A stretch of 44,254 bases of DNA, from positions 1-44,254 of IMG/VR virus record IMGVR_UViG_3300020444_000006. One strand, given 5' to 3'. The notes beneath the pieces are model-generated. The model did no database searches, had not been told where the DNA came from, and saw nothing but the letters and a program-made list of their open reading frames with translations. A program made the translations under genes and the position numbers. Shown here piece by piece: positions 1 through 44,254 of the stretch (its first letter is position 1; every line of letters starts with the position of its first letter). Source of the DNA: a virus.

Positions 1-132
1 ACATAACAGAATTCAAGATAGTACGTCTTTGCCAAAATTTTTATGGATTTTACCATAGTAATTTGTGATAAAAGAGCGCAATTATCTTATCAATTTTTTG
101 ATTAAAATTTGGAATGTTTGGGAGTAGATAAA
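1..132. other. host DNA left of the prophage, no gene seen
   Basis: AT-rich sequence outside the left attachment repeat. It should be the DNA that originally lay downstream of the tRNA-Leu gene. I see no ORF, RNA gene or clear terminator in it. Confidence 0.6.
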
Positions 133-190
133 TGGTGCCCGGGGCCGGACTTGAACCGGCACGCTGTTACCAGCGAGGGATTTTAAATCC
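133..190 (-). repeat. attL: left attachment site: 3' tRNA-Leu fragment
   Basis: These 58 bases are identical to 44178-44235 and match the 3' part of tRNA-Leu on the minus strand, from the anticodon arm to the encoded CCA end. The match breaks exactly at 191, where the right copy goes on into the rest of the tRNA. The left copy therefore lacks the 5' half and cannot be a working tRNA; it is the displaced end left by integration. Which copy is called attL is a convention here. Confidence 0.95.
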
Positions 191-230
191 GTATGAACAG
201 CCTAGCAAATACACAGGCTTTAAATGTATT

Positions 231-295
231 GTTCCTAACAAAATCGCTTGTTTAAGTGTTTGATTTACCGTATTTGGGCTAGTTCTTGTTAGGAA
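231..295. promoter_or_regulatory. possible integrase arm sites near attL
   Basis: Two inverted 10-base arms, TTCCTAACAA (232-241) and TTGTTAGGAA (286-295), flank a stretch TTTAAGTGTTTGATTTA (251-267). Close matches lie beside the right attachment site: GTTAGGAAC at 44100-44108 and TTTAAAGTGTTGATTTTA at 44147-44164. Motifs present near both ends of a prophage and absent from the tRNA itself fit arm-type binding sites for the integrase or Xis. This is inference from position and similarity only. Confidence 0.4.
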
Positions 296-343
296 ATATA
301 TAACCCGTATTGCTTAATTATAACAACTGTATATCCTTACAGC

Positions 344-538
344 ATGAGCAAAACAAGAAAACTATTCATATATAAAAATGGGGTTCACATTCAAACCGTG
401 ACCTACGTGAAAGCCAATGGGTTTTGGTCGTCTACCCACTTCTTCCGCGACAAATACATTCCATTCGCTCTTCACGAACCGCTTAGCTATCAAAAAGAAT
501 GTTTAATTAAAGGTGGGTTTACTTGGAAATGGAACTAG
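344..538 (+). CDS. small hypothetical protein next to attL
   Basis: A 64-residue basic protein rich in aromatic residues (F, Y, W), with no family I recognise, no signal peptide and no membrane segment. It is the only rightward gene at the left end. It points away from attL and against the leftward tail operon, and a perfect 20-bp palindrome with a T-run follows at 578-606. No good ribosome binding site precedes the ATG, which lowers confidence. The isolated position with its own terminator is typical of a moron expressed from the prophage, but that role is inference. Confidence 0.45.
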   Translation: MSKTRKLFIYKNGVHIQTVTYVKANGFWSSTHFFRDKYIPFALHEPLSYQKECLIKGGFTWKWN

Positions 539-577
539 CTTTACTAATCAGACCAATCCATTGAGGATTCATAAGAC

Positions 578-606
578 ATAGGGGCGATCGCCCCTATCAA
601 TTTTTT
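578..606 (+). terminator. rho-independent terminator, perfect palindrome
   Basis: ATAGGGGCGATCGCCCCTAT (578-597) is a perfect 20-bp palindrome followed by CAA and six T. It would end rightward transcription from the small gene at 344-538. The stem also forms on the other strand, just past the end of the leftward late operon at 633, but no T-run follows there. Confidence 0.75.
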
Positions 607-632
607 ATTGATGATGTTTTAGGGGTTGAATA

Positions 633-956
633 CTATGGGCGCTCATCTAGCACCATGCTTAATATAACGCTTCCTTGCTTGCCTGGCCCGATTATTACTT
701 CACCTTCTGGGTAGGTTGTAGAATATGCCCAAATCGTGGGATTCGAATTCCCTTCAACTGCCAACTTCCCCCACGCTATTTTTATTCGAGACCCAGCAAA
801 TGAAACGTGATCTCCATCACTATCAATTGACTGACCTTTTTCGACAACCTGTATTCTCGTAACCCCCGCCGCATTTAGGTCAAAGTCCACACCATCCTTA
901 GTAATATTGTATTCTTCTTTGGCGCTAGAGTTTTGATAAGCGGTGACGCGCAGCAT
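633..956 (-). CDS. hypothetical protein, end of tail fibre cluster
   Basis: A 107-residue protein with alternating short hydrophobic and polar stretches, as in beta-rich structural proteins. I do not recognise a family. It is the last gene of the leftward late operon, two bases after the gene at 959-1342, in a run of closely spaced genes behind the tail tip protein. A virion decoration, fibre or fibre-chaperone role is likely from position only. Confidence 0.6.
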   Translation of the reverse strand: MLRVTAYQNSSAKEEYNITKDGVDFDLNAAGVTRIQVVEKGQSIDSDGDHVSFAGSRIKIAWGKLAVEGNSNPTIWAYSTTYPEGEVIIGPGKQGSVILSMVLDERP

Positions 957-958
957 AA

Positions 959-1342
959 TTACACCGCGCTAATTTCACGCACATAAATCTGTGCGGCTGG
1001 GATATCTACAGTATCACCATCTTCATTGGTAATATCTCTGTCGTTAGCGTCGACACTCACAAGAACTTCAGACGCTGAGCAATAAACAACTTGGATATCA
1101 TCGGTCGATGCTGCCACACCGCTTGGGTCAATACCACTTTTACCATTGATGGTTACTAGCAAATCATTGCCAGATGCAGAAAATGATACATCAGTCCCAG
1201 TAAGTAGAGTGGTGGCAATAGACTTAGATTGAATAGTTGCCAAACCATCTGCCGAGGATGGGTTCTTGCATAGATGAGCAACGGTTACATTGTCCTTTAA
1301 ATACTGGTAACCGTTTTGTTTGATCACAAGCTTAGTAAACAT
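959..1342 (-). CDS. hypothetical protein, tail fibre cluster
   Basis: A 127-residue acidic protein with many T, S, V and D residues, suggesting a beta structure. No signal peptide, membrane segment or recognised domain. It sits two bases from each neighbour in the distal tail cluster, so it is co-translated with them. Likely a small structural or receptor-binding accessory protein; unproven. Confidence 0.6.
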   Translation of the reverse strand: MFTKLVIKQNGYQYLKDNVTVAHLCKNPSSADGLATIQSKSIATTLLTGTDVSFSASGNDLLVTINGKSGIDPSGVAASTDDIQVVYCSASEVLVSVDANDRDITNEDGDTVDIPAAQIYVREISAV

Positions 1343-1344
1343 AA

Positions 1345-2691
1345 TTAAACCTTATTAAGTGAATAGCTGTTTGCTATTGGGGTTATTGAATATATTGGTG
1401 TTACAGGTTGCAGGCGTAAGCCCGTTAAATCAGTGTTATCTCCACTTAAAAGAACATGAAGTATCTCAGTCTCTGTTAGTTGTTCTACCTCAATAGTTTT
1501 TATCTTCTGCAGGTCTTTTATTGAAAGTGCTTGGGCGTCTGAGGCTTGTTCAGCAGTTACGAGATCCAATTTATTGACCTGACTAACTAGCAGAGTTTGG
1601 GCCCCTTCTCGCTGCTCGGCCACTATAAGAGTGATTAACTGTCCAGTGTATTGATCCACCGTTAACGGAGCAGCGTTCTGTATTTCTTCAGCAACCACGA
1701 AAGTTAAAGCCTGAATGCTCGACAAGCTTGCGCTTAACGCTTGCTCAACCTGTTTAGCTATGATGCTATTTAAGCGCTGATGCTGAATTGACGTTAATAT
1801 TTGAGCTTCTGAACGATGCTCTGCGGCTGTCGAAATCACGCTTTGTGATGCCGTTTGTTCAACAGTCAACATCGAAGCTTGATGCCGTTCATCTGAAATA
1901 GTGGCTTTGCCCACCTGCGAGCTAACAAGATTCAGCACATAACCATTGGTTGCGTGTTCGCCCGTAAGTAAATTTACCGAAAGTGCTTCTGATATTGGCA
2001 GAGTAAGTGCTTCATTCTTGATTTCTGCAGTAATGAGGCTAACGGGCTGCGCAACTGGCTCTGGCTCGCTTCCATCATCATAAAACACCCACTGACTATC
2101 ATCCGTAGGGAAGTTTTGAAGCGTTCCGTCTAGGCTATTCTCTTGCTCATCGTATGTAGTGTCATTGCCACCGATTAGCGACAGCTTTAAATAGTCTCTA
2201 GAGTTTGATGGCGTGTCGTAGTCAATAACTCTTAATCGCCTAAGAGACCCGCCAGTGAAATTCCTTGCGCCTTGGTCTGAGCTTACACTTCTGCCTAAAA
2301 ATGTAATCGTAGAGTTTGCTAAACACGCGCCTCTGAAAGACGTTGTTGCGCCCTCTTTCGCGCCCTCCAAGAAAAGCTCGGCTGTACCGCTAAAACCTCC
2401 CGTGTGGTTTCGCACTGAGTAAGTGACCGTTCTAATGTCGCCGCCATTAACTGATGACGAGGACTCTATTGTTTCCGTTCCATTTAAAACTAAAACTTTA
2501 CCAGTGCTTGACACGCCTATCCTAAAGTGGGAGTTATTACTTTCCGCGTCCGATGGGGTGTTTGAGCCTATGATTGTTTGAACGTTGCCGGTGTTGCTAA
2601 AGTCCATTATTATGTCAAAGTTGGACATAACAGGAAGTGGCGGAATATCCACGTAATCATTAGAGTCACTAAAACCAAGCTGATACGCCAT
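1345..2691 (-). CDS. tail fibre-like protein: lectin-like domain plus 22-residue repeats
   Basis: A 448-residue protein in two parts. Residues 1-200 resemble a laminin G/concanavalin-like beta sandwich (weak, from pattern). Residues about 217-415 consist of roughly nine degenerate repeats of 22-24 residues, with a pattern like hydrophobic-x-A-E-Q/H-x-x-x-A-x-x-L followed by a short polar part; VTAEQASDAQALSIKDLQ is one example. A linker rich in E and P (about 209-216) separates the parts. Position among tail genes suggests a receptor-binding or fibre protein. It overlaps the preceding gene by one base. Not assigned to a named family. Confidence 0.6.
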   Translation of the reverse strand: MAYQLGFSDSNDYVDIPPLPVMSNFDIIMDFSNTGNVQTIIGSNTPSDAESNNSHFRIGVSSTGKVLVLNGTETIESSSSVNGGDIRTVTYSVRNHTGGFSGTAELFLEGAKEGATTSFRGACLANSTITFLGRSVSSDQGARNFTGGSLRRLRVIDYDTPSNSRDYLKLSLIGGNDTTYDEQENSLDGTLQNFPTDDSQWVFYDDGSEPEPVAQPVSLITAEIKNEALTLPISEALSVNLLTGEHATNGYVLNLVSSQVGKATISDERHQASMLTVEQTASQSVISTAAEHRSEAQILTSIQHQRLNSIIAKQVEQALSASLSSIQALTFVVAEEIQNAAPLTVDQYTGQLITLIVAEQREGAQTLLVSQVNKLDLVTAEQASDAQALSIKDLQKIKTIEVEQLTETEILHVLLSGDNTDLTGLRLQPVTPIYSITPIANSYSLNKV

Positions 2692-3302
2692 TACGCAATA
2701 GCCCCGTAATAGTCATCAATGTATAGCACAGAATAACCGCGTGGCACTTGCGCTAAATAGTCACCTACCTTTTCTACTAGACCAAAGCCTGTGACGCGAT
2801 GCATTACGCCTTGCACTTCTGCGTATACCTGCGGCCTATGCGGGTCTGTGTCTTGCGTGATTGTTATTTTAATCCATCCATTAATTGGTGTTACCTGCTT
2901 GGTATTGATGATTTCACCACGAGCCTTTCGCCAGTCATACTCACTTACGTTTTCAAATGGTTTTACCGTGACGTTGGCAGCGTTAAACACAGCGGTTGCA
3001 AATCCTAGTGTCAACGTTCCTGCTTCAACCAGGCTGTTCATTTTGTTGGAAAGCCTGTCACCATCAGTTTCTGCGCTGTCTTTCACTTCGTTTTTACGAA
3101 AATCGAATCTGCCGCCACCGCTTCTAAATAAAGTTAAAAAAACCCTTACTGACTCGTCAGTGCTTTCAATGGCTTCAAGGGCACTCAGATTGCCTGGGTG
3201 TTTATCGAAAATGACGCCCATGTCATTAGCGTTAAGGATAACGCCCCGACTTTCCGTATGCGTCCTTGCTGCGCTCAATGTCTCAAAATCACCTAGCTTC
3301 AT
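2691..3302 (-). CDS. hypothetical tail-cluster protein
   Basis: A 203-residue soluble protein without signal or membrane segments and without a domain I know. It overlaps its upstream neighbour (3302-3832) and downstream neighbour (1345-2691) by one base each, showing strict translational coupling in the distal tail cluster. Its C-terminal half (about 130-203) has regular beta-type alternation. Likely a structural or assembly protein of the tail tip; inference from context. Confidence 0.6.
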   Translation of the reverse strand: MKLGDFETLSAARTHTESRGVILNANDMGVIFDKHPGNLSALEAIESTDESVRVFLTLFRSGGGRFDFRKNEVKDSAETDGDRLSNKMNSLVEAGTLTLGFATAVFNAANVTVKPFENVSEYDWRKARGEIINTKQVTPINGWIKITITQDTDPHRPQVYAEVQGVMHRVTGFGLVEKVGDYLAQVPRGYSVLYIDDYYGAIA

Positions 3303-3832
3303 TAGTTGATGCTCCAGATGCTAGCCATGTTTTCAACAGCCAGTTCATGCGCCTCTTCTAAATCTGCGAGAGTCACATCAGTCATTACACCTGTGGGCGT
3401 ATCGGCAAGCGACCATTGGATATTGGTTAAATCTTTGCGCTGCGCTGCTAAAATAGCGTTTGCCATGCGAGAAATACTTTGCTCGTCCGCGTCATATTTA
3501 TTGCCGTTTGATGTGGTAACTACCGCACTATCAAGAAGTTGTTGGCGGGATGCCTTGAATTGATCCACTTGCTCTTGCTGGGCAATGCTATCTCTATCTT
3601 CTTGGGTTAGGCGCTGAATGAAGATTTCACCAGATTGTTCTTTGGCTAATAGGGTTTGCCATACGTCTATTTCAGTTAACGAACCATCTTCATTTATGAT
3701 GTTTCGCTTAAACCCTTCCTTTATACAACCCTCATTCCCCTCATGCCGCCAATATATAATTCCATCGTTGCCTTGCCAGAACTTTTCGACCTTTTCAAAA
3801 TCTGAGGCTTCTACAAAAGTTAAGTGTGACAT
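3302..3832 (-). CDS. DUF4376-like tail fibre assembly or fibre protein
   Basis: 176 residues. The C-terminal part (about 100-176) has the features of DUF4376: a short TSNGNKYDADE segment, then a helix with SRMANAI, a tryptophan in the middle, and a final helical segment. Such domains occur in fibre and tail proteins of siphoviruses and myoviruses, with unknown exact role. The N-terminal part is acidic with a W-rich strand region. It lies between the fibre gene 3842-4894 and the gene at 2691-3302. Confidence 0.6.
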   Translation of the reverse strand: MSHLTFVEASDFEKVEKFWQGNDGIIYWRHEGNEGCIKEGFKRNIINEDGSLTEIDVWQTLLAKEQSGEIFIQRLTQEDRDSIAQQEQVDQFKASRQQLLDSAVVTTSNGNKYDADEQSISRMANAILAAQRKDLTNIQWSLADTPTGVMTDVTLADLEEAHELAVENMASIWSIN

Positions 3833-3841
3833 TTTATCCCC

Positions 3842-4894
3842 TTAAAACTGTGCTGTAATTTTGTCGGTGGCTGTTTTGCAACGTAGTTTAAGTGGCTGAT
3901 CCTTTGTTATTCCACTCAAGCCCGAAACCTGCAATACCAACTCTCTGAATGAGGAACGACTATTGAAAGAGGGGGTAACACCAGCAGCTATTAGCGTTCC
4001 GTCTGGCGTTACTACATCAAATGTTCCAACCACCCCCCTCCCAGTTGGGGGAGCCTTTGATACTAATGGGAAGTAGAAGTCGGCCACGGTGGTGGAAACT
4101 GCAAAACCATAACAGCCAAGATTATCTCCCGCCGCACCACCAAAAGAGTTAAAGTTAGTGTTTCCAGAACTATAGAGTTCTTGATGGTCAAAGGATTGGC
4201 CATCGTCGTTTGAAAACCCGATATAAGCGTTAGCAGTACCTGATATATCGCCTATGTAAATTCGGCCATTCACCGCATTGTTATTCGCCCTGATAGCATT
4301 CAGGAAAACTCCATACCCCATGTTAGGCGGGTAGTTTTCTGCGGAACTTCCAGCTCCGGAATAGAACCCACTTGGAAGCTCTTGATGAGCGTTCAAAACC
4401 GATGGCGCTAGACCTCCAACACCTGCAGTGCCAACTGTTAAAATATCCCCCGGAGACATTCCTACGTTCTTTGTTGCCGCCGAGCCTAAATACCCCTTAG
4501 TAACAACATCATCATTAGCACTCGGTGAAGAAGCTTTAATCCTGCCGTTAGAATCGCGCTTTACGAAGCTGTTAGTCGTGGCGGTTGCACTGGCGCTACT
4601 GACTAAAGATTGAATATCTGTGATTAACTGTTGCGCGGCTACGCCAGCTGATGCAGCTGCGGCTGCACTGGGTTTAATCGTGGCTGATGTAGTTCCGGTG
4701 CTACCAGGCCAATTATTGTAAAGTGTAATGGTGTTACCACTTACCGACTTCACCTCTACCGGTTCGTTGTAGTTGCCGGCGGTTAATGATGAATTAGCTT
4801 TTACACTATCCAGACTTGGGCCCGTATTAACCGTTACTGTTTTACTGCCATTAGTAAAAGACAGGCTAGAGCCTGTCCAAAATGTTGCTGTCAT
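3842..4894 (-). CDS. putative tail fibre protein
   Basis: 350 residues, rich in G, S, T, N and A with few charged residues, as in trimeric phage fibres. A repetitive beta N-terminus (1-75) is followed by an Ala-rich helical segment (about 76-108), then a stretch about 110-135 (NSFVKRDSNGRIKA...VTKGYL) of the kind found in phage fibre shafts. The rest is glycine-rich and resembles a receptor-binding head. It sits four bases after the host-specificity protein gene, the usual place for a side or central fibre. Family assignment is by composition and position. Confidence 0.65.
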   Translation of the reverse strand: MTATFWTGSSLSFTNGSKTVTVNTGPSLDSVKANSSLTAGNYNEPVEVKSVSGNTITLYNNWPGSTGTTSATIKPSAAAAASAGVAAQQLITDIQSLVSSASATATTNSFVKRDSNGRIKASSPSANDDVVTKGYLGSAATKNVGMSPGDILTVGTAGVGGLAPSVLNAHQELPSGFYSGAGSSAENYPPNMGYGVFLNAIRANNNAVNGRIYIGDISGTANAYIGFSNDDGQSFDHQELYSSGNTNFNSFGGAAGDNLGCYGFAVSTTVADFYFPLVSKAPPTGRGVVGTFDVVTPDGTLIAAGVTPSFNSRSSFRELVLQVSGLSGITKDQPLKLRCKTATDKITAQF

Positions 4895-4898
4895 TTTA

Positions 4899-7800
4899 TT
4901 ATTCCTCTGTGCTAATCAGCGTGACAGATTGGGTGTCAATGAATTGCTGTGGATGCCAGCGAGTTTGCGAAGACACGAGGACTCTATAGCTAAAATTACT
5001 AGTACTAGAACTCGTGTCGGTGTATGTCCAACTCTCCCCCGCATTTTCGATGTTTCTGCAACGCGGAGGCTGGCCTTCAATTTCGATTGAGGTGTGGCTC
5101 GTGGAGCCTTGCATCTCGCGAGTCTGTATTGTTTGCCACCCACCAGAGCCTATTTTCCGTTGTAGAGTAACCGTACAAGAAGGGATTACGGAGCCGTTAT
5201 AACACGCTCCGTCAGACAAGGAAAAGCCCGACCAACTAACACCAAATACCACGTTTTTACTGTTGCCGTTCGTACCAAACGGCCCCACTTCTACAGATGG
5301 GTTTAATGTCAAGACTGAAGAACGCGCTGAATTACTGAGTACACCGGCACTCAAACTTCCGCCAAAGTAACTATTCCCTTCTGTATCTCTCCACTCTGTG
5401 GCATTCGATTTTTTTGCTTTAGCATAATCTGGCTTGCTGCCAGACATAAATTTGGGGCCATAATAATATGTCAAACCATCAGGTCCAAAGCCGTCTGGAT
5501 TTGCTAATTCCATGTAGTTTGCACCTATGTTTTCGGAAGCGTTTGAGCGCAGCGTGCCGCCAAACACATAATCATCCGTCTCTGTATCGAAAAACAAACG
5601 AGATACACCCTGACTGTTTTGAAAAATGACACGCATTGCTTTAAATATTATTTCTGAAACGTCAGGTGTGGCCCCTAGCTGTATGAGCGCGGCGTTTCCA
5701 TTTGTATCTACAGCGAGTTGTGCAACAGCGCGGTACTCATTCAGCTCATTATTGACCTCTGACAATAGGGTAAGCGCGGACTGCGCTTTGTCATTTGCAC
5801 TTTCCGCCGTTGATTTAACCCCCGTTATTGCGCTGGCGTTGGTTGTTGCCTTTCCGTCGGCCGACTCTGCGGTGGTTTTGGCTTGCTGTGCAATTGTGTT
5901 AGTGGCACTCAAACCATTAGCACTATCATTGACCGCGTTTGAAATACTTTGGATGGCACTTGCATTAGTGTTTGCTTTTCCGTCGGCGTTTTCGGCTGTC
6001 GCTTTTGCTTGCTGCGCAATTGTGTTAGTGGCTGTTAAATCGTCGTTCAGAATGCTTACATCATTCTCGATTCTTGTAATGGATGAGGCGTTTTGCGCGG
6101 CGTTCAATGCAGCGTTTTGCGCGGATGCTTTAGCTTCTTGAGCAAGAGTGAAATTAGCTTGCACACTTTGTTCTAAATTTGTTGCTCTCCCCTCTATAGC
6201 GCTCAAAGTTACCGCGTTTTCATTGGCTTTAATTTCAACTAAATCAATGCGAGAAAGCGCACCCGTCAAATTACCGCTCAACCCAGATACGCTAAGGTTT
6301 AATTGCTCTATTGCAATGGCATTACCCTCGGCATCTGTCTCAACTTGAGATAGGCGCTTATTGGTGGCGGTTATAGCATTACCGTTTGATAGTGTTACCG
6401 TTTGCAACTCACCGATATCTTTAGCGAGCGAACCTTCAGGAGAAACATCAATCTGAAGCTGGTTGACCGCTAGTGCAACTGATTGGTTGGTTTCGGCCTC
6501 TTGCATATAAGCGGATAAGTCATTAACTGCCTGATGAAGCAGTGCCGCTTGCACATCGTAGGTTTGAATTTGTTGAGAAGCGAGCCCCGCAACCTGCTCA
6601 GTAATGCCCAGGCTATCTACCTGCTGTTGCACATCGCTAATTGATGACTCAACACCTTCAATGTCTTGCTCAAAGCTTTGAACAATATCTTGAATAGTAC
6701 CGGTTTGACCGTTTAGAAATGTGGCCGCAGATACAGCCTTCTGAATGACATTGTTGTCGATAAGTTCTTGGCGTTTTGCTTCTAGCGCAATGATGGTATC
6801 GAGCGCATTAACTCTCTGCTCAACGTTGCTAACCGTTATTGCGTTCTCGTTGAAATAAGACGTTGATACACGTTGCGCTATCTCAGCTGCGTTAGCATTA
6901 ATGGCTAGCTCGGCTGCGTTAACCCTTGATGTAACATTCGCTAAGTCTTGCGTAGTGGCATCTGCTTTACCTATCGTAATAGATGTTAACTTGAACTCAT
7001 CACTGGCATCAGCACCAAGAACCAAACGAACGCGGGTTACTGTACCCGAGTAGTTAGGCATTGCTGAAAAATCAATTAGCAGCAACGAAGCTTCTTCTAC
7101 GTAGTTAGCATAAGTCTCAACTGAATTATCATCGCGTTCGATAATAACAGTGCCAGACCAACCCGAACCAGCTAGGCGCTGTAGCGAAACACGAATTAAC
7201 TTATTTTCGCTTGCTAGATAGTTAAGCGTATTGTTCTCAATATCGCCGTGCGTAACCGTAATTTCGTTAAGGCCAGCAGTTAGCGTTCCGTTAACTGCTT
7301 GCCAACCCTGGGCGCTATCGAAAAAGTTGAACGCATAGGCAGGCTCTAACGCTGAAATTGACTCGCTGACAATGGCAGTAGCTTTCGCGGTGATAATGCC
7401 AGGTATTAAAGAGAGCTCTGAAGATAAACTAGTAATTGCATCTTCTGTATTTTCAATGCGCTTCGAAGCAAGCTCGACTTCGCCAGACACACCATCAATC
7501 TTTAACGATGCTTCAGTGAATTTATCATCAGCATAGTTGTAAGCGCGATTAACAATTAGACCGTTAGACGGGTCACGATAAACTACCGCGTTGGTAAGTT
7601 CTTCGCCCTGCTCTATTCTGCGCGCCAACTCAAGTTGATACGCTGCGTTTTCACTGATGCTTTGTAGTAAGAGCGCCTGCGCCGCTTCAGTGCTGATGCG
7701 CTCTTGCTGAACAATGCTCAGCGTTTGTGCTTCAAAATCAACAAAGCGATTGTCAATATCTTCCACACTTAACTTTAAGCTTTCGATATCGACTGTGATC

Positions 7801-9710
7801 GGCGCAAGAATAGGCTCAATGATTTCAGTGATAGGCTGCGCATCATTGTGCGTAGTAGCCTCAACCGATACCCAATCAGAAACACCAAGCGGATTGTGAG
7901 AGCGCACCCAAATTTTATAGTTGGTAATAGGTGACAAGCCAGAGAATGTATAAGAAGCCGCTGGCCCCCTAATTAACTCACCGGGCTCTGTCGCATTTTC
8001 ATCTGTAATTGTATAGTCGAATGAAACTGAACTTCCCGCATTTTCTAGCCACGGAATAACTTCAATATCGAAGTTTGAAATGTTGAGGTTTATGCCTGTC
8101 GGTGGTGAAGGAACTTGCATTACAAGTGGAACTTCAGCCCAGCCAGAACGTTTGCCCAAACCGCCCAGGGCACGCACCTGAAAACGGTACTGGCCCATAT
8201 CAAAGCCTGAAAGCTCAACAGAGTGAGAAGCAACACGCTCAGTTTGGACAATCACATCACCTTTCAGTACACGATAATCAAAACGCTGAGATTCAGATAC
8301 CCAGCTTGCTCTCACTTGGACAAAATTATCGTATATGTGCTCGATGTTTAAGTCAGTGGGAACATCAGGTGTTTTATTCGTATATGTAGTGTCTGGTAGT
8401 TCTGGCTTGTTACCTAGACCAAAGAAGTCATAGATGTAAGGCTGATGTTCACGAATAGTAAGCTTTACTTCTTCTCTATTTTCTTCCTTGGACTCAATTC
8501 TGAAAAGCTTTGCATCCCAAAATGGTAGGCCGCTCATGTATGTAACCTGAACAACGTCTCCTACATCATAGATAGTAGCCCACTTAGGTAATGTGATGGT
8601 TGTGCGAGTTTGCTGGCGTGATACTTCTAAGTAAGTCTTCGCAAATTCTAGCGCTTCGTAATAATTGCGACAGGTTTTTAGGTCAACGCTTTCTTCACGC
8701 AAGAAGCCATTGTCTTCAGCTAGCATCTGCTCGAAAAGCTCGCTATCAGGCTCAGGATAAACCGCCTCTTGCTTACTGCCATCTGCTTCAGGGTCATAGT
8801 AAGTGACGCTTACACGGTTAAAGCGATTATTCTTATTCCCTTCGGAAATCTTGCCCATTTGAAGAATGTCTTCTTCAAGAATAGGCTGATCAACTGGCGC
8901 GTTATCTTCTTCAATGATTAGCGTGATCTGTCCATTGATAATGGGTAGCCAGCCGCGCATAGGCTTAAGTAGCGTATTCACGTTTTCCAAAACGGTAGCA
9001 CTGGTGTCTAGTGCTACGTTGCAGCTGAATAAATCCCTGTATACTCCGCTACCTATCTGCTCCTCAACATCTGAATCACACAATGCTTTTGCGTAAGTAA
9101 ATGAGGCGCTATTGATGTAAGAAGACGGTAAACCTTTGCCGTAAATACTATTGGTTAAATAGTCCAATAACGCTGTAGCTGGGTTTGAGTGAGTAGTGCC
9201 AGTTAAGTCTGCGGTAAGGTTTGGCTCAGATGTGATGGCGGTTTCATCATCGTGATACTCTAAACGGATGTAAGAGCATGCTTTACCTTCGAGTTTGTCA
9301 GACGCTCGCCAACCTGCACGGGTAAGTATTGGGTCTGAATAATTGCCCATGCCATTTGGAAAGTTTCTTACGAAAACAGCACGTTTGTCACCCGCGTAAA
9401 ATGCATCATCATTCGATGAATTGGGAATGTCATCAATATAGACTTCATCGATACTCTCAACTGCTTCACCCCATACAACGATGATATGAAGCAAGTCGTT
9501 TGGGTAATCATCATCGTCGTTATCGTTTGTTTCTTTAAATACGATGTGACCCGTTTTCTTTTCAACTTTGCCGTATATCTTTGCAATACTTGCATCAGTT
9601 TCAGCGCTAGTTAGTTCAGCACCAGGTGCCAACTGCTTGGGCGGGTCCGGCATAAGCCAGCCGAATATCGCTCCACCAAGAAACGAAACTGCATCGTCTA
9701 AAAAGCCCAT
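4899..9710 (-). CDS. tail tip / host specificity protein (gpJ-like)
   Basis: 1603 residues, the largest gene of the window. The N-terminal 440 residues form the tail-tip core of the lambda J type. Two fibronectin type III-like domains follow (about 447-640). A long helical coiled-coil region (about 645-1335) carries a near-exact 42-residue tandem repeat. A DUF1983-like segment lies around 1330-1395, as in other J proteins, and the C-terminus (about 1480-1603) is beta-rich and probably contacts the receptor. It sits downstream of the tape measure and two minor tail genes, matching the lambda order. It determines host range by analogy with J. Confidence 0.85.
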   Translation of the reverse strand: MGFLDDAVSFLGGAIFGWLMPDPPKQLAPGAELTSAETDASIAKIYGKVEKKTGHIVFKETNDNDDDDYPNDLLHIIVVWGEAVESIDEVYIDDIPNSSNDDAFYAGDKRAVFVRNFPNGMGNYSDPILTRAGWRASDKLEGKACSYIRLEYHDDETAITSEPNLTADLTGTTHSNPATALLDYLTNSIYGKGLPSSYINSASFTYAKALCDSDVEEQIGSGVYRDLFSCNVALDTSATVLENVNTLLKPMRGWLPIINGQITLIIEEDNAPVDQPILEEDILQMGKISEGNKNNRFNRVSVTYYDPEADGSKQEAVYPEPDSELFEQMLAEDNGFLREESVDLKTCRNYYEALEFAKTYLEVSRQQTRTTITLPKWATIYDVGDVVQVTYMSGLPFWDAKLFRIESKEENREEVKLTIREHQPYIYDFFGLGNKPELPDTTYTNKTPDVPTDLNIEHIYDNFVQVRASWVSESQRFDYRVLKGDVIVQTERVASHSVELSGFDMGQYRFQVRALGGLGKRSGWAEVPLVMQVPSPPTGINLNISNFDIEVIPWLENAGSSVSFDYTITDENATEPGELIRGPAASYTFSGLSPITNYKIWVRSHNPLGVSDWVSVEATTHNDAQPITEIIEPILAPITVDIESLKLSVEDIDNRFVDFEAQTLSIVQQERISTEAAQALLLQSISENAAYQLELARRIEQGEELTNAVVYRDPSNGLIVNRAYNYADDKFTEASLKIDGVSGEVELASKRIENTEDAITSLSSELSLIPGIITAKATAIVSESISALEPAYAFNFFDSAQGWQAVNGTLTAGLNEITVTHGDIENNTLNYLASENKLIRVSLQRLAGSGWSGTVIIERDDNSVETYANYVEEASLLLIDFSAMPNYSGTVTRVRLVLGADASDEFKLTSITIGKADATTQDLANVTSRVNAAELAINANAAEIAQRVSTSYFNENAITVSNVEQRVNALDTIIALEAKRQELIDNNVIQKAVSAATFLNGQTGTIQDIVQSFEQDIEGVESSISDVQQQVDSLGITEQVAGLASQQIQTYDVQAALLHQAVNDLSAYMQEAETNQSVALAVNQLQIDVSPEGSLAKDIGELQTVTLSNGNAITATNKRLSQVETDAEGNAIAIEQLNLSVSGLSGNLTGALSRIDLVEIKANENAVTLSAIEGRATNLEQSVQANFTLAQEAKASAQNAALNAAQNASSITRIENDVSILNDDLTATNTIAQQAKATAENADGKANTNASAIQSISNAVNDSANGLSATNTIAQQAKTTAESADGKATTNASAITGVKSTAESANDKAQSALTLLSEVNNELNEYRAVAQLAVDTNGNAALIQLGATPDVSEIIFKAMRVIFQNSQGVSRLFFDTETDDYVFGGTLRSNASENIGANYMELANPDGFGPDGLTYYYGPKFMSGSKPDYAKAKKSNATEWRDTEGNSYFGGSLSAGVLSNSARSSVLTLNPSVEVGPFGTNGNSKNVVFGVSWSGFSLSDGACYNGSVIPSCTVTLQRKIGSGGWQTIQTREMQGSTSHTSIEIEGQPPRCRNIENAGESWTYTDTSSSTSNFSYRVLVSSQTRWHPQQFIDTQSVTLISTEE
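5834..6085 (-). repeat. 126-bp tandem repeat inside the tail tip gene
   Basis: Two near-identical units are offset by 126 bp; for example the 26-base block at 5881-5906 matches 6007-6032 with one difference. The offset is 42 codons, so each copy adds one 42-residue coiled-coil unit with a shared NTIAQQAK block. Edges are approximate. Loss or gain of one unit would keep the reading frame. Confidence 0.75.
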
Positions 9711-10337
9711 TTATGGCAACTCCGGATCAGGAAATTTGGAACGCGGTCTTGTGGTGTCATAACCGTATGAAGCAGATGAAGGCGCTTTACGCCCCCAATA
9801 AATTTTTCTTTTAGCCTTTGCAACATGATCGAAAGCAGTGTCAGTCGGATAGTTACGCTGCTGGCTTTTGGTGTTCGTTCTTGTGCCAGCTTCCTTATCG
9901 AAATCAGCCCATACAGACGTTATGTTGGCTAGGATTTTTCGTTCTTCGGGGTCTAAATCGCGAGAATCTAAAAGCCCTTCAAAGACATTGCTGGTGAAGA
10001 TGAGACCAAGATCATCATAGTGCTGCTCATAAATTGTTACGGGACCATTCATCCAACCTTCATTAAGAAACAGGGGCACAAAGCTATTTTCGTTTGCGTC
10101 TATCTCAATGCCGATATCGTTAGTCTTCGGCTCAGATGTTGATTCAATATCATCAATACTTTCATCATCGATGTAGCCTGGGTAATAAGTGGCGCCTGCA
10201 AAATCAACTTCTGTATCTGCGTCGGTGATATAAGCCCACTCACCATTGATTTTCATTTTCACCAGATAAATAGCTGTTCGCCCCGCGCGGTAGTTGTCTT
10301 TCAACCGTTGCAGGGTTATAGAATCTAGTTGCTTCAT
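9711..10337 (-). CDS. minor tail protein (DUF2163-like)
   Basis: 208 residues, soluble. It lies between the gene after the tape measure and the J-like tail tip gene, where lambda has its L and K tip genes. The N-terminal half carries a beta region with a YYPG segment like those in DUF2163-type tail proteins; the segment FEGLLDSRDLDPEERK and the basic C-terminus are other features. It abuts the J-like gene directly (stop at 9711, next start 9710) and overlaps its upstream neighbour by 4 bases. Role as a tail tip component is by context. Confidence 0.6.
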   Translation of the reverse strand: MKQLDSITLQRLKDNYRAGRTAIYLVKMKINGEWAYITDADTEVDFAGATYYPGYIDDESIDDIESTSEPKTNDIGIEIDANENSFVPLFLNEGWMNGPVTIYEQHYDDLGLIFTSNVFEGLLDSRDLDPEERKILANITSVWADFDKEAGTRTNTKSQQRNYPTDTAFDHVAKAKRKIYWGRKAPSSASYGYDTTRPRSKFPDPELP

Positions 10338-10921
10338 ATTTGTTCGATTAGCTCTACATCGTGGGATATGAATTTGCTGTCTTTGGCGGTGATATCTGCG
10401 CTATCTCTATCTTCCATACATACTTGGAAAACAACGTTTGCGCCGTACTTAACAACTGAGGGGGCAAGGTAATTTTGAATTAAAGCTTGGGTAAGCTTTA
10501 CTTCGACGTGACCAGAAGAGTTAGCATTAGCATCGGCCAAAATACGGTAAGATTTCCTACTGCCATTTATTTGAATGAAATCGCCAGCAATAACGGCATC
10601 AGCTTCATTGGGCTGCGCACCTGCCAAAACAATTTCACTAACTCCTTTATTAGCTGCCTGATACAAATAAAGCCCTGTTTGGGCTTTTTGTTGTGGTATC
10701 GGGTTGTAAAGATCGAAGTTATTAATGTTTCCATGGTATGAGTCCAAAACTGCGGCTACTGCCATGCCCTCCCTCAGAGGTAGTGGAGGGGTAGTCAGTG
10801 TGAATCGGTAATATGGAGTTTTGGGGCCCTCGCTCTTGTAACGCTTGAGCCTTTCTTTGGGCGCGCGGCTATCTGAGACAAGCTCAACGTTAACGCTGGA
10901 AAATTTGTTTATGGGAAACAT
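10334..10921 (-). CDS. minor tail protein after the tape measure
   Basis: 195 residues, mainly beta-type pattern, no signal or membrane segments. It overlaps the tape measure stop by one base and the next gene start by four, so it belongs to the tail tip assembly group. The position is that of a distal tail protein (lambda gpM or Dit equivalent), but no motif proves it. Expected in the baseplate-like tip ring. Confidence 0.55.
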   Translation of the reverse strand: MFPINKFSSVNVELVSDSRAPKERLKRYKSEGPKTPYYRFTLTTPPLPLREGMAVAAVLDSYHGNINNFDLYNPIPQQKAQTGLYLYQAANKGVSEIVLAGAQPNEADAVIAGDFIQINGSRKSYRILADANANSSGHVEVKLTQALIQNYLAPSVVKYGANVVFQVCMEDRDSADITAKDSKFISHDVELIEQI

Positions 10922-12984
10922 TAAATAGGTCTCGCAAGTAACTGCTGTAATACGCGTTTGGCTCTGCGGGGCTGTCGTTCTAGTGCAGCAACCACATCAT
11001 TGTCAGAACCATTAATCACGGTATTCATGCTAAGAGAAATGGAAGGGCTTTGGCTTTGCGCATCCATTGCCTTTCTAAGGTTATCGTTGCTGGTTATCTG
11101 TCCTGACGCGCCAGGCGTAAATAGTTCTGGCCCCTTCTCACCAACGAGGTACGTTTTACCACCACCAACCTCGCCACCCATCGCGCGAGCCCCTGCTATT
11201 GGTGTTGACTTAATCGCTGCAACGTTTGCCATACCCGCTGCTACGGCTGTAGCTGCAAATATCTGCGGTATAGGTGGAGGAAAAGGTGCCGCTAGCGCTT
11301 GGTTAGCTGCCTGATAAGTGTTGATGATTGCTTGTGAAATTGCTGCAGCTTTATGTATGCCTGCCAGTTTTTTACTGTTGGCGGTTGCTTGCTGCAAATC
11401 AGAGAGGAAGTTTTGTGTAGCACCTTGGCGCTGTCGTTGTTCTGATAGTTTCTTAAATTCTTCTATGCGTTGCTGCTTTTCTTGCTCACGCTTGATCTCT
11501 GCTTCATCACGAGCTAGAGCTTCTTCTCGCTGATTGTTGTATAGCTCATTTGACTCCGCAATGTAAAACGCTTGCAACTCAATGAGATTAGAAAATCCCC
11601 TTGCCTTGATAGCTTCTTCATCAAGTTGTAGAGACTCTATGATGCTAATGCGTTCATCATTTGCGGCCAGTATAGCGTCATTTTCAGCAGCGAATTGTTT
11701 CTCGATAGACTCTACCTGTGAAAGTGAGCGTGTCTCTATTGCCGACTGTTTCTGGTTTTCTTCCTGTTGCTGATTGATCTTATAGAGCGTTTCAAGAAGT
11801 TTCTGCGCTTCATTAGGTAACTCAGAAATGGAGTTTTTGCCAAGCGAAAAAGCGTTGGCTAGTTTGATTGCCTCTAGCTCATTACCGTTTATTTTCAGCT
11901 TGGTTATGTCTAGTTCTTGTTGCAGCTGCTTTATGAGTTCAGCGCTTTTGTCCAAACTTAAGTCTGGCGGGGCTACTGAGCTATCATCGCCACTTTTTAT
12001 TTCCTTTAGCTTTTCGCTTAGGAACTCAGCAATCTCGGCAGAGCTCTTTGCTTCAGCAAAGAATAGACGCAAATCCGAAACCATTAACTTTGCAGATTCT
12101 GACACCTTATCGCCCGAGAGCGACAAGTCAGAAAGGTACTTTTGAAGCGTTTCAAATCTGGTCGCATCTGGAGATTTTTGCAGTTCTGCCAACTGCTGAA
12201 TTATTGCGGTGCCTACTTCCGCCGCCGCTTTTCCCGTCCTACCAAATTCTTCACCTAATTCTTTTGCGGTGTCTCTAAATCCTTCCGTGTGGCTTACAGC
12301 AAAACCGAGATCTGCGTTTAAGGCTTCGACATAATCCGCAACATCAGAAAAGCCATAACCAACGTCTAAACCTGAAAGTTTTTCTACGATGCTTGATGCA
12401 GCCGCCGAAGCTGCTTTTTCTGCTCGGATTAATGACGCTTCTAACTCAGCCGCAACAACCGTGGTTCCAACCTTCGATAGTTCACGAATGGTATCAGTAA
12501 AGCCATAAACGCCAGTCTTGCTCTTTTCCGCAACTTCTCGCAAACGTTCCATCGATTGCGAAAGTTCGTTCATCGCGTCTTTTGATTTAAATACTTCAGG
12601 TAAAAGCGTTAAACCTAAAACGGAACCAATCGCGATAAATGCACCAACCACTGCACCGGTAGGTCCGAATATTCCAGCAAGTTGCGAACCCTGTTGACCA
12701 AAGGCGATTAAGGCGTTGGTTCCACCGCCGACCTGTACCGCGAAATCCTGAACCTGATAACCAACCTGTGTTATTGCGCCGCCACCAAGCTTTTTAGCTG
12801 ATTTCGATGCATTATCGAACGACTTAGCCATTTTATTGTTTGTGTATTGCGCTTGATTGGCAGCATTTTGTTGAACCTTTGACCATGCGACCGTTTTTGC
12901 AGTGGTTTTTTCGAGCTCGCGCTTAAATTGCGCGCTCTCCACCGTCATTCTGGTTACCAGATCGGCTAGTATCGTTTTTGCCAT
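10921..12984 (-). CDS. tail tape measure protein
   Basis: 687 residues, mostly helical with long coiled coils (about 25-60, 120-330, 340-520). A hydrophobic segment lies at about 85-130. The C-terminus carries the motif typical of tape measures of this family, with YLVGEKGPELFTP near residue 620. The length sets tail length; 687 residues imply a fairly short siphovirus tail, about 100 nm at 0.15 nm per residue. It directly follows the frameshifted tail chaperone gene, the standard order. Confidence 0.9.
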   Translation of the reverse strand: MAKTILADLVTRMTVESAQFKRELEKTTAKTVAWSKVQQNAANQAQYTNNKMAKSFDNASKSAKKLGGGAITQVGYQVQDFAVQVGGGTNALIAFGQQGSQLAGIFGPTGAVVGAFIAIGSVLGLTLLPEVFKSKDAMNELSQSMERLREVAEKSKTGVYGFTDTIRELSKVGTTVVAAELEASLIRAEKAASAAASSIVEKLSGLDVGYGFSDVADYVEALNADLGFAVSHTEGFRDTAKELGEEFGRTGKAAAEVGTAIIQQLAELQKSPDATRFETLQKYLSDLSLSGDKVSESAKLMVSDLRLFFAEAKSSAEIAEFLSEKLKEIKSGDDSSVAPPDLSLDKSAELIKQLQQELDITKLKINGNELEAIKLANAFSLGKNSISELPNEAQKLLETLYKINQQQEENQKQSAIETRSLSQVESIEKQFAAENDAILAANDERISIIESLQLDEEAIKARGFSNLIELQAFYIAESNELYNNQREEALARDEAEIKREQEKQQRIEEFKKLSEQRQRQGATQNFLSDLQQATANSKKLAGIHKAAAISQAIINTYQAANQALAAPFPPPIPQIFAATAVAAGMANVAAIKSTPIAGARAMGGEVGGGKTYLVGEKGPELFTPGASGQITSNDNLRKAMDAQSQSPSISLSMNTVINGSDNDVVAALERQPRRAKRVLQQLLARPI

Positions 12985-12990
12985 TCAGAA

Positions 12991-13164
12991 TTATCGCTTC
13001 TTGGTTTCGTTAACCTGTCGTTCTACTTCAAGGTTTCTGTGGTGGTAGTAGGCCATCCAGTATGTGAATTCTTCACTAGTCATTGATTCACATAGCTGCT
13101 GAACGGTCATTTTGAGGTCTTGCGCCAAGCGAAATGCAAACATGTTACCCTCGGCGCTGACTAG
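12991..13164 (-). CDS. tail chaperone T-extension, read after a -1 frameshift
   Basis: An open frame of 57 codons that starts inside the slippery site of the gene at 13161-13517 and stops at TAA 12991-12993. It has no start codon of its own in a sensible place. A -1 shift at A AAA AAC (13170-13164) joins it to the upstream frame and gives a 175-residue fusion, the equivalent of lambda gpGT. The extension contains a segment FAFRLAQDLKMTVQQLC and a W-Y-rich motif as found in T-domains that contact the tape measure. The tape measure ATG follows six bases later. Confidence 0.85.
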   Translation of the reverse strand, partial: LVSAEGNMFAFRLAQDLKMTVQQLCESMTSEEFTYWMAYYHHRNLEVERQVNETKKR

Positions 13165-13517
13165 TTTTTTACCGCTTCCTCTACATCGCTGGTGCTTGAT
13201 TTAGAAAGCTTGTTGGCCTCTGAGAAAAGCAAATTCAAATCTTCCATGCCCTGCTCAGTCATGCCAAGGTCATCAAGGATGCTTACCAACTCATTAACGT
13301 CCATTGAATCGCTCAGTCTTACACCTTTTTCAGCCCATGAATAAGCGATAACCAGAAGGACATGTTCAAAGGAGCCTTCAACGGCTGCGGCTGACTGAAC
13401 ATGTAGCCTGCTGGTTAACTTCATTGGAAGAAGGTCAACTTTCCCGATAGTTTTTGTTTCCACCGTTGCTTTTTTAGAGTTCTTTGCGAACTCCATGGCT
13501 AGAGAAAGAGAACCCAT
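13161..13517 (-). CDS. tail assembly chaperone (G-like)
   Basis: 118 residues, helical, encoded between the tail tube and tape measure genes where siphoviruses carry a chaperone made in two forms. The last codons read GTA AAA AAC TAG, which puts the slippery heptamer A AAA AAC in the correct phase right at the stop. The short form (118 aa) and the frameshifted long form (175 aa) would coat the tape measure during tube polymerisation. It overlaps the tube gene stop by one base. Confidence 0.85.
   Translation of the reverse strand: MGSLSLAMEFAKNSKKATVETKTIGKVDLLPMKLTSRLHVQSAAAVEGSFEHVLLVIAYSWAEKGVRLSDSMDVNELVSILDDLGMTEQGMEDLNLLFSEANKLSKSSTSDVEEAVKN
13164..13170 (-). other. programmed -1 frameshift slippery site
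   Basis: The minus strand reads A AAA AAC followed directly by TAG. The heptamer fits X XXY YYZ with zero-frame codons AAA AAC. The -1 frame stays open for 57 codons to 12991 and encodes a recognisable T-like extension, so the site is almost surely used. Confidence 0.9.
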
Positions 13518-13933
13518 TATGATGAAGCCTCGTCAAATTCAATCGGTGTAGTTCTGCGGATAACGCAAGCCCACATTTTCGTGCTTGGCGCATCGCCGCC
13601 CATGATGCCGTAGTTTTTGAGTTTTGCTTCAAACGTGACAGTTTCGCCGTCCGAGTAGGTAACCTTGATAGTGCAAGCGCCCTTTTGTCTCGCTAGCGTT
13701 CTGAATGCTAGCTGCTCAGCGTCACTTTTAATGTAAAAGGCAGTAAGTTCTTGTTCTGTCGGAGAATCCATTTCGTTATCATACTGGCGAACAGTATCAG
13801 ACACCGATGTAACTTCTCGTTCCCCGCTCTCTTCACGGAAATCAGGCAGCGTTTGAATACCTTTTACTTCAGTGAAAGTAGTATCGTCTGTTGAAAACTC
13901 AAACTTTGAGCCAGCAATGATTGACGTAGTCAT
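13517..13933 (-). CDS. major tail tube protein
   Basis: 138 residues with a beta-rich pattern typical of siphovirus tube proteins: an N-terminal GSKFEFSTD strand pair, then a central loop with TEQELTAFYI and a helix with AEQLAFRTLARQ, then further strands. Position between the tail completion gene (13946-14341) and the chaperone supports it. It polymerises in hexameric rings around the tape measure. Confidence 0.8.
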   Translation of the reverse strand: MTTSIIAGSKFEFSTDDTTFTEVKGIQTLPDFREESGEREVTSVSDTVRQYDNEMDSPTEQELTAFYIKSDAEQLAFRTLARQKGACTIKVTYSDGETVTFEAKLKNYGIMGGDAPSTKMWACVIRRTTPIEFDEASS

Positions 13934-13945
13934 ATATAAGCCTCT

Positions 13946-14341
13946 TTATTTCGGCGACTTGTTCGCGCCGGTATGGTGAAATTGATATTCCAGACTGATT
14001 TCAACAATGTCTGGCTCTAATATTTGATTCTGGTTTTCGTCAATGAATTCGGTCAGAAATATTTGAACGCCATCAAACAAACCCGTTTTACCAGAGAGTG
14101 TTCTATGTATTAGCGTTGCCATTTTCTTGGCTTCTTCGTAAGACGTAGATCTGGCAGTTATGAGAAACCTAGAGCGACAAACGCCCATAGCGACACCGTG
14201 AATATCGGTATCTTCTGAATAACTGGCTTTTTCGTATGAGATTGAAGGAAAGCTATCTCGCTGAATAGGTGATATTTTATTTCCAACAATCAATGAGAGC
14301 TCGGTGTCACTGGATAAGATGGCTTTAAGCTGTTTTTCCAT
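13946..14341 (-). CDS. tail completion protein (DUF3168-like)
   Basis: 131 residues. It begins with a helix (MEKQLKAILSSD) then SLIVGNKISPI and a P-x-I-S-Y strand, as in DUF3168/gp17-type tail completion proteins that cap the tail tube at the neck. It overlaps the HK97 gp10-like gene by 17 bases and lies just before the tube gene, the conserved place for this family. Confidence 0.75.
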   Translation of the reverse strand: MEKQLKAILSSDTELSLIVGNKISPIQRDSFPSISYEKASYSEDTDIHGVAMGVCRSRFLITARSTSYEEAKKMATLIHRTLSGKTGLFDGVQIFLTEFIDENQNQILEPDIVEISLEYQFHHTGANKSPK

Positions 14342-14855
14342 ACTTCTTTATGCTCTCTAAAATTATGCGCTGCCTGAGTCTCTCTCTCAGAATCTTGACG
14401 GATGCGCCGTGTTTTCTATCGAATGCACGCTTCAGCATTGGGTAAGGCTTTGTTCCAGGGTGATTAACATTGCTGTAAACCTTGCCTTTCTCCCAACTAA
14501 CTTTTGCATTATTTTTTGTTTTGTTTCTTCCTCGGCCCACTGTCTTGCTGGGTATGCGGTGACGCTTGGCTCCTCTTTCAAGTATTTGCCCGTACCAAGC
14601 CTTTTTCTTTCTGAACCCTATGTGAAGGGTCGCAACGCTATCGGAATAACCTTTACCCCTGAAAACTTGGCTGATGATGTTTTTCTTTAGCGTTCCTGTC
14701 TTTGATGGCGCGTTATTTCTTGCATCTACAATGATAGGCTTAGCTGCGTCTCTCATAGCACCAGTGAGCGCTTTAAACCCTGCCGATCTACCAAGTTGAA
14801 CGAGTGCTTTTTCAAGGTTTTTAGTGCCCTCAGTTTTATAGGTAACTGATTGCAT
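14325..14855 (-). CDS. HK97 gp10-like head-tail joining protein
   Basis: 176 residues, strongly basic. N-terminal helix, then a D-A-x-x-P-x-x-T-G-x-L-K-x-x-I motif (about 44-60) typical of the HK97 gp10 family, which closes the neck where the tail attaches. It overlaps both neighbours, which are the head closure gene (14836-15156) and the DUF3168-like gene. The C-terminal basic extension is longer than in the shortest homologues. Confidence 0.8.
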   Translation of the reverse strand: MQSVTYKTEGTKNLEKALVQLGRSAGFKALTGAMRDAAKPIIVDARNNAPSKTGTLKKNIISQVFRGKGYSDSVATLHIGFRKKKAWYGQILERGAKRHRIPSKTVGRGRNKTKNNAKVSWEKGKVYSNVNHPGTKPYPMLKRAFDRKHGASVKILRERLRQRIILESIKKYGKTA

Positions 14856-15156
14856 TTATAATGATTTCCTTGTTTAGTCCTTTTACGTTTTCAGCGCTGG
14901 CGATTTCGTACTTAACGCCCTTGTACGTAAGGGTCTGGCGGGGTGTAATGTTTTTGTTGTATCTAACGCGAAATGATTTAGTATCTGCTACATCATCGCC
15001 ATCAGCGTTAATGCTCACGCTTTTTTCTGAATCAATTATTTCGGCAGAAATGGTAAAAAGCGGAACTTCTGTTTCTATTTTTTCGCCGTAGTCGTTTTCT
15101 GTTATAGATAACTCATTGATGGTTATGCGGTGTCGCATGAATCTCGCTGCAATCAT
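14836..15156 (-). CDS. head closure / head-tail adaptor protein
   Basis: 106 residues. The start has the R-x-x-I-T-I pattern followed by strands, and the C-terminus the K-Y-E-I motif, both typical of phage head-tail joining proteins of the SPP1 gp16 / HK97 gp7-like class. It overlaps the connector gene upstream by one base and the gp10-like gene downstream by 20 bases. It forms the ring that stops DNA leaving the head. Confidence 0.75.
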   Translation of the reverse strand: MIAARFMRHRITINELSITENDYGEKIETEVPLFTISAEIIDSEKSVSINADGDDVADTKSFRVRYNKNITPRQTLTYKGVKYEIASAENVKGLNKEIIINAISYL

Positions 15157-15476
15157 TAGAAAGCGCTCAAACGAAGATGGCCAACAAAGGCTTCAAGCAT
15201 GTTATCTAACATATCGGTGTTTACCGAGCCCTTTGCGTCAAAGTAGTAGCCTGCAATTTCTAAAACTGCACGACTAATACTATCGTTCACTACAATATAA
15301 TCACTCTCTGGCTCTGCTGGCACATCACCCTGACTGTCATAAACGGTGCGGTTGATGTAGGCCTTTACTTTCTCTTTCGCCGCCGCAAGGTGGCGCGGCA
15401 GATCCCCATCAAACTCGTTCTCGTCCTGCGTCAGATTAAGGTGAGATTTAAGATCGTATATTGTAGGGAATGACAT
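15156..15476 (-). CDS. head-tail connector protein (gp6-like)
   Basis: 106 residues, helical. An N-terminal D-L-K-x-x-L segment, a central L-x-A-A-K-E-K-V-K-A-Y helix and a C-terminal helix ending in VGHLR match the gp6/gp15 connector family whose ring sits under the portal. It overlaps its neighbours on each side by one base. Order (capsid, connector, closure, gp10-like) matches HK97-type phages. Confidence 0.75.
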   Translation of the reverse strand: MSFPTIYDLKSHLNLTQDENEFDGDLPRHLAAAKEKVKAYINRTVYDSQGDVPAEPESDYIVVNDSISRAVLEIAGYYFDAKGSVNTDMLDNMLEAFVGHLRLSAF

Positions 15477-15673
15477 TATTTAGCCTTATTTTCTGGAACT
15501 CGCTTAGCTTTATTAGCTTGAGCTTGTGCTTTCTTCTGCTGTGGCACGTCATCTTGAATAATCCCATTTTTTTTTGCATAAGGCTGGGCAATCTCAGGCA
15601 CTTCTTCGCCCTCTTTAAACGTTGTCACCGTGTTACCATCAAGGCTATATTGGAAATCTTTTAATGCTTTCAT
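15476..15673 (-). CDS. small hypothetical head-cluster protein
   Basis: 65 residues: an N-terminal YSLDGNTVTTFKEGEEVPE segment like the small beta domains often found after capsid genes, then a K/Q/A-rich basic tail. It follows a strong hairpin (15681-15702) that ends 8 bases before its ATG, with no clear ribosome binding site between. It may be a minor head protein; no function is shown. Confidence 0.6.
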   Translation of the reverse strand: MKALKDFQYSLDGNTVTTFKEGEEVPEIAQPYAKKNGIIQDDVPQQKKAQAQANKAKRVPENKAK

Positions 15674-15676
15674 AAA

Positions 15677-15702
15677 ATAAAAGGGTGCATTGCTGCACCC
15701 TT
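15677..15702 (-). terminator. hairpin after the capsid gene, partial terminator
   Basis: AAGGGTGCA and TGCACCCTT form a perfect 9-bp stem with a 4-base loop (15681-15702). On the leftward strand it is followed by TTATTTTATG. It lies between the capsid gene and the next gene of the same operon, so it probably terminates some transcripts or stabilises the capsid mRNA, giving capsid excess. Confidence 0.6.
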
Positions 15703-15731
15703 CCTATCTATTTTTATTTAACAAATGCGGA

Positions 15732-16919
15732 TTAAGATGCCGCCATTGATAACACTTTAATTGCATTACTGTCGGTCAACATGCCGCCAGTTCTGCGAGT
15801 GGTGTAGAAATGAACGAAAGGCTTGTTAGTGTATGGGTCACGTAAAATGCGTGTACCTATACGATCAACAATGGTGTAGCCACGAGAGAAATCACCAAAC
15901 AAGATAGAGTTAGCATTTGCAGCCATATCTGGTAGGTCTTCATTCTCTACAATTCCATACCCTAGCAATGAAGAGGCAGCACCAGCTTCTAACCCTGGGC
16001 GCCATAGATAGTTACCATCGCTATCTTTTAGCTTGCGAATTGAAGCAACACTCATGTTGTTCATCATGAAGCGTGAGTTGCGGCGATACCCTGCCTTGGT
16101 TGCGTGGATAATGTCAATAAGATCGTCTGTTGATATTGCAGTAGTACCAGAGGCAGTCAGCTTTTGAAGTTGACCAAATGCGCGTGCTGAGTCGTTTTGC
16201 GCTGAAAGCGTATACGCAAGTATGCCTTTAGGCTTGTTTGTACCGTTACCAGTTAGGAAAGCCAAACTTTCTTGATCAGAAAACTCTTTAGCCACCTCAC
16301 TTGAAATCCATGCTTCAGCATCAAAGAACATATCATCCAGCGATGTCTGTGTTGCTGCTGGGTTTGCATAAATCTCCCCCATAAGTGCAACGATTTGTTT
16401 CAAGCTTGGACCAGTGGTTTCTGGGCGCTCATCTTCTTCGCCGACCCAGCCAGAACCAGCACCACCCGTGTTAACCAATTTTTTATAATCCGGCGTTGAT
16501 ACACTCATCACGCTACATACTTGTCGCATGGGTGACATATCGCGCTCAAGCTCAAGAATAGACCGGTCTAATTCTTCTGGAACAGCAAAGCCACCATCCG
16601 CATCTGTGCCAGTATTAACTGCTTTAGTTTCGATTTTAGAAGCATCGCCTTTGCGCATGAATGCAGAAAAGCCTTGCTTGTACTCGTTCGCTTCTGCGTC
16701 ACTAATGCCTGGACGATTTCGCTGTTTTAGCTCAGTTTCCATTTGCTTTTTGTAGCTTTCAAACTCGCTGATTTGCTCGTTTAGCTTGTCGACTTTACCT
16801 GAAAGCGATGACTTTTCTGCTGTGATAGCTTCAATGCGCTTGTCATTTGCGGCCTTGAACTCATCAAACTTCGCCTGAATGCCTTCGGCTACTTCTTTAA
16901 ACTCTACGTTAGTAGTCAT
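15732..16919 (-). CDS. major capsid protein (HK97 fold)
   Basis: 395 residues. An N-terminal charged coiled coil (about 5-75) is the delta/scaffold domain; the body begins around residue 100 with the family pattern TDADGGFAVPEELDRSILEL. HK97-type E-loop and spine segments follow (about 150-200). The C-terminus has the conserved FVHFYTTRRTGG region. Length is close to HK97 gp5 (385). The upstream S78-type protease gene would cut off the delta domain during maturation. No evidence on cross-linking residues can be read here. Confidence 0.92.
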   Translation of the reverse strand: MTTNVEFKEVAEGIQAKFDEFKAANDKRIEAITAEKSSLSGKVDKLNEQISEFESYKKQMETELKQRNRPGISDAEANEYKQGFSAFMRKGDASKIETKAVNTGTDADGGFAVPEELDRSILELERDMSPMRQVCSVMSVSTPDYKKLVNTGGAGSGWVGEEDERPETTGPSLKQIVALMGEIYANPAATQTSLDDMFFDAEAWISSEVAKEFSDQESLAFLTGNGTNKPKGILAYTLSAQNDSARAFGQLQKLTASGTTAISTDDLIDIIHATKAGYRRNSRFMMNNMSVASIRKLKDSDGNYLWRPGLEAGAASSLLGYGIVENEDLPDMAANANSILFGDFSRGYTIVDRIGTRILRDPYTNKPFVHFYTTRRTGGMLTDSNAIKVLSMAAS

Positions 16920-16932
16920 GTCTATTTACCTT

Positions 16933-17592
16933 TTAAAACTGGAAATTAATGGATTTAAGTGCTGCGATGGCAGCGTTTTGGTCTGAATCTGCATCGCGCA
17001 GAGCCTTAAAACCATCGGCCATGAATGCTTTGGCTTGTGAACGTGAAAAACCTACGTCTCGCAGGCACTTCTCAACTAAGGCAGGTTGAGGAATCTCACC
17101 CGTGTTAAGGGCTGTTTTCACGTCAGAAATTCGTGCTTCTTCATTTGCGGGGAATGTAACGAGAGAAACTTCCCATAAATCTAAATCTTTGAGGATAAAC
17201 GCGTCTTTTTGATTGTCATATTCGTAATCATTTATGCTGTACCCAATTGATAAGCCAGAGATAGAGCCTGCTTTTAAGTGCGAATGGGCGCGTTTTGCTA
17301 AAGGATCATCGTCAATAAGTAAGCGGCCTTTGACAAATAAGCCGTTATCATCCTCTTTCATTTCAGAGTAGACACCAATAGGCTCATCCATTTGGTGTTG
17401 CCATAAAAGTGCTGGTAAAGAGCCTTTTTCTTTGTGCTTATCTAGTGATTTCTGAAAAGCACCTTTTACAACAATGTCACTGTAAGAGTCTTTCACTCCA
17501 AATACAGAGCCGTACCCCTCAAATTCACCAGTATCAGATACGGATTTAATTTTAAGTCCGGCATGTAGTTTATGCTTTGTTAGCATCTTCAT
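16933..17592 (-). CDS. prohead maturation protease (HK97 / S78)
   Basis: 219 residues. The family's catalytic histidine lies in LWQHQ (about residue 66) and the serine in GLSIGY (about residue 115), with the typical GYGSVFGVKDSYSDIV start. It cleaves the capsid delta domain and itself inside the prohead. It overlaps the portal stop by 23 bases and precedes the capsid gene, the canonical order. Confidence 0.9.
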   Translation of the reverse strand: MKMLTKHKLHAGLKIKSVSDTGEFEGYGSVFGVKDSYSDIVVKGAFQKSLDKHKEKGSLPALLWQHQMDEPIGVYSEMKEDDNGLFVKGRLLIDDDPLAKRAHSHLKAGSISGLSIGYSINDYEYDNQKDAFILKDLDLWEVSLVTFPANEEARISDVKTALNTGEIPQPALVEKCLRDVGFSRSQAKAFMADGFKALRDADSDQNAAIAALKSINFQF

Positions 17593-18784
17593 TTTCCTCT
17601 ACTGGTTTACCGTTTACCGCCATATTCAGCGGAGTAAGGAACACATCACCGCCTTCACGCGGGTTCATATCCTCTTTTTCTCGTATTTCATTGGGTGACA
17701 TAGCACCGTTCTGCACCATTTTCGTGTAAAACTCAGCGCGCGCCTTCATGTCACCGCGAAGCAATGCGTTAACGTTGAACTTTACATAACGGTTTTGCTG
17801 CTCACTTTCGTTAAATAATGAGAATAAAACGCGGTTTTCGATGCGTGTTAGGTACGGCATCAGGGTATGAGTAACGAATTCGAGGCCTTGATTCTCAATA
17901 TTAGAGAATGTTGCACGCTCTAAATCGCCAACCATGTGAGGTGGGACTCGATACATGCCGCATATTTCACTGCGCTGGAACTTTCTAGTTTCCAAATACT
18001 GTGCGTCTTCGGGTGTTATTGCGACTTGCACCCACTCAAGCCCGCCCTCTAGTATTAGCGGTTTGAATCCGCTATCGGCACCTTGATAGTTTTCAAGGCG
18101 CTTCATTAATCGGTTGTATTGGTCATCTTTTAGATTTTGACTGGTTTTGAGTCCACCGAATGGCTTAGCTCCATTCTTAAATAGACTTGAACCGTGCTTT
18201 TCTGTTGCCTTAGCCAGCCCTAATGCGTTTACATTTTGCCCAATTGGACTTAAGCCTTTCAGACCATCAACTGAAACCGTTTTGATGTGAAGTATTTCTT
18301 CTGCTAAGGCGGTTTTAGTTACACCATTTTTAAATGTAACGTTGTAGGTTACCGTGTAATCGTCGTTCAATTTAGGGGATACCGCATCTGGCGATAGCGG
18401 TAATATTTCAACAACTTTGCCCATGACGCGGTTTACATAGCTGTAATGGTTTCCGCGCAAGCATAAATGGGCAACAACAAGCTCTTTCCACTCTTGCGAT
18501 GTCATGTAGTCGTTTGGGCCAACCTTGAACAATTTGTGCAAAGGGTGCTTTGTATCTTTGTTTTTACTGTTACCATCTTCAATAAAAACTGATAGTGGAA
18601 GCATGCCAATCGATTCAGCAAGCACCTTAACGCACTGGTAAACAGTCGTTATATGCATCGCATTTGACGGGGTTATCTGAACCCCGCTATCAGAGTCATA
18701 CCAAGAGCCAAATAAGTTTGCTAGATCTTTGGATGTAACAATTTCTGAGCTTTTGTTACCAAAAAACCTGTTAAAAATACCCAT
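17570..18784 (-). CDS. portal protein (HK97 family)
   Basis: 404 residues. Typical portal segments include NAMHITTVYQCVKVLAE near the start, LRGNHYSYV in the wing region and YRVPPHMVGD around residue 280. It forms the dodecameric ring through which terminase pumps DNA. It lies 9 bases after the large terminase gene. Length is normal for the family. Confidence 0.92.
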   Translation of the reverse strand: MGIFNRFFGNKSSEIVTSKDLANLFGSWYDSDSGVQITPSNAMHITTVYQCVKVLAESIGMLPLSVFIEDGNSKNKDTKHPLHKLFKVGPNDYMTSQEWKELVVAHLCLRGNHYSYVNRVMGKVVEILPLSPDAVSPKLNDDYTVTYNVTFKNGVTKTALAEEILHIKTVSVDGLKGLSPIGQNVNALGLAKATEKHGSSLFKNGAKPFGGLKTSQNLKDDQYNRLMKRLENYQGADSGFKPLILEGGLEWVQVAITPEDAQYLETRKFQRSEICGMYRVPPHMVGDLERATFSNIENQGLEFVTHTLMPYLTRIENRVLFSLFNESEQQNRYVKFNVNALLRGDMKARAEFYTKMVQNGAMSPNEIREKEDMNPREGGDVFLTPLNMAVNGKPVEENEDANKA

Positions 18785-18793
18785 TAAAAAGTC

Positions 18794-20425
18794 TTACCTT
18801 ATATTTGGTTCTGGCACATCATCAGCGTTGGCAATAATGCGATTTACAGCCATGAACAAAGCCACCATTCCATCTATTTTGTTATCGGGGTGTTCTTTGT
18901 TTGGGAAATAGTTTTCGTTTCTGTCTAACTTCACCACGATGTTTGAAGCCATCCAGTCCATCATTGGATTTTTATCTTTGTGTAGTTCACCGCTTATTAC
19001 TTTGGCTTCCACTTCTTTCATTGACTCTGAAAGGTTCTTAACCGTTTGGGGAATTTCCACCATTGGCGCACCTTCTTCGGCAAGCCTGATTGACATTTGA
19101 GTTGAGCCCCAAGGATCGAAACCTACTGCTTGAACATCGAAATGATTAAGCATTTCTCGGATATCTTGCTCAATATAATCATGATCAATAATGTCACCAT
19201 CGGTTAATGTTAAATAACCCTGCTTGGCCCATGTGTCATACATGTTCCCAATGGTACGAGACTTCGCAAATATGGTGTTTTCGGGTAAGTAGAACTTACA
19301 AAGAAAGTGTATCTTGTTGCTATCAGGAAAAGCGGCAACTACTGCAGCGACGTCTAGCTTGTTGGCTAAGTCCATGCCAATGTAGCAAGGCAAGGTTTTA
19401 AGGTATTCAATACTTCCACGCTCTGGTAGCTTTTCCCACCTAACCATGTCTAACCAAGCGGTTTCAGCGTTAACCCAAACATTAAGGTGCTTGGTTAAGA
19501 AGTTGTTCCTTGCCGCAGGCATTTCTTGCGCTTTCTTAGCCAAGCGCTGCATATCGTCGAGCTTTTTGCTTCGGCCAAGGTTTGGGTTAGCTTTAACCCA
19601 CACGCTTTCATCAAAAGGATCATCATCTTCATCAATTGTAAAGATAATGCCAAAATAAGTGTCATCATCAACCACGCCATTAAGCACTTTTGAAACGTAC
19701 TCGCGTTGCTCATATCCAATACCCTGCTTATTGAAGCCAGCTGTTGTAATAGCCAGTATTAATGGCTGTTCACGCGCACCGGTGGCGGTTTCTACAACAT
19801 CCCAAACCTCTCGGGTCTTATGAGCATGAACTTCGTCCATAATGCCGCAATGGATATTCAAGCCATCAAGGGTTTGTGCATCTGATGAAAGCGGCTCAAA
19901 CTTCGACGCGCTTTTCATGTGGTGAATGTTTAATTTATGAACCCCGAAAACTTTTTTAAGCGGGGCTGATTTGCGCACCATGTTCTGCGCATCGCCAAAA
20001 ACTATTCTTGCTTGGTCTCTGGTGGTTGCTGCGCTGTAAACTTCGGCACCGCCTTCCATATCGAATGCGGTCATAAACAAGGCTATGCCAGAACAGAATG
20101 TCGACTTTGAATTTTTACGAGCGACTTCAACATAGGCCGTTCTAAAACGGCGCTTTCCATTCTCATCAACAAAACCAAATAGGTTTATTAATATGAACGC
20201 TTCCCAATCTGAGAGTTCATATGGCTGACCGGCTAACTTACCCTTAACGTGCCTAATAAAATCAGGAAAGAAATCAAGTATTCGCCTAGCCTTATCAACG
20301 TCAAATTTATGAGTATCTAAGTCTTTAATGAAGCGCTTGCACGCTTGCTTAACCCACTTACCCGCAATGACATGTCCAGCCAGTACATCATCTGCGTACT
20401 GACAGGCACTTTCGATTGTTGCCAT
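18794..20425 (-). CDS. terL: terminase large subunit
   Basis: 543 residues. The ATPase part has a deviant Walker A motif ARKNSKST (about 101-108), as usual in this family, and Walker B with GIMDEVHAH (about 194-202). The nuclease part begins with YIGMDLANKLD (about 340), whose Asp is a metal ligand. Family Terminase_1 of HK97-like phages. It works with the small subunit directly upstream to cut and package DNA. Confidence 0.93.
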   Translation of the reverse strand: MATIESACQYADDVLAGHVIAGKWVKQACKRFIKDLDTHKFDVDKARRILDFFPDFIRHVKGKLAGQPYELSDWEAFILINLFGFVDENGKRRFRTAYVEVARKNSKSTFCSGIALFMTAFDMEGGAEVYSAATTRDQARIVFGDAQNMVRKSAPLKKVFGVHKLNIHHMKSASKFEPLSSDAQTLDGLNIHCGIMDEVHAHKTREVWDVVETATGAREQPLILAITTAGFNKQGIGYEQREYVSKVLNGVVDDDTYFGIIFTIDEDDDPFDESVWVKANPNLGRSKKLDDMQRLAKKAQEMPAARNNFLTKHLNVWVNAETAWLDMVRWEKLPERGSIEYLKTLPCYIGMDLANKLDVAAVVAAFPDSNKIHFLCKFYLPENTIFAKSRTIGNMYDTWAKQGYLTLTDGDIIDHDYIEQDIREMLNHFDVQAVGFDPWGSTQMSIRLAEEGAPMVEIPQTVKNLSESMKEVEAKVISGELHKDKNPMMDWMASNIVVKLDRNENYFPNKEHPDNKIDGMVALFMAVNRIIANADDVPEPNIR

Positions 20426-20896
20426 TTAGACACCATACTTACTGAGCGGGTCGTCCTTATCATCAGGTTCTTCGGTTTTAAGCTTAGCTCTTGCACTCGG
20501 AGTAAGGCCGAACTCAGTCAAATAAGAACGAAACGTGCTTTCTGCTTTTTCTAGCTGAGCCACCTGAGGCAGGGCTTTGTGAAAAACAGCTCCGTCTTCA
20601 CGCACAGACTCATACGTTGTGGCGCCATGATCCTTAATAGACTTTTGCAAATCACGAATTCGGGCGTAAACCGAAACAAGAGTCTCAAGCGCCAAAGCGT
20701 CCGCCAGGGTGAGCACTCCCATCTGTTCGAGATGAGCGCATAACTTCTTCCAAGCAGTCTTGGCTTTTGGGTCTAAATGAGCTGGACATTTTGGTACACC
20801 TTGCTTCGGCTTGGGCTCTTGCTTATTTATTTTTCGCTTGCCCGGGTTACCCTTAATCAACCTCAATGCTGTAGGTGTGGGTTTCGGTGAAGCCAT
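20426..20896 (-). CDS. terS: terminase small subunit (P27 family)
   Basis: 156 residues. The N-terminus has the P27-family pattern PTPTALRLIKGNPGKR followed by a PxCPxHLD-like segment, then helices with LADALALE (helix-turn-helix region). The C-terminus is KTEEPDDKDDP. It recognises the packaging site and loads the large subunit, whose start lies at once after its stop. Confidence 0.9.
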   Translation of the reverse strand: MASPKPTPTALRLIKGNPGKRKINKQEPKPKQGVPKCPAHLDPKAKTAWKKLCAHLEQMGVLTLADALALETLVSVYARIRDLQKSIKDHGATTYESVREDGAVFHKALPQVAQLEKAESTFRSYLTEFGLTPSARAKLKTEEPDDKDDPLSKYGV

Positions 20897-20983
20897 GATC
20901 TAAATCTCGAAAAAAAAGTTTTGAAGTTGCGGACGTAAAAAAAAAGCTTGGGCGGCGGTCCTGTGTAAAAAGGCTGCAGAGAT
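20897..20983. other. gap between HNH and terminase genes, candidate cos region
   Basis: 87 bases with two A-runs (about 20912-20920 and 20938-20945) and a GC-rich patch GGGCGGCGGTCC. In HK97-like cos phages the packaging site often lies between or near the HNH and small terminase genes. No direct evidence of cohesive ends is visible here. Confidence 0.3.
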
Positions 20984-21358
20984 TTAACCTGCCCCTCCCC
21001 GCCTGTGTTCTCTCGCTGTCTTGGCTCTGTGGCAAGGCTCACACAACGATTGAAGGTTGGGTAAAGCATCTGTACCACCATGTTCTTTCGCTTTTACATG
21101 GTCTACTGTGGTGGCTTTGATGTACTTGCCTTTGGATTTACATAACTGACATAGATAAGCGTCACGCTTTAGTGCTTGCAATCTTATCGCCTGCCAATCT
21201 TTACCATAACCACGTTGATGTCTGTTACCTTTAGCCTTCTCATTAGCAAACCAACCGGCTTTGTCTTTGTGCTGCTCACAGTAACCTTGATACTTTCTGT
21301 CTGTTACTGGGTTAGGACAGTTGCTTATTCTGCATGCTTTGGCTGGTCGTGTAGGCAT
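20984..21358 (-). CDS. HNH endonuclease next to terminase
   Basis: About 124 residues from the ATG at 21358 (an upstream TTG at 21376 falls in a terminator stem and is less likely). Two Cys pairs: C-x-x-C in YLCQLC and C-x-x-C in LCEPCH, with the D-H of TTVDHVKAKEHGG as the HNH core. HNH proteins beside terminase stimulate cos cleavage in HK97-like phages, so this suggests a cos-type phage. The last residues are R/G rich. Confidence 0.88.
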   Translation of the reverse strand: MPTRPAKACRISNCPNPVTDRKYQGYCEQHKDKAGWFANEKAKGNRHQRGYGKDWQAIRLQALKRDAYLCQLCKSKGKYIKATTVDHVKAKEHGGTDALPNLQSLCEPCHRAKTAREHRRGGAG

Positions 21359-21360
21359 AA

Positions 21361-21384
21361 TAAAAAACCCGCTCAATGGCGGGT
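21361..21384 (-). terminator. rho-independent terminator of the lipoprotein gene
   Basis: On the minus strand ACCCGC, loop CATTGA, GCGGGT and then six T. It stands six bases past the lipoprotein stop and just before the HNH start. Late transcripts from the lysis region to terminase must read through it, which fits Q-type antitermination. Confidence 0.85.
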
Positions 21385-21389
21385 CTCTG

Positions 21390-21953
21390 TTAAATGGCTG
21401 CTAGGAACTCTTTAAACTTGAGGCGGGAATATGATGCTGTTCCCTTTTTATCAATACTGAAAATGATATCTTCGTATGAATCACTCATGTTAACCCTAAT
21501 CCTTACATCATCAGCCAAAACCATGCGCTTGAGGTAATCCAGTGGAACAATGACCACGCCTGTGCTGCTTGTGTATATTGTGTTAGTTACAGTGTTGTAG
21601 TCAGATGAATCAAAGATCGTGCTTCCTGACGCTTCAAACTCCCTGATATCGCCATCAATGTTTACACTTATACCTTCGTAGCTGGTATAAAAATTTGAAT
21701 TATCAGTTCTTGATTCATTGATCAAAAAAATTATAACGCTTTCAGGGCTACTCTCTTGCCACTTAGCACCGAATCTAGTTGATGCGAACTGCCAATCATT
21801 CCCTGTATAATTATTTGACTTTGACAGAGTAACAACCCTGCCTTTATCGAAGCTAGACCGACCCACTTCAATTTGGCCGATGCCTGCCATTTTATCCATA
21901 GTTGACATGCAGCCCGTTCCCAATAGGGCTATAAATATAATTAAGCTTCGCAT
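21390..21953 (-). CDS. lipoprotein, probable moron
   Basis: 187 residues from ATG 21953, which has AAGGAG six bases upstream; a longer reading from 21992 lacks this. Residues 1-15 form a lipoprotein signal with lipobox LGTGC, so it should be anchored by Cys at about position 13. The rest is beta-rich with no family I know. A promoter-like TTGCAT-N18-TATTAT lies upstream and a terminator right behind, so it can be expressed from the silent prophage. That pattern recalls moron lipoproteins such as lambda Bor. The function is unknown; a surface or exclusion role is inference. Confidence 0.75.
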   Translation of the reverse strand: MRSLIIFIALLGTGCMSTMDKMAGIGQIEVGRSSFDKGRVVTLSKSNNYTGNDWQFASTRFGAKWQESSPESVIIFLINESRTDNSNFYTSYEGISVNIDGDIREFEASGSTIFDSSDYNTVTNTIYTSSTGVVIVPLDYLKRMVLADDVRIRVNMSDSYEDIIFSIDKKGTASYSRLKFKEFLAAI

Positions 21954-21958
21954 TATGC

Positions 21959-21975
21959 ACTCCTTTGTTAGGAGT
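21959..21975 (-). promoter_or_regulatory. hairpin enclosing the lipoprotein ribosome binding site
   Basis: ACTCCT and AGGAGT pair around AACAA on the minus strand. The AGGAG is the ribosome binding site of the lipoprotein gene, so the stem could limit its translation. Confidence 0.5.
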
Positions 21976-21978
21976 TTA

Positions 21979-22008
21979 ATAATAGCTAGCAAATCGTATT
22001 TTATGCAA
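21979..22008 (-). promoter_or_regulatory. candidate promoter of the lipoprotein gene
   Basis: Minus strand TTGCAT, 18-base spacer, TATTAT. It starts transcription about 20 bases before the lipoprotein ribosome binding site. With the terminator at 21361-21384 it makes a self-contained unit. Confidence 0.5.
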
Positions 22009-22120
22009 CCTTAGTGTTAATGGTTCTCAAACCATCTTCAGGGTCGCGCCAGTCAGTTCTGACTCTACTACTTACCCATCTATTGATTTGATGGTTAAGT
22101 AGGCCATTAGAGTTATTCAT
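22001..22120 (-). CDS. 39-residue hypothetical protein
   Basis: Starts at ATG 22120, overlapping the end of the holin candidate by 8 bases, and stops at 22001. The product is hydrophilic with W and R residues and lacks a membrane segment. It fills the gap between the holin and lipoprotein genes. No known family; translational coupling is the only support. Confidence 0.4.
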   Translation of the reverse strand: MNNSNGLLNHQINRWVSSRVRTDWRDPEDGLRTINTKVA

Positions 22121-22382
22121 CACTGTTCGCCATCGCTCTCAAGGTTGCATCGTGAAGCTCTTGTTTTCTTCGCTCGTCTGCCAGTTTGTATCTGTCGTCA
22201 CGCTTCTTGTAGTAGTAGTTAAGACACAGACCAGCTACACCTACCAACATGCCGATTAAAATACCGAATTCCTGTGAAGTGAGTATTCCCCAAAACGCTG
22301 AGATACCGCCTCCAATGTAGGTCGTTATTGATGATTTATCGGCCATTTCTTGATTGTATTCGTGTTGGTAGTGAGTGTTCAT
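22113..22382 (-). CDS. holin-like membrane protein
   Basis: 89 residues from ATG 22382, preceded by GGAG at 9 bases; an in-frame ATG at 22436 has no ribosome binding site. A single hydrophobic segment (GILIGMLVGVAGLCL, about residues 42-58) is followed by a strongly basic and charged tail (YYYKKRDDRYKLADERRKQ). This layout matches HP1-type/class II holins. It is downstream of the endolysin and a second holin candidate in a lysis cassette. It could also be an antiholin partner. Confidence 0.65.
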   Translation of the reverse strand: MNTHYQHEYNQEMADKSSITTYIGGGISAFWGILTSQEFGILIGMLVGVAGLCLNYYYKKRDDRYKLADERRKQELHDATLRAMANSDE

Positions 22383-22454
22383 GCTGTTGTTCTCCAATTC
22401 AGGTTCAACAACATGGTTATTCAAATGGTGTTCCATTTTGTATTAGACAAAGGG

Positions 22455-22970
22455 TTACTTTTTGTTCTTAAACGCCAATAAGTTGCGTTTACCAATTTCT
22501 CTTAACCCTGCGTAAGTGAAAGGCAGGGTAAGGAATGCGCCTAGTATCATCAGGTCTGGTGAATCGGTGATAAACGCGTAAACGATGCCAGCAATCAATG
22601 ACAATGTAGCGTGTGTAGGTCTTACGTATTTAACCGCGCCTTCTGCATTATCGCCATTGCGAATGGTTTGCTGTGTCTCTGAATGGCTACGCTGCTTATC
22701 TTGAAGTTCTAGCGACATGACTGATTCAAGGTGCCGATTTACTTCAGCTTCACGCGCTGCGGCGATTTCTTCGAGTCGAACCAAAGCATCGGGGTTACTT
22801 TGCAGTGTCGCTAACGCTTGGTCGGGGTCTGTCGTTCCCGTTGCCTGTGCAACCATCGAAGCGCCAGCGCTGACCGCGCCCACTACATTGCCCGTTAATA
22901 ACGAACCAACTAAGCCGACCACGCCTTTTTGATTTTGCTTTAGAAAGCTTCCTACGTCTGACCAATTCAT
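22455..22970 (-). CDS. 3TM holin (GTA_holin_3TM-like)
   Basis: 171 residues. A Gly/Val/Ala-rich hydrophobic segment lies at about 15-45, a charged helical middle with EAAIAARE-type content at about 65-110, and two hydrophobic segments at about 120-160 (TLSLIAGIVYAFI and LMILGAFLTLPFTYAG). This fits the holin family named for release of gene transfer agents. It directly follows the endolysin gene, whose product needs a holin. Confidence 0.75.
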   Translation of the reverse strand: MNWSDVGSFLKQNQKGVVGLVGSLLTGNVVGAVSAGASMVAQATGTTDPDQALATLQSNPDALVRLEEIAAAREAEVNRHLESVMSLELQDKQRSHSETQQTIRNGDNAEGAVKYVRPTHATLSLIAGIVYAFITDSPDLMILGAFLTLPFTYAGLREIGKRNLLAFKNKK

Positions 22971-22979
22971 TATCTCACC

Positions 22980-23408
22980 CTATGGCTTGTACAATTCAAA
23001 GTGTGGCAGGTCGCGGAAACGCTCGTCACGGCTTCTACCGTCCATATCCCAATCACCACCCCATCGAAGTAGGTGTGTGATCTTGCCCTCTTTGTGTAAC
23101 TGGCGAGCAATACACATGACATGACCAGCGAATACAGCAAAAGCCAGTTCGTCTTTCCAGTCTGTGTTACTTAATTCTACGAAATAAGGACCAGCGTCAA
23201 CGGCGAGTGAAGGGATTTTGTTGTGTTTGGAGTGAGGCCACTTTAATTGGCTGAGACCATCGGCAAATGCTTTGTTCTGATCTTCTTTACCACGGTGACC
23301 GCAAAAGATAGACGCATTAATATACTTCTTCACCTCGTCGAATATCGTTTTAATATCAACATGGCACGTATCAAGACGCGCTTGTGAAGTTTTGCCGTAG
23401 GGGAACAT
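22980..23408 (-). CDS. endolysin, M15-family peptidase
   Basis: 142 residues, no signal peptide. Zinc ligands of the VanY/L-Ala-D-Glu peptidase type: H62 and D71 in SKHNKIPSLAVD, and H136 in PHFEL. It would cut the peptide stems of peptidoglycan once the holin opens the inner membrane. First gene after the late promoter and terminator region, hence directly under Q control. Without a signal sequence it depends on the downstream holin. Confidence 0.9.
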   Translation of the reverse strand: MFPYGKTSQARLDTCHVDIKTIFDEVKKYINASIFCGHRGKEDQNKAFADGLSQLKWPHSKHNKIPSLAVDAGPYFVELSNTDWKDELAFAVFAGHVMCIARQLHKEGKITHLLRWGGDWDMDGRSRDERFRDLPHFELYKP

Positions 23409-23421
23409 AAATTTCAGCCAT

Positions 23422-23452
23422 AAAAAAAGCCCCGACTGGTTAGGTCAGGGCT
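23422..23452 (-). terminator. tR'-like terminator before the lysis genes
   Basis: Minus strand stem AGCCCTGAC/GTCGGGGCT (one mismatch) with loop CTAACCA, then seven T. It lies just downstream of a candidate late promoter and upstream of the endolysin. In lambdoid phages such a terminator blocks late transcription until Q is made. Confidence 0.85.
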
Positions 23453-23481
23453 GTAGTGGTAACAAGTACCAGAATAGCTAA

Positions 23482-23490
23482 ATTATGCCA
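23482..23490 (-). promoter_or_regulatory. late promoter candidate with extended -10
   Basis: The minus strand reads TGGCATAAT, an extended -10 element; the expected -35 region (TGTTTA) is poor. It lies between the Q-like gene and the terminator at 23422-23452, the place of pR' in lambdoid phages. Confidence 0.55.
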
Positions 23491-23510
23491 CTTTTGAGGG
23501 GCGCTAAACA

Positions 23511-23542
23511 CACAACATCTGGTGAATAAACCACAACATCTG
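23511..23542 (-). promoter_or_regulatory. tandem repeats upstream of the late promoter
   Basis: CACAACATCTG occurs at 23511-23521 and at 23532-23542, 21 bp apart (two helical turns), just upstream of the extended -10. Tandem sites on one DNA face next to the late promoter are what a two-subunit Q-binding element would look like. No binding data can be read here. Confidence 0.45.
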
Positions 23543-23561
23543 AATGTTTTACCCGTATTTT

Positions 23562-23903
23562 CTATGACAACAAGGGTATGAGTGAGTTTTCAGCCTCTCT
23601 GATGTAGAAATCACTGCGCTCGTTAAGGTTAATGTACTTGTCATTTACCGCTTTCCTGCAACCGAAAGAAAGTTTATTGATTGCATCGCCTATTCTCTCT
23701 ATATGCGGGGGTATATAAATTGAGTCTGCTGAGCTATTAAATAAATGCAAATCAGAACTTGTATAAACCTCAGTTTTAAGGGTTTCACAAATCTTTGCTG
23801 TGACTGACGTTCGAGCGTAACCAGAGCCAAGTTTTTTCTGGCTCCAAAATAAGCCCCAGCACCTTAAATCTTTGCGAACTTGTTGTATGGTCTTAAGCTG
23901 CAC
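23562..23903 (-). CDS. Q-like late antitermination protein
   Basis: 113 residues. It has the pattern of the Phage_antitermQ family: an N-terminal helix with LRCWGLFW (compare LERWGAWA in the phi80-type protein), a GYARTS segment and a later helix KLSFGCRKAVNDKYI. It would load on RNA polymerase at the late promoter and allow reading past the terminator at 23422-23452. It is the last early gene before the late promoter. The alternative is an unrelated small regulator; the context favours Q. Confidence 0.65.
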   Translation of the reverse strand: MQLKTIQQVRKDLRCWGLFWSQKKLGSGYARTSVTAKICETLKTEVYTSSDLHLFNSSADSIYIPPHIERIGDAINKLSFGCRKAVNDKYINLNERSDFYIREAENSLIPLLS

Positions 23904-24111
23904 CTGACAACCTCCTAGCTTCTTCTAATCCGAAGTGTAGAGCATTAACAATAGTTTCAACGTCATCATACGCTGGACGGGCACGCCCTGCCTCCCAGTT
24001 ATAGATTGTGTTGACGGCAAAGCCAGTGAGTGAAGCAAGTTCCTCGCGGTTGTAGCCTCGTGCTTTGCGTATTGTGAGAATTATCTTACCACCATTAGTT
24101 GGTTTTCTCAT
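23893..24111 (-). CDS. HTH regulator (XRE type) before Q
   Basis: 72 residues, nearly all one helix-turn-helix domain (NREELASLTGFAVNTIYNWEAGRARP, about 21-46). It overlaps the Q-like gene by 11 bases, so both are made together. Small XRE regulators next to Q could tune late expression; a function is not shown. Confidence 0.75.
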   Translation of the reverse strand: MRKPTNGGKIILTIRKARGYNREELASLTGFAVNTIYNWEAGRARPAYDDVETIVNALHFGLEEARRLSGAA

Positions 24112-24132
24112 AGTAACCTCTTAGCGCACGGC

Positions 24133-24702
24133 TTAGGCCGCTTTTTGTTTCTGCATTTCGCGTACACGCTTGCGATAATGCGCCTTAATGTCTTGTATTT
24201 GTTCTATGGTGTAGTTTTTGGGCTCGTGTGGACCTTCTAGCTTATCTACTAGCTCCTGCCCTATTCTCTTGACCAGGTTTATTCGGTAGCTAATTAGGTT
24301 TCCCGACTTGTGCTGATTACATGGAACGCACTGACGATGGCAATTATCTTCATCAAATCTCAGTTCGGGCGCACTTCCTACGCTTCGGTAGTGCCCTGCA
24401 TCGTACTTGCCAGTGTGATACCTACCGCAACTGATACACGGCTCTTGCGCATCCCGCTCTCGAATGAACGCGTTAAATGCCACTTGTGCTTCGCGTAGGT
24501 GTTCGCCTTTTGTTTTGAGTTTTTCTTTCTTTGCCTTGAGTCGCTTCGATTCAATTTGCTTACCCTTCTTAGCCAGTTTAGAAACGTTAGCTGCCGCCCA
24601 CTCTGCAAAACAGTTTTGGTCACAGAATGCCTTTAGCTGTCGTAATAGCATGTCGCTTTGTAGGCCTTTCTCTTTGCAGTGTGAGCAACGTCTATTTTTC
24701 AC
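24133..24702 (-). CDS. ninG: NinG/Rap recombination nuclease
   Basis: 189 residues. It begins with C-x-x-C (CSHC, 6-9) and a further Cys pair about 27-31, has a Lys-rich helix in the middle, and an HNH-like core with CISC, GHY and C-H-R-Q-C-V-P-C around residues 95-135. This matches lambda NinG (Rap), a junction-resolving nuclease working with Red. GTG start at 24702 overlapping the previous stop. Confidence 0.9.
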   Translation of the reverse strand: MKNRRCSHCKEKGLQSDMLLRQLKAFCDQNCFAEWAAANVSKLAKKGKQIESKRLKAKKEKLKTKGEHLREAQVAFNAFIRERDAQEPCISCGRYHTGKYDAGHYRSVGSAPELRFDEDNCHRQCVPCNQHKSGNLISYRINLVKRIGQELVDKLEGPHEPKNYTIEQIQDIKAHYRKRVREMQKQKAA

Positions 24703-24875
24703 CAGTCCAACCCCTTAGCTGCTTCATATACTCTTTTTTTGGCTTGCTCTCGCTTTTCGCTATCGCTGACTTGCTTTTTAATAGGGCGTAATTTTGATGC
24801 GGCAATTTTATCTTGCTCACAACGAAAGCAGCGAATCGAAAGGTGGTTGCCGTGCTTGCAATATGGGTCATTCAT
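24699..24875 (-). CDS. small Cys/His-rich protein upstream of ninG
   Basis: 58 residues, start ATG 24875, stop 24699. C6, H8, H11, C16 and C19 near the N-terminus could bind zinc; the rest is charged and helical. It overlaps the ninG start by 4 bases (GTGA) and the preceding gene stop by 4 bases, so coding is well supported despite the small size. No known family. Confidence 0.7.
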   Translation of the reverse strand: MNDPYCKHGNHLSIRCFRCEQDKIAASKLRPIKKQVSDSEKREQAKKRVYEAAKGLDW

Positions 24876-25276
24876 GATTGCGGCCCCTTGTTATAGCCAA
24901 ACATATTTCTTGCTATCGAAGACCAAACAAATGACGGGTGACGAGGCCATAGGTTCGGCGCACAGCCTTCACAAAAGCAATCAGCGTTAAGGGAAAATCT
25001 CTTTGCGCATTCGGCTGCTAGATAGCGCTTAACCTCACCTGGCTCAATCTTCAAGTCGGAAAAATCGCCAGTGTGAACCATCCAAGGGTGATACTGCTCC
25101 ACTGGTTCTTCTCTCACGATGATTCGGTCAACTTCGGAGTAAGGTAAATAATGCAATTTCATCGGGCGCTGCTGAAGCTCTATCAGTGCGCCGTTAACCC
25201 TTGCCGAATTAACCACAAACCTTTCATTGCTATTTTCAGGTATCGCATAACAAACCGTTCTTGTTGGTGTAATCAT
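24872..25276 (-). CDS. hypothetical protein with a Cys cluster
   Basis: 134 residues. The C-terminal part holds a CFCEGC cluster (about 103-108), followed by WPRHPSF and a hydrophobic helix. Other parts are mixed. No family recognised. It lies within the nin-like gene block and overlaps the downstream gene by 4 bases. Confidence 0.65.
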   Translation of the reverse strand: MITPTRTVCYAIPENSNERFVVNSARVNGALIELQQRPMKLHYLPYSEVDRIIVREEPVEQYHPWMVHTGDFSDLKIEPGEVKRYLAAECAKRFSLNADCFCEGCAPNLWPRHPSFVWSSIARNMFGYNKGPQS

Positions 25277-25283
25277 CTGAGCC

Positions 25284-25466
25284 TCACAGTCTGCTAAGTG
25301 AAATAATCACGTATCCGTGATCTTCACCTAAATATTTATCAATCAAATTTTTCAGGTATCTTGCATCTGGGCGAAAAAAGGATTTCACCCAAAAATCAAA
25401 GCACCTGTATTCTGTACTTGTTGCGTGAGGCTTAATGACGCTGACGTTGTAATGACGCTTAATCAC
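25284..25466 (-). CDS. small hypothetical protein
   Basis: 60 residues, basic and aromatic-rich. It overlaps the NinB stop by 4 bases, which supports translation. No domain recognised. Confidence 0.55.
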   Translation of the reverse strand: MIKRHYNVSVIKPHATSTEYRCFDFWVKSFFRPDARYLKNLIDKYLGEDHGYVIISLSRL

Positions 25467-25894
25467 TGCCTTGCCCCCATATTCTCTTTACATGGCCACG
25501 GCACGAAGACGCCAAGTTTCTCAACCAGTGTTTTGTTTAAAATGTCGTAGATAGCTGGATAATCGGTGCTACTTGCGCGTGTAGTGGATTTCTCACCCAT
25601 GTACGCTTCTTGCACCGGCTTCCACAAATGCTGCTTAACCGCTTCCATCGTCCACGGTATTTCTTGGCGTTTGCTCAACTGAAGCACTTGCCTTACGTCC
25701 ATGCCTTTATCATTGAGGGCGTGAGATACCTGAGTTAGCCATACGTGAAGCGCATTGTTTTGCAACTGGCTGCGCTGCTTCTCAGTTGTGGTTTGCATCA
25801 TTAGCCATTTGTTTTGGTGCCACTTTTCACGCAATTCTTGTATGGCTGCATCTAGTGACTGTTGACTGTTGATAACGCGGAGTTGACCTTTCAC
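25463..25894 (-). CDS. ninB: NinB recombination protein
   Basis: About 143 residues from GTG 25894, which has GGAG 8 bases upstream and overlaps the previous stop; an ATG at 25912 lacks a ribosome binding site. Family features: SQLQNNALHVWLTQVSHAL (about 47-65) and a C-terminal LVEKLGVFVPWP. NinB (Orf) binds single-stranded DNA and SSB and helps Red-type recombination start. Its partner functions are the RecT and exonuclease genes on the other arm. Confidence 0.9.
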   Translation of the reverse strand: MKGQLRVINSQQSLDAAIQELREKWHQNKWLMMQTTTEKQRSQLQNNALHVWLTQVSHALNDKGMDVRQVLQLSKRQEIPWTMEAVKQHLWKPVQEAYMGEKSTTRASSTDYPAIYDILNKTLVEKLGVFVPWPCKENMGARQ

Positions 25895-26067
25895 GCCTCT
25901 AACTCCTTCCATAACGCATTAAAGTGTTCTTGATCACTTAACGCTATTGCACTGGCTTCGCGATACTCTTCATTGATACGGCGAGACTTAGCGCGCTTTT
26001 GCAAAGTTGGGCCTTTTGTTTCACGCTTAATGCGTAGTGAGCGGTTTTCTAATTGGTGTTTGTTCAT
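25891..26067 (-). CDS. small basic protein upstream of ninB
   Basis: 58 residues, ATG 26067 to TGA 25891, overlapping the methyltransferase stop and the ninB start by 4 bases each. Very basic N-terminal half (K/R rich), acidic C-terminal helix. It may bind nucleic acid or RNA polymerase, but no family is recognised. Its tight coupling on both sides makes coding likely. Confidence 0.7.
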   Translation of the reverse strand: MNKHQLENRSLRIKRETKGPTLQKRAKSRRINEEYREASAIALSDQEHFNALWKELEA

Positions 26068-26792
26068 GCTGCGTCATCCTTCAAAATCGCCAACCTTTCA
26101 CTAGCAAGGCTGAAATACTTTTCGTCTTTTTCTATTCCGATGAAATTTCTATCAAGCTTTGTTGCGGCTACACCTGCGGTACCGCTACCCATACAGAAAT
26201 CAAGAACGGTTTCACCCGCATCGGTATAAGTCGTTACTAAATACTCGAGCAAAGCCTCTGGCTTTTGAGTTGGGTGAAGATTTTGCTTTTGTCTATCAGA
26301 AGAAAACTTAACTACACTGCGTGGGTACCGCTCTGTAGAGTCATATACAGTTTTCTTGACACCTTTACCGTAGACCTCGCTGCCTATTTCTTTTCTGCCT
26401 GCCGTTTTTCTAGCATGACCAGTAGTTTTAACAGGGTTATAGGTGGGTAACTCTTTGTAGAAAACTAAGATGTTCTCATGCGCTTTAAGTGGCATTTTCT
26501 TAGCATTAAAGAAGCCTGTTGCAGCTGGTTTTTCCCACACCCACTCATGGCGTAGGTATTCAAGCTGCGAATAGCCAAGTTTGATGCTGAAAGGTATTTG
26601 AGCGAAAAGAACAACTGCAGCGTTTGGCTTGGCAACACGCCAAAGTTCAGGCCAAAGCAATTCAAGGTCAATTATCGAATCCCATTTACATTGAGTGGTA
26701 CCGTAAGGCATGTCTGCACAGATGAAATCTACGGTACCGTCTTCAATACTTTTGAGGTGCTGCAGGCAATCTCCTTGAATTAGGTTAATCAT
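26064..26792 (-). CDS. DNA methyltransferase, beta class
   Basis: 242 residues. Motif IV is DMPY (27-30) and motif I is about FCMGSGTAG (198-206), so the catalytic motif precedes the AdoMet motif, as in beta-class N6-adenine or N4-cytosine enzymes. The D-x-P-Y form is more usual for N6-adenine. The KPxALLEYLV segment before motif I is typical. It overlaps the Dam-type gene by 4 bases. No restriction partner is nearby, so it probably protects phage DNA or changes host expression. Confidence 0.88.
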   Translation of the reverse strand: MINLIQGDCLQHLKSIEDGTVDFICADMPYGTTQCKWDSIIDLELLWPELWRVAKPNAAVVLFAQIPFSIKLGYSQLEYLRHEWVWEKPAATGFFNAKKMPLKAHENILVFYKELPTYNPVKTTGHARKTAGRKEIGSEVYGKGVKKTVYDSTERYPRSVVKFSSDRQKQNLHPTQKPEALLEYLVTTYTDAGETVLDFCMGSGTAGVAATKLDRNFIGIEKDEKYFSLASERLAILKDDAA

Positions 26793-27307
26793 GCTGCCAC
26801 CTCCAACTTGTTAACTTTCCCTTTTTCCATTATCGCTTCACGCGTAACAAACGACACATGCCCAGCGCTTACGCGGTGTGGGTCAAACACGAATATCACT
26901 GAGCCTTTGTTATTACCCTTTTGCGGTACGCCGTTCTTTAGGAACGCTAAGCGGCCATCGGTAACAAAGCGGGTTTCACTGGCATATTGCTGAGCAAGGC
27001 TGAACCATTTGACTGATGGGTCGCACATAACGAGCATTACTGTCATTCGTCCGTTTAGTTGTGCTTCAATCGCCTTTTCCACCCAGGGCTTAATGTTGCT
27101 GTATGGTGGGTTGCACCAAAGCGCCTGATTACCAAAACGAGACTTACCAAAATTCGCCCAGTCCTGAGTTAACGCGTCATCTTCGATGGTCCAATAGACT
27201 AGGCATTTTGCTGTTTCATCTTCCGCGCACACATCAACACCAAAGCAAAACTCTTTATCTAGCGCGTTGAACACCTCTGGTGGCGTACTCCATAAATCGT
27301 TACTCAT
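26789..27307 (-). CDS. phage N6-adenine methyltransferase (Dam family PF05869)
   Basis: 172 residues. W-S-T-P-P near the start and CNPPYS (N66-P67-P68-Y69) are the key motifs of the small phage Dam family. It would methylate adenine, probably in GATC-like or other short sites (not readable from sequence). Overlaps its neighbours by 4 bases. Second of three methyltransferases in this operon. Confidence 0.9.
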   Translation of the reverse strand: MSNDLWSTPPEVFNALDKEFCFGVDVCAEDETAKCLVYWTIEDDALTQDWANFGKSRFGNQALWCNPPYSNIKPWVEKAIEAQLNGRMTVMLVMCDPSVKWFSLAQQYASETRFVTDGRLAFLKNGVPQKGNNKGSVIFVFDPHRVSAGHVSFVTREAIMEKGKVNKLEVAA

Positions 27308-27588
27308 GCTGCACCACCTAAAATGCTGATTGACTCCAAGCCAAACGGTAAACCTCTGGCCTTACGTGACTTCGCAATATCTACCGGTGTGTAGTCGCGA
27401 ATAAAACTGGCGCGGTAACGAATGGTTTTGCCATGTTCATTGTGGTCAGCTTCATAGGTAACACCGTTCTTGTTCTGCAAACTCTTCAATGTGTTACTTG
27501 GTCTGTTATCGCCAAGGTGTTCAGCTAGTTCTTTAGTGGTTCGCCACTCGCCATTACTGAAAGCGATTGCTTTTTCTATGTTGTTCAT
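27304..27588 (-). CDS. hypothetical protein, possible winged helix
   Basis: 94 residues. The first half (about 10-60: WRTTKELAEHLGDNRPSNTLKSLQ...) has a helix-turn-helix pattern and a following short wing (KTIRYRAS). Probably a DNA-binding accessory protein. It overlaps the neighbours by 4 bases and 1 base. Confidence 0.6.
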   Translation of the reverse strand: MNNIEKAIAFSNGEWRTTKELAEHLGDNRPSNTLKSLQNKNGVTYEADHNEHGKTIRYRASFIRDYTPVDIAKSRKARGLPFGLESISILGGAA

Positions 27589-27839
27589 TACGCTGCATTC
27601 CTTTCGCGAATAGCCATAAAGCTTTTGAAAGCGTTGGTACGGCGATAGCTAGCCATGTTCGGGCACATATCGAGATAGCCTTTTTTACGCAGGGCTAGTA
27701 AGTGACCTGCAACGCTATTAGGCTTTACACCAAAATGCTCGGCAATAACTTCAAACGTAGGAAAGTTGTCATTTTGCTCGATGAACTTTTGAATGAAGTC
27801 CATGTAACTGATTTGCTTATCTGTTAGAACTGGGTTCAT
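27588..27839 (-). CDS. LexA-type winged helix DNA-binding protein
   Basis: 83 residues. The segment LTDKQISYMDFIQKFIEQNDNFPTFEVIAEHFGV... with VAGHLLALRKKGYL closely follows the LexA N-terminal domain layout, but there is no catalytic C-terminal domain. It is co-translated with the methyltransferases. A possible regulator that reads LexA-like sites; inference. Confidence 0.7.
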   Translation of the reverse strand: MNPVLTDKQISYMDFIQKFIEQNDNFPTFEVIAEHFGVKPNSVAGHLLALRKKGYLDMCPNMASYRRTNAFKSFMAIRERNAA

Positions 27840-28567
27840 GCGGCCTCTCCCACTTCAAATTTTTGCCCTGGATTTCTCCACACTGCCTCTTTTGATTTGT
27901 AGCCAGTTCTACGACCACGAGAACTGACAACTTCGCAAAGGTCTTCAAATGGAAGCCAAGAAGCACCAGAATTTTCACAAACATCAACTTGCCCGTTTCT
28001 GCTTCTGCACCAGATAGCTAGATGCTCATAGTTAATTTCACTAAACGGGTATCTGGAACCAGCCTTATTGTTATATGGCGGGTCTATGTGCCAATGCGCG
28101 TTATAGTTAGGTATGTTTTCATATGAAGATTGTTGAATTTCCCACTGAGAAATTAACGGTTTTTGTTCGCAGACTCTGGCCTTAACTGCATCACCCCAAA
28201 CGCGACAATCTTTTGAGTCGTTATATTTGAAGTACCATGGGGATATTTTACTTGTTGGTTCACTGCGCCCTTTCGCAACCCAAAACTTGCAAAGCAGCTG
28301 CTGACCTATTTCAAGCGCCTCTATTTCATCCTCACTCTTAAAGGTTGATGGAATAGCCATGATATCCTTGCAGCTCGAGTTAATGAGAAAATCCCAAAGC
28401 AGGCATATGTTTTCAGAAACATCATAAAGTTTTGCTTTTTTGACGTTCCAGCGGGTCGAGTAGCAGGCAGAACCAGCGAAAGGCTCAATTACTAATTCAC
28501 TTCGAGGGGCCCCCAAGTGTTTAGCTACTTGGTACTTTGCGCCGTAATAAGAGAAAAATGGCTTCAT
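27836..28567 (-). CDS. D12-class DNA adenine methyltransferase
   Basis: 243 residues. Motif I is PFAGSACYS (29-37) and motif IV DPPY (162-165), in the order of alpha-class D12 enzymes. F-S-Y-Y-G-A-K at residues 5-11 fits the N-terminal AdoMet site. It makes three adenine-type methyltransferases in one operon, none with a nearby restriction gene. It overlaps the P-like gene and the LexA-like gene by 4 bases each. Confidence 0.88.
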   Translation of the reverse strand: MKPFFSYYGAKYQVAKHLGAPRSELVIEPFAGSACYSTRWNVKKAKLYDVSENICLLWDFLINSSCKDIMAIPSTFKSEDEIEALEIGQQLLCKFWVAKGRSEPTSKISPWYFKYNDSKDCRVWGDAVKARVCEQKPLISQWEIQQSSYENIPNYNAHWHIDPPYNNKAGSRYPFSEINYEHLAIWCRSRNGQVDVCENSGASWLPFEDLCEVVSSRGRRTGYKSKEAVWRNPGQKFEVGEAA

Positions 28568-29148
28568 GCCTGCTTCCTCGCTCTGAAATCTTCTAGCCCT
28601 TTTTCAAACTTCTCAAACGCTGCCTTGTTCTCTAGCTTGTGCGCTTGTAAGTCTGCGAGCCCTGCCACGTTGTTCGGCAACTCTGCAAGTGGGCGCTTTT
28701 CAAATTCCAGGTAAGTAGCAACGAACTCTTTTTGAACCCAATTCAATTTTTCTTCGTCTTTCTGGCAAAGAAACGTCCAGCCACCGATTGACGTCACTAC
28801 TGCGGCGGTTACTGGGTCTTTAAACTTCGGTGTGCGGTGAGCACCACAGCCTTTGATGGCCTGTAAAACGCGAAGCCATTGCATTTCAGCTTTGCCCTTC
28901 AGGTTTTCAAGTTGCTCTTTCTCACCTGGTGATAGGAACCGAATAACATCAGCTGGCTTTGGTTGGTACTGGCCGCGTTCAGGGTCAGAGATATGCTGAG
29001 TTAGCGCACGGCATACGTCTGCAATGTCATAAGGTTTGAGTGTGGCCCACCAAATATCCATGAGTTGTTCAGATACTTGCTTGACGCTGTAAATTTCAAA
29101 GGTGCCGTGAATAGCACTGGCGAAACGGGTACGATCTTCAGTCTGCAT
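28564..29148 (-). CDS. replication protein P-like / helicase loader
   Basis: 194 residues, helical. It follows gene O directly, as P does in lambda. The first part (about 1-75) has a repeated helical region with W residues and ...LTQHISDPERGQYQPKPADVIRF, resembling phage replication loader proteins (DUF6475-like). It probably brings host DnaB to the O complex. Identity as P is from position and pattern; no sequence identity with lambda P is claimed. Confidence 0.65.
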   Translation of the reverse strand: MQTEDRTRFASAIHGTFEIYSVKQVSEQLMDIWWATLKPYDIADVCRALTQHISDPERGQYQPKPADVIRFLSPGEKEQLENLKGKAEMQWLRVLQAIKGCGAHRTPKFKDPVTAAVVTSIGGWTFLCQKDEEKLNWVQKEFVATYLEFEKRPLAELPNNVAGLADLQAHKLENKAAFEKFEKGLEDFRARKQA

Positions 29149-29151
29149 GTG

Positions 29152-30021
29152 CTACTCCTTATTTGCCCAGTTAGACATAACGCGCATGTTTTCTTCGCGT
29201 ATGTGTTCTTGGTGACTTTGGAAGGTGCGCCCCTGGGGATTGCCTTTAGGTTCAAACAAGCCTTGATAGCCGTTAGAAATTGAGTTCTGAATGATGGCTT
29301 CAATGTCGTGACCTTTAGCGTGCCACGCAGCAAGGCTTTTCAATTGCATGTTTGCAGCGCGAACCGTAAAAGGCTTTTTGATTTCTTTTCGGTGTGCAAC
29401 AAGCTCAGCCCACAAGTCAAAACTTAGGCATTCTGGTAGTGCAAGGTTTAGCACTTCAGATTGTGTATCTGGCTTAGATTTTTTAGGGGGGGGGGTTTTT
29501 GGTAGAGCGGCAACGCTCGCGTTATCTTTTGTATAATAATCTTTTGTATTATTATCTTTCTTATTGTGAGGGTCGGATTCGACTGGTGTACGAGTCGAAT
29601 TTGACTGGTCGCTAGTCGGATTCGACTTTTCTCTAGTCGAATTTGACTTGTTTTGGCCTAGTCGTTTTTGACTTTTTTCCAGTCGAATCCAACTGGAAAC
29701 AGTTGTGTTAATACCTATCTTTTGACCGTCTTTAATAAGTACATTTTTCTTAAAAAGAGAACTTTTCACTTTGCCAACATTCGTCACATCAATGCCGGTT
29801 AATTCGGAAAGCTGGCTAGATGAAATCCAGTCCATTGCTTTGTGGTAACGATAGGTTTTAGAAATGATGGCGTGAACAAGCTGAAACTCTCGCCCACTTA
29901 ATCCGACTTCATTGCGCATAAGTGCGTCTGTCAGTTCGTTAGCGACACGAGTAAAGCCGTTTTCAATATCTGCTTTCACTACGGGCCTTTCAAAGTTGAT
30001 TATATTTGCTGTCTGAGTCAT
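29152..30021 (-). CDS. replication initiator O-like protein
   Basis: About 289 residues from ATG 30021, which has GAGGT four bases upstream; an in-frame ATG at 30042 would add seven residues. N-terminal winged-helix domain (about 10-105) has the lambda O pattern with GLSGREFQLVHAIISKTYRYHK. The middle (about 108-185) is a polar, repetitive linker which the six iterons and an AT-rich stretch encode. The C-terminal domain (about 195-289) should bind the P-like loader. A run of ten C lies at 29486-29495 in the linker. Confidence 0.85.
   Translation of the reverse strand: MTQTANIINFERPVVKADIENGFTRVANELTDALMRNEVGLSGREFQLVHAIISKTYRYHKAMDWISSSQLSELTGIDVTNVGKVKSSLFKKNVLIKDGQKIGINTTVSSWIRLEKSQKRLGQNKSNSTREKSNPTSDQSNSTRTPVESDPHNKKDNNTKDYYTKDNASVAALPKTPPPKKSKPDTQSEVLNLALPECLSFDLWAELVAHRKEIKKPFTVRAANMQLKSLAAWHAKGHDIEAIIQNSISNGYQGLFEPKGNPQGRTFQSHQEHIREENMRVMSNWANKE
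29521..29567. other. AT-rich stretch next to the iterons, candidate unwinding element
   Basis: About 83% A+T with repeats of TTTTGTAT and ATTATC. It adjoins the last iteron, in the position of the lambda origin AT-rich region, where the double helix opens. It also encodes polar linker residues of O. Confidence 0.6.
29571..29696. repeat. six iterons inside gene O: replication origin
   Basis: Six copies of a sequence close to the 14-bp palindrome AGTCGAATTCGACT start at 29571, 29593, 29614, 29635, 29660 and 29681, spaced 21-25 bp (about two helical turns). Copies 1 and 3 carry GGATTCGAC, copies 2 and 4 GAATTTGAC, copies 5 and 6 are more diverged. Directly to the left lies an AT-rich stretch (29521-29567). 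Iterons plus an AT-rich unwinding region inside the initiator gene are the layout of the lambda origin. Confidence 0.9.
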
Positions 30022-30044
30022 ACTTACCTCGATGTTTATCATCT

Positions 30045-30086
30045 AAACCCCGCATTTGCTTTCCACGGCTAGCGGGGTTTTTTTAT
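30045..30086 (+). terminator. rightward terminator or bidirectional hairpin upstream of O
   Basis: AAACCCCGC (30045-30053) and GCGGGGTTT (30072-30080) form a 9-bp stem with an 18-base loop, then TTTTATT. It would stop a rightward transcript coming from gene O, i.e. antisense to it, as for the lambda OOP region. On the leftward strand the same stem lies just before the O start with only three T after it. Confidence 0.6.
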
Positions 30087-30087
30087 T

Positions 30088-30435
30088 GGTGTAACAGACC
30101 GATATACTGCGTCACCCAGTTAAAGCGCAGACTGCATCTGTGCAATCCGCATAACGCTTTGATGAATGACTGACCGATACCACACTGACCAAGCTCATTA
30201 CCCGTTAGGGCGCTTCTTGCGTTACATCCCTAGCAGTCATTCTCAAAACGCCTTGTCTCTCCAAGTGTCACCTCTGTCTTTCGCCGCTAGCTAAGGTCAC
30301 TAACCATGTCCGAGTAGCCCAACACTCTTATGACTTCTGCTTCGTTTATCTGAATGTCCTCGCAATACGGAAGAGGATTGCTCAGGCGGTACATTCAGGA
30401 CGTCTAAAGCGCAACATCAAACGCTTACTGCTAAG
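30088..30435. ncRNA. structured noncoding region upstream of O, candidate RNA
   Basis: About 350 bases without an ORF. The stretch is full of paired segments: AAAGCG/CGCTTT (30122-30127, 30155-30160) around a small hairpin; GAATGACTG/CAGTCATTC (30164-30172, 30234-30242) enclosing a TAGGG/CCCTA arm with CGC/GCG inside; CTGAATGT/ACATTCAG (30350-30357, 30391-30398); AAGCG/CGCTT (30407-30411, 30422-30426). This suggests a folded RNA of the leftward transcript between the Gp49-like gene and O. Strand is uncertain because the stems form in both. Confidence 0.45.
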
Positions 30436-30438
30436 GAA

Positions 30439-30735
30439 TTACTTGCTTAATTGCTCTTTCAGTAAATAACCTTCAAGTGCCCAAATTTTGTTTTTGGCAT
30501 TATCACGCGCAATCTCTCGCCCAATCTCTTCATCGAAGTTTTCAGGGCTAGCGCATGCTGATTCACCAGACACCGTAAACCCGTTCTCAAGCGTCAATAG
30601 ACAAACAGTGAATGTCGTACCAGGAAAAATATGGTATTGCTCTGCTTTAATTTTGCTCTCAATGATTTCAGGTGTTACACGCGGTGCAGTTAAGCCTTTT
30701 TCCTGAATTTCATTTTCAATATTGTTGTCGTTCAT
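30439..30735 (-). CDS. Gp49/66-family phage protein
   Basis: 98 residues. The conserved block TVSGESACASPENFDEEIGREIA and the following KIWALEGYLL (about 53-93) is the signature of the N4 Gp49 / Sf6 gp66 family of unknown function. AAGGAA precedes the ATG at 8 bases. It starts a leftward unit after the terminator at 30861-30886 and before the noncoding region and gene O. Confidence 0.85.
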   Translation of the reverse strand: MNDNNIENEIQEKGLTAPRVTPEIIESKIKAEQYHIFPGTTFTVCLLTLENGFTVSGESACASPENFDEEIGREIARDNAKNKIWALEGYLLKEQLSK

Positions 30736-30860
30736 TTTCTTTCCTTTTGTTAAATTTTGATTAGCGCTCTATCCTGATAACTTCCTCTAGCGGCCTTTAC
30801 GCGTGACTAATTCAAAGCCAACATCGTTTTATCACCTCGGCACAGGGCAAAAACGCTAAT
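30736..30860. other. intergenic upstream of the Gp49-like gene
   Basis: A stretch between the early terminator and the Gp49-like gene. A promoter should lie here but I cannot pick convincing -35/-10 boxes; no ORF is seen. Confidence 0.4.
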
Positions 30861-30886
30861 AAAAAACGCCTACAAACCGCGTAGGC
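30861..30886 (-). terminator. rho-independent terminator of the Cro-like operon
   Basis: Minus strand GCCTAC, loop GCGGTTT, GTAGGC, then CGTTTTTTATT. It is 8 bases past the stop of the 56-residue membrane protein gene. Confidence 0.85.
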
Positions 30887-30893
30887 AAAACAC

Positions 30894-31064
30894 TCAGGGT
30901 TGCAGGAACCTATTCAGCCAATAGCTGTTATTTGCCATTAGCACCATTACGGTAATCACAATGGGTAAAACAATCACCGACAAACGAAATTGCCAGTCGG
31001 TTTTAAATTCGTGCTTAAAACTGCGCACTTGACGCTTACACCACCACACGAACGGCGAGCGCAT
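30894..31064 (-). CDS. 56-residue single-TM membrane protein
   Basis: ATG 31064 to TGA 30894, overlapping the preceding stop (TAATG). GGAG lies 9 bases upstream. The N-terminal half is basic and W-rich (cytoplasmic), followed by a hydrophobic segment SVIVLPIVITVMVLM (about 29-43). It is the third gene of the Cro-like operon and sits right before the terminator. A toxic or host-membrane-directed early protein (Kil-like) is possible, but unknown. Confidence 0.7.
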   Translation of the reverse strand: MRSPFVWWCKRQVRSFKHEFKTDWQFRLSVIVLPIVITVMVLMANNSYWLNRFLQP

Positions 31065-31141
31065 TACGCCGCTCTCCGTGTTGGTGTAAAAGCTGGCTTT
31101 GGCTGTGTGCGTTTAGGGTTTATTGGAACTACTTTGCTCAT
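31064..31141 (-). CDS. 25-residue basic proline-rich peptide
   Basis: ATG 31141 overlaps the Cro-like stop (ATGA) and has AAGGAGG four bases upstream, a very strong ribosome binding site. The product is proline- and basic-rich with no membrane segment. Its stop overlaps the start of the next gene. Probably a genuine mini-gene, at least as a coupling device; an RNA polymerase or regulator target is possible. Confidence 0.65.
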   Translation of the reverse strand: MSKVVPINPKRTQPKPAFTPTRRAA

Positions 31142-31335
31142 GCTGCCTCCTTCTCTTCGGGCTGGAAGTGTTCGCGTAGCGTGTCTACACGCTCAGCTTG
31201 CGGGGATTTGATATCACCTCTCGCAACTTTATAAAGCCACGCAATAGGGATCTTGGTTGCCTTACTGATAGCAGGAAGCTCACCTCTTTTGCTGTGAGCA
31301 GTCTTTAGTTTTTTTATAATCGTTGCTGTTTTCAT
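31138..31335 (-). CDS. Cro-like HTH regulator
   Basis: 65 residues with a helix-turn-helix (about 20-45: PAISKATKIPIAWLYKVARGD) and a short acidic tail. First gene behind the leftward promoter at 31384-31412, so in the position of cro. It would bind the operators that overlap this promoter and shift the phage to lytic growth. Assignment as Cro is from position; no operator contacts are shown. Confidence 0.75.
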   Translation of the reverse strand: MKTATIIKKLKTAHSKRGELPAISKATKIPIAWLYKVARGDIKSPQAERVDTLREHFQPEEKEAA

Positions 31336-31372
31336 AAGATGAGTATTATTCCGGCATATGGATTATTAGTAA

Positions 31373-31382
31373 CACATATGTG
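31373..31382. promoter_or_regulatory. 10-bp palindrome in the Cro-like leader
   Basis: CACATATGTG is a perfect palindrome directly downstream of the -10 box and adjoining the operator at 31380-31394. It may extend that operator. Confidence 0.35.
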
Positions 31383-31394
31383 GAGCATAATCTC
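31380..31394 (-). promoter_or_regulatory. operator over the leftward promoter
   Basis: The plus strand reads GTGGAGCATAATCTC. It has the GTGGA half and an imperfect second half of the 15-bp motif seen at 33982 and 31993, and covers the -10 box (31384-31389) of the Cro-like operon. Confidence 0.6.
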
Positions 31395-31412
31395 AACCTT
31401 GGAGACTTTCAA
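31384..31412 (-). promoter_or_regulatory. leftward early promoter (pR-like)
   Basis: Minus strand TTGAAA, 17-base spacer, TATGCT. Start of transcription would fall near 31376, 40 bases before the Cro-like ATG. The operator at 31380-31394 covers the -10 box. Confidence 0.65.
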
Positions 31413-31450
31413 CCTGATTTTGAATTATTTTCTACTATGATCACATTTTA

Positions 31451-31465
31451 GTGGAGCATTTGCAC
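31451..31465. promoter_or_regulatory. second operator-like site upstream of the leftward promoter
   Basis: GTGGAGCATTTGCAC shares its first nine bases with the operator at 31380-31388, in the same orientation, 71 bp away. Likely a weaker site of the same repressor. Confidence 0.45.
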
Positions 31466-31522
31466 AAAACTGGATTTTGCAGAACTAAAGCTTGGTGAGG
31501 TTTAAAGATAGAATTAAGGCAC

Positions 31523-31543
31523 AAAAAAACCGCCCGAAGGCGG
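31523..31543 (-). terminator. rho-independent terminator of the 2-TM protein gene
   Basis: Minus strand CCGCC, loop TTCG, GGCGG, then seven T. It separates the membrane protein gene at 31563-31838 from the Cro-like operon. Confidence 0.85.
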
Positions 31544-31562
31544 CTTATTAATATCCCATCTA

Positions 31563-31838
31563 TTATCTTTTGCTTTGTATGAGAAGAGTCTTGTTAGGCA
31601 TTAAATGCAGAGCAAAGAACGCTGCTGCAACTACTAGGGTGACTGATATAATTTGAAGCGTTAGAAGTGAAACATCGACACTGGCGGTCGTGTTTGCTCT
31701 TACAGGTGGTGACAAAATAAAGGCGTAACCCATATTAAACACTCTCCCACTCAATTTTAACGTGAATGGTGGAAAAGCCAGCATAAAAGAGATTGCCAGG
31801 CTATAAACGAATAAAACAAACGGTCTATTGATTTCCAT
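31563..31838 (-). CDS. small two-TM membrane protein in the immunity region
   Basis: 91 residues. Hydrophobic segments at about 7-27 and 58-78 separated by a polar loop; C-terminus basic. Ribosome binding site AGGA about 9 bases upstream; a perfect TATAAT lies at 31886-31891 without a good -35 box at the right distance. Own terminator behind it. A monocistronic membrane gene between repressor and Cro-like operon is a typical place for a superinfection exclusion factor (compare lambda rex/sie), but no family is recognised. Confidence 0.7.
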   Translation of the reverse strand: MEINRPFVLFVYSLAISFMLAFPPFTLKLSGRVFNMGYAFILSPPVRANTTASVDVSLLTLQIISVTLVVAAAFFALHLMPNKTLLIQSKR

Positions 31839-31992
31839 ATACTTGATTCCTATTTATTACTTTACTTACCTTATTACCTTTCAGAATTATATTGAAGTGA
31901 TTTTGTTCAAGTCTCTTCGATAATGGTTTGTGAGATAGTTACCAAAAAAACACTACTGTATAAATGAACATGAGTCTAAAAGGTGCATTATT

Positions 31993-32007
31993 GTGGAATA
32001 TATTCCA
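31993..32007. promoter_or_regulatory. operator upstream of the repressor gene
   Basis: GTGGAATATATTCCA; the 14 bases TGGAATATATTCCA form a perfect palindrome. It has the same half-site (GTGGA / TCCA) and spacing as the site over the rightward promoter at 33982. It lies about 50 bases before the repressor ATG, so it may mediate autoregulation. Confidence 0.65.
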
Positions 32008-32057
32008 TAATATAGCGTGTATTAATCAAAAAGATTTATTTTTATAGGAACCGCGTA

Positions 32058-32525
32058 ATGGATAATAAGAAGGTTTTGGTAAAAAACTTACGCGCTATTT
32101 CTCAGGCCTTGGGCTGTGAAACTAACGCATCTAAGTTTGCAAAGCTGATAAATGAACGCGCTGGCGATAACGTTATTGATAGAAGTTACGTTGCCAGAAT
32201 TCTAAAGGACTCGCCTAAAGATCCAGCTAACATTAGTTTCGACAAGCTATCGACCATAGCCAATGCTCTTAATGTCGATGTGTGGCAGATAGTTCACCCA
32301 ATGGGCTTCGATAGTAAAGGTAGATCTTTGGCTTCAAGTAGCGCACTAGATGGAAATATATTGAAACGCGCTGTTAAGTATTCAATCTCTGCGGCTGAAG
32401 AACTTAAAAACGAGAATTTGGACTTTATTTCAGAAATGGCCGAGACTGGCTATCTTTGCATGGTGAAGGGAGAAGACGAAAAGCTTGGATTTGAATTAGC
32501 CAAGCTTTCTCAAAAATATTCTTAA
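32058..32525 (+). CDS. phage repressor candidate (HTH, no protease domain)
   Basis: 155 residues. HTH-type N-terminal domain (about 1-75), including SKFAKLINERAGDNVIDRSYVARIL and then LSTIANALNV. The C-terminal half (about 85-155) is helical and acidic and shows no S24/LexA Ser-Lys catalytic pattern. AGGA eight bases upstream. It is divergent from the Cro-like operon. Its stop overlaps the stop of the convergent membrane gene by 4 bases. It is the best CI-like candidate; RecA-stimulated self-cleavage is not supported. Confidence 0.7.
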   Translation: MDNKKVLVKNLRAISQALGCETNASKFAKLINERAGDNVIDRSYVARILKDSPKDPANISFDKLSTIANALNVDVWQIVHPMGFDSKGRSLASSSALDGNILKRAVKYSISAAEELKNENLDFISEMAETGYLCMVKGEDEKLGFELAKLSQKYS

Positions 32526-32782
32526 TCCGCTTCGCTAAATTCCCTTTCAAGAGATTCCGCGCTGTCTAGCAACGAATCTCTTTTTTGTTTCCACTCAACA
32601 AGTTTTTTAAAGCGCTCAGTTTTACTTGGCAAGCTTTCAATTTCCCTGCTTTCTGATAAGAGCCTTATAGCTTTGTTTGTCATAATACCCCACTTCGCCA
32701 ACCGTGAAACGAGCTTATAAAAACCGATAACAACGATAAATAAAACGGTTGTCATAAATGCAACTGATAGTGTTAAACCCAT
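32522..32782 (-). CDS. one-TM membrane protein with coiled coil
   Basis: 86 residues. One N-terminal membrane segment (about 5-27), then a charged helical coiled coil (about 35-85). Convergent with and overlapping the repressor by 4 bases. Four bases after the five-TM protein gene, so in one operon with it. The pair looks like a two-part membrane system with a cytoplasmic coiled-coil arm; function unknown. Confidence 0.7.
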   Translation of the reverse strand: MGLTLSVAFMTTVLFIVVIGFYKLVSRLAKWGIMTNKAIRLLSESREIESLPSKTERFKKLVEWKQKRDSLLDSAESLEREFSEAD

Positions 32783-32786
32783 AGCT

Positions 32787-33257
32787 CTAATTCCTTTTTA
32801 CTATTGCACACAATAAAGGTAATACCGCCAAAGTGACGAAACCCGCATTTGTGAGTGCAATGACCTCTGAATAAAAATAGTTCGTTATAGCAGCGTCCGT
32901 AAGCTTGATATCGATTGCCCTAACTATGTGGCAAAAGATAGCAATGGCCTCTAGCGCTGCGCTTATCAAAAGAGCGTACAGCGGAGCTCGTTTGCGAGCA
33001 ACCAGAAAGAAAAGCGTAGCCAGGTAGACAATATCAATTAAACTCCAATAGAAATATCGCCACACTTCACCTGGGTCATACGCTTTTATTGGACAGTCCA
33101 GCAAGAACGATAAGAAGTAGAAAGAAAAGAGTGTAAAACAGAAAGCGAAGTGCCTCCACTTCCTTAGAGCAGCCGAAGAAATCAAGCTCAACAATATTAA
33201 CTGCATTGATAAATTGTCGAACATATCGCCATCGACTGCTATTACACACTCTTCCAT
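32787..33257 (-). CDS. multi-TM membrane protein, lysogenic conversion candidate
   Basis: 156 residues with about five hydrophobic segments (about 17-30, 38-55, 68-85, 92-112, 137-152). Starts with acidic MEECVIAVDGD. AAGGA sits six bases upstream, inside the preceding mini-gene's stop region. No family recognised. Expressed on the strand opposite to the repressor, between the two HTH regulator genes, where prophages carry exclusion or defence genes. A role in blocking injection by other phages is inference. Confidence 0.7.
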   Translation of the reverse strand: MEECVIAVDGDMFDNLSMQLILLSLISSAALRKWRHFAFCFTLFSFYFLSFLLDCPIKAYDPGEVWRYFYWSLIDIVYLATLFFLVARKRAPLYALLISAALEAIAIFCHIVRAIDIKLTDAAITNYFYSEVIALTNAGFVTLAVLPLLCAIVKRN

Positions 33258-33266
33258 TACTAGTCC

Positions 33267-33344
33267 TTATTTAGTTTTGGTCTTGCTGTCACTACCGTCA
33301 TCTGTCGGTTTATCTCTATCGTCACCGTTACCGTTACGAGGCAT
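33267..33344 (-). CDS. 25-residue highly charged mini-protein
   Basis: ATG 33344 to TAA 33267. AGGAG seven bases upstream is a consensus ribosome binding site. The product is made almost wholly of D, K, N, G, S, T and P, so it is probably disordered. It is 9 bases before the next ATG, with that gene's ribosome binding site at its stop codon. It could be a leader peptide controlling the membrane operon or a small antitoxin-like partner; neither is shown. Confidence 0.6.
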   Translation of the reverse strand: MPRNGNGDDRDKPTDDGSDSKTKTK

Positions 33345-33377
33345 CGTTTTGCTCCTATTTTTAAGTTTAATGTAAAA

Positions 33378-33415
33378 GTGGATTATTTTCTACATATAAG
33401 TAATAATTGATCCAC
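33378..33415. promoter_or_regulatory. inverted operator pair before the conversion module
   Basis: GTGGATTAT at 33378-33386 and TTGATCCAC ending at 33415 face each other across about 20 AT-rich bases. Each half is like the half-sites at 33982, 31993 and 31380. The promoter of the minus-strand membrane operon should lie here, so this operon may be under the phage repressor. I could not choose reliable -35/-10 boxes. Confidence 0.5.
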
Positions 33416-33621
33416 AATTTTGATATTAGCATATATGCACAATACTTATATCGCTAGTTTGTGTGGTTCATAACAAACTACACTTTAGTATAAAGGTAAA
33501 CGCATTCACCGCACAAAGAGTTTAAATAAAACCCAAATAAAGTGCTGACGACTTAAATTGCAACCGCTGGAAAGCTCTATTCTTTGCTAGTGTTGGGGCA
33601 TCAAAAATACTGGGGTGTAAC

Positions 33622-33927
33622 GTGGATAAAAAGCGGGGTGAAAGAATAACAAAACTTATGCGTGAAAAGGGCTTCACGCGTGATGATTTTGCTATGCGTT
33701 CTGGCTACTCCATAAGCACCATCAGCAAGATCAGGAACGGACATGACTTTACAACCGATGTGCAAGCCGTTCTCTGCTCCTTACTTGAAACAACTCCTAA
33801 CTACCTGCACGGCTTTACCGACCGCACCCCTCAAATAGAACACATTTCATCGAAACTGACAACCCACAAAGATCCAAGGGTTATTCAGTTAATCTATGAT
33901 TTTCTTGACATTTGCGACACCAAATAA
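33622..33927 (+). CDS. HTH regulator upstream of the rightward operon
   Basis: 101 residues (GTG start at 33622). XRE-type helix-turn-helix (about 18-45: RDDFAMRSGYSISTISKIRNGHDF) then a helical part with a LETTPNYLHG segment typical of small XRE proteins, C-terminal helix. No protease domain. It lies directly before the rightward promoter, in the place of a second repressor or a lambda N/cIII neighbour. Could be a co-repressor. Confidence 0.75.
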   Translation: MDKKRGERITKLMREKGFTRDDFAMRSGYSISTISKIRNGHDFTTDVQAVLCSLLETTPNYLHGFTDRTPQIEHISSKLTTHKDPRVIQLIYDFLDICDTK

Positions 33928-33943
33928 TCTCTAAAAATTAAAT

Positions 33944-33958
33944 TGGGATTATACGCAC
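33944..33958. promoter_or_regulatory. operator-like site upstream of the rightward promoter
   Basis: TGGGATTATACGCAC matches the site at 33982-33996 in the central GGATTATAC and lies 38 bp upstream, just before the -35 box. Likely a second operator. Confidence 0.5.
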
Positions 33959-33965
33959 AATTTTG

Positions 33966-33993
33966 TTGACAATAATAGATTGTGGATTATACT
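33966..33993 (+). promoter_or_regulatory. rightward early promoter (pL-like)
   Basis: Consensus TTGACA, 16-base spacer, TATACT. This is the strongest sigma-70-type promoter I see in the window. Transcription would start near 34000, before the first gene of the rightward operon (34027). The operator at 33982-33996 covers the -10 box. Confidence 0.8.
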
Positions 33994-33996
33994 CCA
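33982..33996. promoter_or_regulatory. operator over the -10 box of the rightward promoter
   Basis: GTGGATTATACTCCA contains TGGA and TCCA halves around TTATAC, matching the palindrome at 31993-32007 in arm and spacing. Binding here would shut off the rightward operon. Confidence 0.65.
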
Positions 33997-34026
33997 TTTG
34001 TGGACTGCAAATAGAGGATAAAAAAC

Positions 34027-34308
34027 ATGACCTCAACATACGTAGATTTATTTAAGTTTCAAAAAGACCTAATTGTTTCTCGGCTTACAGAGAGCGTAAT
34101 GCGCGGTAAAGCGTACACGTGGTCTGTTGTGTCGGGTAACACTATTCAGCCAGTTACTGTGTGCTTGGATGAACAATCTGATGTGCCCGTAACCCTCCCT
34201 AAAGAAGTTGAACGCGCCTTGCGCAGTGCGCTTGAAACCTTCAATCGTGCGCCTAACGGTTACCACATTGATGACTTTCTCTACAACGTAGAAGGTAAAG
34301 CCGCATGA
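34027..34308 (+). CDS. first gene of rightward operon, hypothetical
   Basis: 93 residues, mixed alpha/beta, no membrane segment or known motif. GAGG 9 bases upstream. It overlaps the next gene by 4 bases. First product of the rightward promoter, so an immediate-early protein; an N- or cIII-like or anti-host role is possible but there is no sequence support. Confidence 0.65.
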   Translation: MTSTYVDLFKFQKDLIVSRLTESVMRGKAYTWSVVSGNTIQPVTVCLDEQSDVPVTLPKEVERALRSALETFNRAPNGYHIDDFLYNVEGKAA

Positions 34309-34766
34309 ATACCAAATTCAATATTTTCCTAAAGCCAGGCACTACCGTGTCAATTAACGGCAAAGAGTTTGATGACCGTATGTGCATCATTACTGAACAA
34401 TCCATTGATGTAATTCGCAATACTATTGGTGACTCAGTTCAGCAAGTAATAGGTGAACGCGACTTTCAGCCGCAGGCACACGCGCACCGCTTTGATAGAT
34501 ACACCTATCTGCCAAAGCTGACTTCTACTTGCGAAGTTAATGTTTATGAAGGTGAGTTATCGCCAGCGGAACAGCGAGTTTACGACTTAATTGTTGTCGG
34601 TATGAGTCAACAACAAATCGCTGACAAACTTTGCTTGTCGCTACAAACCATCAAGTTTCACACCACTGCGATCAGCAGAAAGAAAGGCGTTAATTCAACG
34701 CGTGAAATCATTGCCCTGCACTACATGGGTCGTGACAAGTTTATGGAAGTGAGGAAAGCAGCATGA
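34305..34766 (+). CDS. LuxR-type HTH protein of the early operon
   Basis: 153 residues. The C-terminal part (about 83-140) is a clear GerE/LuxR helix-turn-helix: LSPAEQRVYDLIVVGMSQ then IADKLCLSLQTIKFHTTAI. The N-terminal part (about 1-80) is a short beta-rich domain without a recognised sensor fold. LuxR-type regulators are unusual as second gene of a phage early operon. It may control phage middle genes or host genes. Confidence 0.75.
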   Translation: MNTKFNIFLKPGTTVSINGKEFDDRMCIITEQSIDVIRNTIGDSVQQVIGERDFQPQAHAHRFDRYTYLPKLTSTCEVNVYEGELSPAEQRVYDLIVVGMSQQQIADKLCLSLQTIKFHTTAISRKKGVNSTREIIALHYMGRDKFMEVRKAA

Positions 34767-34870
34767 GCACGTTTTTGTTTGTAATTGGATTGTTTGTTTT
34801 GATGGGCGCTTTTGCGTTCTTAGTTGGCGCATTCATTCGCTCTGGTCAAGGCGAGCGTGACGACGAATGA
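34763..34870 (+). CDS. 35-residue membrane peptide
   Basis: ATG 34763 overlaps the LuxR-type stop (ATGA); GAGG lies 8 bases upstream. One hydrophobic segment (residues 4-25: FLFVIGLFVLMGAFAFLVGAF is its core) then a short charged tail RSGQGERDDE. Co-translated with the next tiny gene. Function unknown. Confidence 0.65.
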   Translation: MSTFLFVIGLFVLMGAFAFLVGAFIRSGQGERDDE

Positions 34871-34977
34871 ACACGGTATTCACACTTATTGCGATAGCAC
34901 TAGTGTCACTCTTCTTTATCGCTGTTATCTCAACGGTAGAAGCAATAAAGAGTATTGATTTTAAGGAGGGAAGATGA
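34867..34977 (+). CDS. 36-residue membrane peptide
   Basis: ATG 34867 overlaps the previous stop by 4 bases. Hydrophobic residues 3-24, then a charged tail. Its last codons form the strong ribosome binding site (AAGGAGGG) of the next gene, whose ATG overlaps its stop. With the preceding gene it makes a coupled pair of tiny membrane proteins. Confidence 0.6.
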   Translation: MNTVFTLIAIALVSLFFIAVISTVEAIKSIDFKEGR

Positions 34978-35177
34978 CCAACAAATTCAACGTAGAGCAA
35001 TACCAAGACTGTGTTGTCGAGCATAAGGACGGCACAAAAAGAATTGGCAGAATACAGAAAGATGGGCGCGGTGAAAGACAGTATTTCAACCTGGCATCTT
35101 ATCAAGATAGAAAGTGCCATGTCGTGTGGCCTGTAGAGGATGTAGTTAAAGCTGTGCCAATAGACTTTGACATTTAA
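34974..35177 (+). CDS. 67-residue hypothetical protein
   Basis: Basic, soluble, beta-type small protein with W and V strands near the end (HVVWPVEDVVKAVP). Excellent ribosome binding site AAGGAGGG. No family recognised. Confidence 0.65.
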   Translation: MTNKFNVEQYQDCVVEHKDGTKRIGRIQKDGRGERQYFNLASYQDRKCHVVWPVEDVVKAVPIDFDI

Positions 35178-35189
35178 GAAGTAAACAGC

Positions 35190-35203
35190 GCCCCCGAAGG
35201 GGC
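35190..35203 (+). other. GC-rich intercistronic hairpin
   Basis: GCCCC, loop CGAA, GGGGC after the stop at 35177. No T-run follows, so it is more likely an mRNA-stabilising or pausing hairpin than a terminator. A similar one lies at 39929-39944. Confidence 0.4.
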
Positions 35204-35265
35204 ACACACCACGGCTGCGAAGTTTTGGACAGACAGAGCAGCCATAGCAACGAGGATGATAAACG

Positions 35266-35775
35266 ATGGAAATCCGAACCACAAACACTAAAGGCTTATT
35301 TTGCCTTCAATGGCGTGATAGTGGCGTAAATGGCAGTGAGTATTTTACTCGCCTAGAAACTATCACCAATTCACGTGACACCGATGTAACGCTATGTCGT
35401 GAAGGTGTACCTGGTACAACGCTAAACATCGATTCTGATGCCGTAGACGCGTTTTTTGAAATGGCTAACAGCGTCGATGTGCCTATTGATGTAATCAACC
35501 CTTTTCCAGCAACTGAAACAGTTCCATCGTCTGCCAAGGATGGCTCTTTCTCTGGTCGAGTTACAACTACCCCAAAAGTTGGTATGAAAGCCCAAATAAA
35601 AACCTGTTGTGTAGAGGGAAAGCTACACATGGGTAATGAGTTCACGATCGCCAGTGTTCCTAGAGAACTTTGCGGAACTTGGGTGGTTGCACTGAACAAC
35701 GAAGACGGCTCTCGATTCAGTGCTGGCTATGACTTGTCAATGTTAGAAATAACCGACCTAGGGGAAGCAGCGTGA
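35266..35775 (+). CDS. hypothetical protein
   Basis: 169 residues, soluble, with a Pro/Thr-rich middle (about 80-100) and two neighbouring Cys (TCC, about 113). No recognised family. It overlaps the next small gene (GTG at 35772) by 4 bases. Early operon product located between membrane peptides and the recombination cassette. Confidence 0.6.
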   Translation: MEIRTTNTKGLFCLQWRDSGVNGSEYFTRLETITNSRDTDVTLCREGVPGTTLNIDSDAVDAFFEMANSVDVPIDVINPFPATETVPSSAKDGSFSGRVTTTPKVGMKAQIKTCCVEGKLHMGNEFTIASVPRELCGTWVVALNNEDGSRFSAGYDLSMLEITDLGEAA

Positions 35776-35927
35776 TTATCAAATACAAAAGCATTAAATC
35801 GGCTCGCCGCGAGCGTCTTTTTTGGGATTTTCTAGGGTTCAACACACGTATTTCAGCGAAAGCCAACCGCTACAAAGTTGAGCTTATCGCATTCGATTCA
35901 TTATTAGGGAGAGCAAATCATGGGTAG
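35772..35927 (+). CDS. 51-residue basic protein before recT
   Basis: GTG 35772 to TAG 35927, overlapping the previous stop and the recT start. Very basic (K/R in the first half, then an aromatic FWDFLGF segment). No known family; a nucleic acid-binding accessory of the recombination genes is possible. Confidence 0.6.
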   Translation: MIIKYKSIKSARRERLFWDFLGFNTRISAKANRYKVELIAFDSLLGRANHG

Positions 35928-36660
35928 CACAGCATTAGCACAGGTAGCAAATCGCCTTGCAGTTTCAGAAAGCGAACTTCAGAGCATTGTTATTAACACA
36001 GTTATGCCAAACAAAGGCCAGCAAGTTAGTAACGATCAGTTTATTTCATTCATGGCCGTAGCTAACGAGTACAAGCTTAATCCGCTTGTAAAGGAAATCT
36101 ACGCGTTCCCAGCGAAAGGTGGCGGCATTCAGCCCATCGTTTCAATCGATGGCTGGCTAAAGATTATCACCAACCATGAACAGTTTGACGGTATGGAGCA
36201 TGAAGACATTTTGGATAACGGCAGCTTGGTTGCTATCAAATGCTCAATTTATCGCAAAGATGCAAAGCGCCCTATCACGGTAACTGAGTATATGAACGAA
36301 TGTAGGCGCGGTACTGATACCTGGAAGCAATGGCCAAACCGCATGTTGCGCCACAAAGCCACTATTCAGGCTGGTCGTTACGCATTTGGTATCAGCGGCA
36401 TTGTTGACCCTGATGAAGCTGAGCGCATTAAGGATGCGGCTAGCGGCGAGCGTGAAATCAACCCTGCGCCAGCGAGTAACGAAAAGCCAGTTTACACGCA
36501 AGACCAGTTCAACGAAAACGCTAACAAAATGGCTAACGCCATCAGTGCTGGCAGAAAAACGCCTGAAGACTTCATTCAAATCATAGAGTCGCAATTCACT
36601 TTGCCTGAAGAAATCAGACAGCAGATTGAAACCATTGTAGACGTAGCAGAGGAAGCATAA
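35920..36660 (+). CDS. bet: RecT/Bet single-strand annealing protein
   Basis: 246 residues. Matches the Redbeta/RecT family: NDQFISFMAVANEYKLNPLVKEIYAFP (about 41-67, continuing to IQPIVSIDGW around 72-81) and WKQWPNRMLRHKATIQAGRYAFG (about 130-152). It anneals single strands made by the exonuclease encoded two bases downstream. C-terminal 70 residues are acidic and may bind SSB. Confidence 0.92.
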   Translation: MGSTALAQVANRLAVSESELQSIVINTVMPNKGQQVSNDQFISFMAVANEYKLNPLVKEIYAFPAKGGGIQPIVSIDGWLKIITNHEQFDGMEHEDILDNGSLVAIKCSIYRKDAKRPITVTEYMNECRRGTDTWKQWPNRMLRHKATIQAGRYAFGISGIVDPDEAERIKDAASGEREINPAPASNEKPVYTQDQFNENANKMANAISAGRKTPEDFIQIIESQFTLPEEIRQQIETIVDVAEEA

Positions 36661-36662
36661 CC

Positions 36663-38357
36663 ATGAAGCATATCAACGTTACTCAGGGAAGCGCTGAATG
36701 GCTAGCGCTTCGCAAAGAATTTTTTACCGCATCAGAAGCACCAATGATGATGGGCGATCACAAAAACATTAGTCGCAATCAATTGCTAGATGCAAAGAAA
36801 GGCTGGACCACGATTGTAGACGAGTATCTACAAAAGCTTTTTGATAAAGGTCATGCAACTGAAGAAGCGGCTCGCCCTCTTGCTGCCGCCGATGTAGGTG
36901 AAGATTTATTCCCTGTTACCGGCTCGCTAGAAGTTGAAGGCTTAGCGCTACTTGCCAGTTTTGACGGTTTGACCATGTTTGATGATGTGTGTTTTGAGCA
37001 TAAGCTTTTCAACAAAACGCTTGCTGAGAACGTGCTTAATAACGTGCTAGAGCCCCACTACTACTGGCAGTTAGAGCAGCAACTTTTAGTGTCTGGTGCG
37101 GAAAAGTGTTTCTTCGTTACCAGTGATGGAACGAAAGACAACTGGCAAGCAATGTATTACGTGTCAGTTCCTGAAAGACGCGAAGCGCTTATTAAAGGCT
37201 GGAAGCAATTTGCCATTGATTTAGAAAGCCATGAGCCGCAAGCGAAAGTTGAGAAAGCCGTTACCTCTGGCCCAGTACGTGAACTGCCATCCATTAACTA
37301 CAAAATGAATGGCTTAGCACTAGAGTCAAACCTAGAAGCGTACAAGCAAGCTGCTACTAACCTTGTAGCGCTATCTGAAAAGCCACTTGAAACAGACCAA
37401 GACTTTGCCGATGCCGAAGCGCGTCAAAAGGTTTTCACCAAAGCAGAGAAAGACATTAAAGACGCATGTGATCGCGTTATGGGTGAGATTGATTCAATCG
37501 ATAACTTTGTAAAAGACATGCGCTTTATCTCTGAACAGATTCGCCAAGCGCGACTAGCTGAAGGTAAGCAAATCAAAGCGCGTAAAGAAGAATTGCGCAA
37601 AGAAATTTATCTAAATGCAGAGCAAGAAGTAACAAAAGCGCAGTTCTCAGCAGCACAAAAGGTAAACGCTAAGCTCCCTGAAATATATTTTGATGCTTGG
37701 AATGCCATGAAAGGCAAGCGCACCATTGAATCACTTCAAGACGCAGCTGATACCGAAGTAGCGAAAGCGAAAATTCAAATCGCTGAATTTGTCGAAGTAG
37801 CACAAGCCAACATGCTTGTTATTGCTGATAACCGCGAGTTCGATTTCCTATTTAACGACTGGGCCCAAATTGCTTTCAAAGCAACTGAAGACTTCAAGAC
37901 GTTGGTAACGGCTCGCATTGCAACTTATCAGACTGAACAAAAAGCCAAAGAAGATGCAGAACGTGAACGCATTCGCCAAGAAGAGCAAGCGAAACTGCAA
38001 CGTGAAGCTGAAGCGAAAGCGCAAGCAGAAGAGCAAGCCAAGCGTGATGCGGAAGAGAAAGCCCGTTTTGATGCTGAGTCAGAAAGCAACAAGCAATACG
38101 TGGCAGCAACAAACCAGTTAGTACAGGAAGCCCCCACCCATGAGCCAAAAGAAAAAGTTCAGCCAGAACCGCAAGCGAAGCCAGCGCCTAGCGTGGTTCG
38201 ACAAGAACAAGCACCAACGCGCCAATACTCAGTAATGGAGCTTAACGCTATGGATCAGCTAGCCAAGCTAGTTGAAGAAGCCAACAAGCCTTACGCCAGC
38301 GACTTACGCGAGTTTGTTGAATCGGTTAAGGCTAACAACTTGAAGAAGGTGGCGTGA
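36663..38357 (+). CDS. YqaJ-type exonuclease with long coiled-coil extension
   Basis: 564 residues, more than twice the size of lambda Exo (226). Residues 1-205 form the YqaJ nuclease domain with D101 and E112-x-K114 as PD-(D/E)xK residues. From about 215 to 400 comes a helical region similar in pattern to DUF1351-like proteins found near recT, then a strongly charged E/K/R/A coiled coil (about 415-475), and a Pro/Gln-rich disordered end with a short C-terminal helix. It makes 3' single-stranded tails for RecT. Confidence 0.88.
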   Translation: MKHINVTQGSAEWLALRKEFFTASEAPMMMGDHKNISRNQLLDAKKGWTTIVDEYLQKLFDKGHATEEAARPLAAADVGEDLFPVTGSLEVEGLALLASFDGLTMFDDVCFEHKLFNKTLAENVLNNVLEPHYYWQLEQQLLVSGAEKCFFVTSDGTKDNWQAMYYVSVPERREALIKGWKQFAIDLESHEPQAKVEKAVTSGPVRELPSINYKMNGLALESNLEAYKQAATNLVALSEKPLETDQDFADAEARQKVFTKAEKDIKDACDRVMGEIDSIDNFVKDMRFISEQIRQARLAEGKQIKARKEELRKEIYLNAEQEVTKAQFSAAQKVNAKLPEIYFDAWNAMKGKRTIESLQDAADTEVAKAKIQIAEFVEVAQANMLVIADNREFDFLFNDWAQIAFKATEDFKTLVTARIATYQTEQKAKEDAERERIRQEEQAKLQREAEAKAQAEEQAKRDAEEKARFDAESESNKQYVAATNQLVQEAPTHEPKEKVQPEPQAKPAPSVVRQEQAPTRQYSVMELNAMDQLAKLVEEANKPYASDLREFVESVKANNLKKVA

Positions 38358-38722
38358 TGAACGCCGCCGACCTTAAAGCCGGCGATAAGTATGAAATGAC
38401 TTTTCCGTTTCACGCTAATCGGTTTATGGGAACTCTCTATTGGACTGGCGGTTGCGAAGTTCATGTAGAGCGGCATAGCGAGTGGGAATCAGAGCGCTTC
38501 TTTACGGCACATGGTGAAGGAAAAGTGATTTATGAAATTCTCTCTATCGCTGAAATGCCAGGTCGTTACATGGATCGCGTGATTTTCAAGAGAAGCACCA
38601 TTGACCCTGAAGGAGACACGGCTAACCCAGGTGAAATAAAAATGCTAACGGTGCGCAAGTTTATAAAAGACATAACTTCGCGCACACCGTTCCCAGTTGA
38701 TTATGAGTTAGAGGCGGCTTAG
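38357..38722 (+). CDS. hypothetical protein
   Basis: 121 residues from ATG 38357 (a GTG at 38354 is an alternative). Soluble, beta-rich with several aromatic residues and no motif I know. It follows the exonuclease directly and overlaps its stop in the longer reading. It may be an accessory of the recombination genes. Confidence 0.6.
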   Translation: MNAADLKAGDKYEMTFPFHANRFMGTLYWTGGCEVHVERHSEWESERFFTAHGEGKVIYEILSIAEMPGRYMDRVIFKRSTIDPEGDTANPGEIKMLTVRKFIKDITSRTPFPVDYELEAA

Positions 38723-38763
38723 GCCACCTCTGTAACTTTTCTTACTAAAAGGTAAAGAATTTT

Positions 38764-39918
38764 ATGATTTTCAAAAACGCAAAAATTTACAAGATTACAC
38801 AGCCTTTGGCATTTAGCAGCGAAGCATTTGAGAAGTTATTAGGTGAGCATGAGTTTCGCCATTGCGGTGCACACGACTTGGCAACTATGGGTTTCGCTCG
38901 CTGTATTGGTGGTTTGTTCGCGCATGTCGCACAAGGCATGTTCACTATCCGCATTCAGAAAGAAGAAAAGCTTTTACCAGACAGCGTAGTCAATCAAGAG
39001 CTTGAAGAAGTAGTTGAGCGCATCGAAATGGAAACAGGTGCGCCGGTTGGTAAAAAAGCAAAGGCTGATATAAAGCAAGAGATTATCACCAAATTGCTGC
39101 CACAAGCTTTCAGCAACCGCAAAAGCACTTACGGCACAATCATTCCTGAAAGCAATCTGGTAATTGTTCACGCTAGCTCAGACTCACAAGCTGAAGCTTG
39201 GCTTGCTATGGTTCGCAAAGCTATTGGTTCACTTCCCGTTGTTCCATTTACTCGCCGCAGCATTAAATCTGAACTGACTCACTGGGTTACCGACACCACG
39301 CCTGACACCATCAACCTGTTAGAAGAAGCAGAGTTAAAAGCTACGGATGATACGGGCGGTCTAGTGCGCGTGAAAAACCAAGCGCTTGACACTGATGAAG
39401 TAATAAACCATTTGGACGCTGGCAAGCTGGTTCAGAAAGTAGCGTTTGAGTATGACGAGGCTTTCAGCGCCATTCTTTGTGAAGACGGTTCAATTAAGCG
39501 CATCAAGTTAGCCGATCGCGTTCTAGAAGAAAATGACGACATTCCTAGCGACCAAGCAGAAGCGCGTTTCGATGCTGATGTTTATCTGTATGTAAGCACC
39601 CTGCTCGGCTTTATTAAGTTGATTGATGCTGCATTTCAGTTAACCGAAGAAAGTAGTAGCCAGCCTGACTCTGATGAAGTTGAAGAGGACCAACCAAACC
39701 CTTTCGTAAACAGTGAAGGTAAAGACGTTTTCTACGATGAAGCGGTTAAGTTCGTGCGCGAGACAAGACGCGCATCAGTTTCAGCAGTGCAACGCAAATT
39801 TAAAATTGGCTTCAACCGTGGCGCTCGTTTAATTGAGCAGATGGAAGCTGAAGGCATTGTAAGTAAGCCAGGTCATAACGGTGTACGTGAAGTGCTTGTT
39901 CCACCTAAAGCCGCTTAA
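38764..39918 (+). CDS. rdgC: RdgC fused to an FtsK gamma domain
   Basis: 384 residues. Residues 1-295 align over the whole length of bacterial RdgC, a ring-forming DNA-binding protein that limits RecA (segments [37 protein letters not shown]). An acidic linker (296-320) leads to residues 321-384, which closely match the FtsK gamma winged helix, with [20 protein letters not shown] and [15 protein letters not shown]. Host RdgC ends near 300, so the DNA-translocase domain is an added fusion. The frame is continuous, with no sign of a sequencing join. Confidence 0.92.
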
Positions 39919-39928
39919 TCACTTTAAG

Positions 39929-39944
39929 AGCCCCTTCGGGGGCT
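39929..39944 (+). other. GC-rich hairpin after rdgC
   Basis: AGCCCC, loop TTCG, GGGGCT. Stable UUCG-loop hairpin without a T-run, 11 bases after the rdgC stop and before the next gene's ribosome binding site. Probably protects the mRNA 3' end or reduces read-through. Confidence 0.45.
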
Positions 39945-39956
39945 AAAGGAAAACCC

Positions 39957-40145
39957 ATGACCACAATCATAATAAACAACAAGCCGATACGCATTCATGC
40001 AACGGTGGTAGCACGTGTTCAGAATCTACTAGAAGCGGGTGAAAGTATTGAAACGGTGCGCCAGAAAACAGGGCTTTCAAAAGGCCGTGCATCGGCATTA
40101 ATCGACACTATTCAAGGTCAATCACAAATGGGGAGAGTGGCGTGA
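39957..40145 (+). CDS. small HTH-like protein
   Basis: 62 residues; the second half (about 30-55: ESIETVRQKTGLSKGRASALID) has a helix-turn-helix pattern as in resolvase or homeodomain-like proteins. AAAGGA upstream. Overlaps the next gene by 4 bases. Possibly a DNA-binding regulator or recombination directionality factor. Confidence 0.55.
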   Translation: MTTIIINNKPIRIHATVVARVQNLLEAGESIETVRQKTGLSKGRASALIDTIQGQSQMGRVA

Positions 40146-40531
40146 GTAAAAGTTTAAAACAGATGGCATACGATACGATAGAGGCTCATCAAGAAACCAT
40201 AGCTGATCTACGCACACAACTAGCAAAGGCTAATGAGCGTGTTGCGGAGTTAGAGAAAGAGCGCTCTAACCTGTCAGCAAAGTATAAGAAGAATGTTTCT
40301 GTTATAGGAGCTTTTGTATCTGAATTAACAGGCAAAGTAATTATCTTGCCCAAAATGCGAACAAAAGAAGAAATAGAAAAATCGTTCAACAAATTCGCCA
40401 TAGAGAAGAAGATTGAAGCGCTAGACGAAGTTGAGTCTGTTTATATGCAAGCCGCAGAAACATCAGAACCTATATCGTTTAGAGAGGCTTTCGATGCAGT
40501 AGAAGAACAACTACGCAAGGAGCAAGAGTGA
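40142..40531 (+). CDS. coiled-coil hypothetical protein
   Basis: 129 residues; residues 10-50 form a clear coiled coil (heptads with LRTQLAKANERVAELEKERS). The rest is helical. No family. Ends with LRKEQE, encoded by the 18-bp repeat that also carries the next gene's ribosome binding site. Confidence 0.6.
   Translation: MSKSLKQMAYDTIEAHQETIADLRTQLAKANERVAELEKERSNLSAKYKKNVSVIGAFVSELTGKVIILPKMRTKEEIEKSFNKFAIEKKIEALDEVESVYMQAAETSEPISFREAFDAVEEQLRKEQE
40511..40528 (+). repeat. 18-bp repeat carrying a ribosome binding site, copy 1
   Basis: CTACGCAAGGAGCAAGAG also occurs at 40864-40881. Each copy lies at the end of a gene, codes for LRKEQE and supplies AAGGAG to the next start codon. Confidence 0.7.
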
Positions 40532-40890
40532 TGAACCCAAGAATAGAAAAAAAAGTCAGTAAGCGTCTTTTAGAAGTAGCCCCAAGTCAGTTTTACGGTG
40601 TTTGGCAGAATAATGAGTGCCCAACGGATTATGCGGAATCACAAGGGAGCAACATTACTGGCTGTTTTATGGTTGGAGGTGGATTAAGCTATTGGGGTGA
40701 GGGCGAAGATGCTCACAGCCTTTATGACTGGTTTATGCAGTCGTGGATGTTTTGCAATCGCTTCGCTTTAGACTGGGATGGTGAGAATTGGCCAGACACT
40801 GGTAAATTCAAACCAACGGCAAAAAATATAATTGCCTTGGCGCGTGAAGAGCACGAGTTGAGTCTACGCAAGGAGCAAGAGCATGTTTAG
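40531..40890 (+). CDS. hypothetical aromatic-rich protein
   Basis: 119 residues from ATG 40531 (GTG at 40528 also possible; AAGGAG is best placed for the ATG). Many W, F, Y and G residues in the middle, a helical C-terminus. No known family. Overlaps the following gene by 8 bases. Confidence 0.6.
   Translation: MNPRIEKKVSKRLLEVAPSQFYGVWQNNECPTDYAESQGSNITGCFMVGGGLSYWGEGEDAHSLYDWFMQSWMFCNRFALDWDGENWPDTGKFKPTAKNIIALAREEHELSLRKEQEHV
40864..40881 (+). repeat. 18-bp repeat carrying a ribosome binding site, copy 2
   Basis: Identical to 40511-40528; supplies AAGGAG to the gene starting at 40883. Confidence 0.7.
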
Positions 40891-41164
40891 CAAAATGGTC
40901 GATAGCTTAGTAAATAAGTTAAAAAACGCCAGTTATAAATCATCGAGTTCTTATGTCGGCGATTTAACCGTTCTGAGCGGCTTCAATAAGGAAGAGTTAG
41001 CAGCCGCGAGACAAGCAATATCAGAGTGGCTTCAAGACAACCACAACGACCTTGCAGTTGAGAACGAAAAGCTAAAACAAAAGCTTTTTATCTGTAATGA
41101 AATCATCAGCAAATCGAATTTTGCACCGATGATTGTGCCGCCAGTGAGGGAAGAAAGTGAGTAA
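40883..41164 (+). CDS. helical hypothetical protein
   Basis: 93 residues, basic N-terminus, a middle helix with EELAAARQAISEWLQ and a coiled C-terminus ending in REESE. No domain recognised. Overlaps the next gene by 8 bases. Confidence 0.6.
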   Translation: MFSKMVDSLVNKLKNASYKSSSSYVGDLTVLSGFNKEELAAARQAISEWLQDNHNDLAVENEKLKQKLFICNEIISKSNFAPMIVPPVREESE

Positions 41165-41657
41165 GCGCAAAGCAAACACCCCAATCAAGCGCAAGCAAAT
41201 GATTGCTAGAACTGCGCTTAAAAACCTTTGCATTGCCATGGTATTAGGTGAAGCAAAGTATTGCTCGGTAATGAATTACAAATCGTGTAATGAAGTTAAG
41301 GTTTCTCAACAAGTCGCTGAACTTATCGCTGGCCTTCCGTGGAAATGGTATTTCGAGTGCTCAGTAGTATGCCGTGACCAACAAGGCAAAGAGTACATCG
41401 TTAGCGAAACGGTTCATTGTGAGTCAGCTTATCGCCAGTCTGACCCAAGACTTAACGAATTTCTAAACACGCACCACAAAGCGTTTTTAGCAAAGCAAAA
41501 TCACTTACACGTTATCACCCTAGCATGGGTAGCCGTTCCTGCTATCGGTGACAAAGTAGATTTAGAAATTGAAACACTAGATAAGATTTACACCAAGCTA
41601 GGTGCATTTGAATACTTGTCTACGTGGGAAAATAACCAGTTGGAGGATGCGGCGTGA
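41157..41657 (+). CDS. hypothetical protein
   Basis: 166 residues, soluble; very basic first 25 residues, then mixed alpha/beta with several Cys and W. No recognised family. GTG start at 41157. Overlaps the next gene by 4 bases. Confidence 0.55.
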   Translation: MSKRKANTPIKRKQMIARTALKNLCIAMVLGEAKYCSVMNYKSCNEVKVSQQVAELIAGLPWKWYFECSVVCRDQQGKEYIVSETVHCESAYRQSDPRLNEFLNTHHKAFLAKQNHLHVITLAWVAVPAIGDKVDLEIETLDKIYTKLGAFEYLSTWENNQLEDAA

Positions 41658-42154
41658 TTGATTGGGAATTAGCGCCAGAGGGTGCAGTTGAGCTAAAAAT
41701 GCTAACCGATGGCGGGTGTGCAAGATGGTTCAACAAAGACGGTAATTACTTCAGTGGTAGCGCTTGGTTAAATCCAATGCTCGAATACAAAACCATTGCC
41801 ACACGCACACAACAAAAAACCGTTGCTGATGCTTATGATTGGGCAAATGGTGAGTGGGAAGAGGGCGAGAAGTGGACGCATGTTGTAGATGACGATGAAG
41901 GTCAATTAACAAAATGCAGAAAACACTTAAAGCTATGCAATGGTAGCGATTGGGTTTACGTGTGTGAAAAGGGTGAATATTTCGTGCCGAGCAAAATGGG
42001 TTATTGTGGCGTAAAACCCATCAAGCCAAAGCTAACCAAGGCGCAAGCGTGGGATAAGCTAAAAGGCTTGCCAGATAATGAGTGGGACGTTCACAGCCAT
42101 ATCATGAGCATCGAAGAAAAATACGACATAGTAGAGGTGCCAGCCAATGACTAA
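41654..42154 (+). CDS. hypothetical protein, W-rich
   Basis: 166 residues with ten or more W residues and many K/E; no known motif. Segment LNGSDWVYVCEKGEYFV-like pattern suggests a beta fold. Translationally coupled to both neighbours. May be an early host-takeover protein; no evidence. Confidence 0.55.
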   Translation: MIDWELAPEGAVELKMLTDGGCARWFNKDGNYFSGSAWLNPMLEYKTIATRTQQKTVADAYDWANGEWEEGEKWTHVVDDDEGQLTKCRKHLKLCNGSDWVYVCEKGEYFVPSKMGYCGVKPIKPKLTKAQAWDKLKGLPDNEWDVHSHIMSIEEKYDIVEVPAND

Positions 42155-42383
42155 CCAACAAATACTAGCGAATGGGCCTGAGGGCTGGACTCATGTTGCA
42201 ATTGTTGAAGAACACGCTCACTACTGCAAGCTTTCAGATGGAATTATGCGCGATAAGTTTGTTGGCGTAAAAGATATGTGGACTCAGTTTCAGGGGTTTG
42301 AAGACGTATCACAGTTTCGCTCTCGCGAAGACATTGAGCGCATCGTTTATCTTGAAAGTGTATTGAAGGGGGAAGCGGCGTGA
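42147..42383 (+). CDS. hypothetical protein
   Basis: 78 residues, with short beta-like segments and H residues. No family. Overlaps the previous gene by 8 and the next by 4 bases. Confidence 0.55.
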   Translation: MTNQQILANGPEGWTHVAIVEEHAHYCKLSDGIMRDKFVGVKDMWTQFQGFEDVSQFRSREDIERIVYLESVLKGEAA

Positions 42384-42589
42384 ACGACTTTCTTTCAGAT
42401 CAAGAAATTGAAGAACTTACCGGCGCTAAACAAGTGAGTAAGCAAAAAGAGATTTTGACAAAGAATCGAATATACTTTGTTGAGCGCACAGATGGAAAAA
42501 TTAAAGTGTGCTGGCACCACGTTCACAACCCTATGGTTGAGATGCAATCAGAAACAGACTCACTAATTAACTGGAAAGCAGCGTCATGA
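42380..42589 (+). CDS. DUF4224 protein, possible excisionase
   Basis: 69 residues. FLSDQEIEELTGAKQVSKQ at the start matches the DUF4224 pattern; such proteins often sit directly upstream of integrases and may act as excision factors (Xis-like). It overlaps the integrase start by 4 bases. Confidence 0.75.
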   Translation: MNDFLSDQEIEELTGAKQVSKQKEILTKNRIYFVERTDGKIKVCWHHVHNPMVEMQSETDSLINWKAAS

Positions 42590-43590
42590 CAAAAAGGAAA
42601 AGCCGCAAGGATGCATGGATGCCGTCGCGTGTTTACAGAGGTAAGTCAGCTTATGAGTATCACCCTAAAGGGGGTGGTGCTATTAGGCTTTGCAAACTTG
42701 ATGCAAAGAACTGGGAAGTATTAAAAGCCCACGAAGATGCAGTCCAAGCGCTTGAAGCCAAAGAGAACCTTTCGGGTTTAGTGAGCGACTTTTTTGAAAG
42801 CGCTGATTTCTCTGATTTATCGAAAACTACGCAAGCTGATTACCGCAAGTATAGCCGTAAGGTTTTATCGGTATTTGGTAAAGTTCACCCCGACAACCTA
42901 GAACCTCGCCACGTTCGCGCATACATGGATAAGCGTGGAGCGAAGTCTAAGACACAAGCCAACCGTGAAAAGGCTTTTCTTTCTCGCTGCTACCGCTGGG
43001 CTTACGAACGCGGCCTAGTGAAACAGAACCCCTGCAAAGGCGTTAAACAGTTTAAAGAAACGGCTAGAGACAGATACGTTGAAGACTGGGAATACAAAGC
43101 AGTATTTGAAAACGCCCCACCCCATGTGCAAGCAGCAATGGAAATTAGTTATTTGTGCGCTGCACGTAAAGGTGATGTTCTCTCAATGACGTGGGATCAG
43201 ATACGTGATGATGGCATTTTCATTCAGCAAGGCAAAACGAATGTAAAGCAAATTAAGGAATGGACCCCTCGCCTTAGAAAAGCTATTGAGTTAGCAAAAT
43301 CGCTGAGAACGGGAAATATAATTAGTCGCTGGGTTATATGCCAGGCTAATGGAAAGTGCTACACAGGCCGAGGTTTCGATCAAGGCTGGATGGATGCGCG
43401 TGAAGCAGCTAGAGCAAAAACTAACATGGCTTTAGATTTCACGTTCCATGATTTGAAAGCGAAGTCTATCAGTGATTATGAAGGAAGCACGAAAGAAAAA
43501 CAGATCTTCTCTGGCCATAAAACTGAGCGCCAAGTTAATACTTACGATAGAAAAGTGAAAGTTGTACCTACTATAGGTTCTAAGAGATGA
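42586..43590 (+). CDS. int: tyrosine integrase
   Basis: 334 residues. N-terminal arm-binding part (about 1-60), core-binding part (about 70-150), catalytic part with R (AARKGD, about 193), K in GKTNVK, a HDLK segment (about 288-291; most integrases have HxxR here), H of GHKT and Y of YDRK (near 324). The gene lies about 590 bases from the right attachment site in the tRNA. It recombines attP with the tRNA-Leu end. The Lys in place of the second catalytic Arg is likely a family feature. Confidence 0.93.
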   Translation: MTKRKSRKDAWMPSRVYRGKSAYEYHPKGGGAIRLCKLDAKNWEVLKAHEDAVQALEAKENLSGLVSDFFESADFSDLSKTTQADYRKYSRKVLSVFGKVHPDNLEPRHVRAYMDKRGAKSKTQANREKAFLSRCYRWAYERGLVKQNPCKGVKQFKETARDRYVEDWEYKAVFENAPPHVQAAMEISYLCAARKGDVLSMTWDQIRDDGIFIQQGKTNVKQIKEWTPRLRKAIELAKSLRTGNIISRWVICQANGKCYTGRGFDQGWMDAREAARAKTNMALDFTFHDLKAKSISDYEGSTKEKQIFSGHKTERQVNTYDRKVKVVPTIGSKR

Positions 43591-44075
43591 GAAAAGTATC
43601 TGGTAAGAGTTTAGAAAACCAAGAAAAATGGATTGGCAATGAATACGGGAGTTTAACCGTCACGAGATATGTGGGGCATAATAAAAACAAGCATGCGGTA
43701 TTCGAGTTTAAGTGCGAGTGCGGTTCTTTCATTGAATATCCAATAATTGATGTGAGATCTGGGTCGCCTTCTTGTTGTGGATGCAATAGAAATAGATATA
43801 AGTGCAAAAACAGAAATTTGTATTTGGTTTGGTATCAAATGATTAAGCGCTGCAGTGATAAATCATCAAAAGACTTCAAGTATTACGGTGCTAGAGGTAT
43901 TTCGGTCTGCAAAGCATGGCTTGATTTCGATGTTTTTGCGAACTGGGCAATAAGTAAAGGTTATAAGAAAGGGTTAACTATAGAGCGTAACAATGTAGAC
44001 GGTGATTATTGCCCACAAAATTGCAGTTGGGAGACCTGGGAAACTCAGGCTAAAAACAAAAGAAATAGATCTTGA
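43587..44075 (+). CDS. HNH/AP2-like DNA-binding protein next to attR
   Basis: 162 residues. N-terminal zinc-type part with Cys pairs (C-x-C near 50, CCGC around 69-72), then YYGARGISVC and the end motif DGDYCPQNCSWETWETQAKNK, which is the typical C-terminal pattern of phage HNH/AP2-like proteins. It overlaps the integrase stop by 4 bases. Could be a free-standing nuclease, a regulator, or a moron gained near the attachment site. The catalytic histidines of a full HNH are not clear. Confidence 0.7.
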   Translation: MRKVSGKSLENQEKWIGNEYGSLTVTRYVGHNKNKHAVFEFKCECGSFIEYPIIDVRSGSPSCCGCNRNRYKCKNRNLYLVWYQMIKRCSDKSSKDFKYYGARGISVCKAWLDFDVFANWAISKGYKKGLTIERNNVDGDYCPQNCSWETWETQAKNKRNRS

Positions 44076-44099
44076 ATTAGGAAAACGCGTTATGAAATC

Positions 44100-44164
44100 G
44101 TTAGGAACGTCTAGTCGCAAAGAATTAAATGGCTAACCTTTAAGGTTTTAAAGTGTTGATTTTA
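44100..44164. promoter_or_regulatory. possible integrase arm sites near attR
   Basis: GTTAGGAAC (44100-44108) equals the reverse of 231-239. TTTAAAGTGTTGATTTTA (44147-44164) resembles 251-267 near the left site. A near-palindrome AACCTTTAAGGTT lies at 44135-44147. Shared short motifs at both ends fit integrase or Xis binding sites. Confidence 0.4.
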
Positions 44165-44177
44165 AAGGTTTTTTAAT

Positions 44178-44235
44178 TGGTGCCCGGGGCCGGACTTGAA
44201 CCGGCACGCTGTTACCAGCGAGGGATTTTAAATCC
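44178..44235 (-). repeat. attR: right attachment site, inside tRNA-Leu
   Basis: 58 bases identical to 133-190. Identity starts in the anticodon arm and goes to the tRNA 3' end. Together with the left copy it bounds the prophage. Confidence 0.95.
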
Positions 44236-44254
44236 CTTGTGTCTACCAATTTCA
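44178..44254 (-). tRNA. tRNA-Leu(UAA), 5' end outside the window
   Basis: The minus strand shows an anticodon arm AGGGA-TTTAAAA-TCCCT with anticodon TAA at 44228-44230, a long variable arm (CTCGCTGGTAACAGCG), a T-arm with GGTTCAAGTCC, and the acceptor 3' part CCCGGGC-A-CCA. About ten 5' bases lie beyond 44254. The prophage copy of the 3' part keeps the tRNA intact, so the host keeps a working gene. Confidence 0.93.

Follow-up and report, generated by a model that had tools for sequence, protein, structure and literature searches.

An apparently undescribed module of a small peptide and two membrane proteins in temperate phages and bacterial chromosomes

RexAB-type systems, including RexABpp of Pseudomonas putida, have a membrane effector and are located with the phage repressor (PMC12894663), and the arbitrium system of Bacillus phages consists of AimR, AimP and AimX (PMC7790227). 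The three-gene locus described here resembles lambda RexAB and its relatives in that a membrane protein gene lies beside the repressor of a temperate phage, where two of the proteins may form one membrane unit, but it differs in combining a protein of five transmembrane (TM) segments with a single-TM coiled-coil protein and a peptide, in its convergent orientation and in having no DNA-binding sensor subunit. Its membrane proteins have no match to the RexB or Rex families in Pfam, PHROG, NCBIfam or PADLOC, and it lies on the strand opposite to the repressor, whereas a RexAB arrangement would be transcribed with the repressor from the maintenance promoter. As in arbitrium, a small peptide gene adjoins the lysogeny switch and the homologous peptides have the features of exported precursors, but two membrane proteins stand in place of an AimR-like cytoplasmic receptor, the peptide of our phage has no export signal, and the hosts are Gram-negative. 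No AimR gene lies beside the peptide gene, the neighbouring HTH proteins being short CI and Cro types, and the AimR model reaches only E=0.19 against the second of them. Two further comparisons concern peptide processing. Two family peptides (L117, L118) have leaders ending in GG, as do class II microcins and ComC pheromones, but most have a Sec signal or another N-terminus together with a conserved EPP motif, and no dedicated ABC exporter was seen near the module among the ORFs inspected. A small peptide with a charged C-terminal tail next to a multi-TM protein recalls AgrBD-type processing, yet what the 5-TM family keeps invariant or nearly so is W, Y, D, R and N, and an invariant Cys-His protease pair is lacking.

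The window analysed is the whole of an IMG/VR virus record (44,254 nucleotides), parts of which are ~88% identical in DNA to Alteromonas phage P24. As it encodes TerL, RepO, RecT, YqaJ and an integrase, we regard it as a lambda-like temperate phage of an Alteromonas-type host. A preliminary description had noted three coupled minus-strand ORFs convergent to the repressor, the first a mini-gene with a consensus ribosome binding site and the others coding for five-TM and one-TM proteins of no recognised family, and each of these points is borne out. The genes are separated by 9 nt (peptide to 5-TM) and 4 nt (5-TM to 1-TM), AGGAG precedes the 25-aa ORF, and the last gene overlaps the convergent CI-like HTH gene tail-to-tail by 4 nt (Table 1). 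Hydropathy gives five TM segments with the positive loops RKWRH, RKR and KRN all on one side for the larger protein and a single N-terminal TM segment followed by a charged tail for the smaller, a topology pattern found again in the corresponding proteins of a divergent phage, L010. Pfam, PHROGs and NCBIfam returned no convincing match for the three window proteins, the PADLOC-DB 2.0 HMMs matched neither peptide, 5-TM nor 1-TM protein of the window or of a second phage, L027, and PDB profile searches of the module proteins gave nothing credible. A search of open PubMed Central for the peptide motifs found no paper, an RNA family search of the cassette found none, and structure prediction (pLDDT 58) was of too low a quality for use. 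The suggestion that the immunity region contains a membrane module not yet described is upheld, its anti-phage part aside; what is new is the gene module, for which the libraries searched contain no matching family, and its function may turn out to be a familiar one.

Table 1. Features of the immunity region of the window
Feature	Position	Strand	Basis or remark
Immunity cassette exchanged as a unit	31174..33982	.	approximate edges; identity change vs L010
Cro-like small HTH protein, head of leftward operon	31138..31335	-	weak HTH matches; L010 counterpart 45% identity
Operator-like site	31381..31394	+	over -10 box of predicted leftward promoter 31412-31384 before cro
Operator-like palindrome TGGAATATATTCCA	31994..32007	+	upstream of HTH gene
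HTH regulator in CI position, convergent with module	32058..32525	+	HTH_3 E=0.001, below cut-off; L010 homologue 36%
Three-gene module	33344-32522	minus	peptide, then 5-TM, then 1-TM/coiled-coil gene
One-TM/coiled-coil protein, 86 aa	32522..32782	-	hydropathy; motif match to chromosomal homologues
Five-TM protein, 156 aa, N-out/C-in	32787..33257	-	hydropathy and charge; L010 homologue (41% identity); chromosomal-profile match
25-aa charged peptide MPRNGNGDDRDKPTDDGSDSKTKTK	33267..33344	-	ORF with AGGAG ribosome binding site; L010 conservation; position as in homologous loci
Operator-like site TGGATTATTTTCTA	33379..33392	+	35 nt upstream of peptide gene; minus strand one mismatch to TGGANNATANTCCA
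Second HTH regulator, divergent from module	33622..33927	+	HTH_26 E=2.5e-7; L010 counterpart 46% identity
Operator-like site	33983..33996	+	over -10 box of strong rightward early promoter 33966-33993 (TTGACA-16-TATACT)

Taken one by one as queries, the window proteins retrieved no homologue from viral contigs, phages or genome contigs, and the orphan status that this implied was overturned when a RecT-anchored scan located L010, three contigs identical over the compared stretch, in which the whole cassette order is kept, 25-aa peptide and 1-TM gene included. The two phages are ~90% identical in DNA from 33983 rightward and their similarity on the left ends at 31173, and between these points the cassette proteins (Cro-like, both HTH regulators, 5-TM) are syntenic but diverged to the identities given in Table 1. 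In L006 and L024 like flanks surround another cassette, in which a LexA-type CI gene stands with different membrane genes, in L025 the slot holds a toxin/antitoxin/SecB-chaperone-like set (SecB E=4.8e-5, HTH_3 E=7.9e-10), and four relatives in all hold other accessory genes at the position of the module. Because the flanks are ~90% identical and the inside is either diverged and syntenic or replaced, the trio is seen to travel with the immunity region, inside the exchanged cassette and in a slot where unrelated genes take its place in relatives, as an accessory cassette of a prophage immunity region should.

The same region of these phages holds several other genes. The set in L025 (6623-7853) comprises an HTH protein, a SecB-like chaperone and an unknown protein and resembles a toxin-antitoxin-chaperone system such as CmdTAC. 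L006 (5156-5557) and L024 (7468-7869) carry in the slot another unclassified convergent membrane protein of 133 aa (39% mutual identity), and two exact operator copies, TTTAAGTTATCTTA, lie between its gene and the early operon. The window itself encodes at 31563-31838 (minus strand) a small membrane protein of 91 aa with a weak match to PHROG 15604, relatives of which (36-41% identity) stand directly downstream of the LexA-type CI gene in L006 and L024, a rex-like position.

The 5-TM protein ties this cassette to bacterial chromosomes. A profile built from the window and L010 sequences found chromosomal homologues of ~200 aa, each gene standing between one for a peptide of ~52 aa ending in YTGGNGGEPEEDPDKKKRD, on its upstream side, and an overlapping 1-TM/coiled-coil gene downstream. 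The chromosomal 5-TM profile in turn made exactly three matches among the 2592 ORFs of nine phage loci, namely the 5-TM proteins of L010 (E=5.6e-8), L027 (E=8.4e-6) and the window (E=4.9e-4), the second of which had been only weakly related to the two-sequence alignment by profile comparison (P=0.026). The family shares the pattern W/Y, D, R..D/E, N, represented in the window by Y68, D75, R113 and N137, and on these profiles its homology across phages and chromosomes is established; the L122-type 5-TM protein is encoded by no named phage of the collection. For the 1-TM protein the evidence is a motif, KAIRLLSESREIES..KKLVEWKQK in the window against KALRLLQEYSQIET..REILVWNQK in chromosomal homologues, and a chromosomal 1-TM profile that ranks it second of the 2592 ORFs with a score weak and non-significant alone but at the expected position, so that homology here is only weakly indicated.

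With wider profiles the module was found in 20 of 40 sampled genomes of one family, in 82 of 347 of another (that of the genome holding L122) and in 33 of 395 sampled across the order, and at class level a narrower profile found it in 2 of 369, coverage beyond the sampled order being thin. The recurring order is a small Gly-rich peptide, typically with G(N/G)G-x-EPP, then the 5-TM protein, then the 1-TM coiled coil. Of 89 5-TM genes, 67 have a Gly/Pro-rich small ORF immediately before them, as against 21 of 796 control ORFs from the same loci, with the reservation that the 89 loci are partly non-independent and the control set is small, and 63 have a 1-TM-type ORF after them. This recurrence in L010, other prophages and bacterial chromosomes bears out the tiny gene as a genuine partner, which is conserved in L010 and whose counterparts precede the 5-TM genes of the family. 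The chromosomal copies are vertically kept, at constant sites flanked by housekeeping genes, and include tandem duplicates; some 5-TM arrays (L160, L161) have neither a peptide nor a 1-TM partner. In one of these, L160:5908-9625, six tandem 5-TM paralogues are separated by spacers of ~61-71 nt.

Common to the family peptides is a core (for example GNGAGIEPP, GGGGVEP or NGGGTEPP), which follows one of three kinds of N-terminus: a Sec-type signal (L027, L075, L077, L082, L122), a double-glycine leader such as LTTKDLVRVIGGSAGGG (L117, METKLQTLKKLTTKDLVRVIGGSAGGG, with a weak ComC match, E=0.057, and L118) or the segment TDSVQISEQAKALL (L116, L121). That differing export-type leaders are joined to one common core suggests that function resides in the core, which would usually leave the cytoplasm, and the many peptides made of tandem core repeats, such as GNGAGIEPPK or, behind signal sequences, GGGGVEPIAV, suggest a precursor for several peptide copies. 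At four loci (L075, L076, L077, L079) the exported-type small proteins before the 5-TM gene consist nearly entirely of GGGGVEP-type repeats.

The window peptide, of 25 aa and containing GNGDDRDKP, occupies the position that GGNGGEPEEDP-type peptides have in homologous loci. Its L010 counterpart, MPGNSGGDDRDDPP..., shares with it the pattern MPxNxxGDDRDxP, and a DNA pattern for this motif matched only the three identical L010-type contigs among 2.9 million viral contigs. Silent changes between the two peptide genes are in excess (dS 1.96, dN 0.55, over only 25 codons), and as judged from these sequences the conservation of the module in the two phages exceeds chance. Neither peptide has an export signal or a GG-terminated leader. 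A peptide profile of the chromosomal homologues ranks the L010 peptide second among the 2592 phage ORFs, with a score not significant alone but at the expected position. Because the window peptide is signal-less and did not pass a strict Gly/Pro test, its kinship with the exported peptides rests on position and composition, by which we class it as a minimal, signal-less member of the Gly-rich/EPP component. With this minimal peptide, the family gene order and the 5-TM match, the window trio appears to be a phage-borne member of a widespread, apparently undescribed three-gene module of prophages and chromosomes.

A convergent repressor-type gene stands beside the module in ten elements. In the lambda-like phages (window, L010, L027, L122, L186, L188) and in Mu-like elements (L117, probably also L196 and L121) the two are tail-to-tail, as they are in L128 near an integrase, and in the window, L117, L121 and L196 the overlap at the stop codons is exactly 4 nt. 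The L082 copy instead adjoins tail fibre gene J. One chromosomal locus also has an HTH gene tail-to-tail with the module, but many have no HTH neighbour. A four-gene unit inherited by descent, HTH gene included, was considered and rejected; no homology between chromosomal and phage HTH proteins was detectable, so the pairing is a repeated association and not common descent. The loci compared establish the gene order, the association with a Gly/Pro peptide and the repeated tail-to-tail placement with repressor genes.

An operator pair had been described ahead of the trio; one site, 35 nt before the peptide gene, stands, but the loose operator pattern has 16 matches in the whole window against 9.7 expected, which is not significant, although each of the three sites that differ by no more than one mismatch falls inside the cassette. 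In L010 four copies of TTGAATATATTCAA (at most two mismatches) are present against 0.13 expected, a number that none of 200 shuffles reached; one precedes cro, two lie upstream of the module and one precedes the rightward operon, and the site at 5841 falls between the boxes of the predicted module promoter. The window set differs from that of L010 but is analogous. The phage repressor therefore probably represses or gates the module in these two phages, and free expression in lysogens is doubtful, because in both the operator-like sites upstream of the module are shared with lytic promoters. Such control is not general, and we dropped it as a property of all the phages, since the repeated sites of L122 and L188 are nearer the early promoter.

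We tentatively propose a model for the module that best fits these observations, and which we rate as somewhat short of an even chance, in which a widespread peptide and membrane receptor/immunity complex has been borrowed by temperate phages as an accessory cassette. The 5-TM and 1-TM proteins would form one inner-membrane complex that recognises the peptide, acting as its receptor or as self-protection, and the coiled coil would relay the signal into the cytoplasm. Judged by its leader, the peptide would be exported in most homologues; the 25-aa form of the window, which has no such signal, may instead reach the complex from the cytoplasmic side. The phage would carry the module as an accessory cassette that is exchanged with the immunity region and whose transcription is probably gated by the phage repressor. 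The likeliest benefit, and the least certain step, would be that other phages or cells are outcompeted or excluded. Against this model stand the signal-less window peptide, the weak homology of the 1-TM protein and the partnerless 5-TM arrays.

Superinfection exclusion of the Rex kind was raised in the preliminary description. Read in this way, or as abortive infection, the 5-TM protein would be a membrane-damaging effector set free by the 1-TM protein or the peptide upon infection by another phage. This would suit a module beside the repressor, as RexAB-type effectors are (PMC12894663), in a slot that in L025 holds a toxin-antitoxin-chaperone-like set. Beyond location the likeness finds no support: with no PADLOC, PHROG or Pfam match and a convergent orientation that leaves the module not co-transcribed with the repressor, homology to Rex is unsupported, a cytoplasmic DNA-binding sensor partner is absent, and the operator-like sites make unrestrained expression in lysogens questionable. 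A dedicated exclusion factor would, moreover, not be expected to occur as vertically maintained chromosomal loci whose exported-type peptides are repeated, and we consider this reading unlikely. A host envelope or bacteriocin-immunity gene carried as a lysogenic-conversion cassette of the ordinary sort and taking no part in conflict between phages would account for the tandem copies between housekeeping genes, for orphan 5-TM arrays that resemble immunity arrays (L160) and for the copy beside tail fibre gene J, but it leaves the repeated repressor-side placement in ~10 unrelated prophages unexplained, and it too seems unlikely.

Peptide signalling may feed into the lysis-lysogeny decision, the peptide reporting the density of phages or lysogens and the membrane complex altering the neighbouring repressor, an arbitrium-like logic with different parts. 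Leaders and tandem repeats in the peptide precursors, the tail-to-tail repressor-type HTH genes of lambda-like and Mu-like prophages and of one chromosomal locus, and the operator-like sites upstream of the module would all be in keeping with it. The window and L010 peptides nevertheless have no export signal, an HTH neighbour is missing from many chromosomal copies, no relationship between the chromosomal and the phage HTH could be detected, and the link from membrane to repressor is hypothetical; we rate this reading as rather improbable. Its broadest form, peptide communication in Gram-negative temperate phages and host families, in which a Gly-rich peptide and a two-subunit membrane receptor tail-to-tail with the repressor would tune lysis and lysogeny or recognise kin lysogens, is quite a long shot.

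What had been an isolated trio of unknown genes becomes a defined and widespread module with a recognisable peptide, which both chromosomes and temperate phages of several types carry. Should the peptide prove to be exported and sensed, the proposed peptide and membrane complex would represent either a competition/immunity pair not seen before or, at the lysogeny switch of Gram-negative phages, a new channel of communication.

Two further features of the window lie outside the cassette. Its right end (44174-44254) matches tRNA-Leu genes at up to 96% over ~80 bp, ARAGORN finding no complete tRNA there, and is probably part of the attachment site. At 38764-39918 an RdgC protein (E=4.6e-86) is fused to a C-terminal FtsK gamma, or KOPS-reading, domain (FtsK_gamma E=1e-24) that resembles the DNA of E. 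coli ftsK, and this fusion is kept in L004 and L006 (96%) and in L027 (77%).
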